From the NCBI GenBank assembly GCA_025355465.1, contig JANXZO010000066.1:19864-83863 (forward strand): a DNA stretch of 64,000 bases, given 5' to 3'. Numbering within the stretch: position 1 is the first letter of the stretch; each line of letters opens with the position of its first letter. Below are positions 1-64,000 of this stretch, piece after piece. The translations under genes and the position numbers were made by a program. The stretch is from Bacteroidales bacterium (lineage in GTDB: Bacteria; Bacteroidota; Bacteroidia; Bacteroidales; FEN-979). The notes under the pieces were generated by a model. It had not been told where the DNA came from. It worked only from the letters and a program-made list of their open reading frames with translations, and ran no database searches.

Positions 1-478
1 TTTTTTTTCGCAGATAGTCGTTGATCCAGTCCGGAATCTTGTTGTCATAGAGCCTGGCCGATTCAAAGGCTATCCCGTGTTTTTCGATAGACTTGTAGAG
101 CGCTTTGCGTTTGTCGAGTTTCCCGTATTTATAACAAAGCACCAGAAGGGTTGAACTCAGCGGATTCTCGACATAGGAGAGGAAATCTTCAATTTTATCC
201 AGGTCTTGCGCCTCCTTAACAATCAGCACCTGGTAATTGGCCATCATCGGAAAGCGCTTCGCATAACTGATAAGGGTGGCAACATTCGAATCTTTTCCGT
301 AGCAGATTGTTTGGTTAAACTCCTTTTCCAGGTCGTTTAGGACGTTCTGTTCAATAAAATCCGAGATGGTATCAATAAAATAGGGCTCTTCGCCATGAAG
401 CAGATAAACCGGTGAATATATCTGATTTCGCAGATCATTCAGTATCTGATCGAAACTTATGTCGCTCTTTGCCGCCAT
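1..478 (-). CDS. holA: DNA polymerase III subunit delta (partial, C-terminus off the window)
   Basis: This reading frame is open to the left edge of the window, so it is absent from the ORF track. It starts at the ATG at 478 and gives about 159 residues beginning MAAKSDISFDQILNDL. The segment PVYLLHGEEPYFIDTISDFI is typical of the N-terminal AAA+-like domain of the clamp-loader delta subunit, which opens the beta sliding clamp. The start codon overlaps the last base of the amn stop codon (TAATG), so the two genes are probably cotranscribed and translationally coupled. The C-terminal collar domain lies outside the window. The identification rests on this N-terminal motif and on the gene order, which I recall as common in Bacteroidota. 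Confidence 0.85.
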   Translation of the reverse strand, partial: MAAKSDISFDQILNDLRNQIYSPVYLLHGEEPYFIDTISDFIEQNVLNDLEKEFNQTICYGKDSNVATLISYAKRFPMMANYQVLIVKEAQDLDKIEDFLSYVENPLSSTLLVLCYKYGKLDKRKALYKSIEKHGIAFESARLYDNKIPDWINDYLRKK

Positions 479-1251
479 TAATCAAACCTGAGGTGTTTTA
501 CCATGAGTTTATGCCTGATCAGCTCCTCAATGGTATCGATTCCGATTTTCAGATGCTCTTCCGAGAAATTCTGGGTCACCCTTTTATCGCTTACCTGGGT
601 TTTAATGCCGCGGCCCACCATCGGTTGATCTGAAACAAGCAGCAAAGCTCCGGTCGGGATCTCATTGGCGAAGCCAACCGTAAACAGGGTAGCCGTTTCC
701 ATATCGATGGCCATGGACCGGGTAACACGCAAGTATTTTTTAAAAACCTCGTCATATTCCCAAACCCTCCGGTTGGTTGTGTAAACAGTTCCGGTCCAGT
801 AATTTTTGCGGTGGTTTAAAATGGAGGTTGAAACAACCTTCTGGAGGTTAAAGGCAGGCAATGCCGGAACACGTTCCGGAAAATAATCATCGGAGGTACC
901 ATCTCCGCGGATTGCTGCAATGGGGATGATCATGTCGCCCACCTTGCATTTTTTCTTGAGTCCGCCGCATTTACCAAGGAACAGGGCCGCCTTGGGTTTA
1001 ACGGCACCCAGCAGGTCCATGATGGTGGCCGCATTCGGACTCCCCATGCCAAAGTTTATCACGGTGATCCGGCCGCTGGTAACACTGGGCATGGCTTTGT
1101 CGAGCCCAACCACCGGAACATCATACATCTTCGAGAACAGATCGAGGTAACGGTTGAAATTTACCAGAAGGATAAAATCACCGAAATCCTCCAGCGCAGT
1201 ACCGGTGTACCTGGGTAACCAGTCATCAACAATCTCTTTCTTCGTCTTCAT
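478..1251 (-). CDS. amn: AMP nucleosidase, short Bacteroidota form
   Basis: Predicted to hydrolyse AMP to adenine and ribose 5-phosphate in the cytoplasm. The 257-residue protein is a phosphorylase/nucleosidase fold: GMGSPNAATIMDLL and FLGKCGGLKKKCKVGD form the phosphate/ribose region, AIDMETATLF is the nucleoside-binding Met-Glu segment, and VSDQPM carries the likely catalytic Asp. It lacks the extra N-terminal domain of the long E. coli enzyme, as is usual in this phylum. The ORF track starts at 1275, but a TAnnTTTG box at 1277-1284 would place transcription start at or after that codon. The ATG at 1251 (MKTKKE) is therefore preferred. It is divergent from the HSDR_N-like gene and overlaps holA. 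Confidence 0.88.
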   Translation of the reverse strand: MKTKKEIVDDWLPRYTGTALEDFGDFILLVNFNRYLDLFSKMYDVPVVGLDKAMPSVTSGRITVINFGMGSPNAATIMDLLGAVKPKAALFLGKCGGLKKKCKVGDMIIPIAAIRGDGTSDDYFPERVPALPAFNLQKVVSTSILNHRKNYWTGTVYTTNRRVWEYDEVFKKYLRVTRSMAIDMETATLFTVGFANEIPTGALLLVSDQPMVGRGIKTQVSDKRVTQNFSEEHLKIGIDTIEELIRHKLMVKHLRFD

Positions 1252-1276
1252 ATTTGCATTATTTCCTGGATGCATA

Positions 1277-1284
1277 CAAAGATA
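1277..1284 (-). promoter_or_regulatory. -7 promoter box for amn-holA
   Basis: TATCTTTG on the minus strand matches the Bacteroidota -7 consensus TAnnTTTG. It lies 25 bases before the chosen amn ATG and is back-to-back with the box at 1306. Confidence 0.6.
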
Positions 1285-1305
1285 AAGTGTTTAGGCGATT
1301 TTTCG

Positions 1306-1313
1306 TAAGTTTG
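1306..1313 (+). promoter_or_regulatory. -7 promoter box for the HSDR_N-like gene
   Basis: TAAGTTTG matches TAnnTTTG. Only 8 bases separate it from the first ATG at 1322, so the transcript would have a very short leader or none. Confidence 0.55.
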
Positions 1314-1321
1314 CTTTAACG

Positions 1322-1786
1322 ATGATGCCGCCACTGAATTTACCGGCTTATGAACCAAGGATCCGCGAACAAAATTCCGGGAAGCCTGAGATTTTTGACC
1401 GGGTGCGCAAAAAGTTCGTCCGGTTGACACCTGAAGAGTGGGTGCGACAACATTTTTTGAACTATCTCACGGCGCACAAAGGCTATCCCGCTTCACTTAT
1501 TGCAGTGGAGGCCGCGTTGAAATATAACCGGCTTGTGAAGAGAAGCGACATCCTCGTTTACGGACCCGGGGGGAAGCCGTTGCTTGTGGTGGAATGCAAG
1601 GCCCCGGAGGTGGAGGTTAGCCAGGCGGTATTCGATCAGGTGGCCATGTACAACATGTCGTTGCTGGTGGGCTTTGTGGTGGTCACCAACGGTCTCGAAC
1701 ATTTTGCCTGCAAAATCAGTCATGAAAATAAAAGTTACACTTTTTTAAAGGAAATTCCCGACTATGAAACGCTGAACCCAAGGTAA
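1322..1786 (+). CDS. Type I restriction HsdR N-terminal-like domain protein
   Basis: A 154-residue stand-alone protein resembling the HSDR_N domain (PF13588), a PD-(D/E)XK nuclease-like fold. DILVYGPGGKPLLVVECKAP supplies the D...ExK arrangement at about residues 79-98. No methylase, specificity subunit or helicase is nearby, so this is not a restriction system. Small proteins of this type are widespread in Bacteroidota beside holA/amn and their role is unknown. Two ATGs (1322 and 1325) are possible starts and both lie very close to the promoter box at 1306. Fold assignment is good; function is open. Confidence 0.75.
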   Translation: MMPPLNLPAYEPRIREQNSGKPEIFDRVRKKFVRLTPEEWVRQHFLNYLTAHKGYPASLIAVEAALKYNRLVKRSDILVYGPGGKPLLVVECKAPEVEVSQAVFDQVAMYNMSLLVGFVVVTNGLEHFACKISHENKSYTFLKEIPDYETLNPR

Positions 1787-1837
1787 CCCGTTTCACCAAT
1801 TCACATTTTTTCTGTCTCACCATTACAAAATCTAACC

Positions 1838-3109
1838 ATGGAACAGTTACCCGGAATCCCAAAACTCCTGATCGATTTCACGCTGGTGACTGTGTTTTCC
1901 CTGCTGATAGGGCTCTCGCAGCGCCGTCTTCACGGAGTTGCCCACGAGTCAGATCGAACCATTGGAACCGACCGAACCTTTACTTTTATCGGAATACTTG
2001 GCTTTATCCTGTTTATACTCGATCCTTTGAGTTACAGGCTTTTTCTGGGCGGTGGATTGGCCCTTGCCGCCGTTCTGTGCATCTATTACTTTGCCCATAT
2101 CAGGGATTTTAAAGATTATGGTGGTACCACCTTATTTATTGCCCTGATTACCTATTGCCTGGGGCCGGTGGTGGCATCGCAGCCTCACTGGTTGGCTTTG
2201 TTGCTCGTGGTAACAGTCCTGATTTTCACGGAACTAAAGGAGACTTTTGGAACGCTTTCCGCGAAGTTCGACCGCTATGAATTCATTACGCTGGCAAAGT
2301 TTCTGGTCATTGCGGGGATCATTTTACCCATCGTGCCCGATCAGCCTGTTATCCCGAATATCAGTCTGACGCCTTATAAGATCTGGCTTGCAGTCGTGGT
2401 GATTTCTACCATCTCCTATGCAAGTTACCTGTTGAAGAAATTTATTTTTCAGGATGCCGGCATCGTCTTGTCAGCCATTCTCGGAGGATTGTACAGCAGC
2501 ACTGCCACTACGATCATCCTGGCAAGAAAAAGTAAAGAGGAACCTCAGCTTGTGCGACAATACATGGCCGGGACCATTTTCGCCACAGCCATGATGTACC
2601 TGAGAATACTCGTCCTCATCTTAATCTTCAACACCGCCCTCTTCGATAAGGTCTGGCCGTGGTTTATTTCACTATTTGCGTTGTCAGCCTTCATCGGAAT
2701 GGTCATCCTGTTTTTCAGACAGAAGTCTTTGGCGACCTCAGGATCCACTCTTCCTTCTGCGCAAAATCCATTGGAATTCAAGGTGGCAATGATTTTTACC
2801 GCACTGTATGTTGCGTTTACCCTGATAACCTATACCGTGCTGAACAGGTTTGGTACGCCGGGGTTAAATGTGCTCTCATTTGTGGTCGGTTTAACGGATA
2901 TAGATCCGTTTCTGATCAGCCTTTTCCAGGGGAAATTCAATGTAAGCATCGATATGGTTGCACTGGCAACATTGCAGGCGATCGTCAGCAACAATTTTCT
3001 GAAGATGCTTTACGGATGCTTTTTTGCCGGTAAAAATGCCCGCTTATACCTGATTTCAGGATTTCTTCTTATCATTGCAGCCACGATCCTCTTTATGCTT
3101 TTCATCTGA
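1838..3109 (+). CDS. MgtC/SapB-like membrane protein with DUF4010
   Basis: A 423-residue integral membrane protein with roughly a dozen hydrophobic segments. The N-terminal 140 residues resemble MgtC/SapB (LIGLSQRR near residues 23-30), and the rest matches the DUF4010 region (for example LSAILGGLYSSTATTI near residues 211-226 and VVGLTDIDPFL near 348-358). Such fusions are common in bacteria. Transport of a small ion or solute is suspected for the family but not established. It is followed after 8 bases by the DUF3822 gene, suggesting cotranscription with DUF3822 and rsmD. Confidence 0.8.
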   Translation: MEQLPGIPKLLIDFTLVTVFSLLIGLSQRRLHGVAHESDRTIGTDRTFTFIGILGFILFILDPLSYRLFLGGGLALAAVLCIYYFAHIRDFKDYGGTTLFIALITYCLGPVVASQPHWLALLLVVTVLIFTELKETFGTLSAKFDRYEFITLAKFLVIAGIILPIVPDQPVIPNISLTPYKIWLAVVVISTISYASYLLKKFIFQDAGIVLSAILGGLYSSTATTIILARKSKEEPQLVRQYMAGTIFATAMMYLRILVLILIFNTALFDKVWPWFISLFALSAFIGMVILFFRQKSLATSGSTLPSAQNPLEFKVAMIFTALYVAFTLITYTVLNRFGTPGLNVLSFVVGLTDIDPFLISLFQGKFNVSIDMVALATLQAIVSNNFLKMLYGCFFAGKNARLYLISGFLLIIAATILFMLFI

Positions 3110-3117
3110 CCTTCGCG

Positions 3118-4005
3118 ATGGCCGATCATTTTACTGTATTGCTGAGTAAACTGGATGAGTCCTTCAACATCCAGGAAACACGGAACTATGGTCTTTCCAT
3201 CCAGTTCAATGAGTCGGGTTTCGCCTATAGCATCCTTGATTTAAAACGCAACAAATACATCGTCCTTCAGCAACTTCGCAAAAATGAGTACAGTGCACCG
3301 CAACCGGCTGTGAAGTCAACTTTCGATGACTTTGTAAAGCAACTGATCAACCGGATGCCCTGGCTGAAAAATCCCTATAAATCGGTTCTTATTGCCTATG
3401 AAGGCAGGAAATCGACGCTCATCCCGGGCCCTTTATTTGAGGCGGCTGAACGTGAAAACTACCTTCATTTCAACTTCCGGAAGGAGGGAGCGGAACAGGT
3501 TTATTCCGATCACCTCACCCACCTGGACAATCACCTTGTTTTTTCGATCCCGGATTCAACAGTGAAAACCATTCAGCAGCTTTTTCCAACGGTCAGAATT
3601 CATCACCTGACCAGCATTCTTATCGAAAGCATATGGATCAACTATAAAAACCGGATCAACGCCAGCAGGGTGTTTCTTCATATGCGTGATAAACATTTTG
3701 ACATTATCCTGTTCGATGGCCGGCAAATGAGTTATTGCAATTCATTTCCGTTTCTGAATTCAGAGGATGTGGTTTATTATCTGATCTTCGTGCTGGAACA
3801 GCTGAACCTGAATCCGGAGAATATCTATGTTGTGCTGCTTGGCAGCATTGAACGGAGTTCCGGTTTGTTCGAGTTGCTGTCGAAATATATCCGCCATATT
3901 GAATTTGGCCGTCGCAACGATTCATTCAAATACAACTACAATGTCAGCCAGGTTTCTCCACATTATTTTTATCCATTATTAAATTTTCAGGCATGCGCAT
4001 TGTAA
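3118..4005 (+). CDS. DUF3822 family protein
   Basis: A 295-residue cytoplasmic protein of the Bacteroidota-restricted DUF3822 family, with no signal peptide or membrane segment. The family looks like a divergent actin/ASKHA-type fold, but I see no convincing catalytic motif here. Its last 13 bases overlap the start of rsmD, an arrangement that recurs in this phylum and suggests translational coupling. Function is unknown; a link to rRNA methylation is only inferred from the overlap. Confidence 0.75.
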   Translation: MADHFTVLLSKLDESFNIQETRNYGLSIQFNESGFAYSILDLKRNKYIVLQQLRKNEYSAPQPAVKSTFDDFVKQLINRMPWLKNPYKSVLIAYEGRKSTLIPGPLFEAAERENYLHFNFRKEGAEQVYSDHLTHLDNHLVFSIPDSTVKTIQQLFPTVRIHHLTSILIESIWINYKNRINASRVFLHMRDKHFDIILFDGRQMSYCNSFPFLNSEDVVYYLIFVLEQLNLNPENIYVVLLGSIERSSGLFELLSKYIRHIEFGRRNDSFKYNYNVSQVSPHYFYPLLNFQACAL

Positions 4006-4529
4006 GTGGAATCTACCGCGGACGGCGGTTGCAACCCCCGGTAAATCTGCCCGTAAGACCCACCACTGATTTTGCCAAGGAGGGTCTTTTCAATGTCCTG
4101 AACAACATTGTTGATTATGAATCACTCAGTGTTCTCGATCTTTTTTCCGGCACAGGCAGTATCTCGTTCGAATTTCTCAGCAGGGGAGCCAGGGAGGTTA
4201 CTTCGGTGGAGTCAAATCATAAATGCGTCGATTTTATCAAAAAGACAGCAGATTCCTTTGGCATACAGAATCTGAAGCCGGTGAAATCGAATGCTTTTGT
4301 ATTCCTTAAGCATACTTTTGCCACATACGACCTCATCTTTGCCGATCCTCCTTACGACCTCGAAGGACTTGAAAACCTACCCGACCAGGTGTTGGAGTCC
4401 GGGCTGCTGGCAAACGACGGACTTTTTATCATGGAGCACTCCGCCAGACTAAAACACGAAACCCATCCCTGCTTTGAACAGAAACGGGTTTACGGGAGCG
4501 TGAATTTTAGTTTCTTCAGGAAAAGTTAG
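3993..4529 (+). CDS. rsmD: 16S rRNA (guanine(966)-N2)-methyltransferase
   Basis: SAM-dependent enzyme that methylates N2 of G966 in 16S rRNA. The 178-residue length is normal. The N-terminal MRIVSGIYRGRRLQPP and RPTTDFAKEGLFNVL are RsmD signatures. LDLFSGTGSISFEFLSRGA is the SAM-binding motif I, and FADPPYDL is the N-methyltransferase motif IV (DPPY). It overlaps the upstream DUF3822 gene by 13 bases, and its 3' end overlaps by 4 bases the convergent DUF2795 gene. Confidence 0.95.
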   Translation: MRIVSGIYRGRRLQPPVNLPVRPTTDFAKEGLFNVLNNIVDYESLSVLDLFSGTGSISFEFLSRGAREVTSVESNHKCVDFIKKTADSFGIQNLKPVKSNAFVFLKHTFATYDLIFADPPYDLEGLENLPDQVLESGLLANDGLFIMEHSARLKHETHPCFEQKRVYGSVNFSFFRKS

Positions 4530-4747
4530 TACTCGTCTTCGTGGAAAAAGAAGTCATCTTTGGTGGGATAGTCCGGCCAGATGTCCTCAATGCGCTCGTA
4601 GGTCTCGCCTTCGTCTTCGATTTCTCTTAAATTCTCAACTACTTCCTGGGGTGCGCCCGATCTGATCGCCCAATCGACCAGCTCGTCCCTGGTGGCAGGC
4701 CAGGGAGCATCTTCAAGTTTGGAGGCCAATTCGAGTGTCCAGTACAT
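4526..4747 (-). CDS. DUF2795 domain protein
   Basis: A small acidic 73-residue protein (MYWTLELASKLEDAPWPATR) resembling DUF2795, a short helical domain of unknown role found in many bacteria. The C-terminus is strongly acidic and aromatic (DDFFFHEDEY). It has its own TAnnTTTG box at 4771-4778, 23 bases before the ATG, which supports a real, separately transcribed gene. It converges on rsmD with a 4-base overlap of stop codons. Confidence 0.8.
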   Translation of the reverse strand: MYWTLELASKLEDAPWPATRDELVDWAIRSGAPQEVVENLREIEDEGETYERIEDIWPDYPTKDDFFFHEDEY

Positions 4748-4770
4748 TTTTCAGCTTTTGTTAATTCCTG

Positions 4771-4778
4771 CAAAAGTA
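4771..4778 (-). promoter_or_regulatory. -7 promoter box for the DUF2795 gene
   Basis: TACTTTTG on the minus strand matches TAnnTTTG, 23 bases before the start codon. Confidence 0.6.
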
Positions 4779-4848
4779 TAAAAAATAAAATCAGAATGTC
4801 AAGTAAAAAAAGTTCTGCAATTTTTCGGCGCCGGAAGCCGTGAATTAT

Positions 4849-5418
4849 TTAATGTTTTTCTCTTTCAGGTAACCATGGGGTTTCGGTTGCACCATTATCC
4901 TTACCCGTTTTTCTTGCCAGTACAAACAGATAATCCGATAAACGGTTAAGCAACCGGATTATTATATTCTCAACCGGGCTGCTCTGGTTCAGCCTGATAA
5001 GCGATCGCTCGGCCCGTCTGCAAACAGTCCGTGCCACATGACAGTAGGAGACTGTGGGATGTCCACCCGGCAGAATAAAGTTCTGAAGGGCCGGCAGCTC
5101 TTCGTTCATGCGGTCAATCTCATTCTCAAGCAGGGTAACGTCCTCTTCCTTTAAGCCGGGCAGCTCCCGGGTTGATTTTGCCGGATCGCGCGCGATCAGC
5201 GCTTCCGCCACAAAAAGATTTTCCTGAACACGGAGGAGCACCGCACGATAACGGGGGTTGATCTCCTGATCCCGGATCAGCCCCAGAAAACTGTTGAGCT
5301 CGTCGAGATTTCCATATGCTTCAACCCGCTCATGACTTTTAGACACACGTGTGCCTCCAAGTAACGAAGTCTCACCCTTGTCGCCGCCTTTGGTGTATAT
5401 TTTGAAGTCCTCCGACAT
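4849..5418 (-). CDS. ATP:cob(I)alamin adenosyltransferase, PduO type
   Basis: Transfers the adenosyl group of ATP to cob(I)alamin to make coenzyme B12. The 189-residue protein begins MSEDFKIYTKGGDKGETSLL; TKGGDKG is the N-terminal ATP-binding motif of the PduO family. VEAYGNLDELNSFLG and CRRAERSLIRL (R-x-x-E-R) are further family signatures. The ORF track begins at 5454, but that codon lies inside the -7 box at 5452-5459, so the ATG at 5418 is chosen. No other cobalamin gene is adjacent. It points to adenosylcobalamin-dependent metabolism elsewhere in the genome. Confidence 0.92.
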   Translation of the reverse strand: MSEDFKIYTKGGDKGETSLLGGTRVSKSHERVEAYGNLDELNSFLGLIRDQEINPRYRAVLLRVQENLFVAEALIARDPAKSTRELPGLKEEDVTLLENEIDRMNEELPALQNFILPGGHPTVSYCHVARTVCRRAERSLIRLNQSSPVENIIIRLLNRLSDYLFVLARKTGKDNGATETPWLPEREKH

Positions 5419-5451
5419 AATAGCGTGGTAATGAAGTTTTTGAAAAGGAGG

Positions 5452-5459
5452 CAAAGATA
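5452..5459 (-). promoter_or_regulatory. -7 promoter box for the adenosyltransferase gene
   Basis: TATCTTTG on the minus strand matches TAnnTTTG. It lies 33 bases before the preferred ATG and rules out the longer ORF-track start. Confidence 0.6.
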
Positions 5460-5555
5460 GGCAAATTTCCCACTTACGATTTATGATTAACGATTTATTT
5501 TTTGAGTCCAGCGCACCATTTTCGGTGCCGGCCTGAATGGTTGATACGGAATTAA

Positions 5556-5563
5556 TACCTTTG
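5556..5563 (+). promoter_or_regulatory. -7 promoter box for the gene at 5580
   Basis: TACCTTTG matches TAnnTTTG, 16 bases before the ATG. Confidence 0.6.
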
Positions 5564-5579
5564 TGATCAAATCAAACAT

Positions 5580-6119
5580 ATGCATCCTCATTTTGTTTTT
5601 CACCTGCTAAAGGGTTTTTTGTTGATTGCGATGATTTTTGGCGGAGCATTTCTTTTACTTCGCTACTACCTGAGGTATTCCCGGCCCCTGGTTCAACCCG
5701 CTGTTATCACTGCACAAACCGGAGAGGTTCAGAAGGTGATCCTGCCGCTGCGATTGCAGGCATATGAACGTTTTGTGATGTTCCTTGAACGTATTCATCC
5801 ATCGAACCTGCTGATGCGGTTAAACAATCCTGAACTTACTTCTGTTCAGCTGCAAACCCTGCTTGCACGGACCATCCGTGAAGAATTCGAGTACAACCTG
5901 TCGCAGCAACTCTACATTTCCGGACATTCATGGGAGTTGATTAAAAACGCAAAGGAGGAGATGGTGGCCATGATCAACAAGGCTTCAACAAAAGCGGGCG
6001 ACCAGGCCAGGGCAGGAGATCTGGTGAAGGCCATCCTTGAACTTATGGTCGAAAAGGGCAAACTGCCCACAGAACTTGCACTTGAGGAGATCAGGAAAGA
6101 GTTGCAGAAATTATTCTGA
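5580..6119 (+). CDS. Membrane-anchored hypothetical protein of Bacteroidota type
   Basis: A 179-residue protein with one N-terminal membrane segment (LLKGFLLIAMIFGGAFLLLR, about residues 9-28) followed by a mostly helical cytoplasmic part with LRLQAYERFVMFLERIHPSN and an amphipathic C-terminal tail. I recall similar proteins as a small uncharacterised family in this phylum (possibly DUF7935), but no function is known to me. It has its own -7 box at 5556. It converges on the GNAT gene at 6136 with a 16-base gap and no obvious terminator. Confidence 0.65.
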   Translation: MHPHFVFHLLKGFLLIAMIFGGAFLLLRYYLRYSRPLVQPAVITAQTGEVQKVILPLRLQAYERFVMFLERIHPSNLLMRLNNPELTSVQLQTLLARTIREEFEYNLSQQLYISGHSWELIKNAKEEMVAMINKASTKAGDQARAGDLVKAILELMVEKGKLPTELALEEIRKELQKLF

Positions 6120-6135
6120 CAGGATTATTTCCGTA

Positions 6136-6879
6136 TTATTTTTTGCCCGGTTTCATCCGGTACCAATAACTGTACAACTCTTTAAATCCCATTTTTTTGT
6201 AGAGGCTGATGGCGGGTGAGTTATTGGTGAGCACCTGAAGGTAAGCCGTGGTTGCTCCATGCTGCCTGCCCCACCGGAGAATATTCTCACAAATCAGGTA
6301 ACCCAATCCGGTGTTGCGGTATTCCCGGGCCACGACGATGTCGAACAGTCCGATGTAATCTCCCTCGAGAACACCGAGCCCCACACCAATTGTTTTTCGG
6401 TCGCGAACAAGTGATACCAGACATTTGGGGGTCATCACCTGTTTCATGATAGAAATGTATACGGGTCGCCGGCCGGCGGGAAACTTATTCATTCTGGTAA
6501 AATGGCCGATCCACTGTTCACTCAGGTCAGACTCGATGCGAACATCCTGTATTGGTTCACCGGAAATATTAGAGATATCCAGTGTTTGAAACGAGATGGT
6601 GGAGTGAATAACATAACCCCTCATTTGCAACCGATGGTCGATATCTTGTGGGATGGCGGCTTCCGTTATTTTAAAACAAGGCGTAATACCATGCGCCTTG
6701 TACATTTTCTCGCAGAACGAGATCTTTTCCTCCGGATCAATGGATGAAGGGTAAAGCAGATTGATACTGTTGGCCCGTTTGGTTACCCCCTGCGCAAAGC
6801 GAAGGAGCCAGCCATCATACTGTATTGTTTGCAGCGCAGGCCAGGCATTGTTTGAAATTTCCTCAAAACGGCGAATCAT
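6136..6879 (-). CDS. GNAT family N-acetyltransferase
   Basis: A 247-residue protein with a C-terminal GNAT domain. FDIVVAREYRNTGLGYLIC contains the acetyl-CoA-binding R/Q-x-x-G-x-G/A region (about residues 184-202), and AISLYKKMGFKELYSYWY is the usual motif B end. The N-terminal ~120 residues are a divergent second GNAT-like half, a layout seen in many two-domain GNATs. The substrate cannot be predicted. Its upstream leader contains the GAAATAGC tandem array. Confidence 0.8.
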   Translation of the reverse strand: MIRRFEEISNNAWPALQTIQYDGWLLRFAQGVTKRANSINLLYPSSIDPEEKISFCEKMYKAHGITPCFKITEAAIPQDIDHRLQMRGYVIHSTISFQTLDISNISGEPIQDVRIESDLSEQWIGHFTRMNKFPAGRRPVYISIMKQVMTPKCLVSLVRDRKTIGVGLGVLEGDYIGLFDIVVAREYRNTGLGYLICENILRWGRQHGATTAYLQVLTNNSPAISLYKKMGFKELYSYWYRMKPGKK

Positions 6880-6889
6880 GACAAATAGT

Positions 6890-6921
6890 GAAATAGCGAA
6901 ATAGCGAAATAGCGAAATAGC
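6890..6921. repeat. Tandem array, 8-bp unit GAAATAGC x4
   Basis: Four perfect copies of GAAATAGC between the GNAT start codon and the alaS stop codon, with a degenerate extra copy to the left. A decayed array of the same unit occurs at 43373-43412 on the opposite strand. Confidence 0.9.
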
Positions 6922-6952
6922 CTACCAATCTTCATCGTGCAGGTGATTGAGA

Positions 6953-9619
6953 TCAGGTGAGAAATGATTTGGCTTTTTCCAGTAAAGCCGGAATTCCGGC
7001 AGGGTATTTACCGCCGGCGGTGGCAATATGGGGTTGTCCTCCGCCACCACCCTGTACCTCTTTGGCCAACTCCCGGATGATGTTGCCGGCATGCATCTTT
7101 TTCTCCCTGACCAGGTTATCGGAAAGCATCACCGTAAGGTTCACTTTTCCGTTTGATTCTCCTGCCAGTACCTGATACAGATCGGGAATACTGTTGTTGA
7201 GTTCCCATGCCAGGGTCTTGGTCGATTCGGCATCAAGTTCAACCTTTATGGCCAGAAAATTAATACCATTGCAATTCTGCACCAAGCTCTTATACTCCTG
7301 CCTTAGTTGTTCAAGCTTAAGTTTGCCCAGTTCTGCCACCTGCTTTTTCAACTCCAGATTTTCGTCCTGAAGGTTTTTTACACCCCGCATGAGATCCTTC
7401 GGATTTTTCAGTAACTCACTGATTCCGTCGATCAACTCTTCGCGGGCATTCCAATACTCCTCGGCCTTCCCTGCCGTGATGGCTTCGATGCGCCGGATTC
7501 CGGCGGCAATGGCACCTTCCGACACAATTTTGAACTGCCCTATCTGTCCTGTGGCCGGAACGTGAGTCCCTCCGCACAACTCAACCGAAAAACCGGGATC
7601 GAAGGTGATCACGCGTACAAAATCACCATATTTTTCACCAAAAAGGGCCATGGCTCCCATCGCCCGTGCCTGGTCCACAGGTACCTGCCGCGCTTCATGC
7701 ATCACAATATTTTCGCGGATCCGGGAATTGACGATCTTCTCAACAGCATTAACCTCTTCACGGGTCATTTTTGCGAAATGCGTAAAGTCGAACCGCAACC
7801 TGGTTTCATCAACCAGTGAGCCCTTTTGTTCAACATGGGTACCCAGAACCTGGCGGAGCGCTGCATGCAGGAGGTGCGTGGCGGAGTGATTCTTTGCCGT
7901 GAGTTTGCGTTTTTCAGCATCAACCATGGCGAACAATGGAGCTGCCGGATTACTCATCATCGTTCTGCAGTTGTGGATGATCAGCTCGTTTTCCCTGATG
8001 GTATCCAGAACCTCAGTTTTCTCATCACCGCAAATAAACCAGCCTTTATCACCCGTCTGGCCACCCGATTCGGCATAAAACGGGGTCTCCGCCAGCACAA
8101 CCTGAAAGAGTTCCTGCCCTTTCGCACTGACTTTCCTGAATTTGGTGATGACGGTTTCTGCGGTGAGGCTGTCATAGCCGGTAAATACCGGCATCCCGGC
8201 ATCTGTAACAAGAATGTTCCAGTCGGAGGTGTCTACCGTTGCTGCCTGGCGTGATCTGATTTTCTGCTCTTCGAGCCCGCTGGTAAAGCCGGCCATATCA
8301 ACCGACCAGCCAAGTTCACGTGCCATAAGCTGGGTAAGGTCAATTGGAAAACCAAAGGTGTCGAACAGTTCGAAGGCAAACGTGCCATCAATCGTTTTAT
8401 CGGTTACCTTACCGGTCCCGGAATTTTCTTCGGATTGATTCGTGTCATTTGAAATCCTGGATTCTATATAGGTGTTAAACCGCTGGATGCCGGTTGCAAG
8501 CGTTCGTAGAAAGGCCGTCTCCTCCTCGCGTATAACGTTTATGATCAAATCTTTTTGTGCAATAATTTCCGGGAACACGGGGCCCATTTGTTCACAAAGA
8601 ACAGGAACAAGATCATAGATAAACGGTTCTTTAAGTCCCAGGAAGGTATACCCGTAGCGTACAGCCCTCCGAAGGATGCGACGTATCACATATCCGGCTT
8701 TAACGTTGGAAGGAAGTTGTCCGTCGGCAATGGAGAAGGCGATGGCACGCAGGTGGTCGGCAACAACACGCATAGCCACGTCGGCTTTCGGCTCCGATCC
8801 ATAAGCAATACCTGCCCGGCTGGCAATAGCCCCGATGATCGTCTGAAAAACATCGGTGTCATAATTCGATTTTTTGCCCTGGATGGCCATGCATAACCGC
8901 TCAAACCCCATCCCGGTATCAACATGTCGTGATGGCAGCGCAACCAGTTGTCCGCTGGTAAGCCGGTTGTATTGTATGAACACCAGGTTCCATATCTCCA
9001 CCACCAGCGGGTCGCCCTGGTTAACCAGATCTTTCCCCGGAATCTTTGCACGGTCTGCATCGTCGCGTAAATCCACATGAATCTCTGAACAAGGGCCGCA
9101 CGGACCGCTTTCGCCCATCTCCCAGAAATTGTCTTTTTTCGACCCCAACAGGATCCGGTCCTCCGGAATAAATGCCTTCCAGTAATCAAAAGCCTCCGAA
9201 TCCATCTCAAGCCCCTCCTTCGGGTCCCCTTCAAAAACCGTCACATACATCCGGTCCTTGTCAATCTTATAAATTTCAGCCAGAAGTTCCCATGCCCAGG
9301 CAATCGCTTCCTTTTTAAAATAGTCGCCAAACGACCAGTTGCCAAGCATCTCGAACATGGTGTGGTGATAGGTGTCGTGCCCCACCTCCTCCAGGTCGTT
9401 GTGTTTACCCGATACCCGAAGGCATTTCTGGGTGTCGGCAATTCTCGGATAGGCACCCTCTTTATTGCCCAGAAAAATGTCTTTGAACTGATTCATACCC
9501 GCATTGGTGAACATCAGGGTAGGATCATTTTTTACCACCATCGGGGCGGAGGCAACGATCTGATGTTGCTTGGATTTAAAAAAATCGAGGAAGGCTTGTC
9601 TTATGGCAGTTGAATTCAT
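6953..9619 (-). CDS. alaS: Alanyl-tRNA synthetase
   Basis: Class II synthetase charging tRNA-Ala. The 888 residues contain the N-terminal catalytic core (AFLDFFKSKQHQIVASAP, FTNAGMNQFKDIFLG), the editing domain with the zinc-type motifs HSATHLLHAAL and CGGTHV, and the C-terminal DHHA1/C-Ala region ending GGGGGQPHIATAGG. Length is normal. A TAnnTTTG box at 9683-9690 lies about 63 bases before the ATG. The gene is divergent from the M23 peptidase gene, a pairing I recall as recurrent in Bacteroidota. Confidence 0.97.
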   Translation of the reverse strand: MNSTAIRQAFLDFFKSKQHQIVASAPMVVKNDPTLMFTNAGMNQFKDIFLGNKEGAYPRIADTQKCLRVSGKHNDLEEVGHDTYHHTMFEMLGNWSFGDYFKKEAIAWAWELLAEIYKIDKDRMYVTVFEGDPKEGLEMDSEAFDYWKAFIPEDRILLGSKKDNFWEMGESGPCGPCSEIHVDLRDDADRAKIPGKDLVNQGDPLVVEIWNLVFIQYNRLTSGQLVALPSRHVDTGMGFERLCMAIQGKKSNYDTDVFQTIIGAIASRAGIAYGSEPKADVAMRVVADHLRAIAFSIADGQLPSNVKAGYVIRRILRRAVRYGYTFLGLKEPFIYDLVPVLCEQMGPVFPEIIAQKDLIINVIREEETAFLRTLATGIQRFNTYIESRISNDTNQSEENSGTGKVTDKTIDGTFAFELFDTFGFPIDLTQLMARELGWSVDMAGFTSGLEEQKIRSRQAATVDTSDWNILVTDAGMPVFTGYDSLTAETVITKFRKVSAKGQELFQVVLAETPFYAESGGQTGDKGWFICGDEKTEVLDTIRENELIIHNCRTMMSNPAAPLFAMVDAEKRKLTAKNHSATHLLHAALRQVLGTHVEQKGSLVDETRLRFDFTHFAKMTREEVNAVEKIVNSRIRENIVMHEARQVPVDQARAMGAMALFGEKYGDFVRVITFDPGFSVELCGGTHVPATGQIGQFKIVSEGAIAAGIRRIEAITAGKAEEYWNAREELIDGISELLKNPKDLMRGVKNLQDENLELKKQVAELGKLKLEQLRQEYKSLVQNCNGINFLAIKVELDAESTKTLAWELNNSIPDLYQVLAGESNGKVNLTVMLSDNLVREKKMHAGNIIRELAKEVQGGGGGQPHIATAGGKYPAGIPALLEKAKSFLT

Positions 9620-9682
9620 CTATTAAATTGATTAACAAATCATTAACAATCTTTAACATTTTTTAGAAACGGAAAACTACGG

Positions 9683-9690
9683 CAAAGTTA
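9683..9690 (-). promoter_or_regulatory. -7 promoter box for alaS
   Basis: TAACTTTG on the minus strand matches TAnnTTTG. Confidence 0.6.
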
Positions 9691-9700
9691 ATTATTTACT

Positions 9701-9708
9701 TAATTTTG
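9701..9708 (+). promoter_or_regulatory. -7 promoter box for the M23 peptidase operon
   Basis: TAATTTTG matches TAnnTTTG, 46 bases before the ATG and back-to-back with the alaS box. Confidence 0.6.
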
Positions 9709-9754
9709 TAGCTGTTAGCCTGCCTCTTTTGAATAATTCTTTATTAGGCTGTCC

Positions 9755-10729
9755 ATGAGCAAAGTAAAGTACAAATTCAACAAAAAATCACTTACATTCG
9801 ACCGGGTCCACACAACATTCCGGAAGCGATTGTTGTATCTGTTTTCACACTTGTCGACGGGTGTGGTGTTTGCAGCGGCTGTGCTTGTTCTTGCGTATAA
9901 TTTTGTAGATACGCCGAAGCAGAAAGCCCAGAAGCGGGAAATTGAAGAATTGAAGTTGCAGTATCAGATCCTAAACGACCAGTTGGATAAGGCAGGGAAA
10001 ATCATTGCCGACCTTCAGGACCGTGACGATAATATCTACCGTGTGATTTTCGAGTCTGAACCGATTCCGAGTTCAATCCGGGAGGCTGGTATCGGCGGAA
10101 TTGATCGTTATGAAGCTTTCCGTGGTTACTCCAATGCCGACCTGATGATCGAGACAGAAAAAAAGATGGACAAAATTATGAGCCAGTTGTATGTTCAGTC
10201 GAAATCATTTGATGAGGTGTTCAACCTGGCTAAGAACAAGGAGAAGATGTTAAGTTGTATACCGGCCATTCAGCCTGTAAGCAGCCGGGATCTCCGCAGG
10301 GTTGGTTCTTATTTCGGCACGCGGATGGATCCGTTTTATAAGGTCCGGAAGTTTCATGAGGGAATGGACTTCTCGGCGGCTGTTGGTACCGAAGTTTATG
10401 CTACGGGAAATGGCACGGTGACTGTTGCCGGGCGGGATGTTAACGGGGGTTACGGAAATGAGATTGTTCTGGACCACGGGTACAATTATACCACAGTGTT
10501 TGCTCATTTGTCGCGAATTTTCGTAAAACCGGGACAAAAGATCCTGCGTGGACAGATCATAGGATATGTGGGCAATACGGGTAAGTCTACCTCGCCTCAT
10601 CTGCATTATGAGGTACGAAAAAGTGGGACCCCGCTTAATCCCATCTACTTTTTCTACAATGACCTTACTCCGGACCAGTTCCAGATGATGCTTGAACTGT
10701 CGCAGCGACCTTCACAAACCATGGATTAA
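9755..10729 (+). CDS. M23 family metallopeptidase (LytM-type)
   Basis: A 324-residue envelope peptidase expected to cut peptidoglycan cross-links. A single membrane segment (about residues 32-51) is followed by a coiled coil (KREIEELKLQYQILNDQLDK) and a C-terminal LytM domain. The zinc ligands are visible: H-x-x-x-D in FHEGMDFSA and H-x-H in SPHLHYEV, so it is probably catalytically active rather than an EnvC-like activator. It heads a co-directed group with the MerR, ATL, mrp and nfu-type genes, with gaps of 11-22 bases up to mrp. Confidence 0.9.
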   Translation: MSKVKYKFNKKSLTFDRVHTTFRKRLLYLFSHLSTGVVFAAAVLVLAYNFVDTPKQKAQKREIEELKLQYQILNDQLDKAGKIIADLQDRDDNIYRVIFESEPIPSSIREAGIGGIDRYEAFRGYSNADLMIETEKKMDKIMSQLYVQSKSFDEVFNLAKNKEKMLSCIPAIQPVSSRDLRRVGSYFGTRMDPFYKVRKFHEGMDFSAAVGTEVYATGNGTVTVAGRDVNGGYGNEIVLDHGYNYTTVFAHLSRIFVKPGQKILRGQIIGYVGNTGKSTSPHLHYEVRKSGTPLNPIYFFYNDLTPDQFQMMLELSQRPSQTMD

Positions 10730-10740
10730 CGAACGGAACG

Positions 10741-11076
10741 ATGCTGCATACAGACCGTAAAATCGAGAAAATATACTACACCATCGGAGAGGTCGCCGAT
10801 CTTTTTGAGGTCAATACCTCATTGATCCGTTTCTGGGAGCGGGAGTTTGACATTCTTAAACCCCAGAAAAATAAAAAGGGGAACCGTCTTTTTACCAGGC
10901 AGGACCTCGATAATCTGAGGATCATCTATCACCTGGTGAAGGAGCGGGGGTATACGCTTCAAGGAGCCCGGGAGAAACTCCGGCAAAACAGGGAGGATGT
11001 TGTAAACAAAGTAACCATGATTGATTCGCTGAACCGGATCAAAGGGTTTCTTAATGAACTGAAGGATCAGTTATAG
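10741..11076 (+). CDS. MerR family transcriptional regulator
   Basis: A 111-residue protein with an N-terminal MerR winged helix (YYTIGEVADLFEVNTSLIRF, then RLFTRQDLDNLRIIYHLV) and a short helical tail. It lacks the metal- or ligand-binding C-terminal domain of classical MerR proteins. It sits between an M23 peptidase and an alkyltransferase-like gene with gaps of about 11 bases, so it is cotranscribed with them. Small MerR proteins in this position are common in Bacteroidota; the target is unknown. Confidence 0.85.
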   Translation: MLHTDRKIEKIYYTIGEVADLFEVNTSLIRFWEREFDILKPQKNKKGNRLFTRQDLDNLRIIYHLVKERGYTLQGAREKLRQNREDVVNKVTMIDSLNRIKGFLNELKDQL

Positions 11077-11088
11077 GCGGGGAGATTC

Positions 11089-11427
11089 ATGCGGGATTCA
11101 TCCTTTTTTGAACATGTGTATGAAGTTGTCAGGCTGATCCCGCCCGGCCGGGTCACCTCCTATGGCGCCATTGCCGAATATCTGGGGATCAGGGGGTCGG
11201 CGAGAATGGTAGGATGGGCGATGAATGCCGCACATGGGCAGGTAACCAACGTACCGGCCCACCGGGTGGTGAACCGCAAAGGGTTGCTCACAGGCAAACA
11301 TCATTTCGGTTCTCCTGCATTGATGCAACAGCTGCTCGAAAGTGAAGGAGTTCGTGTCGATGAAGACCAGGTTACAGATTTCGCCGTTCATTTCTGGAAC
11401 CCGGCCACTGAGTTAAAGATTGCGTAA
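11089..11427 (+). CDS. Alkyltransferase-like protein (MGMT family without the active-site Cys)
   Basis: A 112-residue protein with the DNA-binding domain of O6-alkylguanine-DNA alkyltransferase (YEVVRLIPPGRVTSYGAIAE). The active-site motif PCHRV is PAHRV here, so the alkyl-accepting cysteine is replaced by alanine. This is the hallmark of ATL proteins, which bind alkylated bases and hand them to nucleotide excision repair rather than repairing them directly. Length fits an ATL. It is part of the operon starting at 9755. Confidence 0.88.
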   Translation: MRDSSFFEHVYEVVRLIPPGRVTSYGAIAEYLGIRGSARMVGWAMNAAHGQVTNVPAHRVVNRKGLLTGKHHFGSPALMQQLLESEGVRVDEDQVTDFAVHFWNPATELKIA

Positions 11428-11448
11428 ATTAATTTAAAATCAAACGAA

Positions 11449-12534
11449 ATGTCAATATCCAAAGATAATGTCCTTGATGCCCTTCGTTATGTTGATGATC
11501 CTGATCTCAGAAAAGATCTTGTAACACTCAACATGATTGAGGATGTTCAGGTGGAAGGCAACAAGGTAAAGTTCAAGGTGGTCCTTACCACGCCAGCCTG
11601 TCCGTTGAAAAACCAGATCAAACAGTCGTGTATCGACGCCATTCATCAGCATGTAAGCACAGATGCCGAAGTAGAGGTCGAGATGACCTCACGGGTTACA
11701 TCCCGGCGTAAGGAGACAGACGAAGTGCTGAAGAATGTAAAGAATATCATTGCGGTTGGTTCTGGTAAAGGTGGCGTTGGGAAGTCTACCGTTGCTGTAA
11801 ACCTGGCTATTGCCCTCTCCAAAACGGGAGCCAAAGTGGGATTGATAGATGCCGACATCTATGGCCCTTCTGTACCGATGATGTTCGGTATGAAAGATGA
11901 ACGACCTCAGGGATTTGACAGAGACGGAAGGAGTTTTGTTTATCCATTTGAGAAATTCGGGATCAAACTCTTATCCATTGGTTTCTTTGTTGACCCGGCC
12001 AAAGCGCTTGTGTGGCGTGGTCCCATGGCTTCGATGGCGGTTCGCCAATTATTCGTAGATGCCGAATGGGGAGAACTGGATTATATGGTTCTGGACCTTC
12101 CGCCGGGAACCGGAGATATCCACCTTACGCTGGTGCAGGATTTTCCGCTCACTGGCGCCATCATTGTAAGTACGCCGCAAGAGGTGGCCATTGCCGATGT
12201 GCGGAAGGCTGCCGACATGTTCAGGAACGAAAAGATCAACATCCCCATTCTCGGGATTGTAGAAAACATGTCCTATTTTACGCCACCGGAGCTTCCCGAT
12301 AAAAAATACTATATTTTCGGACAGGGCGGTTGCGAACGCCTGGCTGAGGAGCTGAGAATTCCGATGCTTGGACGGATCCCGATCGTCCCGGCGATTGCAG
12401 ACTCAGGTGATTCAGGAAGCCCGATTTCCATCGACGAGGGTTCGCCCGTAACTGTTGCCTTCACCAGACTTGCGGAGGCTGTTGCCCAGCAGGTTGCCAT
12501 CAGCAATGCAATACGGGAGGCTTTTGGAAAGTAG
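11449..12534 (+). CDS. Mrp/ApbC-type Fe-S cluster carrier ATPase
   Basis: Predicted cytosolic Fe-S cluster transfer ATPase of 361 residues. The N-terminal DUF59/MIP18-like domain (about 1-90; TPACPLKNQIKQSC) is followed by a deviant Walker A P-loop, VGSGKGGVGKSTVAVNLA. The C-terminal CxxC that holds the bridging cluster in E. coli ApbC is absent: the region reads ENMSYFTPPELPDKKYYIFG with one later Cys. I recall that form as usual in Bacteroidota. A 99-base gap separates it from the Nfu-type scaffold gene, a functionally sensible neighbour. Confidence 0.92.
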   Translation: MSISKDNVLDALRYVDDPDLRKDLVTLNMIEDVQVEGNKVKFKVVLTTPACPLKNQIKQSCIDAIHQHVSTDAEVEVEMTSRVTSRRKETDEVLKNVKNIIAVGSGKGGVGKSTVAVNLAIALSKTGAKVGLIDADIYGPSVPMMFGMKDERPQGFDRDGRSFVYPFEKFGIKLLSIGFFVDPAKALVWRGPMASMAVRQLFVDAEWGELDYMVLDLPPGTGDIHLTLVQDFPLTGAIIVSTPQEVAIADVRKAADMFRNEKINIPILGIVENMSYFTPPELPDKKYYIFGQGGCERLAEELRIPMLGRIPIVPAIADSGDSGSPISIDEGSPVTVAFTRLAEAVAQQVAISNAIREAFGK

Positions 12535-12633
12535 TCGGTTCCCTACTGATTGCCAGGTTGGCGGGCGGAGTGGGTGAACGAGGAACAGATCAATAAATCA
12601 ACATAAAAGCAAATCAATAATTCAGAACAATCA

Positions 12634-12879
12634 ATGCAAAACGAAGAACTCATAAACAAAGTAAAAAACGTGATCGAACAGATCCGTCCTTATTTACAAG
12701 CCGATGGCGGGGATGTTGAATATGTTGACCTTTCCGAGGATAACACCGTGAGTGTACGTCTGATGGGAATGTGTGGCAACTGTCCGCACAGCCAGATGAC
12801 CTTGAAAAACGGCATCGAAGCTGCCGTAATCCGTGCGATTCCCGAGATCAAATCGGTTGAATCGGTAATGGCTGAATAA
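12634..12879 (+). CDS. NifU C-terminal domain (Nfu-type) Fe-S scaffold protein
   Basis: An 81-residue protein that is a stand-alone NifU_N-less Nfu domain. IRPYLQADGGDVEYVDL and MCGNCPHSQMTLKNGIE are diagnostic, and the CxxC in CGNC is the cluster-binding site at the dimer interface. Predicted to carry [4Fe-4S] clusters to apo-proteins, together with the Mrp-type ATPase upstream. It converges with nadE; no clear terminator is seen in the 40-base gap. Confidence 0.92.
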   Translation: MQNEELINKVKNVIEQIRPYLQADGGDVEYVDLSEDNTVSVRLMGMCGNCPHSQMTLKNGIEAAVIRAIPEIKSVESVMAE

Positions 12880-12919
12880 CATCAGGCTCTGGTCTGGTGA
12901 TATGTATCCCGGCTGGATG

Positions 12920-14572
12920 TCAGGTGCGGTACCTGGCCACAATCGGCATCCGGCGGCCCATTCCAAATGCTTTGGGCGATATCCGCAGGATCGGCGGGGC
13001 CTGATGGCGTTTGTACTCACTTGTGTTGACAAGGTTTAGTACACGCTTTACCGTCTCTTCTTCAAATCCGAGGTGAACCAGCTCAGCGGGTATCAGACGT
13101 TGTTCAATATATCCCACCAGGATTTTATCGAGGGTGCCATAGTCCGGCAGTGAGTCTGAATCCTTCTGGCCGGGCCTCAACTCAGCTGAAGGAGGTTTGA
13201 GAATGGAGTTTGCCGGGATTATGGTATCTTTCCGGTTGATGTAATGAGACAGTTCATAAACCTGGGTTTTGTAAACATCACCCAGCACTGACAATCCTCC
13301 GCACATATCACCATAGAGTGTTCCATAGCCAACAGCAGCCTCGCTTTTGTTTGATGTGTTTAGCAGGATGTACCCGAATTTATTCGACAGGGCCATGAGA
13401 ATGACCGCCCGCATCCTGGCCTGGATATTTTCTTCTGCAAGATTGAAAGGCAGGTCCTTAAAATGCGGATTGAGGGTTTTTTCAACTGCGTCCACAGAAT
13501 CACCAATCGGTATCACGTCGAAGGGGACTTTGAGATTTTCTGCCAGCTGACGGGCATCTGCAATGCTGTGATCGGAAGAAAAACGTGATGGTAGCAGGAT
13601 GGCTCGTACATTCTCCCTCCCAAGCGCTTCGGTTGCCAGTACAAGTGTAAGCGCAGAATCAATGCCTCCGGAGAGACCCAGGATGGCCTTGCTGAAACCC
13701 ATTTTGCCGAAATAGTCGCGAATTCCCATTACCAATGCAGCGTGGATCAGGGCAATAGACTGCCATGGGTTGACCGGTCCGGGTTGACTTTTTCGCGAAT
13801 AGTTTCCGGTAATTTCTTCAAGTCGGAATACCTTCACCTCCTCTGAAAACAAGGGCAGCTCCCGGGCAACATTACCGGAAGCATCGATAACCATGGAACC
13901 GCCATCGAAAAGCAACTCTGTTTGTCCGCCTACATGGTTAACGTAAACCACTGGCAGCTCATATTTAAGCGCATTGCTGCACAGGACCTCTTTTCGGATG
14001 ACCGGCTGATTGTAGTTAAACGGTGAAGCAGCAATATTGATGATCACGTCGGGCTGCAACTTTGCCAATTCATCCATCGGGTTGCGCACATACAACGGGT
14101 CATCGCCGATGTTCCACAGATCCTCACAGATGGTAATCGCCAACTTTACGCCTTTGTATTCAACCAGTGAATAAGGCAGCCGGTTGGGCTCGAAATAGCG
14201 ATATTCGTCAAAAACATCGTAGTTCGGGAGCAAGGTTTTATGGGCTACGCTCCTGACTTCACCGTCGGCGAGAAAAAAGGCTGAGTTGTATAAAGGTTTG
14301 CCTTTTCCGGTATGGTTCCTCGATGGAGAGCCTACAACAACGGCGATCCCGGCCGATTCCAGGGCAACCTCTTTTACGGCATCCTCACACCGGTCAATAA
14401 AATCCCTGAATTCCAGAAAGTCACGGGCCGGGTAGCCGCAAATTGCGAGTTCGGCAAAAATAACCAGGTCGGCATTTAACCCTTTAGCCTGTTGAATTGC
14501 CTCTCTGATTCGGGCAAGGTTAAAATCAAAGTCTCCGATGTGGTAGTTGAGTTGCGCTAAACAGATCTTCAT
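12920..14572 (-). CDS. nadE: Glutamine-dependent NAD+ synthetase
   Basis: Last step of NAD+ synthesis, amidating deamido-NAD with glutamine-derived ammonia. The 550-residue two-domain protein has an N-terminal nitrilase-like glutaminase (VIFAELAICGYP with Glu, KTLLPNYDVFDE with Lys, TICEDLW with Cys) and a C-terminal ATP pyrophosphatase synthetase with GLSGGIDSALTLVLA. The ORF track start at 14599 would overlap porT; the ATG at 14572 (MKICLAQLNYHIGDF) begins exactly at the nitrilase domain and is preferred. It follows porT by 10 bases, so the two are probably cotranscribed. Confidence 0.95.
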   Translation of the reverse strand: MKICLAQLNYHIGDFDFNLARIREAIQQAKGLNADLVIFAELAICGYPARDFLEFRDFIDRCEDAVKEVALESAGIAVVVGSPSRNHTGKGKPLYNSAFFLADGEVRSVAHKTLLPNYDVFDEYRYFEPNRLPYSLVEYKGVKLAITICEDLWNIGDDPLYVRNPMDELAKLQPDVIINIAASPFNYNQPVIRKEVLCSNALKYELPVVYVNHVGGQTELLFDGGSMVIDASGNVARELPLFSEEVKVFRLEEITGNYSRKSQPGPVNPWQSIALIHAALVMGIRDYFGKMGFSKAILGLSGGIDSALTLVLATEALGRENVRAILLPSRFSSDHSIADARQLAENLKVPFDVIPIGDSVDAVEKTLNPHFKDLPFNLAEENIQARMRAVILMALSNKFGYILLNTSNKSEAAVGYGTLYGDMCGGLSVLGDVYKTQVYELSHYINRKDTIIPANSILKPPSAELRPGQKDSDSLPDYGTLDKILVGYIEQRLIPAELVHLGFEEETVKRVLNLVNTSEYKRHQAPPILRISPKAFGMGRRMPIVARYRT

Positions 14573-14582
14573 GACCCTGGAG

Positions 14583-15281
14583 TTAGAAAAGGAAACCAAG
14601 GTTGAGTTCCAGATAATTCAAAGAGCTGTGAATGTACTCCAGGGATTTGGCGTTATAACCGGTGAAAATGTTATTCAAAGAATTTGAGTAGGTCAATCCG
14701 AAAATTATTCTCGATGATTTGTCGACCTGGAATTCAGTGCCAACACCCACAATAATGGATTCGCGGATCAGCGTGGTTCCTTTATCAAGGCTGTAATCCT
14801 GTTCGGAGACGATCCCCTTGTCGGAAGTAAAAATTTCAGTAGCTGATGCCTTCAGCCGGAACCCGGTGCCGAAACCAACCTGTCCGAAAAAAGAAAATTT
14901 TCCAAAATCCCTGGTCTTCATTTTGACCATTATGGGGATCTGAAGGTAGATGATATTGTAACTGCGTTGAACCTGCCCGTTTTCCACCTTTCCGTTTGAA
15001 GGAATGTACACGGAGTCGCTGTAGGCAAGCTTTCCGTTTAGAAATGCGAAATCGAAACCTGTTGAAAAAGCATACCGTTCAGCGAAATAGATATCGGTCA
15101 AAAAACCGATCGTTATGCCCGGCTTGATTCCGTCATAGGTATATCCTTTTGTGCCGGGATTCATCCAGCTCAGGGCGGGTGCTACACGGAGCCCAAGTTT
15201 CACGGGTAGTTTTTGTGCTTTTATTCCCGGTGTCAGCGATAACAATAAAACCAGAAGGATAAGGAATTTTATTTTTTTCAT
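14583..15281 (-). CDS. PorT-like outer-membrane beta-barrel protein
   Basis: A 232-residue secreted protein with a signal peptide (MKKIKFLILLVLLLSLTPGIKA) and an eight-stranded-type outer-membrane barrel pattern ending in an aromatic C-terminus (YLELNLGFLF). It resembles the PorT family. In Porphyromonas, PorT is needed for the type IX secretion system, but many PorT-family barrels have other roles, so a T9SS role here is only suggested. It is divergent from gldB, with a perfect dyad between them, and precedes nadE by 10 bases. Confidence 0.78.
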   Translation of the reverse strand: MKKIKFLILLVLLLSLTPGIKAQKLPVKLGLRVAPALSWMNPGTKGYTYDGIKPGITIGFLTDIYFAERYAFSTGFDFAFLNGKLAYSDSVYIPSNGKVENGQVQRSYNIIYLQIPIMVKMKTRDFGKFSFFGQVGFGTGFRLKASATEIFTSDKGIVSEQDYSLDKGTTLIRESIIVGVGTEFQVDKSSRIIFGLTYSNSLNNIFTGYNAKSLEYIHSSLNYLELNLGFLF

Positions 15282-15321
15282 TATGGGTGTGTTAAATAAT
15301 GCGGTTTTCAGCCATTGAAAA

Positions 15322-15329
15322 CAAAAATA
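15322..15329 (-). promoter_or_regulatory. -7 promoter box for porT-nadE
   Basis: TATTTTTG on the minus strand matches TAnnTTTG, 40 bases before the porT ATG. Confidence 0.5.
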
Positions 15330-15356
15330 CGGAATTCACACACCATGGGATTGTCG

Positions 15357-15378
15357 TTTTGGATAATTTTATCCAAAA
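15357..15378. promoter_or_regulatory. Perfect 10-bp inverted repeat between porT and gldB
   Basis: TTTTGGATAA-TT-TTATCCAAAA is a perfect 22-bp dyad in a divergent promoter region. It lies 27 bases upstream of the porT -7 box and 54 bases before the gldB ATG. Because neither neighbour ends here, a protein-binding operator is likelier than a terminator. Confidence 0.55.
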
Positions 15379-15432
15379 ATAATGAACCATAAATTCCGTT
15401 ATAAGATTCGGAACAAAGCGTAAAGAATATTT

Positions 15433-16431
15433 ATGAAAAGCCCCGTAGTTTTTACCCTCCTTGTTTTACTCCTTGTCAGTGGTTGTGGTCCGGATGAAAA
15501 ACGCCTTCAGGTTGATGTGTCCGCCATTCAGGTACCGGAGGTCATTATACACCGGTATGACAGGGCCCTCTTCCGGATCAACGAGGCCAATCTTCAGGCG
15601 GGACTTGAGGCCATCAAGCCCGAATATCGTTTTTTTCTGGGCACAAATCTGTCGGACCCGCTTAAAGTCGCTGAGATGAGAACCTATCTGCAAAATCCGC
15701 GAACCCGCGATTTTCAGAAGGCCGTGATGGCGAATTTCAGCGACGTTGCCCCGCTGGAAAGGGAGTTGACGGAGGCTTTCCGGCATTACCGGTATTATTT
15801 TCCGGAGGCAGCAATTCCACGGGTTTACAGCTATATTTCAGGAGGTGATTACGATTATCCGGTTCAATTTGCAGACAGTGTGCTGATCATTGCGCTCGAC
15901 GACTACCTTGGCCGCGATTTCAAAGCCTACACTGCCGACGGACTGCCGGTGTACCATGTTTCGCGGATGACGCCGGATCAGATCCTGCCGGATTGCATGA
16001 AAACCCTTGCCGACCTCTCCTTTCCACGATCCCTTCCGGGGAACAACCTGCTTTTTCAGATGATCGAAGCAGGGAAACGACTCTATTTTATCGATGCCAT
16101 GATACCAGCGGTCGACAATCGTTTCAAGATCGGCTATTCCCAGGCGCAATATGACTGGATTGTTAAAAACGAGCAACATGTATGGGCTGCCATAATAGAG
16201 AATCGTATCCTTTACGCGGCCGATGGACAGCTGATACGCACCTTTATGGCAGATGGCCCTTTCACTGCCGAATTTTCTCAGGAGTCGCCCGCCCGGCTTG
16301 GAGAATGGATCGGCTGGCAGATTGTCCGGCGTTTTATGGCCAACAATCCGGATGTGACCTTCCAGGGGCTTTTCAAAGAGAAGGATGCCCAAAAAATTCT
16401 CACCTTGTCGAAGTACAAGCCGAGGAAATAG
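15433..16431 (+). CDS. gldB: Gliding motility lipoprotein GldB-like
   Basis: A 332-residue lipoprotein with signal peptide and lipobox (LLVSGC, Cys at about residue 19). It matches the GldB family of Bacteroidota (VIIHRYDRALFRIN, IKPEYRFFLGTNLSDP, and a DUF2268-like region). GldB is required for gliding in Flavobacterium and homologues accompany T9SS-positive genomes even without gliding. gldB next to nadE is a conserved neighbourhood; here the two are divergent with porT between them. Two T9SS cargo genes at 43-49 kb support an active T9SS. Confidence 0.82.
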   Translation: MKSPVVFTLLVLLLVSGCGPDEKRLQVDVSAIQVPEVIIHRYDRALFRINEANLQAGLEAIKPEYRFFLGTNLSDPLKVAEMRTYLQNPRTRDFQKAVMANFSDVAPLERELTEAFRHYRYYFPEAAIPRVYSYISGGDYDYPVQFADSVLIIALDDYLGRDFKAYTADGLPVYHVSRMTPDQILPDCMKTLADLSFPRSLPGNNLLFQMIEAGKRLYFIDAMIPAVDNRFKIGYSQAQYDWIVKNEQHVWAAIIENRILYAADGQLIRTFMADGPFTAEFSQESPARLGEWIGWQIVRRFMANNPDVTFQGLFKEKDAQKILTLSKYKPRK

Positions 16432-16497
16432 TTCACCGGCATTTTTGCCCCTTGTTTAAAAAATTTCCTTAAAACGAGTTTACCTTTTCCTCCTCCA

Positions 16498-16523
16498 CCG
16501 ATTAAGCATAAACACTTAATCGG
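16498..16523. promoter_or_regulatory. Perfect 9-bp inverted repeat just before the yifB/comM start
   Basis: CCGATTAAG-CATAAACA-CTTAATCGG forms a perfect 9-bp stem with an 8-base loop, ending 7 bases before the ATG at 16531. In RNA it would occupy the ribosome entry region; as DNA it could be an operator. Confidence 0.5.
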
Positions 16524-16530
16524 ATCGGCT

Positions 16531-18069
16531 ATGTTAGTAAAAACTTTCGGCAGTGCAGTCTTCGGTATCAATGCAATAACCGTAACGGTGGAGGTCTACA
16601 TGGACCAGGGTATCCAGTTTTTCATGGTCGGTTTACCTGATAATGCCGTGAAAGAGAGCCATCAGCGTATCGAATCGGCATTACGTAACTACGGATACCG
16701 GATTCCCGGCAAAAAGATCGTTATCAATATGGCTCCGGCCGATATTCGAAAGGAGGGCTCATCCTACGATCTTACCATTGCTATGGGTATTATGGCTGCC
16801 AATGAGATCATCCGGACCGATCTGCTTGAACAGTTTGTGATCATGGGTGAACTTTCGCTCGATGGAGGACTGCTTCCGATAAAAGGCGCCCTGCCGATAG
16901 CGATTGAGGCCCACAAAAGAGGATTCAAAGGATTCATACTTCCGGCTCAGAATGCCCGTGAAGCCGCAATAGTTACAGATCTGGAGGTTTATGGGGTAAA
17001 AACGATCGGGGAGGTGATCGGGTTCCTGAACCAGTCGTCGGCACTTACAAGAACTTCCGTAAACACCGGTGATGAGTTTATGCGCCACCTAAATGAATAT
17101 GAGTATGATTTTTCGGATGTGAAAGGACAGGAAAACATAAAACGGGCGTTGGAAATTGCGGCAGCCGGAGGACATAATGTAATCCTGATTGGCCCGCCGG
17201 GAGCAGGAAAAACAATGCTTGCAAAACGGCTTCCTTCCATTTTGCCGCCATTGAATATTCAGGAGGCACTGGAGACGACAAAAATTCATTCTGTGGCCGG
17301 AAAACTTGGCATCCACCGCGCCCTGGTTCCGGTGCGGCCATTCCGGTCGCCGCATCACACCATTTCCGACATCGCCCTGGTTGGTGGCGGTTCAGTGCCA
17401 CAACCGGGAGAAATTTCCCTGGCTCACAATGGTGTTCTGTTTCTCGATGAATTGCCGGAATTCAAACGAACGGTTCTCGAGGTTTTACGGCAGCCGTTGG
17501 AAGACAGGATTGTCACCATATCCAGATCCAGGATGACCGTTGAATTTCCGGCCAGTTTCATGCTGGTTGCCGCCATGAATCCATGTCCCTGCGGCTACTA
17601 CAACCATCCGAAAATCGATTGCCAGTGTGGTTCGGGTGTTGTACAAAAGTATATCAACAAAATTTCAGGTCCGCTATTCGATCGCATCGACATTCATGTG
17701 GAGGTAATTCCGGTTCAATATAAGGAACTCAGTGATAACCGGCCATCGGAACACAGTCAAACCATACGAAACCGCGTGATCGCCTGCCGTAAAATCCAGG
17801 AAAAAAGATTTGAAGGCGCCAGTGGAGTTCATTGCAATGCGCAGATGTCGACAAAACATCTCCGGAAACATTGTTTGGTGAATGAAGCAGGTCATGCAAT
17901 CCTGAAAAATGCCATGGATAAACTCGGACTTTCAGCGCGGGCTTTCGATCGCATCATTAAGCTGGCCCGTACCATCGCCGACCTCTCCGGAGACACAGAC
18001 ATCAGGACAGAACATCTGGCAGAGGCGATCAACTACCGGTCGCTTGACAGGGACAACTGGGGTAAATAG
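16531..18069 (+). CDS. comM: YifB family Mg-chelatase-like AAA+ ATPase (ComM)
   Basis: A 512-residue protein of standard YifB/ComM architecture: N-terminal ChlI/Lon-protease-like domain ([18 protein letters not shown]), central AAA+ with Walker [15 protein letters not shown] and Walker B-type [19 protein letters not shown], a Cys-rich insert [20 protein letters not shown], and a C-terminal Mg-chelatase helical domain. ComM in Vibrio is a hexameric helicase promoting branch migration in natural transformation; competence here is not otherwise evident. The start is preceded by a perfect hairpin. Confidence 0.93.
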
Positions 18070-18075
18070 TAAAGG

Positions 18076-18954
18076 TCAGTGAAGCAGGAACAGGTCGGCA
18101 ATAACGAAGGATGCAAAAACGACGGAGGCCATCGCGTTGAGGGTCGCAAATGCAAGGTTAACCCGCGATATGTCGTGGGGCTTTACGATCATGTGTTCAT
18201 AAGCCAGAAGCGACGAAAAAATTAGTGCGCCCACCCAGTAGAGGCTGCCGAAATTTCCGATGAAACCTGCAACAACAACAATAATTATGGATGCCAGGTG
18301 AAAAATGGCGGAAAGAATCAATGCGTTACGTTTGCCTAAAAAAACCGGTAATGATTTGAGATTCTGTGATTTGTCGAATTCAATGTCCTGTAGGGCATAG
18401 AGAATGTCAAACCCCGCTACCCAAAAGAGAACGATGAAGGAATACAGCAACGGGACAAGGTCAAATCTGGCAGTAACCGCGAGATAGGCTCCGATCGGGG
18501 CAAGGGCCAGTCCAAGACCAAGAAAGATGTGGGCCAGGTATGTAAAACGTTTGGTCAGACTATAGCCAAGCACAATCGTGAGGGCTACCGGTGAAAGCAG
18601 AAAGCAGAGTGGGTTGAGAAACCAGGTTGTTGCCATGAACAGGACCGCATTGATGATCACAAAAGCCAGGGCTGAGCCTGGTTTGATAACATTGCTGGGT
18701 ATTTCACGGATCGCGGTACGTGGATTTTTCTTGTCAAACTCACGGTCAGCATAACGGTTGAATCCCATGGCTGCATTTCTTGCAAAAAAAACACACAGCA
18801 CAACCAGAAGCAGCAATTTAAAACTCAGGGGGGCAGCGTCTGTTTTAACGGCAAGAAAAAAACCAATGAAGGCAAAGGGAAGAGAGAAGATCGTGTGGCT
18901 GATCTTAATAAACGAAAAATAATTTGTAACCTTTGACCTGTTTTGGAGTCCCAT
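18076..18954 (-). CDS. UbiA-type prenyltransferase (probable menaquinone pathway)
   Basis: A 292-residue membrane protein with about eight to nine hydrophobic segments and both Asp-rich motifs of the UbiA superfamily: NRYADREFD (near residue 70) and DIEFDKSQN (near 190). In Bacteroidota this type is annotated as 4-hydroxybenzoate octaprenyltransferase-like and is linked to menaquinone, possibly the futalosine-route enzyme MqnP; no other menaquinone gene is adjacent. The ORF track starts at a TTG at 18975 inside the -7 box, so the ATG at 18954 is preferred. Confidence 0.85.
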   Translation of the reverse strand: MGLQNRSKVTNYFSFIKISHTIFSLPFAFIGFFLAVKTDAAPLSFKLLLLVVLCVFFARNAAMGFNRYADREFDKKNPRTAIREIPSNVIKPGSALAFVIINAVLFMATTWFLNPLCFLLSPVALTIVLGYSLTKRFTYLAHIFLGLGLALAPIGAYLAVTARFDLVPLLYSFIVLFWVAGFDILYALQDIEFDKSQNLKSLPVFLGKRNALILSAIFHLASIIIVVVAGFIGNFGSLYWVGALIFSSLLAYEHMIVKPHDISRVNLAFATLNAMASVVFASFVIADLFLLH

Positions 18955-18972
18955 TCCTTGATTTTTGATCCG

Positions 18973-18980
18973 CAAAATTA
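18973..18980 (-). promoter_or_regulatory. -7 promoter box for the UbiA-type gene
   Basis: TAATTTTG on the minus strand matches TAnnTTTG. It overlaps the ORF-track start codon, which decides the start in favour of 18954. Confidence 0.6.
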
Positions 18981-19023
18981 GTTAAAAAGGGTTAACATCG
19001 CTGTATTGTAAAGGGATTTAGGC

Positions 19024-19031
19024 TAATTTTG
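19024..19031 (+). promoter_or_regulatory. -7 promoter box for the methyltransferase gene
   Basis: TAATTTTG matches TAnnTTTG, 21 bases before the ATG at 19053. It overlaps the TTG start of the ORF track. Confidence 0.6.
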
Positions 19032-19052
19032 CAAGTCAATCATAACACTTTT

Positions 19053-19844
19053 ATGAGGCAGTTCGAAGCCATTACCGGGTATATAAAACATGCATACAAT
19101 GCACAGTCAAAGTATCGTATTCACTCCCCTTTTGTGTTTCATTTTTACGATAAAATTGTAAAGAACGGAACTTCACACATTGAATTCCGGATTGTGAACC
19201 GGGTACGCAAGGAACTTATCCTTTTATCGCGTTTTATCAAACGTAATGACATGGGGGCAAAGGGACCGGATTTTCCGGGCGACCAGCGTTTTGTCAGGGT
19301 AAGGGATGTTGCCCGTTTCTCGTCTGTAAGTTCTAAGAAAGGCGAATTTTTGTTTCGGCTCGCACAGGAATATAAGCCGCTCTCTATTCTCGAACTTGGA
19401 ACTTCTTTCGGTATCAGCACCATGTATTTTGCCCTGGCTGCTCCGCAAAGCAGGATCATCACCATTGAAGGTTGTATCGATTCTGCCAATGTAGCAAGAG
19501 AGAATTTTGAGAAAGGGGGGCTGAAAAACATTAACCTTATCACCGGCCCTTTTGCTGACAAGCTTGGTCTGGCGCTAGACATGATGCCCTCTGTGGATGT
19601 GGTGTTTTTTGACGGCAACCATAAAAAGGAGCCAACCCTGCGTTATTTTGAACAATGTCTGGAACATGCCCATCCGGGTACCGTTTTTATTTTCGATGAT
19701 ATTCACTGGTCCGCCGATATGAGCGACGCCTGGGATGTCATCCGGGCACATCCCCGTGTAAAGGTGACCATCGACCTGTATCATCTGGGGGTGGTATATT
19801 TCAAGGAAGAGCTTAGCAAAGAGGATTTTATCCTGCGCTTTTAA
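19053..19844 (+). CDS. Class I SAM-dependent methyltransferase
   Basis: A 263-residue soluble protein with a Rossmann methyltransferase core resembling O-methyltransferases. LSILELGTSFGISTMYFALA is motif I (SAM binding, ELGTSxGxST), ITIEGC is the acidic ribose-binding strand, and VDVVFFDGNHKKEPTLRYFE plus FIFDDIHWS complete the core. The N-terminal ~100 residues contain an unassigned helical region beginning MRQFEAITGYIKHAYNAQSK. Substrate unknown. The ATG at 19053 is chosen over the TTG at 19029 because the latter lies inside a -7 box. Confidence 0.8.
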   Translation: MRQFEAITGYIKHAYNAQSKYRIHSPFVFHFYDKIVKNGTSHIEFRIVNRVRKELILLSRFIKRNDMGAKGPDFPGDQRFVRVRDVARFSSVSSKKGEFLFRLAQEYKPLSILELGTSFGISTMYFALAAPQSRIITIEGCIDSANVARENFEKGGLKNINLITGPFADKLGLALDMMPSVDVVFFDGNHKKEPTLRYFEQCLEHAHPGTVFIFDDIHWSADMSDAWDVIRAHPRVKVTIDLYHLGVVYFKEELSKEDFILRF

Positions 19845-19851
19845 TTTATTG

Positions 19852-19859
19852 TACCTTTG
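19852..19859 (+). promoter_or_regulatory. -7 promoter box for the LolD-type gene
   Basis: TACCTTTG matches TAnnTTTG, 36 bases before the ATG at 19896. Confidence 0.6.
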
Positions 19860-19895
19860 TTTCAAACCTGGTAAAGAACCGAATTTCATTAACCC

Positions 19896-20633
19896 ATGGA
19901 AAAAGAAATTATCCGACTCGACAACATCGTTAAGAACTACAAGGTGGGTACCGTGCTTGTTGAAGCACTTTGTTCAGTTTCGCTGATTATCCGCAAGAAT
20001 GAATTCGTTGCAATCATGGGGCCTTCGGGTTCCGGTAAATCGACGTTGATGAATGTGCTGGGTTGTCTTGATACACCCACCAGCGGCGCCTATTTCCTGA
20101 ATGGAGAGGATGTTAGCAAAATGGACGATAACTCCCTGGCGGAAGTCAGGAACCGTCAGATCGGATTTGTGTTTCAGACATTTAATCTGCTGCCCAGGTC
20201 GACCGCCCTCGAAAATGTGATGCTGCCTTTGATCTATGCCGGAGTTGGTAAGGCGAAAAGGGTTGAAACCGCCACAAAGACCCTGGAGGAGGTAAAGCTT
20301 GGCGACCGTATTACCCATCGGCCCAATGAGCTTTCGGGCGGGCAGCGTCAGCGTGTGGCCATTGCCCGCGCCCTGGTAAACAACCCGGCCATCATTCTGG
20401 CCGATGAACCTACCGGGAACCTTGATTCAAAAACCTCGATCGAAATCCTTGGATTGCTTGAAGAGATTCACAATATGGGAAACACTGTCATCATCGTGAC
20501 CCATGAAGAGGACATCGCCCTGCATGCTCACCGGATCATCCGGTTGATGGACGGAAATATCTCCGTTGATCAGGCCAACCCGAATGTCAAAACCATTGCG
20601 GATTATAAAATCACCGGAACGGATCCGGTTTAA
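19896..20633 (+). CDS. ABC transporter ATP-binding protein, LolD/MacB type
   Basis: A 245-residue ATPase. Walker A is [10 protein letters not shown] (about 41-50), the signature is [15 protein letters not shown], Walker B is [14 protein letters not shown], and the H-loop is [26 protein letters not shown] and the [14 protein letters not shown] region are typical of the LolD/MacB type VII ABC family, which moves lipoproteins or powers periplasmic complexes. No FtsX-like permease is adjacent, so the partner must be encoded elsewhere. A heptose-kinase-like gene follows after 30 bases. Confidence 0.9.
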
Positions 20634-20663
20634 ACCAAACTGCCGAGGCAAATACATGTATTG

Positions 20664-21671
20664 ATGGTGAAGGACGGAAATTACAAGAAGCTTTTCGAGG
20701 AATTCAATAACCTCAAGGTGATGATCATCGGAGATGTGATGGTCGATTCTTATCTCTGGGGCAAGGTTGAAAGGATCTCACCGGAAGCTCCCATCCCTAT
20801 TGTAGCATTACGAAAACGCGAACATCGCATGGGAGGCGCTGCCAACGTTGCAATGAACATCAGGTCGCTGGGCGCAAAACCCATCCTCTGTTCCGTCATC
20901 GGCACCGACGACAAAGGAGATATTTTTCTCGAGTTGCTGAAGAAGGAGAAAGTCGATGCAACGGGAATCATCCAGAGCAAAAGGCGGATCACCACCACCA
21001 AGTTTCGGATTTTTGGCAACACGTTCCAGATGCTCAGGGTTGATGAGGAGCTCGACAACGAACTTGTACCAGCCGATTACCTGACCCTGATCAGGGTGAT
21101 AGACCAGATCCTGGAAAAGGAGAAGGTCGACTGCATCATTTTCCAGGATTACGATAAAGGGGTCATCTCCGCCAAACTTATTCGCGAGGTAGTTCTTCGT
21201 GCCAAAAAGAGAAACATCCCGGTAGCAGTTGACCCGAAAAGGAAAAATTTCTCCGCCTATCATGAGGTTACCCTGTTCAAACCGAATTTAAAGGAGATGA
21301 AAGAGGGGCTCCGGACCGAATTTGACTCTTCCGACCGGGATGCTGTGATCCAGGCTGCACAAAAAGTGCGTGAAAAGCTCAATTGCCAGTATGTCCTTAC
21401 CACGATGTCGGAGCACGGGGTGATGCTTTCCATGAAAGAAAAGAACGATCCGAAGAATATCTTTGTCCCGGCTCATATGCGGATGATCTCCGACGTGTCG
21501 GGCGCCGGCGACACAGTGATCAGTGTTGCCTCGCTTTGCCTGGCAAGAAAACGAACCCCGTATGAGGTGGCCTTTATTTCAAATCTGGCAGGCGGACTTG
21601 TTTGTGAGGAGGTTGGTGTGGTACCGGTGAACAAGGAGAAGTTGCTTAAAGAGGTGCTTGCCCTTCTCTGA
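20664..21671 (+). CDS. PfkB-family kinase, D-glycero-beta-D-manno-heptose-7-phosphate kinase-like
   Basis: A 335-residue ribokinase-fold sugar kinase. MIIGDVMVDSYLWGKVERIS and RMGGAANVAMNIRSLG are the N-terminal PfkB signature of the RfaE/HldE kinase domain. VDPKRKNF and DVSGAGDT (catalytic GAGD base) form the C-terminal part. Only the kinase half of HldE is present; the adenylyltransferase half is not fused. It is predicted to act in ADP-heptose synthesis for LPS core. The start is the ATG at 20664, since the ORF-track start at 20661 is a TTG. Confidence 0.85.
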   Translation: MVKDGNYKKLFEEFNNLKVMIIGDVMVDSYLWGKVERISPEAPIPIVALRKREHRMGGAANVAMNIRSLGAKPILCSVIGTDDKGDIFLELLKKEKVDATGIIQSKRRITTTKFRIFGNTFQMLRVDEELDNELVPADYLTLIRVIDQILEKEKVDCIIFQDYDKGVISAKLIREVVLRAKKRNIPVAVDPKRKNFSAYHEVTLFKPNLKEMKEGLRTEFDSSDRDAVIQAAQKVREKLNCQYVLTTMSEHGVMLSMKEKNDPKNIFVPAHMRMISDVSGAGDTVISVASLCLARKRTPYEVAFISNLAGGLVCEEVGVVPVNKEKLLKEVLALL

Positions 21672-21676
21672 CGCCT

Positions 21677-22906
21677 ATGTCGCATGATGCTGATGTAATT
21701 GTTGCAGGAGCCGGTCCCGCAGGTTCAATCGCAGCTTTTGAACTGGCGGTTCGCGGTGTCTCCGTATTGATTCTCGAAAAATCCACCTTCCCACGATATA
21801 AAGTCTGCGGCGCGGGTCTTACCCATAAAATTCTTAAGGAGATACCCTTTGATGTTTCTCCGGTTTTTGAAACGGCCATTCGATCCATTCAGTTTTCGCA
21901 TGGGTTAAAGGATGTTTTTACGCGTACCTCAGCGCAACCTTTCATTTATTGTTCCATGCGCGATAAGTTTGACGCCTACCTGCTCGAAAAAGCGGTTGAA
22001 GCGGGAGCCAGGGTTGAATTTGGCGAACAGGTGACCTTCGTTGAGCAGGATTCGCAGGGAGTATCGCTTAAAACGAAGCGCCAATCCTACCGTTCGCAAC
22101 TGGTCATAGGGGCAGATGGAGCCTCGGGCGTGGTGGCCAGGTCGGCCGGGTTACGGGACAACATCCAGTCGGGTCTGGCATGGGAGGCCGAGATTGCCAC
22201 CGACCCGGAATCCTTGCAACGGTTCAGTGAGACGGTATTTCTTGACTGGGGCGCCTTTCCGGGAGGATATGCATGGATGTTCCCAAAAGCAGACCATTTT
22301 TCAATCGGTGTGGGTGGCCCTGCAAGATTATCAAAGGAGATGATGCCCTATTACCACCTGTTTCTTCGCTATCTTTCTGCAAACATGAAAGTGATGGAGA
22401 CTCAGTCCCTTAAATCGTGGCCAATACCTGTGAGGGTTGCGAAAAGCAGGTTTCACAACGGAAGGATACTGGTTGCGGGCGATGCCGGCGGACTTACCGA
22501 TCCCATGACCGGAGAAGGAATTTTTTATGCGGTCGGAAGCGGGAAAGAGGCAGCCAGGTCGTGTTACAATTATCTGGCTGGTAATTCGGGTGCGATCGCT
22601 GCTTATACAGATAAGGTAAATGATGAATATATGACCGAACTGCTTCAGGCAGAACGGATTAAATCGATTTTTAACACCTTTCCGGCAAAGATTCATGGAT
22701 GGGTAAGGGAGAGTGACCGGGCTTGGGGGGCCTTCGGAAAGATTCTTCGTGGAGAGCGTAACTATGCACATGTCAGATCGGGGTTTGGCAGGTGGCGATT
22801 TCTGTGGAATTTAGCAACACTTATTACGGGTACCGTTTACAAGATCAGGGAAAACCGGTTTATCAAACGTGGCTTTCCGGTAAAACAGACAAGCGAAGAT
22901 GAATAG
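21677..22906 (+). CDS. Geranylgeranyl reductase family FAD-dependent oxidoreductase
   Basis: A 409-residue flavoprotein. The N-terminal dinucleotide fold VIVAGAGPAGSIAAFELA binds FAD, FPRYKVCGAGL is the family Cys-Gly motif, and ILVAGDAGGLTDPMTGEGIF is the second FAD-binding motif. It matches the geranylgeranyl reductase family, whose members saturate isoprenoid chains or oxidise other lipids. It starts 5 bases after the heptose-kinase-like gene and overlaps the SDR gene by 8 bases. Substrate unknown; an isoprenoid or lipid hydrogenation role is the family inference. Confidence 0.85.
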   Translation: MSHDADVIVAGAGPAGSIAAFELAVRGVSVLILEKSTFPRYKVCGAGLTHKILKEIPFDVSPVFETAIRSIQFSHGLKDVFTRTSAQPFIYCSMRDKFDAYLLEKAVEAGARVEFGEQVTFVEQDSQGVSLKTKRQSYRSQLVIGADGASGVVARSAGLRDNIQSGLAWEAEIATDPESLQRFSETVFLDWGAFPGGYAWMFPKADHFSIGVGGPARLSKEMMPYYHLFLRYLSANMKVMETQSLKSWPIPVRVAKSRFHNGRILVAGDAGGLTDPMTGEGIFYAVGSGKEAARSCYNYLAGNSGAIAAYTDKVNDEYMTELLQAERIKSIFNTFPAKIHGWVRESDRAWGAFGKILRGERNYAHVRSGFGRWRFLWNLATLITGTVYKIRENRFIKRGFPVKQTSEDE

Positions 22907-23699
22907 CCTAGTTTTGATAACAGGTGCAGCAGGGGGCCTGGGAAAAGCAATGACGCTCTTTTTTTCGGCCAAAGGATGGCATGTTTATGCCTGCGATGTA
23001 GTTAAGTCGACACCGGCTGAATTTCAGCGTTCCGGCGGAATCACGTACTTTGAAATGGATGTTACTTCTGATCAGTCTGTATTGGCTGTTTTTGAACAAC
23101 TTCAGTCGGACAAGGTAATCCTCGACCTAATTATCAACAATGCCGGCATCGATCGCTATTTTCCCCTGAGCGAGGCTCCTGTGGAGTACTTCCGGGAGGT
23201 ATTCGAAGTCAACGTTTTCGGAGTTTACCGGTTGAACCAGGTGTTCCTGCCGTTGTTAAAAAGACCCGGCGGACGAATTGTTCATATCGGTAGCGAAAGC
23301 CTTAATCTGACCGTTCCATTTCTTACCTACCCATTATCGAAAAAACTTTTGGAGGGGTATGCAAAGGTGTTGAGACAGGAGCTGAAATTCTCCGGTATCG
23401 ATGTTGTGGTCATAAGACCCGGTGCGATCGAAACGCCGTTGCTTAACCAAGTTAAAACGCTAAACTCTGTCAGGATGAGCTGGAAGCTGGCTCCTCAGTT
23501 CAGAAAATTTGCCGAGGGCGCTGTGAAAGAGATCGGAAATGTTATCAGTCCACAGGAGGCAGCAGAATTCGTCTATAATAAATCCATAATTCCAGATCCA
23601 TCAGCAGTCTACCGCATTAATAACAGTCTGCAGCTTCGCATTGCCGCGATGCTCCCGTACCGATTGGTAGAAAAAATTGTAAGGAAAAGGCTTAGCTGA
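22899..23699 (+). CDS. SDR family NAD(P)-dependent oxidoreductase
   Basis: A 266-residue classical short-chain dehydrogenase: TGAAGGLGKAMTLFF (cofactor motif TGxxxGxG), LIINNAGIDRYF (NNAG), GSESLNLTVPFLTYPLSKK (catalytic Ser and Y-x-x-x-K), and RPGAIETPL. It overlaps the geranylgeranyl-reductase-family gene by 8 bases, so the two are probably translationally coupled and may act on one lipid or isoprenoid substrate. It converges on the FdhA-like gene with a 5-base gap. Confidence 0.88.
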   Translation: MNSLVLITGAAGGLGKAMTLFFSAKGWHVYACDVVKSTPAEFQRSGGITYFEMDVTSDQSVLAVFEQLQSDKVILDLIINNAGIDRYFPLSEAPVEYFREVFEVNVFGVYRLNQVFLPLLKRPGGRIVHIGSESLNLTVPFLTYPLSKKLLEGYAKVLRQELKFSGIDVVVIRPGAIETPLLNQVKTLNSVRMSWKLAPQFRKFAEGAVKEIGNVISPQEAAEFVYNKSIIPDPSAVYRINNSLQLRIAAMLPYRLVEKIVRKRLS

Positions 23700-23704
23700 G
23701 CAGA

Positions 23705-26089
23705 TTACTCTACATGGTGCAGTCTTGCCAGCCCATCGGCAGTATGAAACTTCTCCAGAAATAGTGTCCGTGTTCCGGGATGGTCGGGTGTTGTACAGGG
23801 CCATTGTATTCCCTGATTCTCAATACGTGCCCAGCTTAGTCCGGCCAGATCGGGTGCTGCTTTCGCCAATTCATCGAAAATTTCAGAAGAATTCCAATAT
23901 TCTGGCCAGGGGACCAGATTGAAGGAACCTTCATTCGCCTTGTTTAGTTTTTCCATGCGTGCGGCAATGGCCGAAATGATCTGCCAGTCTCCCCAGGCAT
24001 TACCCGGTGCCTCTACGGCTTTTCTTACCCGCAGAACCCTCCGGTTGCTGCTGGTAAATGTCCCATCCTTCTCCGCAAAACAGGAGGAAGGCAAAATTAC
24101 ATCGGCAAAAGGAGCAGTGTCATTAAAGAAGATATCCTGCAGAACAACAAATTCAAATTTCTTCAGGGACTCCTGCGCAGATTCCCGGTCGGCCGACATT
24201 TTGACAGGATCCTGGCCCAGAATGTAAAGCCCTTTCAGGATCCCCTTCTCGGCGGCATGGAGCATTTCAATGGTTCGTAATCCGGGGGTAATATTCAACT
24301 CTTCCCGGGGGATATTCCAGAGTTTCGAAACCAGTTTACGATTTTCTTCGATATCAACCTCCCGGTAGCCCGGATAATAATACGGAATTGCTCCGGCGTC
24401 GGAAGCCCCCTGCTCGTTGTTCTGGAAGCGCAATGGCTGAATCCCGCTCAACTCACGACCGATCTTGCCGGTTACCAGGCAGAGGTTCATCAAGGCATAG
24501 ATTGCCGAACGGCTTTGTCCGTCAAGCCTGATGTCCATACCGGTTGCAATGAGCGCATCCGGCGCTGAGGCATACATGGTGGCGGCTGCAATGATCTTGT
24601 CTTTCTCAACCCCCGTTATCTTTTCAGTGTATTCCGGAGTAAATTTTTCGATTGAATTTCTGAGCGACATCACCGCCTGCATGCCTCCGTTTATGTTTCG
24701 CCGGATGAACTCCATATGAAACAGGCTGCGGTTAAAGACCACATTCAGGATGCCGTTGATCAGGGCAATTTTTGTTCCCTTCAGCGGGCGAAGATGAAGG
24801 TCGGCATAGCGGTTCATAGGACGTTCCTGTGAATCGATCACGATGATTTTTGCCCCCTTGGCTTTACTTCGTTTGGCAAAGGTGGCCATCACGGGAAGGG
24901 ACTCAACAAGATCGCTGCCCAATACCAGGATGCAGTTTGTCCGCTCGATGGCTTCGAGGGCATTGGTGGCTGCAGCTTCACCAAGGTTGAGCATCATCGG
25001 AACCAGGTTTGTTTCCGGGTAACGCATGGTTGAACAATCAACATTATTGTTGCCAAGCCGGGTTCGCACAAATTTCTGGAACAGATAGTTTTCCTCGTTG
25101 GTACATTTGGCGGAAGCCAGGCCGCCGGTAGCACGCTGGCCATGTTCGGTGCGGATCTCGTTAAACCGGCTGGCAACCAGGTCCAGCGCTTCATCCCATG
25201 AGGCTTCGGTAAATTTTCCGTTACGTTTAATGAGGGGCGTCGTAAGTCGTTCCCCACTGCTGATAAAGCCGTAATTGAACCTTCCTTTGATACAGAGTCT
25301 GCCGTCGTTCGGGAGTTTGTCGTGTACGCCGTTGATGCGGAGCACGGTATTGTCTTTGATGAGCATCTCCACCTGGCAACCTACACCGCAATGTCCGCAA
25401 GTAGTGATAACCTTTTTATCCAGATCATCCAGCCGGATCTTGTCGCGGTTTGGTTTTTCAACCAATGCCCCGGTGGGGCAAAGCTGCACACACTCGCCGC
25501 AGTAGTCGCATTCAGATTTACTCCAATTGCCAAAACCTGCAACAACGTGGGTACCCATGCCACGACCGGTCATGGAGAGTACGTTTTTCCCCTGGATTTC
25601 CGAACAGGCCTTGATACAGCGGAAACAGCGGATACACTTGCCGGCATCATAGGTTAGAAAAGGTGAAGTGTCGTCCTTCCACACGGCGGCATCCAGGTGC
25701 GGAAGCGGTGCGATCCTGCGGTTTGCCTTGTCGGCCAGGCCATAACGAACAATCACATCCCTGAATTCGTCTTCATATGTCCCATCAGAGGAGGAATCAT
25801 AGTCGACCAGCATGTATTCGATAAGGTACCGGCGTGTCTCTTCCAGTTCCGGATCAAATGCTGTCACCTGCATGCCATCTTTTACAGTGGTGGTGCAAGC
25901 AGTAACCAGCCCGGGCGTGTCTTTTATCTTTGTGATACAAAGCCGGCAGGTTCCGGTCGGGGAGAGTTTTTTGAAGTGGCACAAACCGGGAATATCGATG
26001 CCGTTATTTCTGGCAACCTCCAGTAAGTTGGACCCGGCCGGTGCACTGATCTTTTTGCCGTCGATCGTTAATTGAACCAGTTCTGACAT
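23705..26089 (-). CDS. Degenerate formate-dehydrogenase/NuoG-like Fe-S subunit
   Basis: A 794-residue protein collinear with FdhA/FdhF-type subunits. It keeps an N-terminal [2Fe-2S] domain (Cys 37, 48, 51, 65), two ferredoxin-type [4Fe-4S] sites (Cys 152/155/158/162 and 194/197/200/204) and the MopB [4Fe-4S] site (Cys 231, 234, 238, 266). Three expected features are missing. The His-Cys3 cluster region after residue 88 reads YMLVDYDSSSDGTYEDEF. The catalytic CAR(C/U)H segment reads CSTMRYP, putting Tyr357 and Pro358 where Cys/Sec and His should be. The protein also ends at GLARLHHVE, where FdhF continues into its C-terminal molybdopterin domain. Last gene of the NuoE-NuoF operon. Formate oxidation is unlikely. 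Confidence 0.8.
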   Translation of the reverse strand: MSELVQLTIDGKKISAPAGSNLLEVARNNGIDIPGLCHFKKLSPTGTCRLCITKIKDTPGLVTACTTTVKDGMQVTAFDPELEETRRYLIEYMLVDYDSSSDGTYEDEFRDVIVRYGLADKANRRIAPLPHLDAAVWKDDTSPFLTYDAGKCIRCFRCIKACSEIQGKNVLSMTGRGMGTHVVAGFGNWSKSECDYCGECVQLCPTGALVEKPNRDKIRLDDLDKKVITTCGHCGVGCQVEMLIKDNTVLRINGVHDKLPNDGRLCIKGRFNYGFISSGERLTTPLIKRNGKFTEASWDEALDLVASRFNEIRTEHGQRATGGLASAKCTNEENYLFQKFVRTRLGNNNVDCSTMRYPETNLVPMMLNLGEAAATNALEAIERTNCILVLGSDLVESLPVMATFAKRSKAKGAKIIVIDSQERPMNRYADLHLRPLKGTKIALINGILNVVFNRSLFHMEFIRRNINGGMQAVMSLRNSIEKFTPEYTEKITGVEKDKIIAAATMYASAPDALIATGMDIRLDGQSRSAIYALMNLCLVTGKIGRELSGIQPLRFQNNEQGASDAGAIPYYYPGYREVDIEENRKLVSKLWNIPREELNITPGLRTIEMLHAAEKGILKGLYILGQDPVKMSADRESAQESLKKFEFVVLQDIFFNDTAPFADVILPSSCFAEKDGTFTSSNRRVLRVRKAVEAPGNAWGDWQIISAIAARMEKLNKANEGSFNLVPWPEYWNSSEIFDELAKAAPDLAGLSWARIENQGIQWPCTTPDHPGTRTLFLEKFHTADGLARLHHVE

Positions 26090-26111
26090 GCTCGTGTAGT
26101 ATGTTGTTGTT

Positions 26112-27356
26112 TTAAAAGTCTTTTCTGAAGTATTTTATTGCGCTTTCCAGCGGAAGAAGGGGTGACTGACCTACAGCGCAAAGTGATGTAGCGGCCATCA
26201 TTCTGGCTTGTTTCAACATCTCATCGAGCAGTGCATCTTTATCTGCCCCTTCCGCTTTTACCTTATCGGCCATCTTTTTAAGTTGCGTGGTTCCCACCCG
26301 GCAGGGCACACATTTTCCGCATGAGTTGGTTCTGAAGAAGCTAAGCAGGGAAGAGACCGTATCGGCCAGGTTTCGTTCGTCGTTGTAAACGATCACTGCG
26401 CCGGCTCCGAGGTGAAACCCTTTTTCACGCATGGCATCGTAGCATAGCGGCGTATCGAGGTATTCTTCCGGTATAAAGGTTCCGGCGGCACCTCCAAGCA
26501 ATGCACCCTTGAATTTTTTTTCCTCCTTCATCCCCCCGGCAAGATCCTCAATCAGCACACGGAGCGGCGTCCCCATCGTGACTTCAAAAAAGCCGGGGTT
26601 TTTCACGTCGCCTGTAACGGTGAATATTTTTGTGCCTTTGGAGGTGGCTGTTCCCATGGAAGCGTACCATTCACCTCCGTTAAGAATGATGGATTGAAGA
26701 TGCGCCAGCGTCTCCACATTGTTGATAAGGGTAGGTTTATTGAATAAGCCTCTCTCCATCGGGAGTGGTGGTTTTACCCGTGGTGTGCCCCGCTTGCCTT
26801 CAATGGTTTCGAGCATTGAAAAACCGTCGCCACTCAGGTAGGAGCCCGCCCCGGGTTTTACCTCAATTTCCATGGAAAACTCCGATCCGGCGATGTTTTT
26901 ACCCAGGTAACCCTTGTTCCTCGCATCTTTGATGGCCTTCCGGATCAGCGAAATGGCTTTGCTGTATTCTCCACGGATGTAAATATACCCTTTGCTCGCG
27001 CCAATGGCATAGGCACCGATCACCATCCCTTCGATGAGCAGGTGCGGGTCGTTTTCCATGATGATCCGGTCTTTGAATGTCCCGGGTTCGCTTTCATCAC
27101 CGTTGCAGACGATGTACCGCTGAACATTCCATTTGGTTGTCTCACCGGTTGACCGGCTTTTCTGGGCAGCAGAGAATCCGCTTCCCCCGCGACCCCGCAA
27201 ACCGGAACGGGAAATTTCTTCGACTACCCGCACCGGCTCCATGTCGAGGGCTTTCACAAGAGCTTCATAGCCTCCATGGGCAATATATTCGTCGATGCTC
27301 TCAGGGTTGATCTTGCCCAGATGTTTAAGGGCTATCCGGTGTTCTGTTGCTTTCAT
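26112..27356 (-). CDS. NuoF-like flavoprotein subunit with altered nucleotide site
   Basis: A 414-residue relative of NuoF/HydB. FMN-site residues are present (SGLRGRGGSGFSAAQKS, NGDESEPGTFKDR), as is the N3-type [4Fe-4S] motif (Cys 346, 349, 352, 393 in NSCGKCVPCRVG and SLCAVGQS). The highly conserved GAGAYxCGEETAL loop reads GAGSYLSGDGFSML (residues 169-182), so the acidic pair near the pyridine nucleotide is lost. There is no C-terminal ferredoxin extension of the bifurcating HydB type. It lies between the nuoE-like gene (2-base gap) and the FdhA-like gene (22-base gap). It should form an electron-transfer module; its nucleotide substrate is uncertain. Confidence 0.85.
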   Translation of the reverse strand: MKATEHRIALKHLGKINPESIDEYIAHGGYEALVKALDMEPVRVVEEISRSGLRGRGGSGFSAAQKSRSTGETTKWNVQRYIVCNGDESEPGTFKDRIIMENDPHLLIEGMVIGAYAIGASKGYIYIRGEYSKAISLIRKAIKDARNKGYLGKNIAGSEFSMEIEVKPGAGSYLSGDGFSMLETIEGKRGTPRVKPPLPMERGLFNKPTLINNVETLAHLQSIILNGGEWYASMGTATSKGTKIFTVTGDVKNPGFFEVTMGTPLRVLIEDLAGGMKEEKKFKGALLGGAAGTFIPEEYLDTPLCYDAMREKGFHLGAGAVIVYNDERNLADTVSSLLSFFRTNSCGKCVPCRVGTTQLKKMADKVKAEGADKDALLDEMLKQARMMAATSLCAVGQSPLLPLESAIKYFRKDF

Positions 27357-27358
27357 GG

Positions 27359-27808
27359 CTAATTATATTCGCTGAGTATTTCGGGCAGTATTTCAGGTTT
27401 CAGGTCACCATAAACATCTTCATTGACCATCATCACCGGTGATTTATCGCAATGTCCAAGGCAGATCGTATATTCAAGGGTGAACCGGCCATCTGCCGTG
27501 GTTTCTCCTGCACCTATTCCAAGGTCTTTCTTCAGTGTCTCTTCGATCCGGTTTCCTTTTTCAAGTTCGCAAACCGGCGATTTGCAGATGCGGATAATAT
27601 ACCTGCCGCGCGGTTTCAGACTGAACATGGAGTAAAAGGTAACAACTCCATAAACCTGACTGTGCGTCATATTCAGGTAGGAAGCTACCGCGCGAAGATC
27701 TTCTTCTTCGAGGTAATGCTGCGGATGGTTATTCTGCAGTTCATGCAGGATAAGTATCAGGTTATCTGCGTTGGGTGCGAATTTATGAATCAGCTGTGTT
27801 TTGTCCAT
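27359..27808 (-). CDS. NuoE-like [2Fe-2S] subunit
   Basis: A 149-residue thioredoxin-fold ferredoxin of the NuoE/HydC family. The N-terminal helical part (HELQNNHPQHYLEEEDLRAV) precedes the [2Fe-2S] ligands: CKSPVCELEKG (two Cys) and TICLGHCDKSPVMMV (two Cys). The canonical pattern is C-x4-C then C-x3-C; here the first pair is spaced C-x4-C and the second C-x3-C, so the cluster should be intact. First gene of the operon with NuoF-like and FdhA-like subunits. It would wire the flavin to the other clusters. Confidence 0.88.
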   Translation of the reverse strand: MDKTQLIHKFAPNADNLILILHELQNNHPQHYLEEEDLRAVASYLNMTHSQVYGVVTFYSMFSLKPRGRYIIRICKSPVCELEKGNRIEETLKKDLGIGAGETTADGRFTLEYTICLGHCDKSPVMMVNEDVYGDLKPEILPEILSEYN

Positions 27809-27860
27809 CGTGATGCCTTATTAATCTGTTCAAATGATGGCTTAAAGGTACTAAAAATAG

Positions 27861-27895
27861 AAATAAAAATCGTATTCCCCGCAATGTAAGGGAAT
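27861..27895 (-). terminator. Possible intrinsic terminator after ftsZ-yqeY
   Basis: On the minus strand GATTCCC and GGGAAT can pair (6 bp, 10-base loop) and are followed by a U-rich run (ACGATTTTTATTT). It lies between the yqeY stop and the nuoE-like start and would separate the two operons. The stem is short. Confidence 0.4.
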
Positions 27896-27929
27896 CGGAA
27901 TTGGAAAATGAGGGACAGAAATTGGGAGA

Positions 27930-28385
27930 TCAGGGGGAGAGCAGTTTCCTGACGATCTCTGAGATCATTTTGTTGTCGGCTTTACCAGCCAGTTCTTTGG
28001 ATGCCAGACCCATGACTTTTCCCATGTCTTTCATGGAGGTGGCGCCGGTTTGGGTAATTATCCGGCCGATGAAGGCAGTCACCTGGTCGGCAGGCATTTG
28101 CTGAGGGAGATATTTCTCAATGATCATGGCATCGGCTAACTCCTTGGCCGACAAATCCTGTCTACCGGCTCCTGCATAAATATCGGCCGATTCGCGGCGT
28201 TGCTTAACCAGTTTCTGAAGGATCTTCAATGCGGTTTCCTCCGACATGTCGCCGGAGGTTCCCTCTTTGGTTTTTTCGAGAAGAATGGCTGCTTTTATTG
28301 CCCGCAGCGCTTCAAGTTTTTCTGCATCGCGCGCCAGCATTGCAGACTTGATATCATCGTTGATAAGTTTTTCCAGGTCCATCAA
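27930..28385 (-). CDS. GatB/YqeY domain protein
   Basis: A 151-residue soluble protein of the YqeY family (LINDDIKSAMLARDAEKLEA, then a KKRRESADIYAGAGRQDLS-like helix and YLPQQM). It corresponds to the C-terminal tRNA-contacting domain of GatB, expressed alone; the cellular role is not settled. It overlaps ftsZ by 4 bases, an arrangement that places it at the end of the dcw transcript. Confidence 0.9.
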   Translation of the reverse strand: MMDLEKLINDDIKSAMLARDAEKLEALRAIKAAILLEKTKEGTSGDMSEETALKILQKLVKQRRESADIYAGAGRQDLSAKELADAMIIEKYLPQQMPADQVTAFIGRIITQTGATSMKDMGKVMGLASKELAGKADNKMISEIVRKLLSP

Positions 28386-30004
28386 TCTACATTTTTGTGC
28401 AGAAAGGAATTTTCGCTGCGAATTTCGACTGACTTATCGGCATTTTCTGAGAGCATGAAACGAGCTACCTGTGATTCGGAAGAGGGGGCCACATCATTGA
28501 GCTCTACATTTCTTCTTTTGTAAGCAGGAACACTTTCCAGTTCGTACAGGTTGTTCTCGATGGGTTGATGCGATTTGAGTTTTTCGCTGAGGGCACGCAG
28601 CTTGTTTACGCGTTCCGTGGCTTTACGGTTGAAATCGCTGTAGTCGTGCTCTGCTGGTTTCTGCGGAACAGCAACAGGTTCAGGAGTGTACAACAGGTGG
28701 GGAACATTCTCCTCCAGCTGGTCGGCCGGCTGAAATTCATGCACCAGCGTTTCGGCCGGCTCCTGCCGTGTTTCCTGCTCCAGTGGTTCGAAAGTGAATT
28801 CTACGGTCCGCGATATTTCCTGTTCTTCGGCAACCGGTGCAGGATCGAATGAAACCGGTTCCGGCCTCGGGGCGATATATTGTACCTCCTCTTTCAACTC
28901 CACGCCGGGTAAAGTTTCCGGTTCCGGCTGAATGACGCGTTTTTCCAGTTTCGGACCAACCGAATCCTTTGAATAGAGCGGGTGTACCATCACGTCTATT
29001 GGTTTGGTCGGATCCTTCTGTTTGTGGTCTTCGTCAAACCCTGTGGCAATAATGGTTACGCTGATCTTATCGTCGAGCGACTCATCAAAACCATTGCCCC
29101 AGATCACCTCGCCGGTGGATTTGGTCTTGCCCTGGATGTAATCGGTGATCTCGGTAACTTCATCCATGGTAATTTCATCCTTACCGGAGGCAATATATAA
29201 GAGCAGATTTCCTGCACCTTCAATGTCGTTGTTGTCCAGCAAAGGAGAATTCAGCGCCTCTTCAACAGCCATCTGGGCACGGTTGGGCCCACTGGCAACA
29301 CCTGTTCCCATGATGGCCACGCCACTGTGTTTCATGACGGTTTTAACATCTTCAAAATCTACATTGATATAACCTGCCACGGTGATGATCTCTGCAATGC
29401 CTTTGGCCGCGGTGGTAAGGACATTGTCGGCCCGTTTAAAGGCTTCGGATAATGGGAGGTCACCGCAAAGCAAACGCAGTTTATCGTTGCTGATGATGAG
29501 CAGCGCATCCACATTCTGTTTCATCTGTTTTATCCCTTCGTCGGCACTGAGGCGACGTTTTCGACCTTCAAAAGAAAATGGGATCGTGACGATGCCCACG
29601 GTAAGAATCTCCATCTCCCTGGCAATCTGAGCAATAACCGGTGCTGCCCCGGTCCCGGTACCACCCCCAAGACCGGCGGTGATAAACAGCATTTTCGTTC
29701 CTTTTTCGAGAACCGCACGGATGTCATCGGCATTTTCAAGGGCCGCATTTCTTCCAACCGAAGGGGCCGCGCCGGCTCCAAGTCCGCTGGTGAGATTCGC
29801 TCCAAGCTGAATGCGGGTAGGCACCGGGCTCGTCTCCATGGCCTGAGCATCCGTATTGCAGATAATAAAGTCAACACCTTTGATCCCCTGACGGAACATA
29901 TGGTTAACTGCGTTGCTTCCACCACCGCCAACACCAATAACTTTTATGATAGAAGATTGGTTCTTAGGCAGATCAAATTTTAACATGTCGGGCATGATGG
30001 TCAT
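28382..30004 (-). CDS. ftsZ: Cell division GTPase FtsZ
   Basis: Tubulin-like GTPase forming the Z ring. The 540-residue protein has IKVIGVGGGGSNAVNHM, the tubulin signature GLGGGTGTGAAPVIAQ, and the T7-loop region through ITVAGYINVDFEDV. The globular core ends near residue 320 and is followed by a long Glu/Pro-rich linker (about 320-480) and a basic C-terminal segment, longer than in E. coli but usual in Bacteroidota. The start at 30004 gives two extra Met options at 29995 and 29986. It lies 91 bases after ftsA and overlaps yqeY by 4 bases. Confidence 0.97.
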   Translation of the reverse strand: MTIMPDMLKFDLPKNQSSIIKVIGVGGGGSNAVNHMFRQGIKGVDFIICNTDAQAMETSPVPTRIQLGANLTSGLGAGAAPSVGRNAALENADDIRAVLEKGTKMLFITAGLGGGTGTGAAPVIAQIAREMEILTVGIVTIPFSFEGRKRRLSADEGIKQMKQNVDALLIISNDKLRLLCGDLPLSEAFKRADNVLTTAAKGIAEIITVAGYINVDFEDVKTVMKHSGVAIMGTGVASGPNRAQMAVEEALNSPLLDNNDIEGAGNLLLYIASGKDEITMDEVTEITDYIQGKTKSTGEVIWGNGFDESLDDKISVTIIATGFDEDHKQKDPTKPIDVMVHPLYSKDSVGPKLEKRVIQPEPETLPGVELKEEVQYIAPRPEPVSFDPAPVAEEQEISRTVEFTFEPLEQETRQEPAETLVHEFQPADQLEENVPHLLYTPEPVAVPQKPAEHDYSDFNRKATERVNKLRALSEKLKSHQPIENNLYELESVPAYKRRNVELNDVAPSSESQVARFMLSENADKSVEIRSENSFLHKNVD

Positions 30005-30095
30005 GGTTTGGTTCGTTTAAAATTATTAAGAAAGGGGTCAATAAAAATAGGTTGTCCGGATATTTATTAACAGATTGATTGTTAATAGCGGAATA

Positions 30096-31430
30096 TTATT
30101 CAATATCCTCTTCAAAAAGATTACGGATTTTGTCCATAAACCGCTGTGAGATTGATTTTCCGTCACCATCCGGGGCGGATACTTTTACTTTTTTCTCCTT
30201 TTTTTTCTTTCCTTCAGGCTGTTTGGGCTCCTCGGCAACGGGCGGTGTCTGAAGCGCTATTTTTCCGGCCTCCCTGTCGTAACGTTCGATCCCTTCAATT
30301 ACAAGGCCGATACCGGTTGCATACATCGGGCTGGCCATCTCCTCCGTTACGTCGCTTGCCAGGTGTTCATTCGGATAACCAATACGGGTATCCAGTCCGG
30401 TCATGAACTCGGTGAGCTGGGCCAGATGTTTCAGATGTGCACCACCTCCGGTAAGTACGATGCCGCCGATCAGTTTCTTCTCGTAGCCGGAATTTCTGAT
30501 CTCATAATATACATGTTCGATAATCTCCTCCATCCGTGCCTGGATGATCGAAGCCAGGTTTCGCAGGCTGATCTCCTTGGGGGCCCGGCCACGCAGGCCC
30601 GGGATGGCAACAATCTCCTCTTCACGATTCTCCCTGGCCAAGGCCGACCCGAACTTGATTTTGAGCTCCTCCGCATGTTTCTTGATAATGGAACAGCCCT
30701 CTTTGATGTCCTCAGTGATGATCTCACCGCCAAGCGGGATTACCGCCGTGTGGCGGATGATGCCGGCATGAAAAATGGCGATGTCGGACGTTCCTCCACC
30801 AATATCGACCAGTACCACGCCGGCCTCTTTCTCCTCTTCACTCACAACGGATTCGGCCGAGGCGATAGGCTCAAGAATGAGTTCAACAACCTCAAGCCCT
30901 GCCCGGCGGACACACTTGTATATGTTTTTTGCAGCTGCAGTCTGACCAATAATAATGTGAAAATTTGCCTCCAGCGAACTGCCTATCATCCCTTTCGGGG
31001 TATGGATACCATGCTCGCCATCAATGCTGAACTCCTGGGGTATCACATCGAGTATCTCTTCGCCGGGATTCATGTTGAGATTATACATGCTGTTGCATAA
31101 CTTGTCGATGTCCTCCTGGCTGATCTCAATTTCGCTGTCCTCGCGGATCATACTCCCACGATGCTGCAGGCTCTTGATATGTTGTCCGGCAATGCCCACA
31201 TTCACATATTTTATGTCCACCCCTGATTTGGCGGAAGCTTCGGCAATTGCCTCCTTGATGGATTGAACCGTGTTGTCGATGTTGGCAACCACACCCCGCT
31301 TTACGCCGATAGACGGGACTTTTCCATAACCGAGGATCTCTATTTTTCCATGTTCGTTCCTTTGTCCTACAATGACTGCAATTTTGGTCGTGCCGATGTC
31401 GAGACCTACGATGATACCTGAGTTTTTCAT
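30096..31430 (-). CDS. ftsA: Cell division protein FtsA
   Basis: Actin-like membrane tether for FtsZ. 444 residues from MKNSGIIVGLDIGTTKIAVI (phosphate 1 loop), with VLVDIGGGTSDIAIF (phosphate 2) and GGIVLTGGGAHLKHL (adenosine site), and a C-terminal basic/amphipathic tail (SQRFMDKIRNLFEED). The ORF-track start at 31451 would overlap ftsQ; the ATG at 31430 leaves a 5-base gap and begins at the conserved domain. Confidence 0.96.
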   Translation of the reverse strand: MKNSGIIVGLDIGTTKIAVIVGQRNEHGKIEILGYGKVPSIGVKRGVVANIDNTVQSIKEAIAEASAKSGVDIKYVNVGIAGQHIKSLQHRGSMIREDSEIEISQEDIDKLCNSMYNLNMNPGEEILDVIPQEFSIDGEHGIHTPKGMIGSSLEANFHIIIGQTAAAKNIYKCVRRAGLEVVELILEPIASAESVVSEEEKEAGVVLVDIGGGTSDIAIFHAGIIRHTAVIPLGGEIITEDIKEGCSIIKKHAEELKIKFGSALARENREEEIVAIPGLRGRAPKEISLRNLASIIQARMEEIIEHVYYEIRNSGYEKKLIGGIVLTGGGAHLKHLAQLTEFMTGLDTRIGYPNEHLASDVTEEMASPMYATGIGLVIEGIERYDREAGKIALQTPPVAEEPKQPEGKKKKEKKVKVSAPDGDGKSISQRFMDKIRNLFEEDIE

Positions 31431-31435
31431 ATCTT

Positions 31436-32239
31436 TTACTGTTTTGAGCAAATCACTTGATTCTTGAATTTTATGTTGATGATACTATACTTATCCCACC
31501 CTATTTTATTTAACCCGTACCTGTAAAATGCATACAGTTTCCGGAATTTTTCATCCAGGTCGTGTGCGTCACCCAACAAAATCACATGATTCCCGATTCG
31601 CGGGATCAGTTCAAATTCTCTTTGCGGGTTGACGTAGATCTGATCGACCTGCGCTTTCAGGAATTTATCGTGGGAGATATACATGGCAAGCTTGTAAAGA
31701 TTGGTCATCATCGAATCAATATAGATGGAGTCGGCCAGCGCCATGATATTCACCCTATAATTGGGAGTTTTAAGGTACGAATCCTCGATGAATCCATTAA
31801 CAACCAGAACTCTGGCTGAGAAATTCGGATTTACCGGGAGCAGGGCACCGGAGCCATCCAGGTAAAAACTTTCCAGGTTTTTGTTGATCACGCGGAGAAT
31901 GGGTTCGCGCTGGCGGATATCCACAAAAAGTACCCCCTCATTGTTCTCATAAACTGAAACCTTGGCGATATAGGCTTGTTTTCTGATGGAATTTTCTATT
32001 GCCCCGGTATTGATATAACCGAGGGGTTTTCCTTTAAGCATCCCGGCCGTTTTGAGGATGATGGAGTCGATGTCGGTTTTACTGACCAGCACATCCGCAT
32101 TTCCGTAATCGATGACAACATTGACCTTCCTGCAGGGCCGGTCATATTGCTCCACCTCCACAAAACTCAGGAGTACGCAAGCACCGGAAATGAGCAGGAC
32201 CCACATGACGACCGTCAGTATTTTTAACATTTTCTTCAT
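31436..32239 (-). CDS. ftsQ: Cell division protein FtsQ/DivIB-like
   Basis: A 267-residue single-pass membrane protein: an N-terminal membrane segment (LTVVMWVLLISGACVLLSF) and a periplasmic part with a POTRA-like region and a beta-rich domain. Sequence conservation to E. coli FtsQ is low, as usual in this phylum. Position between murC (adjacent, no gap) and ftsA (5 bases) in the dcw cluster is the strongest support. It recruits later divisome proteins. Confidence 0.88.
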   Translation of the reverse strand: MKKMLKILTVVMWVLLISGACVLLSFVEVEQYDRPCRKVNVVIDYGNADVLVSKTDIDSIILKTAGMLKGKPLGYINTGAIENSIRKQAYIAKVSVYENNEGVLFVDIRQREPILRVINKNLESFYLDGSGALLPVNPNFSARVLVVNGFIEDSYLKTPNYRVNIMALADSIYIDSMMTNLYKLAMYISHDKFLKAQVDQIYVNPQREFELIPRIGNHVILLGDAHDLDEKFRKLYAFYRYGLNKIGWDKYSIINIKFKNQVICSKQ

Positions 32240-33679
32240 CTATTCGGAACCTTCGGTAAAGGCATCGGTAATGGGTTTCACGAGCTGATCTATATCCCCG
32301 GCCCCCAACGTCATAATGATCTCGGGCGCCTGTTTTTTCAATGTTTCCACCACGTCAGATTTTTCGATCAACCGTTTGTTTTTGATTTTCATCAGGTCGA
32401 GCAGCATTTGCGAAGTAACCCCGGGAATCGGTTTTTCGCGTGCCGGATAAATGGGCAGTAACCAGACTTCATCCAGGAGATCGAGACTTTTCGCAAACCC
32501 CTCGGCCAGATCACGGGTCCGTGAGAAAAGGTGAGGTTGGAAAATTCCTGTCAGCTTCCGGTCAGGGTAAAGTTCTCTTGCCGCACTGATGGCCGCTTTC
32601 AGCTCTACGGGATGGTGGGCATAGTCGTCGATATACACCAGGTTGTTGCGCCGGATGCAGAAATCAAAGCGACGTTGCACCCCCTGGTAGCTCCGGAGCG
32701 CTTTTTGAAGATGGCCTTTGTCGAGTCCCAGCAGATAACCTACGGCAAGGGCAGCTACAGCATTTTCCAGGTTGAACATTCCGGGCACCCCGAGGGTGAC
32801 GTTGGCGATGGTTTCGGTTGGGGTGACAAGGTCAAAATGGATCAGTTCATCTTTCACCCTTATGTTTTTCGCATAGAAAGTAGCATCCGTGTTTAATGAA
32901 TAGGAATAATTGTAGTAAGAATTTTTTCGGATGGGTTTGATATGGGTTCCGTTCTTCAGGATCAGTGAGCCCTGGTCAACAATTTTAGAAGTGAATTCCG
33001 CAAAGGTCTTTTTAAGATCTTCATGATTACCATAAATATCGAGATGATCGGCATCGGCAGAGGTGATCACGGCAATGTAAGGAGAAAGATGGAGGAATGA
33101 TTTATCGTATTCGTCGGCTTCAACAATGCAATAAACAGGTTGCTGGAAATGCGAAGAAGGCGATACACCGGAACCCGGGGGATTTTGTTTACGGATGTCC
33201 GGCAATTCTGCATTTTTCGATTGAAGGAAGTTGGTCCCGTAATTCTTTGAGATTCCGCCGAGGAATGTAAGTTGATCGATCTTTGCAAAGCGAAGCAGGT
33301 GTGCGATGATGGATGAGGTCGTTGTTTTGCCATGCGTTCCTGCCACCGCGATGGTTCTGAAATGGCCTGATATAAGTCCGAGCATCTCGGCCCGTTTCAT
33401 CACCGGGATTTGCTTTTTCAGGAAATAGTTATACTCTTTGTGATCCTTGGGAACTGCGGGGGTGTAAATTACCAGGTCGGGTTGGTCGGGGATCAGTTTG
33501 ATATTGTCTTCGAAATGGATATGCATCCCTTCGCTGATGAGCTGGTCGGTGAGCCTGGTGGATGTTTTGTCGTAGCCCGATACGGTTACTCCGCGTAAGG
33601 CAAAGAACCTGGCAATCGCACTCATTCCGATGCCTCCGATGCCAATAAAATATACCGATCTCAGGTTGCGGATGTCCAT
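32240..33679 (-). CDS. murC: UDP-N-acetylmuramate--L-alanine ligase
   Basis: Adds L-Ala to UDP-MurNAc. The 479 residues include the N-terminal Rossmann domain (YFIGIGGIGMSAIARFF), the ATP P-loop AVAGTHGKTTTSSIIAHLL, and the C-terminal ligase domain (YIDDYAHHPVELKAA, GIFQPHLFSRT). Length and all motifs are normal, in contrast to murD in the same cluster. The gap to murG is 2 bases. Confidence 0.96.
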   Translation of the reverse strand: MDIRNLRSVYFIGIGGIGMSAIARFFALRGVTVSGYDKTSTRLTDQLISEGMHIHFEDNIKLIPDQPDLVIYTPAVPKDHKEYNYFLKKQIPVMKRAEMLGLISGHFRTIAVAGTHGKTTTSSIIAHLLRFAKIDQLTFLGGISKNYGTNFLQSKNAELPDIRKQNPPGSGVSPSSHFQQPVYCIVEADEYDKSFLHLSPYIAVITSADADHLDIYGNHEDLKKTFAEFTSKIVDQGSLILKNGTHIKPIRKNSYYNYSYSLNTDATFYAKNIRVKDELIHFDLVTPTETIANVTLGVPGMFNLENAVAALAVGYLLGLDKGHLQKALRSYQGVQRRFDFCIRRNNLVYIDDYAHHPVELKAAISAARELYPDRKLTGIFQPHLFSRTRDLAEGFAKSLDLLDEVWLLPIYPAREKPIPGVTSQMLLDLMKIKNKRLIEKSDVVETLKKQAPEIIMTLGAGDIDQLVKPITDAFTEGSE

Positions 33680-33681
33680 AT

Positions 33682-34800
33682 TTAGTTTTTTTCCGGGTTA
33701 TAATCCGGTATTAATTTTAGCACTTCATCCGCGATCGCATCGGCAGCATTGGTAATGGCAAGTCCCGACACGTTACGGCTGAGTTCGGCAAGCTGGGTTT
33801 CATTGCCGAAGGCCGACCTCACCGTAAAATACAACTGGGCTGCCGCTTCCGAATCGTTTATCATCAGAGCTGCCTTCCTGAACACGAGGGCTTCGGCATT
33901 CCGCTGCTGGTGGTCTTCGGCCACATTCGGCGACGGAATCAGGATGACCGGTTTTCCGACAACACACAGTTCTGATATGGCGATGGCTCCGGCCCGTGAA
34001 ACCACCAGGTCGGCGGCAGCGTAGGCGAGATCCATACGGTCGATGAATGGATACACATGGATTTCGGGGTGATTCAGTGCTGAAAAATCCTGCATCACCT
34101 GGTCATAATAAAATTTTCCGGTTTGCCAGATGACCTGAATGTTCTCCTTGTCGAGACCATGGGCGATACAGGCTTTAACACTGGCGTTAATAGTTCCTGC
34201 ACCTCCGCTGCCGCCCATCACCAGCAAGGTCTTCCGTCCTTCCAGCAAACCAAAATGCTTCATGGCTTCCGATTCCAGCCCGTCGAGGTTTGAAAGGTCC
34301 TGCCTTACCGGGTTTCCGGTGAGGACGATCTTCTCCGGGGGGAAAAACTTCTCCATTCCCCCATAAGCCACACAGATGGTCTTTACCTTTTGTGCCAGCA
34401 ACCGGTTGGTGACGCCCGGAAACGAGTTCTGTTCCTGAATCAGGGCAGGGATGTTTTTCGAGGCAGCGATCCGGAGGGTGGGTCCGCTGGCATACCCGCC
34501 AACGCCAACGGCCACGTCGGGTTTGAAACGGGAGATGATGGACCTGGCTTTCAGCATGCTTCGCACAAGTTTGACCGGAAAGGAGAGGTTTTTCCAGGTG
34601 AACCTGCGAATAAAACCACTGATGGTGAGTCCTTCGATCTGATACCCGGCCGCAGGGACCTTTTCCATCTCCAGCCTGCCTTTCGCCCCGATGAACAGGA
34701 TGTCGATATCGCTCACCTTCTTTTTTAAAGCATTTGCAATTGCTATAGCCGGGAAAACATGCCCGCCGGTTCCTCCTCCGCTGATGATGACTTTTATCAT
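33682..34800 (-). CDS. murG: UDP-GlcNAc:lipid I N-acetylglucosaminyltransferase
   Basis: Makes lipid II on the inner face of the membrane. The 372-residue GT28 enzyme has the N-terminal glycine-rich loop ISGGGTGGHVFPAIAIANAL, GVGGYASGPTLRIA, a second G-loop VMGGSGGAGTINA, and the donor site RAGAIAISELCVVGKPVILIP. It overlaps ftsW by 4 bases (ATGA). Confidence 0.96.
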   Translation of the reverse strand: MIKVIISGGGTGGHVFPAIAIANALKKKVSDIDILFIGAKGRLEMEKVPAAGYQIEGLTISGFIRRFTWKNLSFPVKLVRSMLKARSIISRFKPDVAVGVGGYASGPTLRIAASKNIPALIQEQNSFPGVTNRLLAQKVKTICVAYGGMEKFFPPEKIVLTGNPVRQDLSNLDGLESEAMKHFGLLEGRKTLLVMGGSGGAGTINASVKACIAHGLDKENIQVIWQTGKFYYDQVMQDFSALNHPEIHVYPFIDRMDLAYAAADLVVSRAGAIAISELCVVGKPVILIPSPNVAEDHQQRNAEALVFRKAALMINDSEAAAQLYFTVRSAFGNETQLAELSRNVSGLAITNAADAIADEVLKLIPDYNPEKN

Positions 34801-36008
34801 ACCTGTACTGCCGGAATGTTTGCGTTAATCAGACTTTTTTCAGTAAGAATGTCCACCTCGGTACCATTCTGGGTCTCTATCTCTATCCTCCGGCTTACAC
34901 TGAGAATGATCCCGATGGAGATGCTGGTGAACCAGATCGAGGTTCCACCCATACTCACCAGGGGCAGCGTTTGTCCGGTTACCGGAAAGAGATTGACCGC
35001 CACCGCCATGTTAATCATGGCCTGGAATACCAGGCTGAATCCGATCCCGAGCGAGAGCAAGGTGCCAAAATTTCCCTGGCAACGACTGGCAATCCTGATC
35101 ACCCTGAAAAACAGGATCAGGTAAAGAAACAAGACGAAACTGCCGCCGACAAGTCCGTACTCCTCGATGATAATGGCGAAAATAAAGTCGGAATAGGGGT
35201 GAGGCAGAAAATTCCGCTGGGTGCTCTTTCCCGGCGATTTGCCGAAAATCCCGCCGGAGACGATGGCGATCTTTGCCTGATCGACCTGGTAGGTAGCATC
35301 GGGTTCTGCTTCGTCCTTGTTGATAAAATGGTCCACTCTGGCAACCCAGGTAGTGCCCCGGGGAAATAACGTGGGAAAAGTTTTGGAAAGGGCGAATATC
35401 AGCATGATGGCAAGTATTCCCAAACCTACCAGCGAAGCCATGTATTTGAGGCTGATCCTTCCGATGAACATCAATACCATGCAGGTCACAAAAAGGATGG
35501 CTGCCGTTGAGAAGTTAGCCGGCAGGATAAGTACGGTAACCAGTGCCACCGGAATAATGACCGGCAGGAATCCTTTACGGAAATCCTGCACCAGCTCCTG
35601 CTTTTTGCTCAGGATCCGGGCCAGGTACATGATCAGGAAAAGTTTTGCCACATCGGAACTCTGGAAGGTGAGGTTTACGATCGGAACGGTAAGCCACCGG
35701 TTTGCCTCATTCAGATTGGTTCCGGAAATCAGGGTTATCAGCAGCAGCGGGAAGGTGAGGAAAAGTCCGATCTGCGAGATGCGGGAGTAATAGGTATATT
35801 TAACAAGGTGTGTAACATACATCAGTCCCAAACCAAAGCCCAGGATCATGAGGTGTTTGACAAGATAATATTCCGTATTTCCATGCTGTTTCTTACTGGC
35901 AAGCATACCTGTGGAACTGTAAACCGCAAGCAGCGAAAAGATACACAGGATGAATACCACGATCCAGATCACCTTGTCTCCTTTGATATTCTTGACAAAT
36001 TGCAGCAT
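34797..36008 (-). CDS. ftsW: Septal peptidoglycan glycosyltransferase FtsW
   Basis: A SEDS-family membrane protein of 403 residues with about ten hydrophobic segments. Family motifs are visible: LLAVYSSTGMLASKK at the N-terminus, a large periplasmic loop containing DEAEPDATYQVDQAKIAIVSG, and PLVSMGGTSIW toward the C-terminus. Predicted to polymerise lipid II at the septum with the FtsI homologue at 39-41 kb. It follows the truncated murD by 12 bases. Confidence 0.94.
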   Translation of the reverse strand: MLQFVKNIKGDKVIWIVVFILCIFSLLAVYSSTGMLASKKQHGNTEYYLVKHLMILGFGLGLMYVTHLVKYTYYSRISQIGLFLTFPLLLITLISGTNLNEANRWLTVPIVNLTFQSSDVAKLFLIMYLARILSKKQELVQDFRKGFLPVIIPVALVTVLILPANFSTAAILFVTCMVLMFIGRISLKYMASLVGLGILAIMLIFALSKTFPTLFPRGTTWVARVDHFINKDEAEPDATYQVDQAKIAIVSGGIFGKSPGKSTQRNFLPHPYSDFIFAIIIEEYGLVGGSFVLFLYLILFFRVIRIASRCQGNFGTLLSLGIGFSLVFQAMINMAVAVNLFPVTGQTLPLVSMGGTSIWFTSISIGIILSVSRRIEIETQNGTEVDILTEKSLINANIPAVQV

Positions 36009-36020
36009 GAATCTGACGGA

Positions 36021-36569
36021 TTAAAGATTTTTAACCGATTTCCGGAATGCTTTTCCGCGTTCCTCATAATTTTCAAACAGATCGAAGCTTGCACACGCCG
36101 GCGACAGGAGTACAGCGTCACCCTTCGAGCCCATGTAGTAGGCCGCCAATACCGCTTCTTCCATGGAGAGTGCATCTACCATAGGGATTTCCAGTTCATC
36201 GAATGCCTCGTGGATACGTCGGTTGTCGAGACCCAGGCATACAATTCCCTTCACGGTAGTACGGACAATATGGCGCAGCTGACTGTAATCGTTTCCGCTT
36301 TCCACCCCGCCCATGATCCACACCACCGGCCGGCTCATGCTTTCGAGCGCGAACCAGGCAGCGTTGATGTTCGAGGATTTCGAATCGTTAATGAACTCCA
36401 TCCCGTGAATGATTGAGACGGTCTCCATTTTGTGTTCAGCCTGTTGAAACCCTGCAAAGCTTTCTTTGATGAACTCCTTGCGGATCTCACGGATTTTCGG
36501 ACCAATGCAGGCTGCCAGTGAATCGTACACCTTAGCGTGTCCCTGTTTTGCTAATGCTTCTAGTGTCAT
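36021..36569 (-). pseudogene. murD: murD remnant: C-terminal part of UDP-MurNAc-L-Ala--D-Glu ligase
   Basis: Only 182 residues are encoded where MurD is normally about 440-450. The visible part matches the end of the central domain (QGHAKVYDSLAACIG, like the usual GxHNxxNxxAA) and the C-terminal ligase domain (MEFINDSKSSNINAAWFALE, VLLSPACASFDLFENYEERG). The N-terminal Rossmann domain and the ATP P-loop are absent, and no frame nearby encodes them. An ATG 4 bases after the mraY stop makes a clean short ORF. It may be a deletion, an assembly error, or a retained domain. As it stands it cannot be an active ligase. Confidence 0.8.
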
Positions 36570-36573
36570 GATC

Positions 36574-37833
36574 TTATCTTAATTTTAATGTTACAATGGT
36601 GAGGACGGCCAGCATGATGCCAACAATCAGAAATCTTAATACGATCTTCGATTCGTGGTATCCAAGTTTCTGAAAATGATGATGGAGCGGCGACATTTTT
36701 AAAATTCTCCGGCCTTCACCATATTTTCTTTTTGTGTATTTAAACCAGCTTACCTGCATCACTACGGAGAGGTTTTCGGCCAGGAATATTCCACAGAAGA
36801 TTGGAATCATGATCTCCTTGCGGATCATGATGGCGAATACCGCAATCACACCGCCAAGGGCCAGACTGCCGGTGTCGCCCATGAATACCTGCGCCGGATA
36901 GGAGTTGTACCACAAAAACCCGATGCATGCCCCCACAAAGGCCGAGATGTAGATTGCCAACTCCCCGGTGTCCGGAATATACATGATGTTCAGGTAGTTG
37001 GCGAAGACGATGTTGCCGGAAACGTAGGCCAGTACCCCAAGTGTCAACCCAATGATGGCGGAGGTACCGGTGGCCAGGCCATCGAGCCCGTCGGTAAGGT
37101 TGGCCCCATTGGACACGGCGATGATGATGAAAATTACGATCGGAATAAATACCAGCCAGGTCCAGTTTTTTGCGCCCGGGCCAATCCATGAGATCAGTTT
37201 ATTGTAATCAAATTCATTGTTTTTAACAAACGGGATCGTTGTTTTGGTCGATTTGACCGCTGTTTTTGCGAAGATCTTGGTTTTCTCGGAGGTTGTACTT
37301 CCTTCCACATTAAACACATCAGTGGTTGGAACATAGGCTGATTGCTGAATTCGTTCACGGATTTTAAAACTGTCACTGAAATACATGGTGCAGCCAACAA
37401 TGAGTCCGAGGCCGATCTGTCCCAGCACTTTTAATTTGCCTGGAAGTCCCTGCTTGTCCTTTTTGAACACCTTGATAAAATCGTCGAGGAAGCCGATCAA
37501 CCCGAGCCAGACGGTGGCCAGAAGAACCACGATGATATATATGTTGAGCAGTTTTGCAAAAAGTAGCGAAGGGATCAGGATGGCGGCCAGGATTATCAGC
37601 CCTCCCATAGTGGGCGTGCCTTGTTTTGCCTTCTGGCCTTCCAGTCCGAGATCGCGCACGGTTTCACCGACCTGTTTCTTCCTGAGGAAGTTGATCAGCC
37701 GCTTGCCGATGATCATGGAGATGAACAGCGAAGTGATCAACGCCGCCGCGGCGCGGAACGAGATGTACTGGAATACACCGGCTCCCGGGAAGCTGAAGGC
37801 TTTGTGAAGCCAGGTGAAGAGATAGTACAACAT
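36574..37833 (-). CDS. mraY: Phospho-N-acetylmuramoyl-pentapeptide-transferase
   Basis: Makes lipid I from UDP-MurNAc-pentapeptide and undecaprenyl phosphate. The 419-residue, roughly ten-helix protein shows [37 protein letters not shown] and the [10 protein letters not shown] histidine motif. A soluble insert of about 60 residues (near 175-235) is usual for Bacteroidota MraY. It follows murE by 4 bases. Confidence 0.96.
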
Positions 37834-37837
37834 AGGT

Positions 37838-39310
37838 CTAGGAATTAACTATGTTATTGTTGGTGAAAATTTCATGCAGCACCTCTTTGTCGTCGAAAGG
37901 ATGTTTAACACCCTTGATCTCCTGGTAATTTTCGTGACCCTTTCCGGCCACCAGCAGAATATCGTTCGGTTTTGCCAGTGCGCAGGCAGTTTTAATGGCT
38001 TCATACCGGTTCATGATCACCAGAACCTTTTTGGCCTGATAGGCTTCAACCCCTTTCTGCATATCGGACAAGATGTCTTCCGGCTCCTCAAACCTGGGGT
38101 TATCGGAGGTGAGGATTACGCGGTCACTCAGGTTGCAGGCGATCTTTGCCATCACAGGACGTTTTGCCGAATCCCGGTTCCCGCCGGCACCAACCACCGT
38201 GATCAGCTGCTCGTTGTGGTCGCGGATGGCATTGATGGTTTCGAGTACGTTTTGCAACGCGTCCGGTGTGTGGGCATAATCAACAATGGCGGTAATTCCA
38301 GTGTCGGAGCGCACATAGTTAAACCTTCCGTTGACCGGTTCCAGACGGCTCATTTGTGCCAGCACTTCTATTTTATCCTGCCCCAGCAACATGGCCGTTC
38401 CGTAAACCAGCAGGAGGTTGTAGGCATTGAAATTTCCGATCAGCCGAAACCATACATCCTGTCCATCAATACTGAGCTGAAGCCCCTGGAACTGGTTTTC
38501 CATGATCTTGCAGCGGAAGTCGGCCATCGATTGCAGACTGTAGGTGTATTTCCATGCCCTGGTATTTTGCAGCATCACCACTCCGTTCCGGTCGTCTTTG
38601 TTAACCAGTGCAAATGCATCAGCCGGCAGGTTGTCAAAAAAGCTCTTTTTTGCTTTCAGGTATGCATCAAAGGTTTTATGGTAATCGAGGTGGTCATGGG
38701 TCAGGTTTGTAAACACGCCGCCGCGGAAGGTAAGACCTGCAATTCGCTGTTGATCCGCAGCATGCGAGGATACCTCCATGAAGCAATATTCGCATCCTTC
38801 CTTCACCATGCGGTGGAGCAGTTCGTTGATCTGTAGCGGGTCGGGTGTGGTGTGTGTGCTTGGAACTACCGTCTCATTCACCTGGTTGCGGATTGTTGAA
38901 AGCAGACCCGTTCCATAACCCAGGGCACGGAACAGGCTGTGAAGCAGTGTGACGCTGGTTGTTTTTCCATTGGTTCCGGTAACACCCACGAGGTTGAGCT
39001 TTGCTGACGGGTTGCCATAGAAGGCGGACGCAATGATGCCGAGCGCACGTTTACTGTTGTTTACGCCGGCATAACAAATTCCTTCCCTGAGCGACCCGGG
39101 CAGTTTTTCACACACGATGGCAACAGCTCCCTGAGCGATGGCCATGTCGATATAGTCATGTCCGTCAGAAGCGCTTCCGCAAATGGCAAAAAACATGGTT
39201 CCGGGTCCCACCTTCCGCGAATCGAATTGGAGCGAATCGATCCCGATATCCGTTCTGCCTGTCACTGCAAAGGCTTCGGCATGGGCAAGTATGTCGCGCA
39301 GTAGAATCAT
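37838..39310 (-). CDS. murE: UDP-MurNAc-tripeptide synthetase, meso-DAP type
   Basis: Adds the third stem-peptide residue. The 490 residues have the N-terminal domain, P-loop [20 protein letters not shown], carbamylated-Lys region, and C-terminal ligase domain. [10 protein letters not shown] contains the DNPR motif that marks selection of meso-diaminopimelate over lysine. Overlaps ftsI by 4 bases. Confidence 0.96.
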
Positions 39311-41454
39311 ACCTGGGATTTGGGTTTGTCCTGTTTAACCTGTAGTTCAATCACCACCGATAAACCTTTGTAGATCATGTATCCGGGGGCAATCGATTGG
39401 CGTACCACCGTTCCTTTTCCATTGACAATGACTTTCAGCCCCTGTTGTTCAAGCAGGTAGATTGCGTCTTTGAGTCCCATGCCGGTAACATCGGGCATGA
39501 CGCCACGGGTTAGGGTTTGGGGGGTCAGAATGACCTTGCCGCCGTCGGCCAGCGGTCTTGCCCACGGTGTTGCGGCGGTTAATGGTTTGGCCTGCAGACC
39601 GAGCGAAGCAAATGCCGAACTGAGGTCGGTAGAACTTCCTGCATGGGCATAGGGCAGCCTGGTACTTCCGGTATCCTGTGGCAACGGGATCATGATGTCA
39701 GGCCGGATGGCAAAAAGCCGGTCTGAAAGCTCCCGGAATACCGGCGCGGCCACCGCACCCCCGTAGTATTTGCCTTTTCGCGGGTTAACAATCACCACAA
39801 TGCAGCTGTACTTGGGATTGTCGGCAGGAAAATAACCGACGAATGAACCTTTGTACTGAACCTGCTTGGTTCCTTGTCTGTAGCCCTTGTTCCCGGCTGC
39901 AATCTGCGCCGTTCCTGTTTTTCCGGCAATCCTGTAGTTGGGAGATTTAATGCTTGCACCGGTACCTTCAAGCACAACCCCTTCCAGCATGTACCGGGCA
40001 TCTTTGATCGCCTGCGGAGAGACGATCTGCGGGTTAATTACCACGGTATTAAACTGCTGAACAACCTGCCCGTTATGACGGATCTCCCGGACGAAAAGCG
40101 GTTTTACCATTTTCCCGTTGTTGGCCACAGCGTTATATAAGGTAAGAAGGTGAATGGGGGCCAGCGCGATTTCATACCCGATAGACATCCATGGTATTGA
40201 TAATGCAGACCAGTACTTACTCTTTGTATTCTTGATGTATGGTTTTCCTTCACCGGCAATCTGCAGGTTTAGCGGCCTGTTGATTCCGATCCGGTAGAGG
40301 CCATCGATAAATTTCTGTGGCGTGGCGGCATAGGCAGCATAGATCATTTTCGAAGTGCCTACATTCGATGATTTCTCAAAGACCTGTAACGCAGTGATCA
40401 CCCCGAGCCCATGATGAGAGTCCTCCATTTTACGGCCAGAAAAGGTGGTGATCCCGCCGGAACAGTTGATGGGTGTCTCGAGGGTAACTTTCTTATCGTC
40501 GAGGGCAACCAGGAAGGAGGCAAGTTTGAACGTGGAACCAGTCTCCTGGCTTTCACCAATCGCATAGTTGAATATCTCCTGGTATCCGTTGTTCTTCGTC
40601 CGGCCAAGGTTAGCCATGGCCCTGATGTAGCCTGTCTTCACCTCCATGAGGATTACGCAGCCGTGATCGGCACTGTCGGCAATGAGCTCCTTCTTCAGCG
40701 AACTTTCTGCAAGATCCTGAAGGTTCACATCGAGGGTGGTGATAATATCGTCGCCGTTCTGGGGTTCAATCTGGTTCTCCGGATCCACGGGCATCCAGGC
40801 GGCGCCACCCACACGACGCATGACGCGCTGACCATTTGTTCCCTGGAGATTTTTGCTGAAGAATCCTTCAAGCCCTACAAATACCTTTTTGTCGCCCTCT
40901 CCGCTTTCGTATCCGACAATGCGCCGGGCCAGCGATTTATATGGGAGTTCCCGCTGGTACTGCGGAATGACGATCAGCCCGCCTTTGTATTTTCCCCGCC
41001 TGAATATGGGGAATGTCCGCATTTTCTTTAGCTCAGGATAGGTTACATCACGGCGGATCAAAAGGTAACGGTCTTTGTTTCTGCGTCCTTCCCAAAGGAT
41101 ATCTTTATATTCGGAAGGGGTATGATCACTGTAAAGCCTCGAAAGATAGATTGCCAGCGAGTCGACATTGTGGCTGAAGACCTCCTCGGTTATGGAATCG
41201 GTCATCACATCCATCCTGATCTCGAAGATCGGAATCGACACCGCAAGCAGGGTACCATCATCGGCGCAAATATTACCACGGATGGCATCCATCTCGAACA
41301 TCCTGATCTCCTGTTTCTTCGCCATGTCGAGCAGCTCCTTTTTTTCAAACTGCTGAATGAAAATAACCCTGGCGATGATAAATAGCCCAAAAAGAAGTAC
41401 GCCCAGATAAACCAGGTAAACACGGACCAGTATGTCTTTCTTGATCTGTTTCAC
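39307..41454 (-). CDS. ftsI: Septal penicillin-binding protein (FtsI) with PASTA domain
   Basis: Peptidoglycan transpeptidase of the divisome, 715 residues. One N-terminal membrane segment (LVYLGVLLFGLFIIARVIFI), a PBP dimerisation domain, and a transpeptidase domain with the three active-site motifs: GSTFKLASF (SxxK), KSSNVGT (SxN) and GKTGTAQIA (KTG). The C-terminus carries one PASTA repeat (MPDVTGMGLKDAIYLLEQQG), as in SpoVD-type PBPs and typical of Bacteroidota. It sits between ftsL (6-base gap) and murE (4-base overlap). Confidence 0.95.
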   Translation of the reverse strand: MKQIKKDILVRVYLVYLGVLLFGLFIIARVIFIQQFEKKELLDMAKKQEIRMFEMDAIRGNICADDGTLLAVSIPIFEIRMDVMTDSITEEVFSHNVDSLAIYLSRLYSDHTPSEYKDILWEGRRNKDRYLLIRRDVTYPELKKMRTFPIFRRGKYKGGLIVIPQYQRELPYKSLARRIVGYESGEGDKKVFVGLEGFFSKNLQGTNGQRVMRRVGGAAWMPVDPENQIEPQNGDDIITTLDVNLQDLAESSLKKELIADSADHGCVILMEVKTGYIRAMANLGRTKNNGYQEIFNYAIGESQETGSTFKLASFLVALDDKKVTLETPINCSGGITTFSGRKMEDSHHGLGVITALQVFEKSSNVGTSKMIYAAYAATPQKFIDGLYRIGINRPLNLQIAGEGKPYIKNTKSKYWSALSIPWMSIGYEIALAPIHLLTLYNAVANNGKMVKPLFVREIRHNGQVVQQFNTVVINPQIVSPQAIKDARYMLEGVVLEGTGASIKSPNYRIAGKTGTAQIAAGNKGYRQGTKQVQYKGSFVGYFPADNPKYSCIVVIVNPRKGKYYGGAVAAPVFRELSDRLFAIRPDIMIPLPQDTGSTRLPYAHAGSSTDLSSAFASLGLQAKPLTAATPWARPLADGGKVILTPQTLTRGVMPDVTGMGLKDAIYLLEQQGLKVIVNGKGTVVRQSIAPGYMIYKGLSVVIELQVKQDKPKSQV

Positions 41455-41460
41455 AGCTCT

Positions 41461-41877
41461 TTATTGGGCAGATTGTAATTTTTCACCCTGATACCTGATC
41501 TTATAGGGAGGCATCAGACTCTCTTTTAGTCCCAGTTGCACAGCCCGTTTTGATATTTCCGACTGCCGGCCCATGAACATCAGGTTTGATTTCGTTGTAA
41601 TATATTGATAACGAAGTTCTTTCAGTTCAGATTTGGTCTGTTCTATCGTTCTGAATTTCTTTTCGTTGTAGTAGGTGTTCCCGATATAGATCATGGCCAG
41701 GAGTGCAACATAGAACACGAAGGGAATGTTGGTCACCACCTCCTCTTTGGAGAGATAATCACCCCCCAGAAAATCCTGCAGGACTTTGCGGCCCTTCCTG
41801 ACTTTTTTTGCAGGCTGAACCTCATCGTGAGGCTTCGGCTGTTCTGGTTGGCCGGTATTTGAAAAATTCTCCTGCAT
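41461..41877 (-). CDS. ftsL: FtsL-like division protein
   Basis: A 138-residue single-pass protein with a charged, Lys-rich cytoplasmic N-terminus, one membrane segment (PFVFYVALLAMIYIGNTYY) and a short periplasmic coiled coil (TIEQTKSELKELRYQYITTK). Sequence similarity to E. coli FtsL is weak, so the call rests on topology and position between rsmH (2-base gap) and ftsI (6-base gap). Confidence 0.85.
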   Translation of the reverse strand: MQENFSNTGQPEQPKPHDEVQPAKKVRKGRKVLQDFLGGDYLSKEEVVTNIPFVFYVALLAMIYIGNTYYNEKKFRTIEQTKSELKELRYQYITTKSNLMFMGRQSEISKRAVQLGLKESLMPPYKIRYQGEKLQSAQ

Positions 41878-41879
41878 CC

Positions 41880-42776
41880 TTATTGTTTCACTGCAATTCT
41901 CAGCCTTGCACTGCGCGAACGGCTGTTTTCTGATATCTCCTCAGCTCCGGCAACAATGGCTTTCCGGGTGATCACTTTCAGCGGTGAAAGAACATTGCCG
42001 TAAAAATCCTTCTCTGCTTCCCCTTCAAACTTTCCTGACCTGAAAAAGTTTTTCACCAGTTTATCTTCCAGCGAATGGTAGGAGATCACAACCAGCCTTC
42101 CGCCCGGTTTCAACACCTCGGCAGCCTGCTTCAGGAATTCCTGCAAGGCGTCCATCTCCTGGTTCACTTCGATTCTCAGCGACTGGAATACCTGGGCCAG
42201 GTATTTGTTCTCCTTGCCTCTTTCAGCACAGGTGGTGGCTATCGCTTTCAGGGCAGTTGTGGTGTCGATAACGCCATCCCGGCGGCGCTCGGTAATTCTT
42301 GCTGCCAACTTTCTGGCATTGCGGATTTCGCCGTATTTGCTGAAGACCAGGGTAAGCTCCTCCGCACTGTATTCATTGATCACTTCGCGGGCCGACCCTT
42401 TTTTTCGCTGGTCCATGCGCATGTCCAAAATGCCGTCGAACCGTGTGGAAAACCCACGGTCGGGTTGATCAATCTGATGGGATGAAATGCCGAGATCAGC
42501 CAGGATGCCGTCAACAGGAATGACCCGATGCAGCTTCAGGAAGTTTCGCATGAAACGAAAGTTACTGTTCACCATGATCAGCCGGGGGTCGTCAATTCTG
42601 TTAAGGATCGCCTCTTCATCCTGGTCGAAGCCAACCAGTTTTCCTTCAGTCATCTTTTCCAGGATGGCCTTCGCGTGTCCGCCGCCTCCGAAAGTTGCGT
42701 CGACGTAGACGCCGCCCGGCCTTATGGCCAAAGCTTCAATGCTTTCGCTCAGCAGGACACTCCTATGGTAAATCAT
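41880..42776 (-). CDS. rsmH: 16S rRNA (cytosine(1402)-N4)-methyltransferase
   Basis: SAM-dependent methylation of N4 of C1402 in 16S rRNA. The 298 residues begin with YHRSVLLSESIEAL and contain YVDATFGGGGHAKAIL (motif I), DGILADLGISSHQID (motif IV) and GGRLVVISYHSLEDKLVKNF. Length and motifs are normal. The ATG lies inside the 3' end of mraZ (14-base overlap), implying coupled translation. Confidence 0.97.
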   Translation of the reverse strand: MIYHRSVLLSESIEALAIRPGGVYVDATFGGGGHAKAILEKMTEGKLVGFDQDEEAILNRIDDPRLIMVNSNFRFMRNFLKLHRVIPVDGILADLGISSHQIDQPDRGFSTRFDGILDMRMDQRKKGSAREVINEYSAEELTLVFSKYGEIRNARKLAARITERRRDGVIDTTTALKAIATTCAERGKENKYLAQVFQSLRIEVNQEMDALQEFLKQAAEVLKPGGRLVVISYHSLEDKLVKNFFRSGKFEGEAEKDFYGNVLSPLKVITRKAIVAGAEEISENSRSRSARLRIAVKQ

Positions 42777-43245
42777 CTATTGCGTCGCTTCTTTCCTGTT
42801 TTCCCATAACTTTTTCTGCCAGCTGGGCAAAATCTTCCGGTTCGCCCGCAAGTAACTGCTGGTAGGTACTCTTATTCCATACTTCAATACGGTCGGAATA
42901 GGCGAATAAAATGATCTCCTTGTCAATCCCTGCAAAACCAAGTAGCGATTTCGGTAACAACAGGCGGTTCTGGCTGTCGAGGGCCAATTCGGTTGCTCCG
43001 TTGTAAAAGAACCTCACAAACTTCCGGTTGTCTTTTACGAAAAGATTCAGCTTGTCAATGCTTACCGTCGTCTCTTTCCATACGTTCAGCGGATAAAGCA
43101 CCAGGCAACCTTCAAATCCCCGGTTGATCACAAATTTATCCTGCGACTCCTGGCTGATCTGCTTCTTCAGCGCTGACGGAAGGATCACACGGCTCTTGTC
43201 ATCAACCCTGCATTCATATTCGCCGATCAAATTTGTTTTTCCCAC
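42763..43245 (-). CDS. mraZ: Transcriptional regulator MraZ
   Basis: DNA-binding repressor of its own dcw operon. The protein has two SpoVT/AbrB-like halves, each with the DxxxR signature: YECRVDDKSRVILPSALKK and LALDSQNRLLLPKSLLGF. The ORF-track start at 43299 would place the first 18 codons across a MraZ operator. A GTG at 43245 gives 160 residues starting just before NLIGEYECRVD, close to the usual family length, and is preferred; a TTG slightly downstream is also possible. First gene of the dcw cluster. Confidence 0.88.
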   Translation of the reverse strand: MGKTNLIGEYECRVDDKSRVILPSALKKQISQESQDKFVINRGFEGCLVLYPLNVWKETTVSIDKLNLFVKDNRKFVRFFYNGATELALDSQNRLLLPKSLLGFAGIDKEIILFAYSDRIEVWNKSTYQQLLAGEPEDFAQLAEKVMGKQERSDAIDDLP

Positions 43246-43281
43246 AGACCGTTTTATTTCCGAGTGTAAATATAGACAAAA

Positions 43282-43309
43282 ATCCCCACTTTCCTCCACA
43301 ATCCTCCAC
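43282..43309 (-). promoter_or_regulatory. MraZ operator: three direct repeats at 10-bp spacing
   Basis: On the minus strand the sequence reads GTGGAGGA, GTGGAGGA, GTGGGGAT with starts exactly 10 bases apart. This matches the known MraZ box layout of TGGGN-type repeats with 5-base spacers. It lies 37 bases upstream of the preferred mraZ start, fitting autoregulation. Confidence 0.7.
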
Positions 43310-43372
43310 TTGTTAATAACTTTTTATCAACACGGAAATTGTGCGAGGAGGAAAGGAGAATCGGAAATAGCA

Positions 43373-43412
43373 GGGATTTCGCTATCTCGCCATTTGGCTA
43401 TCTAGCTATTTT
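43373..43412. repeat. Degenerate tandem array, 8-bp unit GAAATAGC-like
   Basis: On the minus strand five 8-base units read AAAATAGC, TAGATAGC, CAAATGGC, GAGATAGC, GAAATCCC. This is a decayed form of the GAAATAGC unit seen at 6890. It ends on the stop codon of the gene at 43411. Confidence 0.65.
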
Positions 43413-45627
43413 AATGAATGATCACCAGCTTGGCAGAACGGCTGCCGGTACGCACGAGGTAGATGCCGTCGGGAAAGGAGGATGTGGGTATGAACGCCTG
43501 GTTGTGGAAAGGGATCGAATAAACGATATTTCCGGTACTATTGATAACATTGAGGGTTCCATCGTAACCTTCCGACTGAACCGATATCACCGATTTGGCG
43601 GGATTTGGGAAAATGGTCATCAGGTGGGGACCGGTGGAGGACAATTCCCTCATCCCGGGAATGATGATGGGGGGCGTTCTTTTGCTGATGAAATTCAATC
43701 CGCCGGAAAAATTTCCTGTGATCACCTCAAATGATCCGCCAGCCAGAGGTAAAACAGCGGGCGATGATTGCCATCCGAAAAGGGTGTCGGCAGGATTTGC
43801 GGATATGGATGGATAAATCCCGGCAACCTCCGAAAACCGTCCACCCAGGTTGTTGTCGATGTCGTTATAGAAATGAATCCTGCCTTCGTCGCTACCAACA
43901 GCCAGCATTGTTTCACCGGTTGATGTAAGGAAAAAGCAAGGGGTGCTGAATCCGTCGTAAGAGACTCGATAATCGGTGACATTGACCTTTCCCAGACTGT
44001 CAGTTACAAGTGAAAAAGCCGGATTGCCTGGCGTACCCAGATTACGGTAAAGGTTCAGATTTCCCCCGCGTTCGCCTACGATCAACTCATTCAGGCCGTC
44101 CTTGTCAAGGTCAAAGAGCTGCGGGGTGCTGTATTCACCGACATCGAGCTGTTGCCAGTTTTTTACGGGTGGACCAAACTCCGGCACGGGACCCATCATG
44201 CCGCTGTTCGGAAAAAAGATCAGGGTTCCGTCGGAATTGCCTGCCAGGAGGTCGGGTGTACCATCTCCGTTGAGGTCGCCAAAAGTCGGGTAGAGTCCGG
44301 TGAGTTTAAGGGCAGAAATGCCGGCCAGATCGTCGGAGATGTTTTGATAAACCGGGACATCGGCAGTGCCTGTGTTTCGGAAATAGGCAATCTTTGACAC
44401 GAAAACCGAATGCAGCACGGCCTCCTTATAATAGGATGTGTCGTAATATCCATAGTTGCCGATAAAAAGGTCGCGGAGGCTGTCTTTGTCAAAATCGTAA
44501 ACAACCGGATGTGACGCTGAACCGAAATCCATGGTTTCATCTCTGAACAGTCGATTTGTCTGGTATTCAAACCGGGGCAGGGCAGGAGTTCCGGTGTTCT
44601 TATAATACCATATACAATTGTAGTTGTCGGCTGTGGCAGGCGTGGGTTCGAAAGGCGAAACCAACAACTCGCGCAAACCGTCATTGTCGATGTCGATGAG
44701 CGCCGCTGCCGGAAATGAATAGAGGCTCACCGGTTTTGACGTGGCAGGAAACAAAGTATCCATGGATACCATGTGCGCCGAATCTTTTGTTCCGCCGTTA
44801 AACAACGCGGTAAGACCCGGGAAATCAACATCTCCGAGCACGAGGTCCTGGAGTCCGTCTCCATTCAGATCGGTTGCCAGCAAGGTTGATCCTGTATGTT
44901 TTGATTCACGATGGAGTGCGCGGAAATCGGGCCCGGTCATTTGGCAGGGCGAATTCAGCGTTATCCGGTTACCGCCTTCACTCTCCTTGAACTTTCCCCA
45001 GCAATGGTCTGCCAGCCGGTAGTCGAGACTGTCGCAATGGCCATATTTTTCCATCGACATGTTCTGATGGTATTCAACATAAGATCCAAGACCGAAAAAA
45101 GTCAGGAGATCGAGGTCGCCGTCGCCATCGATATCGGCGATTGCCGGCAGGTCGACACTGGTTACGAGGATCCCGATATAGGAGGAATAATAAAATGACT
45201 CAAGCAGGTTGGTAACAAGCGTGAATTTCAAACTGGTATCTGAGATGTTCCTGAAAACCCGGATGCCGCCATTGCCGTAGGTGAAAACATCCATCTTTCC
45301 GTCGCAGTTGTAATCGGCCGTCACCACCCAGTCGTGAAGCACAGGCAACTGCAGTGCATAGCTGGGTTCGTAGGTATAGTCTACGCTGTTGGGCGTTCCA
45401 TGGTTGATGAAGGTAAGCTTCCGGTTTCCGTGGCGGTCGAAGATCAACAGATCCATGATTCCGTCGTGGTTGAGGTCGATTTCGCAGAATTGGCAGGAGT
45501 TGAAGCCTCCGGTGTACGGAAATTTTAGTTGTGCAGATGCCGGATTAACGCCGCAGAACATAAGTTGCACGACGCAGGATATGAGGAAAAGAAGGTATCT
45601 GCTGTGTAGCCGGTGAAGTACTCCCAT
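43411..45627 (-). CDS. Secreted FG-GAP/VCBS repeat protein with T9SS sorting tail
   Basis: A 738-residue predicted cell-surface protein. A signal peptide (LLFLISCVVQLMFCG) is followed by repeated beta-propeller units with Asp-rich calcium motifs such as DLNHDGIMDLL, DIDGDGDLDLL, DLNGDGLQDLV, DLNGDGTPDLL and DLDKDGLNELI. The last ~75 residues (TIFPNPAKSVISVQS ... GIYLVRTGSRSAKLVII) form a type A T9SS C-terminal domain. Likely exported by the T9SS and used for adhesion or carbohydrate/protein binding. Its ATG lies only 4 bases after a TAnnTTTG box, so the mRNA may be leaderless. Confidence 0.88.
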   Translation of the reverse strand: MGVLHRLHSRYLLFLISCVVQLMFCGVNPASAQLKFPYTGGFNSCQFCEIDLNHDGIMDLLIFDRHGNRKLTFINHGTPNSVDYTYEPSYALQLPVLHDWVVTADYNCDGKMDVFTYGNGGIRVFRNISDTSLKFTLVTNLLESFYYSSYIGILVTSVDLPAIADIDGDGDLDLLTFFGLGSYVEYHQNMSMEKYGHCDSLDYRLADHCWGKFKESEGGNRITLNSPCQMTGPDFRALHRESKHTGSTLLATDLNGDGLQDLVLGDVDFPGLTALFNGGTKDSAHMVSMDTLFPATSKPVSLYSFPAAALIDIDNDGLRELLVSPFEPTPATADNYNCIWYYKNTGTPALPRFEYQTNRLFRDETMDFGSASHPVVYDFDKDSLRDLFIGNYGYYDTSYYKEAVLHSVFVSKIAYFRNTGTADVPVYQNISDDLAGISALKLTGLYPTFGDLNGDGTPDLLAGNSDGTLIFFPNSGMMGPVPEFGPPVKNWQQLDVGEYSTPQLFDLDKDGLNELIVGERGGNLNLYRNLGTPGNPAFSLVTDSLGKVNVTDYRVSYDGFSTPCFFLTSTGETMLAVGSDEGRIHFYNDIDNNLGGRFSEVAGIYPSISANPADTLFGWQSSPAVLPLAGGSFEVITGNFSGGLNFISKRTPPIIIPGMRELSSTGPHLMTIFPNPAKSVISVQSEGYDGTLNVINSTGNIVYSIPFHNQAFIPTSSFPDGIYLVRTGSRSAKLVIIH

Positions 45628-45631
45628 GGTA

Positions 45632-45639
45632 CAAAGTTA
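45632..45639 (-). promoter_or_regulatory. -7 promoter box for the FG-GAP protein gene
   Basis: TAACTTTG on the minus strand matches TAnnTTTG. It is only 4 bases from the ATG and is part of an imperfect dyad with the divergent box at 45653. Confidence 0.5.
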
Positions 45640-45652
45640 CCCAAACTTTGTG

Positions 45653-45660
45653 TACATTTG
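45653..45660 (+). promoter_or_regulatory. -7 promoter box for the response regulator gene
   Basis: TACATTTG matches TAnnTTTG, 17 bases before the ATG at 45678. Confidence 0.55.
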
Positions 45661-45677
45661 GCATCAAACAAAGTACC

Positions 45678-46829
45678 ATGCCAAGGATACTGGTCATCGA
45701 CGATGAGAAGAGCATCCGGAACACGCTTCGTGAAATCCTCGAATATGAAAAATATACGGTGGACGATGCATGCGATGGGGTTGAGGGTTTACGTCTTGCC
45801 GGTGAGCAGAAGTACGATGTTATCTTGTGCGACATCAAAATGCCGAGGATGGATGGTATCGAAGCACTTACCCGGCTACAGGAGATTTCGGATACTCCGG
45901 TGGTTATGATCTCCGGTCACGGTACCATCGAAACGGCCGTGGAAGCGATCCGTAAAGGGGCTTACGATTATATCGCAAAACCGCTCGACCTTAACCGGCT
46001 GCTGGTGACCCTGCGAAATGCCATGGATAAAAGTCTCCTGGTTGCAGAGACCCGGTTTCTTAAGCGCAGGATCGGTAATGCGAACGAGATGATCGGCGAG
46101 TCGGAGGCAATGAACCAGATCCGGGAGATGATTGCCAGGGTGGCTGTAACGGATGCCAGAGTGCTGATCACCGGCGAAAACGGAACCGGTAAAGAACTTG
46201 TTGCCCGGCAGCTGCATGCCCTCAGCAACCGGGCTACTGCCCCCTTCATTGAAGTGAACTGTGCAGCCATTCCAGCCGAACTGATTGAAAGTAACCTGTT
46301 TGGCCATGAAAAGGGTTCGTTTACCTCTGCCATAAAGCAACATAAGGGCGACTTTGAACAGGCACATGGCGGTACCCTGTTTCTTGACGAAATTGGGGAT
46401 ATGAGTCTTTCGGCTCAGTCGAAGGTGCTGCGTGCCCTTCAGGAAAACAAAATTTCCCGCGTCGGCGGCGAGAAGGAGATACTGGTCGATGTACGGATAA
46501 TAGCCGCCACAAACAAAAATCTTAAGGAGGAGATCCGGAATAAAACCTTCCGCGAAGACCTGTATCACAGGCTCAGTGTAATTGTAATTGAGGTTCCGCC
46601 GCTCTCCAGACGACCCGATGATATTCCACTTCTTGTCGATCACTTTATTGCCGATTTTTGCGCAGGCCAGGGCAAGGCGAAAATGGATATCGATCCGGAG
46701 GCCATTGAAAAGCTTAAACTGATAAACTGGACGGGTAATATACGTGAACTCCGTAATGTTGTTGAACGTCTCGTGATCCTCTGCGAAGGAACGATTACAG
46801 GAAATGATGTAAACCGGTATGCCATATGA
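45678..46829 (+). CDS. Sigma54-type response regulator lacking the Fis DNA-binding domain
   Basis: A 383-residue NtrC-like protein. The receiver domain has acidic pocket residues Asp8/Asp9 and phosphoacceptor Asp52 (VILCDIKMPRMDG). The AAA+ domain has Walker A GENGTGKELV, Walker B GGTLFLDEIGDM and the arginine-finger region. The sigma54-contacting loop reads GSFTSA instead of GAFTGA. The protein stops at NDVNRYAI just after the AAA+ lid, with no C-terminal Fis helix-turn-helix, so it has no visible DNA-binding domain. The ORF-track TTG start lies inside the promoter; the ATG at 45678 begins at the receiver fold. No sensor kinase is adjacent. Confidence 0.88.
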   Translation: MPRILVIDDEKSIRNTLREILEYEKYTVDDACDGVEGLRLAGEQKYDVILCDIKMPRMDGIEALTRLQEISDTPVVMISGHGTIETAVEAIRKGAYDYIAKPLDLNRLLVTLRNAMDKSLLVAETRFLKRRIGNANEMIGESEAMNQIREMIARVAVTDARVLITGENGTGKELVARQLHALSNRATAPFIEVNCAAIPAELIESNLFGHEKGSFTSAIKQHKGDFEQAHGGTLFLDEIGDMSLSAQSKVLRALQENKISRVGGEKEILVDVRIIAATNKNLKEEIRNKTFREDLYHRLSVIVIEVPPLSRRPDDIPLLVDHFIADFCAGQGKAKMDIDPEAIEKLKLINWTGNIRELRNVVERLVILCEGTITGNDVNRYAI

Positions 46830-46872
46830 CAATGTTGGATACCAAAGTTTGCGAAAAGCCAATTTTTTCCTG

Positions 46873-46880
46873 TAACTTTG
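46873..46880 (+). promoter_or_regulatory. -7 promoter box for the T9SS cargo gene
   Basis: TAACTTTG matches TAnnTTTG, 48 bases before the ATG at 46929. It overlaps the TTG start proposed by the ORF track. Confidence 0.55.
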
Positions 46881-46928
46881 CACCCTTCATCACATTATCA
46901 CAAATTTATTTTTAGAAACCTCTGCTTC

Positions 46929-49292
46929 ATGACGAAATTTCTGACAATTCTTCTCCTGACCACTTTTTCAATGGGTTTTTCACTGGCACAGAGTCAGGTG
47001 TTAAAGCCGCGGGTTGATAAGGCTGTTTTTTTTGATATTTCCCCACCATTGCGCGATCAGGTGAGTAAACCGGTTACAAAAGATGACAACTCATGGAAGG
47101 ACGGGGTGATCCGAAACTATTTCGATCCGACCATCGGAATGGGGCAGAAAGCGGGTTTACCTGATTTTACTGATTTGGCAATACAGCACAATCCCGGAAT
47201 GCTGCCCAGCGATACCACCCTGCAGAATTTCGATGGTCTTGGGAACGGTAGCGGTTCGGTTCCGCCCGATACGCATGGCGAAGCTGGTCCGAACCACTAT
47301 TTTCAGGTTGTAAATACCTCCTATGCCATATTTAATAAAACCGGCAACATGATTTTCGGGCCGAGAGCCAACAGTTCCATCTGGAACGGGTTGCCGAATA
47401 ACCAAAACAGCGGCGACGCCGTGGTGCTCTATGACGAGACGGCCAACCGATGGCTTTTCACGCAATTTTCGCTACCCAACTACCCGAACGGACCATTTTT
47501 TCAGATGATAGCCGTCTCTCAAACTCCTGACCCTACCGGTTCATGGTACCGCTGGGAATACCAGTTCAGTCAGATGCCCGACTATCCCAAGTTTGGGGTA
47601 TGGCCGGATGGTTATTATATGTCGGCGAACCGGTTTGCCGGCGGTTGGACGGGTACCGGCGCCTATGCCTATGACCGTACTGCCATGCTGGCCGGTGATC
47701 CTGCGGCCCAGCGGATATCCTTCGAATTCCTCCTCAGTGGAGAAGGATTTATCACCATGATCCCGTCCGATTGTGACGGCGCCTTTCCTCCTGCCGGTAC
47801 GCCCAATTATTTCTCGTACATAAAAACCAATGGTTTGCAGCATCTGGGGATCTATGAATTTCATGTTGACTGGACAAATCCGGCCAATGCTACCTTCGGC
47901 AACAGTACCTACCTGAATGTTACTCCTTTCGCCACCCTTGCAACAGGCGTGCCGCAGAAAAACACAACCATTTTGCTGGACGGAATTTCCGACAGGTTGA
48001 TGTACGGAACTAAATACCGTAAGTTTAACACTCATAATGCCCTGGTACTGAATCACACGGTTTCTGCAGCAGGCGGCGCTGCCGGGGTACGTTGGTATGA
48101 ACTGCGGAAAACAGGAGGTGGTGGCTGGAGTATATACCAGCAATCCACCTATGCCCCGGCTGACAACAAATCCCGCTGGATGGGAAGTATTGCCATTGAT
48201 ACTGCCGGAACCATTGCCCTGGGATATTCGGTTTCAAGTTCAACCATGTTTCCTGCTATCCGTTATACCGGCCGGCTGAAAACGGATCCCGTCAACACCA
48301 TGACCATGGCTGAAAAGACCATTGTGCAGGGAGGGGGTTCACAAACAGGGATCTGGAGTGGCCGCAGCCGCTGGGGCGACTACAGTGCCATGAGTGTTGA
48401 TCCTTCATCGCCAACCACCTTCTGGTACACCACGGAATACTATGCCAGCACTTCAACAAGCAATTGGCAAACGCGCATCGGCTCCTTTACCTTTGGCAAC
48501 GTCTTCTCAATTTCCACCTCCGCCTTCCCTTCAAGTATTTGTATCGGGGATTCTGCACAGCTTCGCACTTTTGCTTATGGCGGTTCGGGAACCTATACCT
48601 ACGCATGGACCTCTCTTCCTGCAGGATATACCTCAACCCTGCCGGATCCCATAGTTTCACCAACAGTTTCAACCCGTTACCAGGTATCGGTAAACGACGG
48701 GAGTCAGACCAAAACAGATACAGTCAGGGTAAATGTAACACAACTGCCAACGGCCTATGCCGGCCCCGATACCAGTGTCTGTTCCTACGTTCCCTCGATT
48801 TCACTTCACGGAACAGCAACGAATTACAGAATGTGCGGCTGGGGTACCTCCGGAAACGGTCACTTTAGTACTACCTCCGGCCTCGATGCCGTCTATACGT
48901 TCGGCTCTACCGACCGTACCAACGGTTGGGTGGATCTGATCTTCATCGCCCTTCCCATCAGTCCTTGCAGCGGGAATGTTGTGAGTATGAGGCACGTGGT
49001 GATCGATCCGTGTACAGGGCTGCCTGAAGGCGAAACGGGTGGACTGAAGATGCAGATACTTCCCAATCCTGCACGGGAACTGGTAACTGTAACACTGACC
49101 GGACTTTCAAAGGCTGTTGCCGAGATAACCATTACCAGCATGGATGGTCGCCTGATGGCTTCAGCTACCCTGGCGCCAGATGGAATAAAGACGGAGAAAA
49201 GATTTGATCTCTCCGGATTCCGTAAAGGAGTCTATCTGATAAAACTGAAAACCGGTGATGAAGTCAAAACGGAACGGCTCGTCGTTCAGTAA
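46929..49292 (+). CDS. Large secreted protein with T9SS type A sorting domain
   Basis: A 787-residue exported protein. The ATG at 46929 gives a clean signal peptide (MTKFLTILLLTTFSMGFSLA); the ORF-track TTG at 46878 is inside a -7 box. Residues ~75-530 are a beta-rich region (GSVPPDTHGEAGPNHYFQVV, SRWMGSIAIDTAGTIALGYS) that I do not recognise as a known enzyme. A PKD/Ig-like stretch (about 540-620) follows, and the C-terminus (QILPNPARELVTVTL ... RKGVYLIKLKTGDE) is a T9SS type A domain. Probably cell-surface or secreted; function unknown. Confidence 0.85.
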   Translation: MTKFLTILLLTTFSMGFSLAQSQVLKPRVDKAVFFDISPPLRDQVSKPVTKDDNSWKDGVIRNYFDPTIGMGQKAGLPDFTDLAIQHNPGMLPSDTTLQNFDGLGNGSGSVPPDTHGEAGPNHYFQVVNTSYAIFNKTGNMIFGPRANSSIWNGLPNNQNSGDAVVLYDETANRWLFTQFSLPNYPNGPFFQMIAVSQTPDPTGSWYRWEYQFSQMPDYPKFGVWPDGYYMSANRFAGGWTGTGAYAYDRTAMLAGDPAAQRISFEFLLSGEGFITMIPSDCDGAFPPAGTPNYFSYIKTNGLQHLGIYEFHVDWTNPANATFGNSTYLNVTPFATLATGVPQKNTTILLDGISDRLMYGTKYRKFNTHNALVLNHTVSAAGGAAGVRWYELRKTGGGGWSIYQQSTYAPADNKSRWMGSIAIDTAGTIALGYSVSSSTMFPAIRYTGRLKTDPVNTMTMAEKTIVQGGGSQTGIWSGRSRWGDYSAMSVDPSSPTTFWYTTEYYASTSTSNWQTRIGSFTFGNVFSISTSAFPSSICIGDSAQLRTFAYGGSGTYTYAWTSLPAGYTSTLPDPIVSPTVSTRYQVSVNDGSQTKTDTVRVNVTQLPTAYAGPDTSVCSYVPSISLHGTATNYRMCGWGTSGNGHFSTTSGLDAVYTFGSTDRTNGWVDLIFIALPISPCSGNVVSMRHVVIDPCTGLPEGETGGLKMQILPNPARELVTVTLTGLSKAVAEITITSMDGRLMASATLAPDGIKTEKRFDLSGFRKGVYLIKLKTGDEVKTERLVVQ

Positions 49293-49300
49293 GAAACTTC

Positions 49301-49867
49301 TTAACCAAGCAAGTCGCTAAGCCTGCTCTGCCCGCCATATTGGTAATTCCTGACCCGGTATAATTCGGAGTCTGGTTTCAATTGAAATTCAAAGATGCGT
49401 TGTCCCGGATTGCTGGCATCAGCAGGCTGATGGTCAATTTCTGAGAAGCCGGCCTGAAGGCAGAGTTTCATTGCGCCGGGCATTGTATCTGCAGGATCCA
49501 GTTGTATTTTCCTGAATCCCGATTGTCGCGCCCAGTCAATGGCAACATCAAGCAGCAACTTCACATTTTTCGGATTGACGGCACTCGGATATATATGGCA
49601 CCTTTTCAATTCTGCAACGTCAGGTTTGATCCTCCAGATGCCGATGCATCCTTTTACAACATCATCGACATTTAATAGAAATGCGGCACCCGAGGGAGGG
49701 CTGTATAGTGTTTTAAGCGATCCAAGTTCAAGCAGAAAATCCTGGTAGTCCATTTCAAAATCAATACTGTCGGCAAAATCAAGGAGCAGGTCTTTAATGC
49801 GCCGGAAATCCGAATCTTTCCATGCCATCGACAGGGAGACCGAATCAAAGAAATGTCTACTAATCAT
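49301..49867 (-). CDS. GNAT-like acetyltransferase
   Basis: A 188-residue protein with a GNAT-like fold: VVKGCIGIWRIKPDVAELKR (central strands) and VKLLLDVAIDWARQSGFRKI followed by MKLCLQAGFSEIDH, equivalent to the usual x-YxxxGF end. The canonical acetyl-CoA R/Q-x-x-G-x-G/A loop is replaced by SAVNPKNVKLL, so activity is uncertain. The ATG at 49867 is chosen because the longer ORF-track start lacks a domain upstream and lies near the -7 box at 49915. Confidence 0.65.
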   Translation of the reverse strand: MISRHFFDSVSLSMAWKDSDFRRIKDLLLDFADSIDFEMDYQDFLLELGSLKTLYSPPSGAAFLLNVDDVVKGCIGIWRIKPDVAELKRCHIYPSAVNPKNVKLLLDVAIDWARQSGFRKIQLDPADTMPGAMKLCLQAGFSEIDHQPADASNPGQRIFEFQLKPDSELYRVRNYQYGGQSRLSDLLG

Positions 49868-49914
49868 GGTTCTTTCGTTTTTTACCTTATAAATAAAATG
49901 AGATACAACAACAG

Positions 49915-49922
49915 CAAATGTA
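49915..49922 (-). promoter_or_regulatory. -7 promoter box for the GNAT-like gene
   Basis: TACATTTG on the minus strand matches TAnnTTTG, about 47 bases before the ATG at 49867. Confidence 0.5.
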
Positions 49923-49997
49923 AGTTGCGAGGTACATGATCGCAACCAGCAATAAGTAACTGTAACCAGAAAACAGGTATTTGTGGATTAATGGAGC

Positions 49998-50013
49998 ATT
50001 TGTGTACACAAAT
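49998..50013. promoter_or_regulatory. Perfect 16-bp palindrome upstream of the toxin-antitoxin pair
   Basis: ATTTGTGTACACAAAT is perfectly self-complementary without a spacer. It lies between the divergent GNAT-like gene and the toxin-antitoxin operon, with a further TAnnTTTG box (TATCTTTG, 50035-50042) just downstream. A regulator-binding site is likely; which gene it controls is unclear. Confidence 0.55.
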
Positions 50014-50113
50014 CGACCGAATGCATGTGAATTCTATCTTTGTGAGGGTGCAATTATATTTACAATACTTTCCAAATTTCGTACACACCAAGCCCTTATT
50101 CCCTTTTCTTGAG

Positions 50114-50121
50114 TAATTTTG
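50114..50121 (+). promoter_or_regulatory. -7 promoter box for the toxin-antitoxin operon
   Basis: TAATTTTG matches TAnnTTTG, 15 bases before the antitoxin ATG. Confidence 0.6.
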
Positions 50122-50136
50122 TAAAAAATGTAAAAC

Positions 50137-50334
50137 ATGGAATCTACCATATTGAGCAGTGAATCAAAATCAGACATGCGTGTGCTGATTGAACTTGCCA
50201 AAAAGTTGGGAATGAAGGTAAAACAACTGACCGATCAAGAGATAGAGGATTGGATCCTCGCAAAGCGCATTGAGGAAGGCATGAAAACAGGAAAGGCTTC
50301 TCGCACTGAGGTCATGCAAGCGCTTGAACAGTGA
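50137..50334 (+). CDS. Putative antitoxin of a type II toxin-antitoxin pair
   Basis: A 65-residue, mainly helical, charged protein (MESTILSSESKSDMRVLIEL) ending KASRTEVMQALEQ. No ribbon-helix-helix or HTH motif is certain, but size and position fit an antitoxin: its stop codon overlaps by 4 bases (GTGA) the start of a RelE/ParE-like toxin gene. It has its own -7 box. It would neutralise the toxin by direct binding and probably autoregulate the operon. Confidence 0.78.
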   Translation: MESTILSSESKSDMRVLIELAKKLGMKVKQLTDQEIEDWILAKRIEEGMKTGKASRTEVMQALEQ

Positions 50335-50600
50335 AAATAGAGTTTACGAAATCATTTCTTAAGGATCTGAAGGCGGTCAGGGATCCCAAATTCAAAGCAG
50401 CCATCGGGGAGATTATCAATGACGTTGAGATAGCTCCAAACATAAGATCCATTCAAAATATCTCCAGATTGTCCGGTTACCGGTCTTATTATAGAATAAA
50501 AATGGGATCGTACCGTATTGGCCTTCATTATGGAAATGGAATTCTGACCTTTGTTGCATTCCATCACAGAAAAGACATCTACCGGCATTTTCCGGGATAA
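50331..50600 (+). CDS. RelE/ParE-family toxin
   Basis: An 89-residue basic protein starting at a GTG that overlaps the antitoxin stop codon. IEFTKSFLKDLKAVRDPKFK is the N-terminal RelE/ParE helix region, and the C-terminal strands MGSYRIGLHYGNGILTFVAF and HHRKDIYRHFP match the YafQ/RelE-type R-x-G-x-R/Y ... RxxxY core. Such toxins cleave mRNA on the ribosome (RelE) or poison gyrase (ParE); the family split cannot be decided here. It lies about 220 bases from the 3' end of ssrA, whose product rescues ribosomes stalled by RelE-type cleavage. Confidence 0.85.
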   Translation: MKIEFTKSFLKDLKAVRDPKFKAAIGEIINDVEIAPNIRSIQNISRLSGYRSYYRIKMGSYRIGLHYGNGILTFVAFHHRKDIYRHFPG

Positions 50601-50766
50601 TCCCTCCTCTTTTTATTATTCCAGGCTGATTTCACTCTCAGTCATCTTCTCCACATTAAAAATTGGCAACAACTCAGTATCGATAAGTGTCAATATTGCT
50701 CAAGTCTAAACAGACGCAAAAAAAAATATCAGTTTGGATATCAAATGGGTGTAAATTCGGCTGTAA

Positions 50767-50815
50767 GAAAAAAGAAAACCTCCGAAACATCAGTATTAAT
50801 TGATGTTATCGGAGG
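50767..50815 (-). terminator. Intrinsic terminator of ssrA
   Basis: On the minus strand CCTCCGATAACATCA pairs with TGATGTTTCGGAGG around the loop ATTAATAC, giving a long stem with one small bulge. It is followed by TTTTCTTTTTT. It begins 8 bases after the tmRNA 3' end. Confidence 0.8.
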
Positions 50816-50822
50816 TCGCTTG

Positions 50823-51193
50823 TGGAGCTGGAGGGATTCGAACCCTCGTCCAAACAAGTAGTAAAAGTGCTTTCTTCGTGCGTAGCTTCTGATTGATTGT
50901 CGGGGTCCTGCTGGCCGGAAGCCAACCCACAGGAACCTTATTCCCATTATTTTCGCCGGCGCTACGGGACTGAACACCGACTATCTCAACATTTGCGATG
51001 CCTCGTCCGGAACACCGTTGAGAAGGGTTTTCCGGGAGACAAGACGCACTTAATTTCTAAAATTAAGCAGCAAGTCTGTAAGAATAATTGTCGCCATTTA
51101 TAGGCTGTGAGAATTCGTTATTAACGAGGCCTACTCTCAAGCCCTCGGCACGCTTACAATTCCACTCCCTTGCTGTCAAAACCGGTCAGCCCC
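50823..51193 (-). ncRNA. ssrA: Transfer-messenger RNA (tmRNA)
   Basis: Rescues stalled ribosomes by trans-translation. The 5' end GGGGCTGACCGGTTTTGACAGC and the 3' end GGTTCGAATCCCTCCAGCTCCA form the tRNA-Ala-like half: GGGGCTG-type 5' strand pairs with the CAGCTCC-type 3' strand, the T arm is intact and CCA is encoded. The internal reading frame after AAAT encodes GDNYSYRLAA-stop (51063-51095). Length (371) fits a one-piece tmRNA. A -7 box at 51207-51214 and a strong terminator flank the gene. The ORF at 50741-50977 inside it is spurious. Confidence 0.96.
51063..51095 (-). other. tmRNA tag-peptide reading frame
   Basis: GGC GAC AAT TAT TCT TAC AGA CTT GCT GCT TAA encodes GDNYSYRLAA. The LAA end is the usual proteolysis signal. 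The middle differs from the Bacteroides-type tags I recall (for example GETNYALAA). Confidence 0.85.
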
Positions 51194-51206
51194 AAGGAAT
51201 GAGCTG

Positions 51207-51214
51207 CAAAGATA
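51207..51214 (-). promoter_or_regulatory. -7 promoter box for ssrA
   Basis: TATCTTTG on the minus strand matches TAnnTTTG, 13 bases before the mature 5' end. Confidence 0.65.
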
Positions 51215-51222
51215 CGATAAAT

Positions 51223-51254
51223 TAATGTGGTAATGTGGTAATGTGATGATGTGG
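51223..51254. repeat. Tandem array, 8-bp unit TAATGTGG x4
   Basis: Units TAATGTGG, TAATGTGG, TAATGTGA, TGATGTGG lie between the ssrA promoter and the 3' end of gpsA. Confidence 0.8.
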
Positions 51255-51262
51255 GGTGTTTT

Positions 51263-52336
51263 CTATTTAGGTTCGGGGAAATTCAGGATCCGGTCAACGA
51301 AAACGGAGATATCGTAGGCCGTGTTAAAGATTTTCCAGAGCTCGGCGATAATTGGAAAGTGCTCTTCCACGCTCATCTTTTTGGAAAGTTCGCAGTAAAA
51401 AACATTCACTGCAGTCTTGCCTTCAAGTACCAGTTCATGAGAAACATGCTTGTTGAAGAACCCCTTCCCGATGAGTAGTCCGAGGGTGCGGTTGCGGCTC
51501 AGGTCGTTGAGTGCAGTGAGTCCGAAATCGCCATACCCGCAATACCTGAAAAGGGTCTCCTCTTCGCCCCCGAAAGAGATCAGTACGCGCCGCATTTCGC
51601 GGAAGGCCTTCGTGAGTACCAGGAACTGCAGGTTGGCCGAATTGAATTGTGCATCCACAATTCCCAGGATCACGGCATAGATGTTTTTCAAAATACTCAG
51701 TATCTCCACACCCTGGATATCGGTTGAGTAATCCAGGTGAATGTTTGAACCCCTGAAAAGTTCAGTAATCCGCAATTTCGGTTGAAAAGGTTCCGCCGAA
51801 TATCCGCCCACTTGTTCATTCGTGCCTTCGTGCATTGGTGCATTGGTGCATTCGTGTATTGTATTCTCCGAGTACCCCAGTGTAAACCCAGTAGGCACGC
51901 GGTTGATGATCTCTCGCGCAAAGGAAGGCCCCTTCAGTGTGCAAACCGGATTGGGAAACTCCGACCGGAGGCATTCAATGATTGTTTTGTTCTCAGAGCC
52001 AAACCCTTTGGCAAGGTTAATCAGGATGGCCTCTTCCGGTATATACTGCCGTATCTCTCGCAGGTAGCCGACAAGAATGGTGGAAGGTATGCCAAGAAAG
52101 ATCATCTCCGACGACCTCAGCAGGGTGTCTGCCGAGGTTGCAACGAGCGAAGGATGCAGGTGCAGGGTAGGGAAATATTTGGTGTTGACATGCATGACAT
52201 TGATGTCTTCAACAACCTTGCTTTCAACAGAATGAAGCAGAATTTTACCGGAACCGTTTTCCGCCAGGATATTACCAAGCGCAGTTCCGATCGTTCCGGC
52301 ACCGATAATAGAGATATTTGGTAGTTGATCGTTCAT
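51263..52336 (-). CDS. gpsA: Glycerol-3-phosphate dehydrogenase [NAD(P)+] with an inserted loop
   Basis: Makes sn-glycerol 3-phosphate for phospholipids. The 357-residue protein has the Rossmann motif IGAGTIGTALGNIL (10-23), the LKGPSFAREI substrate motif (134-143) and the catalytic-lysine segment ILKNIYAVILGI (about 215-226). It is longer than usual because residues ~155-185 (YSENTIHECTNAPMHEGTNE) form an extra loop encoded by a tandem 8-bp DNA array. The reading frame stays open and both halves align, so the enzyme may still work. It follows the sensor kinase by 11 bases. Confidence 0.88.
   Translation of the reverse strand: MNDQLPNISIIGAGTIGTALGNILAENGSGKILLHSVESKVVEDINVMHVNTKYFPTLHLHPSLVATSADTLLRSSEMIFLGIPSTILVGYLREIRQYIPEEAILINLAKGFGSENKTIIECLRSEFPNPVCTLKGPSFAREIINRVPTGFTLGYSENTIHECTNAPMHEGTNEQVGGYSAEPFQPKLRITELFRGSNIHLDYSTDIQGVEILSILKNIYAVILGIVDAQFNSANLQFLVLTKAFREMRRVLISFGGEEETLFRYCGYGDFGLTALNDLSRNRTLGLLIGKGFFNKHVSHELVLEGKTAVNVFYCELSKKMSVEEHFPIIAELWKIFNTAYDISVFVDRILNFPEPK
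51817..51856. repeat. Tandem array, 8-bp unit CATTnGTG x5, inside gpsA
   Basis: Five units read CATTCGTG, CCTTCGTG, CATTGGTG, CATTGGTG, CATTCGTG. They encode the extra GpsA loop on the minus strand. The unit resembles the one beside nadC. Confidence 0.9.
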
Positions 52337-52347
52337 CGTCGGGGAGG

Positions 52348-54717
52348 TTAAGGTGTATTGAAATGGATGCGGAAACGACTGCCCTTCTCGCTGCCGATGC
52401 CAAGGTTTGCTTCAATCTGCTGGATCAGGATGTGAACGATCTGCATGCCCATGGATCGTGACTTTTCATTGAAAAATCCATCCGGCAAACCAATGCCGTC
52501 GTCCTGGATATCGAGTTCCCATTCCATATCCTGACATGGTTTAAGCGCTACCCTGATCGTACCGGATCTGTCGCCGGGGAAGGCATACTTGTAAGCATTC
52601 GTGAGCAATTCGTTAACAATCAGCCCAAGTGGCATGACCATTTCGATTGGCAGCTCACAGGGGGAAATTTCTGTAACAAAATTAATCCTTTCATTCTGGT
52701 ATGCATTGGTAATGATCATCGAGAGGTTCTGAAGGTAGTCGCCAAATGGGATGGCGTTGATCCCCTGAGATTCATAAAGTTGCTCATGAACAAGCGACAT
52801 TGTTTTGACCCTCATTTGCAAATCAGCAATGGACCGGTTGAAAATCGGGTCGTGAATCAATTCCCGTTGCATGCTCATCAGGCTCACCAGCACGGCAAAA
52901 TTATTTTTGACCCGATTGTGTATCTCACGCAGGAGAATTCCTTTCTGACGTGCATTCTCCGCAATTACCTCTTCGGTTTTTTTACGCTCTGAGATGTCAC
53001 GAACTACAGAAATCATCTGTATAAAATCCCCGGTAGCCGGATCAAACAAAGGGTTTACATAACTTTCTGCCCAAAAGCAGGGTTGGTTTTTCCGTTTTGC
53101 CTTGTATCTGAACCGCGCAGGACTACGTTGCACGACCATTTCCGCAAACTCATGCCGCACTTGCTCATGAAATTCCGGATCGATCAGATCGTAGGGATAT
53201 TTCATCTCATTTACCTCCTCAACCTCGTACCCATATATCTTCCTGCATGACGGTGAAATGTAATTTCTTCCATGTTTTACATCAAGTCTTGAAATAACAT
53301 CGGTTGAATTTTCAGTCAGAAAGCGGTACAGGTCTTCACTCTGCCTTAAACGCTGCAGCGCTTCTAACCGTTCACGAATCTCGGATTCAAGCTTGTGATT
53401 AAGGTTTTGCAACTCAACTTTGCGCCGGCTGTTCTTACGGTACAGCGAATAAAAGAACTGGATACATAGCATCAGGGCCATGAAGATGAGTTCGTATACA
53501 AGCATCTCTATCTTTCTGTTCTTCAGTGCCATCTGGCGGAGATTCTGTTCCTGCAAAAGCAAGGTGTTCTTTGTCTCCTCTTCCGACATCAACCTTTTGG
53601 CTTCCAATATATTGATTTCAGACTTATTTTGCTGGAGCAGGGTTTCCAGGTGCTGGTCCGAAAATATCTGATAAAATCTGAAGGCCTCATTGAACTGCTT
53701 TTTCCTCCTGTAGTACTCAAACATCTGCCTGCTGGCAGTTTCGAGGAGAATGGGCTTCGTGATTTTATCTGCCAAACCCCAGCCACGTTTGAGATAGTAT
53801 CCTGCCGAATCAAGCCGGTTTATTCTCATGTATGCCGCGCCAACATGAACATTCGACAGCAGTATAAATTCCGCCTGCCCGACTTTTTCCCTGATTTTCA
53901 GCGCCATCAGCTCAAATTTCACCACCTGATCATTACGACCCATCACCTGATATGTGTGGGCTATACGTGTGAAGATGATCGCCACATCAGCCAGGTTTCC
54001 ACTGGCTATCATTATTTTATTGGCATCATTGTAATTAATGATCGCAGCGGTGTAGTTGCCTTGTTGCAGCCAGGTGTCACCGACAAACCTGTACATCCTG
54101 GCGGCAGATTGCAGATCCCCCTCTTTTACCATCAGGTAAAGTGCATAGGAATATTCAACCCGGGCACGGTCGAATTGGTTTATGGCGAAATAATATTGCC
54201 CCCAGTAGGAGTGATACATCCCAAGTGTGTTCAGACTCGAATTGCGGCCCAATAAACTGCGGACCATCTTTAAATAGTTGTAAGCTTTGTCCAGACTTTT
54301 GGTGTAAATGAACATCCAGATGATTTGTCCGTAGGCAATACTTAACTTGTCCGTATACGTGGTTTTCTTCAGCACATCGACACTTCGGAAATAATAATTG
54401 AGGGCAGTGGCATAGTCTGATTTGTTGAAATAATAGGCACCTATATTGGTAAGGGCAATCCCTTCTCCTCTTTTATATTGGATTCTGGTGGCAAGGTTCT
54501 GAGCCTTTTGCGCAAGGTTTAAAAAGAGGTCGAGGTTTGAATTGGAAGCCCTCTTGGCCTGCGCATTCAGGCTGTCCACCCTTGCCATCAGCACAAGGTC
54601 CGATTTTTCCTTTTGTCCATATGCGCTGCCACTGGTTGCAAGTGTTGCCGAAACAATGGCAATCAGGCACCAGATCAGGTGAATATTACGCGATAAAGGC
54701 CTCGGGCAACTCGACAC
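52348..54717 (-). CDS. TPR-PAS sensor histidine kinase (HisKA_2 type)
   Basis: A large membrane sensor kinase of about 789 residues. After a signal-like N-terminus there are several TPR-like repeats (about 60-380; GIALTNIGAYYFNKSDYATA), a membrane segment (MLVYELIFMALMLCIQFFYS), a coiled coil, a PAS/PAC unit (DLYRFLTENSTDVISRLDVK), and a kinase core with the H-box LLREIHNRVKNNFAVL (His near 595) and an HATPase with NELLTNAYKY and DDGIGLP. The ORF-track start is a TTG inside the -7 box, so the GTG at 54717 is chosen. No response regulator is adjacent; gpsA follows after 11 bases. Confidence 0.87.
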   Translation of the reverse strand: MSSCPRPLSRNIHLIWCLIAIVSATLATSGSAYGQKEKSDLVLMARVDSLNAQAKRASNSNLDLFLNLAQKAQNLATRIQYKRGEGIALTNIGAYYFNKSDYATALNYYFRSVDVLKKTTYTDKLSIAYGQIIWMFIYTKSLDKAYNYLKMVRSLLGRNSSLNTLGMYHSYWGQYYFAINQFDRARVEYSYALYLMVKEGDLQSAARMYRFVGDTWLQQGNYTAAIINYNDANKIMIASGNLADVAIIFTRIAHTYQVMGRNDQVVKFELMALKIREKVGQAEFILLSNVHVGAAYMRINRLDSAGYYLKRGWGLADKITKPILLETASRQMFEYYRRKKQFNEAFRFYQIFSDQHLETLLQQNKSEINILEAKRLMSEEETKNTLLLQEQNLRQMALKNRKIEMLVYELIFMALMLCIQFFYSLYRKNSRRKVELQNLNHKLESEIRERLEALQRLRQSEDLYRFLTENSTDVISRLDVKHGRNYISPSCRKIYGYEVEEVNEMKYPYDLIDPEFHEQVRHEFAEMVVQRSPARFRYKAKRKNQPCFWAESYVNPLFDPATGDFIQMISVVRDISERKKTEEVIAENARQKGILLREIHNRVKNNFAVLVSLMSMQRELIHDPIFNRSIADLQMRVKTMSLVHEQLYESQGINAIPFGDYLQNLSMIITNAYQNERINFVTEISPCELPIEMVMPLGLIVNELLTNAYKYAFPGDRSGTIRVALKPCQDMEWELDIQDDGIGLPDGFFNEKSRSMGMQIVHILIQQIEANLGIGSEKGSRFRIHFNTP

Positions 54718-54741
54718 GATGGCAGGGATTAATAAGCATAG

Positions 54742-54749
54742 CAAAAGTA
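54742..54749 (-). promoter_or_regulatory. -7 promoter box for the sensor kinase gene
   Basis: TACTTTTG on the minus strand matches TAnnTTTG. It overlaps the ORF-track start and so favours the downstream GTG. Confidence 0.55.
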
Positions 54750-54760
54750 GAAAATATTCT

Positions 54761-54768
54761 TAATTTTG
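54761..54768 (+). promoter_or_regulatory. -7 promoter box for the polysaccharide cluster
   Basis: TAATTTTG matches TAnnTTTG, 40 bases before the ATG of the first cluster gene and divergent from the kinase box. Confidence 0.6.
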
Positions 54769-54808
54769 CCATTCAAACAATGGTAAGCCGCTTAATAAGC
54801 TGGAATTT

Positions 54809-55810
54809 ATGGATCTGAAGAATAAAAAGGTAATGGTTACCGGTGCCGGTGGTTTCATCGGGAGTCAGCTTACGGAGCAGCTCCTGGCCATGGGTTGTAC
54901 TGTAACTGCAGTGGTGCATTATAACTCCTTTAACCGGTGGGGCTGGCTCGATACCGTTAACCCGGGGGAGAGTGCCTCGCGGCTCACGATCTTTCCGGGC
55001 GATATCCGCGACCCAAACGGGATGCTGACCGCCATGCAGGATTGCGAAGTGGTTTTTCACCTGGCTGCCCTGATCGGGATTCCTTACAGCTATCATTCGC
55101 CCGATGTATATGTCGACACCAATGTTAAAGGCACGCTCAACATCCTCCAGGCTGCGCGTCAGCTGGGAGTTAAACGGATCATCCACACCTCTACTTCGGA
55201 AGTTTACGGTACGGCACAGTTTGTTCCCATCACCGAGCTGCACCCTGTGAACCCACAATCGCCTTATGCTGCCACCAAGGCCAGTGCCGATTTCCTGGCC
55301 CTCACCTTCTTTCGTTCGTTCGAAACTCCTGTTGTTGTGGTGAGACCGTTCAATACTTACGGCCCACGCCAAAGTGCACGCGCCATTATCCCCACCATTA
55401 TCACCCAGATCCTGGCCGGAAAAAAGACCCTGACCCTGGGTTCCGTTACGCCGACCCGCGACCTGAATTTTGTGAAAGACACAGCCCGTGGCTTTATTAA
55501 GGCAGCCGAAAGTGAAACAGCCCTTGGCGAAGTAGTAAACCTCGGCAGCAACTACGAAATCAGCGTGAGCGACCTGGTAAATAAAATAGCAACGCAGATG
55601 GGGGCCAAGATTACCGTCAAAAGCGCCGATGAGCGCATCCGGCCCGAAAAAAGCGAGGTGGAGCGACTTTGGGCTGATAACCAAAAAGCGAAAGCGCTCT
55701 TCGGCTGGTCTCCCCAATATACGCTTGATGCCGGACTAAAGGAGACCATCAACTGGTTTGGTACCTCCGGAAATATGGCCTACTACAAACCCGATATCTA
55801 CAATATTTAA
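54809..55810 (+). CDS. NDP-sugar 4,6-dehydratase, LegB-like
   Basis: A 333-residue extended SDR. The cofactor motif VTGAGGFIGSQLTEQL, the S-x-Y-x-x-x-K triad region STSEVYG / SPYAATKASAD, and PFNTYGPRQSARAIIPT are typical of sugar 4,6-dehydratases. YNSFNRWGWLD near residue 45 closely resembles LegB, the UDP-GlcNAc 4,6-dehydratase of the legionaminic acid route. No LegC-type aminotransferase is in the window, so the end product is unknown. First gene of the cluster; the nucleotidyltransferase gene starts 10 bases after its stop. Confidence 0.85.
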   Translation: MDLKNKKVMVTGAGGFIGSQLTEQLLAMGCTVTAVVHYNSFNRWGWLDTVNPGESASRLTIFPGDIRDPNGMLTAMQDCEVVFHLAALIGIPYSYHSPDVYVDTNVKGTLNILQAARQLGVKRIIHTSTSEVYGTAQFVPITELHPVNPQSPYAATKASADFLALTFFRSFETPVVVVRPFNTYGPRQSARAIIPTIITQILAGKKTLTLGSVTPTRDLNFVKDTARGFIKAAESETALGEVVNLGSNYEISVSDLVNKIATQMGAKITVKSADERIRPEKSEVERLWADNQKAKALFGWSPQYTLDAGLKETINWFGTSGNMAYYKPDIYNI

Positions 55811-55820
55811 TATTCCGATC

Positions 55821-56522
55821 ATGAAAGCCGTAATCCTGGCCGGAGGCAAAGGTACCCGTCTGAAACCATACACCTCTGTTATCCCGAAGCCACTGGTTCC
55901 GGTTGGGGAGCGGGCCATCCTCGAGATCCTCATCACCCGGCTCCGCAAATTGGGCATAGACGAGCTCTATATCTGCGTGAACCATTTTGCAGAGATCATC
56001 ATGGCCTTCTTCGGTGACGGAAAAAAATTCGGCCTGAAGATCAACTACTCTCTGGAGGACAAGCCACTCAGCACGGTAGCTCCGATCAAGCTCATCGCCA
56101 ACCTCCCCGCCAACTTCCTGGTGATGAACGGCGATCTGCTCACCGATCTTGATTTTGGGGCGCTTTATGATTACCATTTGAAAAACAGTGCGCTGCTGAC
56201 CGTCTCGACCTACCAGCGCAAAACAAAAATCGATTTTGGGGTGATCGATGTAGATCATGCATCGAAAGTTGCGACCGGATTCCGCGAAAAACCGGAATAC
56301 TCCTTCGATGTGAGCATGGGAGTTTACGCCATGAACCGCAAGGTGCTCGATTATGTGCCTGCCAGCGAGTCGTTTGGTTTTGACAACCTGATGCTCGCTT
56401 TGCTGGCCGCAAAAGAGCCGGTGAAAATCTATCCTTACACCGGTTACTGGCTCGACATCGGGCGGCCCGACGATTACGAAAAGGCCAACGAAGAGATCGA
56501 CCTGCTCAATTCCATCCTATGA
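55821..56522 (+). CDS. Sugar-phosphate nucleotidyltransferase
   Basis: Activates a sugar 1-phosphate to an NDP-sugar. The 233-residue protein has the pyrophosphorylase motif AVILAGGKGTRLKPYTSVIP, the sugar-binding PKPLVPVGERAILE, NGDLLTDLDF (metal Asp) and GFREKPEYSF. It lacks the left-handed helix domain of GlmU. Sugar specificity cannot be read from sequence. The ATG at 55821 begins at the conserved motif; the ORF-track upstream residues are not homologous. The stop overlaps the next gene by 4 bases (ATGA). Confidence 0.88.
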   Translation: MKAVILAGGKGTRLKPYTSVIPKPLVPVGERAILEILITRLRKLGIDELYICVNHFAEIIMAFFGDGKKFGLKINYSLEDKPLSTVAPIKLIANLPANFLVMNGDLLTDLDFGALYDYHLKNSALLTVSTYQRKTKIDFGVIDVDHASKVATGFREKPEYSFDVSMGVYAMNRKVLDYVPASESFGFDNLMLALLAAKEPVKIYPYTGYWLDIGRPDDYEKANEEIDLLNSIL

Positions 56523-57376
56523 CCAAGGTGCTGGTTACCGGCTCGGCAGGGTTTATCGGCGGCGCGCTGGCCCGCCGCCTCCGGCTCGACGGAGCTGAAG
56601 TGGCGGAATTCGACCTTGCCCAGGGCGACATCACCCGCGAAGGAGCGCTCGACCAATTCGATGGGATCACCCACTGTTTCCACCTCGCCGGAAAGACCTT
56701 CGTTCCCGAAAGCTGGAAACATCCGCAAGGTTTCTACCAGGTGAATGTGATGGGCACTGTGAACGTTCTGGAGTTCTGCCGCAAACGAAACATCCCGCTT
56801 ACCTATGTGGCCTCTTACCTCTACGGTGAACCAGAATACCTGCCGGTGGATGAGAACCACCCCGTGAAATCATACAATCCATACAGCCACAGCAAGGTGA
56901 TGGCCGACAACACCTGCCAGTTTTATGCAAGGCAGTTTGGGTTGCCGGTAACGATTTTCCGGCCGTTCAATGCTTACGGTCCCGGCCAGTCGCCACTTTT
57001 CATCATCCCCGAGATCATCACCAAGTTCATTGACCCGGCCATCGCTACAGTGGAGGTGATGGACCTCCGTCCGAAACGCGATTATATTTACATCGACGAC
57101 ATTATCAGCGCCTTCCTCCGCTCCATGAAGAAGCCCGGCGGCATTTATAATCTTGGAAGCGGATACTCAAAAAGCGTAAGCGAGATCGTCAGCCTCGTAC
57201 AAAAGTTTACCGGTATCGACAAGCCCGTGAAGGCCAGAGGAAATGACCGCCCCAACGAGATCTTCGACCTGTATGCCGACATCTCCAAAGCAAAACGCGA
57301 GCTGGGCTGGGAACCTGTGGTCAGCTTTGAAGAGGGGGTAGAACGTTGTGTCAAGAAATTGACAATTGATAATTAA
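56519..57376 (+). CDS. NAD-dependent epimerase/dehydratase
   Basis: A 285-residue extended SDR acting on an NDP-sugar: VTGSAGFIGGALARRL at the N-terminus, SYNPYSHSKVMADNT (Y-x-x-x-K), RPFNAYGPGQSP and YIYIDDIISAFL. It differs in sequence from the dehydratase at 54809, so the two probably carry out successive steps (for example dehydration then reduction or epimerisation). It overlaps the nucleotidyltransferase gene by 4 bases. Confidence 0.85.
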   Translation: MTKVLVTGSAGFIGGALARRLRLDGAEVAEFDLAQGDITREGALDQFDGITHCFHLAGKTFVPESWKHPQGFYQVNVMGTVNVLEFCRKRNIPLTYVASYLYGEPEYLPVDENHPVKSYNPYSHSKVMADNTCQFYARQFGLPVTIFRPFNAYGPGQSPLFIIPEIITKFIDPAIATVEVMDLRPKRDYIYIDDIISAFLRSMKKPGGIYNLGSGYSKSVSEIVSLVQKFTGIDKPVKARGNDRPNEIFDLYADISKAKRELGWEPVVSFEEGVERCVKKLTIDN

Positions 57377-57380
57377 AATA

Positions 57381-57404
57381 TGTGACCCTGTGACCCTGTG
57401 ACTT
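57381..57404. repeat. Tandem array, 8-bp unit TGTGACCC x3
   Basis: Units TGTGACCC, TGTGACCC, TGTGACTT lie between the epimerase stop and the glycosyltransferase ATG at 57410. The last unit contains the GTG that the ORF track uses as a start. Confidence 0.75.
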
Positions 57405-57409
57405 TATTA

Positions 57410-58477
57410 ATGGACAAACTCCTGTACATAAAACACGCAAACTCATCCTTCGTCCTTTCCGATCAGCGGATCCTTGAAAAGCGTTATCGGGTGATTCCTT
57501 TCCTCATCAACCAGAAGGGATCTGGGCTTTACTTCCTGGTGCGGATGGTGGCACTCATGTTTTTCATCCTGGCCAATGCCCGGGGGACTCTGGCCATGGT
57601 AACCTGGTTCGGCGATTATCATTCAGCCATCATGGCATTTTTCGGCAAGCTGCTTGGGATCAAAGTGGTCATCTTCGCCGGGGGGCAGGAGGCCGTGTGT
57701 TACCCGGAACTTCGAAAGGGAGTATATTTCAAGAAGTTCCGTGGAATTTGTGTAAAATATGCGTTGCGTCATGCCACACACCTTATCCCCAACCACAAAT
57801 CGCTCATCTATCACGAGAATTTCTACTATACTCCCGATGGCAAAAAGGATGGCATCATGCACTATATCCCGGGCATTAAAACGCCGATGAACATCATCCC
57901 CAACGGGATAGATACGGAGAAGTATCGCCGCGATGTATCCATCGGCAAGGATACGCGGCTTGTGCTCACGGTGGGAACGATGAGCAGTACTTCAGATTTT
58001 CTCAACAAAGGATTTGACCTCTTCACGGATCTGGCCCGTCGCAACGCCGACCTCAAATTCACACTGGTTGGGATAAAGAAGCAGTTTATGCCCTGGATCG
58101 AGGAGCATTACAGGATATCTGAGATTCCAAACCTGGAACTCATCTTTTCCTATGTGCCAGATGAGATCCTCGCGTTGAATTACAACCGCGCTTCTGTTTT
58201 TGTGCAGGCCTCCATCACCGAAGGAATGCCCAATACGCTCGGCGAAGCGATGCTCTGCGAATGTATCCCTGTGGGTTCCAATGTGAACGGTATACCAGAT
58301 GCCATCGGCGATACCGGTATCATTGTGATGCACCGCGATGTGGAGGAGTTGGAGCAGGCCGTCCGCCACGCCCTCAGCCTGGGCACTGGTCAGATAGCCC
58401 GCACCAGGGTTCTTGCCAACTATTCCTTTGCTTTACGAGAAGAGAGACTGCTGGCACTCCTGAATCAGATATTATAA
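57410..58477 (+). CDS. GT4-family glycosyltransferase
   Basis: A 355-residue GT-B transferase. The C-terminal half carries the GT4 donor site: LVLTVGTMSSTSDFLNKGFD, then ITEGMPNTLGEAMLCE with the E-x7-E motif, then IPVGSNVNGIPDAIGDTG. The N-terminal half contains a hydrophobic segment (VRMVALMFFILANARG) that may contact the membrane. It adds a sugar to a lipid-linked glycan. The start is placed at the ATG at 57410 because the GTG at 57398 lies inside a tandem repeat. Confidence 0.85.
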   Translation: MDKLLYIKHANSSFVLSDQRILEKRYRVIPFLINQKGSGLYFLVRMVALMFFILANARGTLAMVTWFGDYHSAIMAFFGKLLGIKVVIFAGGQEAVCYPELRKGVYFKKFRGICVKYALRHATHLIPNHKSLIYHENFYYTPDGKKDGIMHYIPGIKTPMNIIPNGIDTEKYRRDVSIGKDTRLVLTVGTMSSTSDFLNKGFDLFTDLARRNADLKFTLVGIKKQFMPWIEEHYRISEIPNLELIFSYVPDEILALNYNRASVFVQASITEGMPNTLGEAMLCECIPVGSNVNGIPDAIGDTGIIVMHRDVEELEQAVRHALSLGTGQIARTRVLANYSFALREERLLALLNQIL

Positions 58478-58485
58478 CGTTGAAC

Positions 58486-59142
58486 ATGAAATCAAATCCA
58501 ACCAACGAACAGATGCAGAAGGTGTACTACACCAATGTCAGGACGGAGATGGCCGCATTCGTGCCGCCGGATTGTAAACGGATTCTCGACGTTGGATGCA
58601 GTGAAGGGAATTTTGGCAAACTGTTGATGGATAGGAATCAGGCCGAGGTGTGGGGGGCCGAACTCTCAGAATCCGCTGCACTGATTGCCGGAAAAAAACT
58701 CCACAAAGTGTATGCTGGTGATTTCCGCACCATCCTCCCGAAGCTGCCCCTGGGTTATTTTGATTGCCTTGTTTTTAATGATGTTCTCGAACACTTCAGC
58801 GACCCTGATACCTTGCTCAGACAGTGTCTTGCCATCCTTTCGCCGGGAGGATACGTGGTAAGTTCGATTCCCAACGTCCGTTATATTGGTAACCTTGTGG
58901 AGGTCGTGATTAAAAAAGACTGGGAATACAAATCCGGGGGCATTCTCGATCGTACGCATTATCGGTTCTTTACGAAGAAAAGCATCCGAAGAATGTTCAA
59001 TGAGGCGGGATATTCCGTGGTGGAATGCAGCGGGATCAATGCCACACCCAGCATTAAAACCTGGTTGCTTGGGATTGTTACCTTTGGACATATGGCCGAT
59101 GTGAAATTTCTTGAATTCGCAACCGTCGCCAAATTGAAGTGA
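58486..59142 (+). CDS. Class I SAM-dependent methyltransferase (polysaccharide cluster)
   Basis: A 218-residue methyltransferase with the motifs RILDVGCSEGNFGKLLMD, VWGAELSE, and FDCLVFNDVLEHFSDPDTLL, the Ubie/UbiG-like family. It probably methylates a sugar in this cluster's glycan. The ATG at 58486 is 8 bases after the glycosyltransferase stop; the longer ORF upstream is read-through of the preceding gene in another frame. The stop overlaps the next start region (GTGA). Confidence 0.83.
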   Translation: MKSNPTNEQMQKVYYTNVRTEMAAFVPPDCKRILDVGCSEGNFGKLLMDRNQAEVWGAELSESAALIAGKKLHKVYAGDFRTILPKLPLGYFDCLVFNDVLEHFSDPDTLLRQCLAILSPGGYVVSSIPNVRYIGNLVEVVIKKDWEYKSGGILDRTHYRFFTKKSIRRMFNEAGYSVVECSGINATPSIKTWLLGIVTFGHMADVKFLEFATVAKLK

Positions 59143-59144
59143 GT

Positions 59145-60158
59145 ATGCCGGCCTTTACAATTTTATCTCCCACCTTTAACCACGAAAGATTTATTGCCAA
59201 GTGCATTGATTCGGTTCTTGCCCAGAATTTTACCGACTGGGAAATGATTATCCTCGACGATGGCAGCACCGATAAAACCGGAGAGATCGCTGCCAGGTTT
59301 GCCAGTGTAGATCCTCGTATCCAATACCACCGTCAGGAGAACCAGGGAATTTTCAGTTTGGCTGAGACCAACAACAAAGGACTTTCCATGGCCCGGGGGC
59401 GCTATATCTCTATCCTTGAGTGCGATGACTGCTGGGAACCGGAAAAACTACAAAGGCAGTTTGACATCCTCGAAAGCCATCCGGAAGTTGTCGTTTGCTG
59501 GGGTCGCGCCCAGGCACTGGTGGCCGAAACGCAGGAAGTGCAGAACCTTTCTCCAAAAGCCGGAAGGTATGACACTACCGTTTGGCCGAACCAGCCACCA
59601 GGAAGCATACTCAACGCCCTCTATCTCGAGAACATGATCCCTGCGGTCACCATCACGATGCGGCGCACTGCGCTGGAAGCCATCGGGGGATTCAGGCAGC
59701 CCGCCGAATTTCCCACGACCGATTTGCCCACACTCCTCGACCTTGCACTGCAGGGTGAATTCTATTTTGATGGGGACATCCTTGCTCAATGGACCGTTTA
59801 CAGCAACCAGATGACAAAGATGTATCCGGTTGCGATGTTGAATCAACGCTGGAATTATGTTCTTGGTCACCTGGGCGCGCTTTCACCCGAAATTCAATCC
59901 CGTCTCACCATCTCGGAATCCGACATCAACCGCCATTTTCGTCACAGGCAGCTGATTGCCTACGCCACTTCGGGTCGTTATAAACTCATGCGCAAAGCGT
60001 TCAGCAGTGCCCGGCAGGACTATCTCAGGGCGATATTTTATCCGTCGTTTACGGGAATTACCTGGCGGTTGCGTGCAATAACGGGCTACTTTTTTAGTTT
60101 ATTACACCGGGATGTTGAGGGACTCTCGCGCAAGCTCGGGAAGGTTTCATACAAATAG
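59145..60158 (+). CDS. GT2-family glycosyltransferase
   Basis: A 337-residue GT-A transferase. MIILDDGSTDKTGEIA holds the first Asp pair, and YISILECDDCWEPEKLQRQF is the DxD-like metal site (CDD). The C-terminal hydrophobic stretch near 290-320 may associate with the membrane. The GTG at 59139 overlaps the previous stop by 4 bases and is an alternative start; the ATG two codons later is used here. Likely a sugar transferase of the same glycan. Confidence 0.85.
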   Translation: MPAFTILSPTFNHERFIAKCIDSVLAQNFTDWEMIILDDGSTDKTGEIAARFASVDPRIQYHRQENQGIFSLAETNNKGLSMARGRYISILECDDCWEPEKLQRQFDILESHPEVVVCWGRAQALVAETQEVQNLSPKAGRYDTTVWPNQPPGSILNALYLENMIPAVTITMRRTALEAIGGFRQPAEFPTTDLPTLLDLALQGEFYFDGDILAQWTVYSNQMTKMYPVAMLNQRWNYVLGHLGALSPEIQSRLTISESDINRHFRHRQLIAYATSGRYKLMRKAFSSARQDYLRAIFYPSFTGITWRLRAITGYFFSLLHRDVEGLSRKLGKVSYK

Positions 60159-60161
60159 CCG

Positions 60162-61607
60162 ATGATCTCCAAACAATTTTTCAAGTCCTCCATCATCTAT
60201 TCGCTCGTGGGAGCGCTGCCCTATACCACCGGGGTCATCCTTATTCCTTTTTTTACCGAAAGACTTACTCCTGAGCAATTTGGCGTAAATGCCCTCTACC
60301 TCACTTTTATGTATTTCGTGCAGGTAGTCTCCACCTTCGGGCTCGACACCTACATCGGGATCAATTATTTTGAGCACAAGGACAACAAACAACGGCTGCG
60401 CGAATTCATCGGCACCGTGCTCATGATCCTCATCGTGATCGCCACGCTGATCAGCTTCCTGATGGCGGCGGGAGGGAACCTCATCTTTCATCTGGTATTC
60501 AGGAGCGCCGGCTCCATGAATTTTTTTCCGTTCGGAATGATCACTGTGTTTTCGGCCCTTTTCAACGGTGTCTTTAAATCCTATTCCAGCCTGCTGATCA
60601 ACCAGCAGCGACCAGAACGGTTTTTCTGGCTCAGCCTGTCGAACTTTATCCTTACCCTTGGTGCGTCAATTGCCCTGCTTTACCTCTTTCCTTACACACT
60701 CTACGGGCCGATCGTGGGACGCCTCATTCCGGCGCTGATCACCGGATTGGTATCGGTTATTTTAATTTTGCGCGAATTCGGCCTCACCTTCCGCCGCGAT
60801 TTTCTGCGGGGCATGTGGAACTTCTGTTCGCCCATGGTCATCTACGCCATCATGGTTTGGGTGGTGAACTACATCGACCGGTATGTGATCATGCATTTCA
60901 TGGCCGATCCCACCTTTGTAGGAATTTTCGACTTCGCCGTCAAGGTAACCCTCGGCATCGACCTGGTGCAGATCGGTCTCGCCAACACGATTCACCCGAA
61001 GGTTTACAATATCTGGAAGGACGGAAACCTGCGCAAAAGTACCCCCGAAGTGAACCGCTACTACAACGGCCTTACCGCCATCACCCTGCTCATCATTCCT
61101 GCCGTGGTGATCGTGGTCCCGCTGCTGGTCCCTATCGTGGTGAAGAAGGTGATTTATTACGAATCCTTTGCCTTCCTGACCATCCTTTCGCTCGGTTTTG
61201 CCACCCGCCCCGCTTACTACCTCTTCATGGCACCGTTGTTCTATTTCAAAAAGACCAGTGTCCTGACGAAAGTATTCTTCTTTTCAGCCCTCTTTCAGGT
61301 GGTGGTTAGCTGCCTGCTGGTATGGAAGTTCGGCCTCCTGGGCGCCGTTTGGTCCAACTTCCTCGTGAAACCTGTACAGGCATTGCTTATCTGGAGCGAA
61401 AGCCGGAAAATTTTCACTTTCCGCATTAACGCCTGGAAGATCATCTTCCTCCCGCTCATCTTTATCGCACTGGTAATCCTTGGCCAGTTCTTCACCACCA
61501 GCCAAAACCTCATCTATGTTGCCATGTCCGAATTGCTGCTGAGTATCGCGCTGGTTTGGGCTACCTACAGAAGAGAACTCCTCTCTGTTTTGAGACAGAA
61601 AAAATAA
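60162..61607 (+). CDS. Polysaccharide flippase, Wzx/MATE-like
   Basis: A 481-residue membrane protein with about twelve to fourteen hydrophobic segments, matching the MOP superfamily of lipid-linked oligosaccharide exporters (LVGALPYTTGVILIPFFTER at the N-terminus, VVNYIDRYVIMHFM in the middle). It would flip the lipid-linked repeat unit made by the upstream genes. No Wzy polymerase or export gene is seen in the window, so the cluster is incomplete or split. It ends 16 bases before the convergent yihY gene. Confidence 0.88.
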   Translation: MISKQFFKSSIIYSLVGALPYTTGVILIPFFTERLTPEQFGVNALYLTFMYFVQVVSTFGLDTYIGINYFEHKDNKQRLREFIGTVLMILIVIATLISFLMAAGGNLIFHLVFRSAGSMNFFPFGMITVFSALFNGVFKSYSSLLINQQRPERFFWLSLSNFILTLGASIALLYLFPYTLYGPIVGRLIPALITGLVSVILILREFGLTFRRDFLRGMWNFCSPMVIYAIMVWVVNYIDRYVIMHFMADPTFVGIFDFAVKVTLGIDLVQIGLANTIHPKVYNIWKDGNLRKSTPEVNRYYNGLTAITLLIIPAVVIVVPLLVPIVVKKVIYYESFAFLTILSLGFATRPAYYLFMAPLFYFKKTSVLTKVFFFSALFQVVVSCLLVWKFGLLGAVWSNFLVKPVQALLIWSESRKIFTFRINAWKIIFLPLIFIALVILGQFFTTSQNLIYVAMSELLLSIALVWATYRRELLSVLRQKK

Positions 61608-61623
61608 TTTTGGCCCTCATAAC

Positions 61624-62571
61624 CTAATGTGGCCCTTTGCTTCTCCTCACCTTCGCCACAAGTATGCTGGCATTCAGCTCGAACCCTATCAGGAGACTGA
61701 TGGCATTGATATAGATCCAGAAGAGGACGACCATCAGGGTGCCAAGTGAGCCGTACAGCGCATTGTAGCTGGCAAAGTTGTCGACGTAAAAATTGAAGCC
61801 CAGGGTGGTTATGAGAACAAGCAGGGTGGCAATCAGGGAACCGGCTGAAATGAACCGGAATTGCCCTCGCCTGGCAGGGGCGAAGTAGTACACCGAGGAG
61901 ATGGCGGTGAGGAGGAGCATCACAACGATCATCCACCGTAGCGCCTGAAGGAGCAACGCGAAAAATTGTCCACTCGTGATAATGTCGGGTAGCAGCCATC
62001 TCAGTAAAACTGATCCGAAGGTGATGAGTCCGATGGAAAGGATCAGTAAAAGGCTGATGAACAGCACAAGAAAGGTGGACACAAGGTATTGTCTGAAGGT
62101 GGTGCGGCTCTCCATTACATGGTAGGTGTCGTTAAAAGCTTCGATAAGGCTGTTGACCCCGTTTGTGGAAAAATAGAGCGTGAGCAGCAGGTTAAAGATT
62201 AACAAACTGCTGCGTGGCCGCGTGATGATGTCGACAATGGTCTCTCTCACGGTCTCGTAGGCAGATGCTGGCATAAAGTCGGCGATCAGGCGCAACAATG
62301 AAACCTGGAAATTGTCGATCGGGATGAAGGGGATAATGGTAAAAAGGAAGATCAGAAAGGGGAAAATAGCGAGGAAAACCGAGTAGGAGATGGCTGCGGC
62401 CCGGGAAGTCAGATATCCTTCGGTAACTCCCTTATAAAAGAACATCCCCACATCATACAGCGGTACGCCATCAAAGCCAGGAAGAATGACCCTCCGTGAA
62501 AGGGCGACAATCTTGGCCACCGGTCCCCAGTTGATGAGCTTAAAGACGTGCTTATGTGTTTTCTTTGCCAA
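61624..62571 (-). CDS. YihY/BrkB family inner-membrane protein
   Basis: A 315-residue protein with six to seven membrane segments (SYSVFLAIFPFLIFLFTIIP; LVVLFISLLLILSIGLITFG-like; NFYVDNFASYNALYGSLGTL). Signature regions of the YihY/virulence-factor BrkB family are clear. The family was once called RNase BN but that was a misassignment; its role, possibly in transport or envelope balance, is unproven. It lies 5 bases after nadC on the same strand. Confidence 0.9.
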   Translation of the reverse strand: MAKKTHKHVFKLINWGPVAKIVALSRRVILPGFDGVPLYDVGMFFYKGVTEGYLTSRAAAISYSVFLAIFPFLIFLFTIIPFIPIDNFQVSLLRLIADFMPASAYETVRETIVDIITRPRSSLLIFNLLLTLYFSTNGVNSLIEAFNDTYHVMESRTTFRQYLVSTFLVLFISLLLILSIGLITFGSVLLRWLLPDIITSGQFFALLLQALRWMIVVMLLLTAISSVYYFAPARRGQFRFISAGSLIATLLVLITTLGFNFYVDNFASYNALYGSLGTLMVVLFWIYINAISLLIGFELNASILVAKVRRSKGPH

Positions 62572-62576
62572 CTAAA

Positions 62577-63413
62577 TCAACGTGTTGCTTTCAAACTCAA
62601 ATCCAGGCTCATAATCTGGTGCGTTAATGCTCCCATTGAGATGTAGTCCACTCCCGTTTCGGCATATTCACGTACATTGTTGATGGTAATTCCGCCGCTT
62701 GCTTCGGTCTCCACGCGGCCTCCGATTAGCTCCACGGCCCTCTTTATATCGGTGATGGTAAAGTTGTCGAGCATTATCCTGTCAACTCCTCCGCGACTGA
62801 GCACCTGGCTGAGTTCATCAAAGTTCCGGACCTCCACTTCGATCTTCAGCTGCTTTCCGGTTCGGCGAAAATAATCGTGCACCCGGTCGATCGCGGCAAC
62901 AATTCCACCGGAATAATCCACATGATTGTCTTTGATCATCACCATGTCGTAAAGCCCGAAACGATGATTCATGCCACCACCGGTCGCCACTGCATATTTT
63001 TCCAGTGCACGCAGGAGCGGGGTGGTTTTTCGTGTATCCAGGATCTTTGTCCTGAGTCCGTTCAGTTTGCTCACCACCCTGAATGTGGCTGTTGCAATGC
63101 CACTCATCCGCTGCATGAAATTTAACACCAGGCGCTCGGATTGTAAGATTGAGGCGGTTCTGCCGCTAACTTCAAAAACCAGGTCTCCCTTCCTGATAGC
63201 AGCGCCGTCATTCATAAATATTTCAACTGCCAGTTCCGGATCTATTTTTGCAAAAACCTTCCGGGCAACTTCCACGCCACAAAGGATCCCGTCGTCCTTG
63301 ACCAGAAGTTTTGCTTTTCCCATGGCTTCGGGTGGTATGGTTGCCAGGGTTGTGGCATCACCGGTACCGATATCCTCGGAAAGCGCCAGTTCTATGATTT
63401 CGTCGATTGTCAT
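62577..63413 (-). CDS. nadC: Nicotinate-nucleotide pyrophosphorylase (carboxylating)
   Basis: Converts quinolinate and PRPP to nicotinate mononucleotide in de novo NAD synthesis. The 278 residues contain EDIGTGDATT, LNFMQRMSGIATAT, ILDTRKTTPLLRALEKYAV (substrate-binding Arg/Lys), HRFGLYDMVMIKDNH, VEVEVRNFDEL and EASGGITINNVREYA. Length is normal. With nadE at 12.9 kb it gives two NAD genes in the window, not linked. A -7 box at 63488-63495 leaves a leader of about 70 bases that contains a tandem 8-bp array. Confidence 0.96.
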   Translation of the reverse strand: MTIDEIIELALSEDIGTGDATTLATIPPEAMGKAKLLVKDDGILCGVEVARKVFAKIDPELAVEIFMNDGAAIRKGDLVFEVSGRTASILQSERLVLNFMQRMSGIATATFRVVSKLNGLRTKILDTRKTTPLLRALEKYAVATGGGMNHRFGLYDMVMIKDNHVDYSGGIVAAIDRVHDYFRRTGKQLKIEVEVRNFDELSQVLSRGGVDRIMLDNFTITDIKRAVELIGGRVETEASGGITINNVREYAETGVDYISMGALTHQIMSLDLSLKATR

Positions 63414-63423
63414 CTCATTAATG

Positions 63424-63464
63424 TTAATGCATCAATGCAGGAATGCAACGAAGGCAGGAATGCA
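63424..63464. repeat. Tandem array, 8-bp unit nnAATGCA x5 in the nadC leader
   Basis: Units TTAATGCA, TCAATGCA, GGAATGCA, ACGAAGGCA (9 bases), GGAATGCA lie between the nadC ATG and its -7 box. Read on the minus strand the unit resembles the one inside gpsA. Confidence 0.8.
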
Positions 63465-63487
63465 TACAATACATTGAAATATTTCGG

Positions 63488-63495
63488 CAAAATTA
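63488..63495 (-). promoter_or_regulatory. -7 promoter box for nadC
   Basis: TAATTTTG on the minus strand matches TAnnTTTG, 74 bases before the ATG. Confidence 0.6.
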
Positions 63496-63552
63496 AAAGT
63501 TTTCAACATGGGTTTACCTTATGGGTCTTTATCCGATTAAGTAAATAAAGTC

Positions 63553-63876
63553 ATGAAAGAAAACCTAATCAAAGATAAGAGTTTTGAACTGGCACGTGAA
63601 ATTGTTTTTATTTACCAATTCCTGACGAACGAGAAGCGGGAATATGTTTTGTCAAAACAGATCCTGCGGTCAGGAACCTCGGTAGGAGCAAATGTTTGCG
63701 AAGGGGTTGCCGGACAATCTAAAAAGGAGTTCATAAACCGGTTGTCAATATCATATAAGGAGGCCCGTGAAACTGAATTTTGGTTGAACTTATTATGTTC
63801 AACAGGCTATCTGACTAACGAAAAGGCACAAGCATCTGCCAAAATCTGTGATGAGGTAATAGTACTGATGCGTTAA
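63553..63876 (+). CDS. Four-helix-bundle protein (S23/IVP family)
   Basis: A 107-residue helical protein of the S23 ribosomal-protein/IVP family, named for sequences inserted in 23S rRNA genes of some bacteria. KSFELAREIVFIYQFL, LRSGTSVGANVCEGVAGQSK and SYKEARETEFWLNLL are characteristic. Stand-alone copies are frequent in Bacteroidota, often scattered and mobile-looking. No rRNA sequence surrounds it here. Function unknown. Confidence 0.9.
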   Translation: MKENLIKDKSFELAREIVFIYQFLTNEKREYVLSKQILRSGTSVGANVCEGVAGQSKKEFINRLSISYKEARETEFWLNLLCSTGYLTNEKAQASAKICDEVIVLMR

Positions 63877-63954
63877 CTTTTTGTTTTTTGTTGTAAGCTA
63901 TTGAAAATAAATATAATATAAGCGTTCTTTGATTTTTTGATTTGAATTGACCTG

Positions 63955-63962
63955 TAGTTTTG
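63955..63962 (+). promoter_or_regulatory. -7 promoter box near the right edge
   Basis: TAGTTTTG matches TAnnTTTG, 19 bases before an ATG at 63982. Confidence 0.5.
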
Positions 63963-63981
63963 CAGCACTAACTGCGGAACT

Positions 63982-64000
63982 ATGAATTCAGGAAAGTATG
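63982..64000 (+). CDS. Possible start of a gene running off the window
   Basis: ATG at 63982 (MNSGKY...) lies 19 bases after a TAnnTTTG box, the usual spacing for first genes in this window. Only six codons are visible, so no product can be named. Confidence 0.3.

Follow-up and report, generated by a model that had tools for sequence, protein, structure and literature searches.

The window, the whole stretch of 64,000 nucleotides that was analysed, carries on its minus strand a three-gene operon in the order NuoE-like, NuoF-like, FdhA-like, with gaps of 2 bp between the first two genes and 22 bp between the last two:

27359..27808, minus strand: NuoE-like 2Fe-2S subunit, 149 aa, with 100% of its near-invariant positions retained
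26112..27356, minus strand: NuoF-like subunit, 414 aa, with an FMN/NAD(P)H site and one 4Fe-4S cluster, without a C-terminal ferredoxin domain
23705..26089, minus strand: FdhA-like alpha subunit, 794 aa, with Fer2_4 (2Fe-2S), two Fer4 (4Fe-4S), Molybdop_Fe4S4 (proximal 4Fe-4S) and Molybdopterin domains, without Molydop_binding

A convergent SDR-like gene ends at 23699, 5 bp from the FdhA-like gene, and the other flank is occupied by what we take, from their sequences, to be a YqeY-like gene and ftsZ. The operon itself includes no gene for a ferredoxin or another partner, scans for promoters and terminators returned matches at chance level only, and the G+C content of the locus is that of the neighbouring sequence. 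None of the three genes contains a stop or a frameshift, including the FdhA-like reading frame with its 0 internal stops.

Family assignment and distribution of the FdhA-like subunit

The FdhA-like protein matches positions 1-549 of the 672 of TIGR01591 (formate dehydrogenase alpha subunit) with 546.7 bits, below the curated cut-off of 666, and the best PDB matches of its AlphaFold model are alpha subunits of NAD-linked formate dehydrogenases (TM 0.92). On these profile and fold comparisons, the protein is an FdhA homologue. An identity as NuoG, the 75-kDa subunit of complex I, which likewise combines Fe-S domains with a cofactor-free molybdopterin-fold domain, was considered and rejected: the protein is far closer to FdhA, its TIGR01973 (NuoG) score of 307 bits lies under the cut-off of 470, and, outside any nuo operon, it is accompanied by no nuo genes except the NuoE/NuoF-like pair. 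Complex I is encoded separately in the source genome, and its NuoG is short: 325 aa, ending after the Fe-S domains, with the gene directly before nuoH (L187; G000:C52, 5937-6914, plus strand).

Gene set, domain order, Fe-S ligands and fold are shared with NAD-dependent formate dehydrogenases (FdsABG of Rhodobacter capsulatus, RcFDH, 6tg9; FDH1 of Methylorubrum extorquens, 7vw6) and with orthologues from the same order and from Spirochaetes, to which identities are 47-54% and 46-47%, respectively. All relatives of the order whose flanks were read show the same NuoE-NuoF-FdhA gene order. In a phylogenetic tree, the FdhA-like protein forms a long branch beside the intact orthologues of its order and of Spirochaetes (bootstrap 92). 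In contrast to the cytoplasmic NAD-dependent enzymes, however, it lacks the catalytic Cys/Sec and His as well as Molydop_binding, invariant residues of its pocket are changed, and its NuoF-like partner has lost the CGEE motif.

Catalytic loop, molybdopterin pocket and C-terminal domain

The changes in the alpha subunit concern the following features:

25004..25036, minus strand: former catalytic loop, residues 352-362, CSTMRYPETNL, compared to YCTRLCHASTV in relatives
25019-25021, minus strand: Tyr357
25016-25018, minus strand: Pro358
24407..24430, minus strand: residues 554-561, RFQNNEQG (RGQNNVQG in relatives), with Arg kept, Gly replaced by Phe555 and Val by Glu559; a low-confidence loop of the model
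23705..23713, minus strand: C-terminal end, where the protein stops at the point at which the family enters the dinucleotide-binding domain, so that about 115-120 aa are absent

Within the active-site stretch, NNVDCSTMRYPETNL, the protein has NNVDCSTMRYPET where its relatives have NNVDYCTRLCHAST, and thus neither Cys/Sec nor His. The first-pass annotation of this DNA had aligned the stretch without gaps and placed Tyr357 at the position of the near-invariant Cys and Pro358 at that of the His, and one gapless alignment bears out this assignment. A second aligner, however, opens a one-residue gap and puts Arg356 and Tyr357 at the Cys and His positions; in neither the gapless nor the gapped alignment does a Cys, Sec or His fall at the metal site. 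Since 10 of the 11 residues of the loop depart from the order's consensus, it is not meaningful to name one residue as the replacement of the Cys. No other frame of the active-site stretch encodes CTRLCH, and a local (double) frameshift therefore does not explain the altered loop.

Among the relatives, the loop reads NN(V/I/L/M/Q)DYC(T/A)RLCHAST within the order (about 47-54% identity) and CARLCH or CARL(Sec)H in distant representatives of many phyla, and the Cys or Sec and the His are retained in every relative checked at this loop (>100). The Tyr/Pro form is thus unique to the source genome among those searched, 1 of roughly 1,300 distinct genomes. Among the matches listed, no relative shared it in the 43 genomes of the family or in samples of the order (two), the class and the phylum; apart from the source genome, the family's remaining 42 genomes have no close homologue at all. 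Instead of a Tyr/Pro signature common to Bacteroidota homologues, for which the first-pass annotation had suggested looking, we found CxRLCH or CxRLUH in all of those checked. As the altered form comes from a single genome, its conservation cannot be shown.

The earlier description, in which the loss was precise and its surroundings conserved, did not hold up, as the alterations extend far beyond the loop. With near-invariant positions defined as those conserved in at least 97% of 135 full-length homologues, 13 of 70 are changed in the molybdopterin domain, whereas all 25 in the Fe-S domains are unchanged (Fisher p 0.018, a modest value, with sites within a domain not being independent). In leave-one-out controls on functional relatives, the median number of changes, all domains taken together, was 0 and the maximum 5. 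Changed invariants (family residue first) include N393D, H398L, P420S, G519D, G526S, G555F, V559E, E626Q and P633A. The flanking sequence, which had been called FDH-like, is so in part: Arg554, corresponding to the active-site Arg587 of RcFDH, is retained, but the same LRFQNNEQG stretch contains the replacements of the invariant Gly and Val. Residue 559 aligns with Val592 of RcFDH, the residue that the small Mo ligand faces (PMC7171172).

Furthermore, Molydop_binding (PF01568), which spans residues 795-900 in an intact orthologue (L179), is absent from the FdhA-like protein. Searches for a remnant of this C-terminal domain elsewhere in the window gave chance-level matches only, and no match to PF01568 was found in the whole genome (98.8% complete). 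The absence of a further cluster with His/Cys3 ligation (A4 of RcFDH) was rejected as part of the loss, because the intact relatives from the order and from Spirochaetes that were compared lack it as well. Taken from its sequence, the protein is strongly predicted to bind no pterin cofactor, and a function as Mo/W formate dehydrogenase is very unlikely.

A lack of molybdenum cofactor synthesis was ruled out as an explanation by the presence of MoeA and a MoaA-like gene in the source genome, where, with no Molydop_binding enzyme encoded, the cofactor is presumably used by enzymes of a different class. FdhD was not found in this genome; its absence is uninformative, however, because it was likewise undetected in 22 of the 24 genomes tested that belong to the same order and carry an intact trio. 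This type of formate dehydrogenase may mature without FdhD or with a divergent FdhD.

Conserved Fe-S domains and the nucleotide site of the NuoF-like partner

The ligands of the proximal 4Fe-4S cluster (C231, C234, C238 and C266), which are invariant, are all retained. When branch lengths were fitted to a fixed tree separately for the molybdopterin domain, the Fe-S domains and NuoF, the terminal branch accounted for 10.4%, 5.4% and 4.0% of the tree length, respectively, with no acceleration of the Fe-S-domain and NuoF branches relative to the tree. Under neutral drift, scaled from the share of once-invariant sites that are now replaced, the alpha gene should have acquired 7-9 nonsense changes, compared to 0 seen. 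AlphaFold modelling of the protein, a step in line with the first-pass annotation, gave a confident overall fold (mean pLDDT 87.7), but values below 50 occur at residues 354-356, 521-524 and 556-563, the pocket loops with the rewritten catalytic and pocket motifs, and otherwise only at 133-135.

The partner subunit is altered at its nucleotide site:

26823..26834, minus strand: NuoF residues 175-178, SGDG, replacing the near-invariant CGEE

Compared to 111 homologues, 7 of 63 near-invariant positions of the NuoF-like protein are changed (6 in the most divergent relative), including C175S, E177D, E178G and E344N, the last of which adjoins a cluster ligand. The Fe-S ligands, the glycine-rich FMN-binding motif and NxDE..PGTFKDR are retained, as are a Phe and a Lys whose RcFDH counterparts contact the adenosine moiety of NADH. 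The NADH ribose is bound in RcFDH by Lys157 and by the second Glu of CGEE (Glu259, by alignment; PMC7171172). Since this ribose-binding Glu is now Gly, the complex could use NADP(H). A related pattern, CGES and NGDE, is present in the HydB chain 8a6t_B, which we take to belong to the Thermoanaerobacter kivui enzyme. Purified T. kivui HydABC was reported to use NADP and not NAD (PMC8578170). Because of this resemblance to an NADP-specific HydB, we hypothesize that the complex prefers NADP(H); alternatively, judging from the same replacements, the NuoF-like subunit could have lost NAD(P)H binding.

Two side observations concern similar proteins. A NuoF-like gene on a Chloroflexi contig (L085) encodes CGEG, with the second Glu likewise changed to Gly, beside an FdhA with selenocysteine. 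Three HydA-like genes, each with NuoE/NuoF-like partners, lie on one contig of the source genome (L185 and L186; G000:C40).

Candidate function of the operon complex and alternative explanations

We consider it reasonably likely that the operon encodes a cofactor-free descendant of a formate dehydrogenase, retained for electron transfer along an NAD(P)H-flavin-FeS path. Because the Mo/W site is erased and the Fe-S and flavin parts are conserved, the complex probably passes electrons and no longer handles formate. Its ancestor would have been a non-bifurcating, NAD-linked NuoE-NuoF-FdhA formate dehydrogenase such as those of the Bacteroidales-like relatives and Spirochaetes. Loss of Mo/W-bis-pterin binding would have made formate oxidation impossible, and with the alpha subunit retained as a folded Fe-S subunit, the complex would be a soluble diaphorase. 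Electrons would run through the FMN and the 4Fe-4S cluster of NuoF and the chain of 2Fe-2S and 4Fe-4S clusters of the alpha subunit. The exchange partners would be a pyridine nucleotide, which may be NADP(H), and a carrier protein, for example ferredoxin. Points that speak against this reading are the single genome in which the altered form is known, the changed nucleotide site of NuoF and the lack of a partner gene in the operon. An extra Fe-S domain in the NuoF-like subunit marks bifurcating enzymes of the Bfu type (PMC9304861); as it is missing here, the complex should, by its domain content, be non-bifurcating. More tentatively, erasure of the Mo/W site together with a change of the nucleotide site may have turned the formate dehydrogenase complex of a single lineage into a soluble oxidoreductase of the NADP(H):ferredoxin type, in a separate repeat of the step behind NuoG and StnC. 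The earlier suggestion of another partner or substrate, or of a structural role, thus pointed in the right direction, away from a Mo/W formate dehydrogenase, but it treated the change as a local substitution in an enzyme that is FDH-like elsewhere; the absent C-terminal domain, the further replacements in the pocket and the altered NuoF nucleotide site went unnoticed.

The loss of active-site residues in two of the three proteins and the restriction of the altered form to one genome would also be expected if formate dehydrogenase function had been lost and the genes were drifting towards pseudogenes. However, the intact frame and the unaccelerated Fe-S-domain and NuoF branches argue against a decaying gene, as do the absence of stops and frameshifts from all three genes, given the nonsense changes expected in the alpha gene alone, the full retention of near-invariant Fe-S-domain positions and the tight spacing of the operon, and we regard decay as unlikely. 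Slightly more unlikely is a structural or regulatory leftover, an Fe-S protein without catalytic ends that performs neither nucleotide nor formate chemistry. Both ends are indeed altered, the MoCo pocket as well as NuoF (CGEE to SGDG, and E344N), but the FMN motif, NxDE..PGTFKDR and the adenosine-contacting Phe and Lys all remain, and the motifs of 8a6t_B show that a related pattern occurs in HydB.

With the position of Tyr357 in the gapless alignment and the MoeA and MoaA-like genes kept in the genome, one may also consider that the alpha subunit still binds the pterin cofactor or another ligand and carries out a new reaction, in which Tyr would coordinate the metal through its oxygen. The missing dinucleotide-binding domain and the bulky or charged residues at pocket invariants (G to F, V to E, G to D, H to L) make this highly improbable. 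Least probable of all is an assembly or sequencing artefact in the contig. The altered form was seen only once, but many codons are changed in two genes with the frame intact and a G+C content like that of the neighbours; one-base errors cannot yield a rewritten loop, and the normal loop is found in no other frame.

The preferred reading, a formate dehydrogenase descendant retained for electron transfer, has counterparts among known systems. StnABC, an Nfn-type Bfu transhydrogenase (8oh5), likewise combines a NuoE/NuoF-like pair with an alpha subunit whose FdhF-like domain is catalytically inactive (PMC10482914). However, the inserted GltD-like NADPH domain of StnC and the C-terminal ferredoxin domain that StnB needs for bifurcation are both absent here. 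Another trio of the source genome, whose alpha subunit also looks non-catalytic, has the anatomy of StnABC (L178; G000:C23, 3034-9085, minus strand), consisting of a NuoE-like protein, a NuoF-like protein with a C-terminal Fer4 domain and a 1228-aa protein with Fer2, GltD-like, Fer4 and molybdopterin-fold domains; most of the family's genomes that were searched encode proteins related to these. QrcB and ActB are homologues of catalytic subunits that lack the cofactor (PMC6303296) and, as proposed here, function inside electron-transfer complexes, although theirs are membrane-bound, quinone-linked and from another branch of the family. The best reading is that the operon complex represents an independent parallel to NuoG, StnC and QrcB.

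Complex I and the Stn transhydrogenase each contain a dead formate-dehydrogenase-like domain. To our knowledge, loss of the cofactor with the wire kept is known for such domains from ancient cases only. Because intact orthologues of the same gene order with about 53% identity exist, the conversion could be tested by expressing both forms. Moreover, the gene would be labelled a formate dehydrogenase in annotation, implying a formate metabolism that the organism probably does not have.
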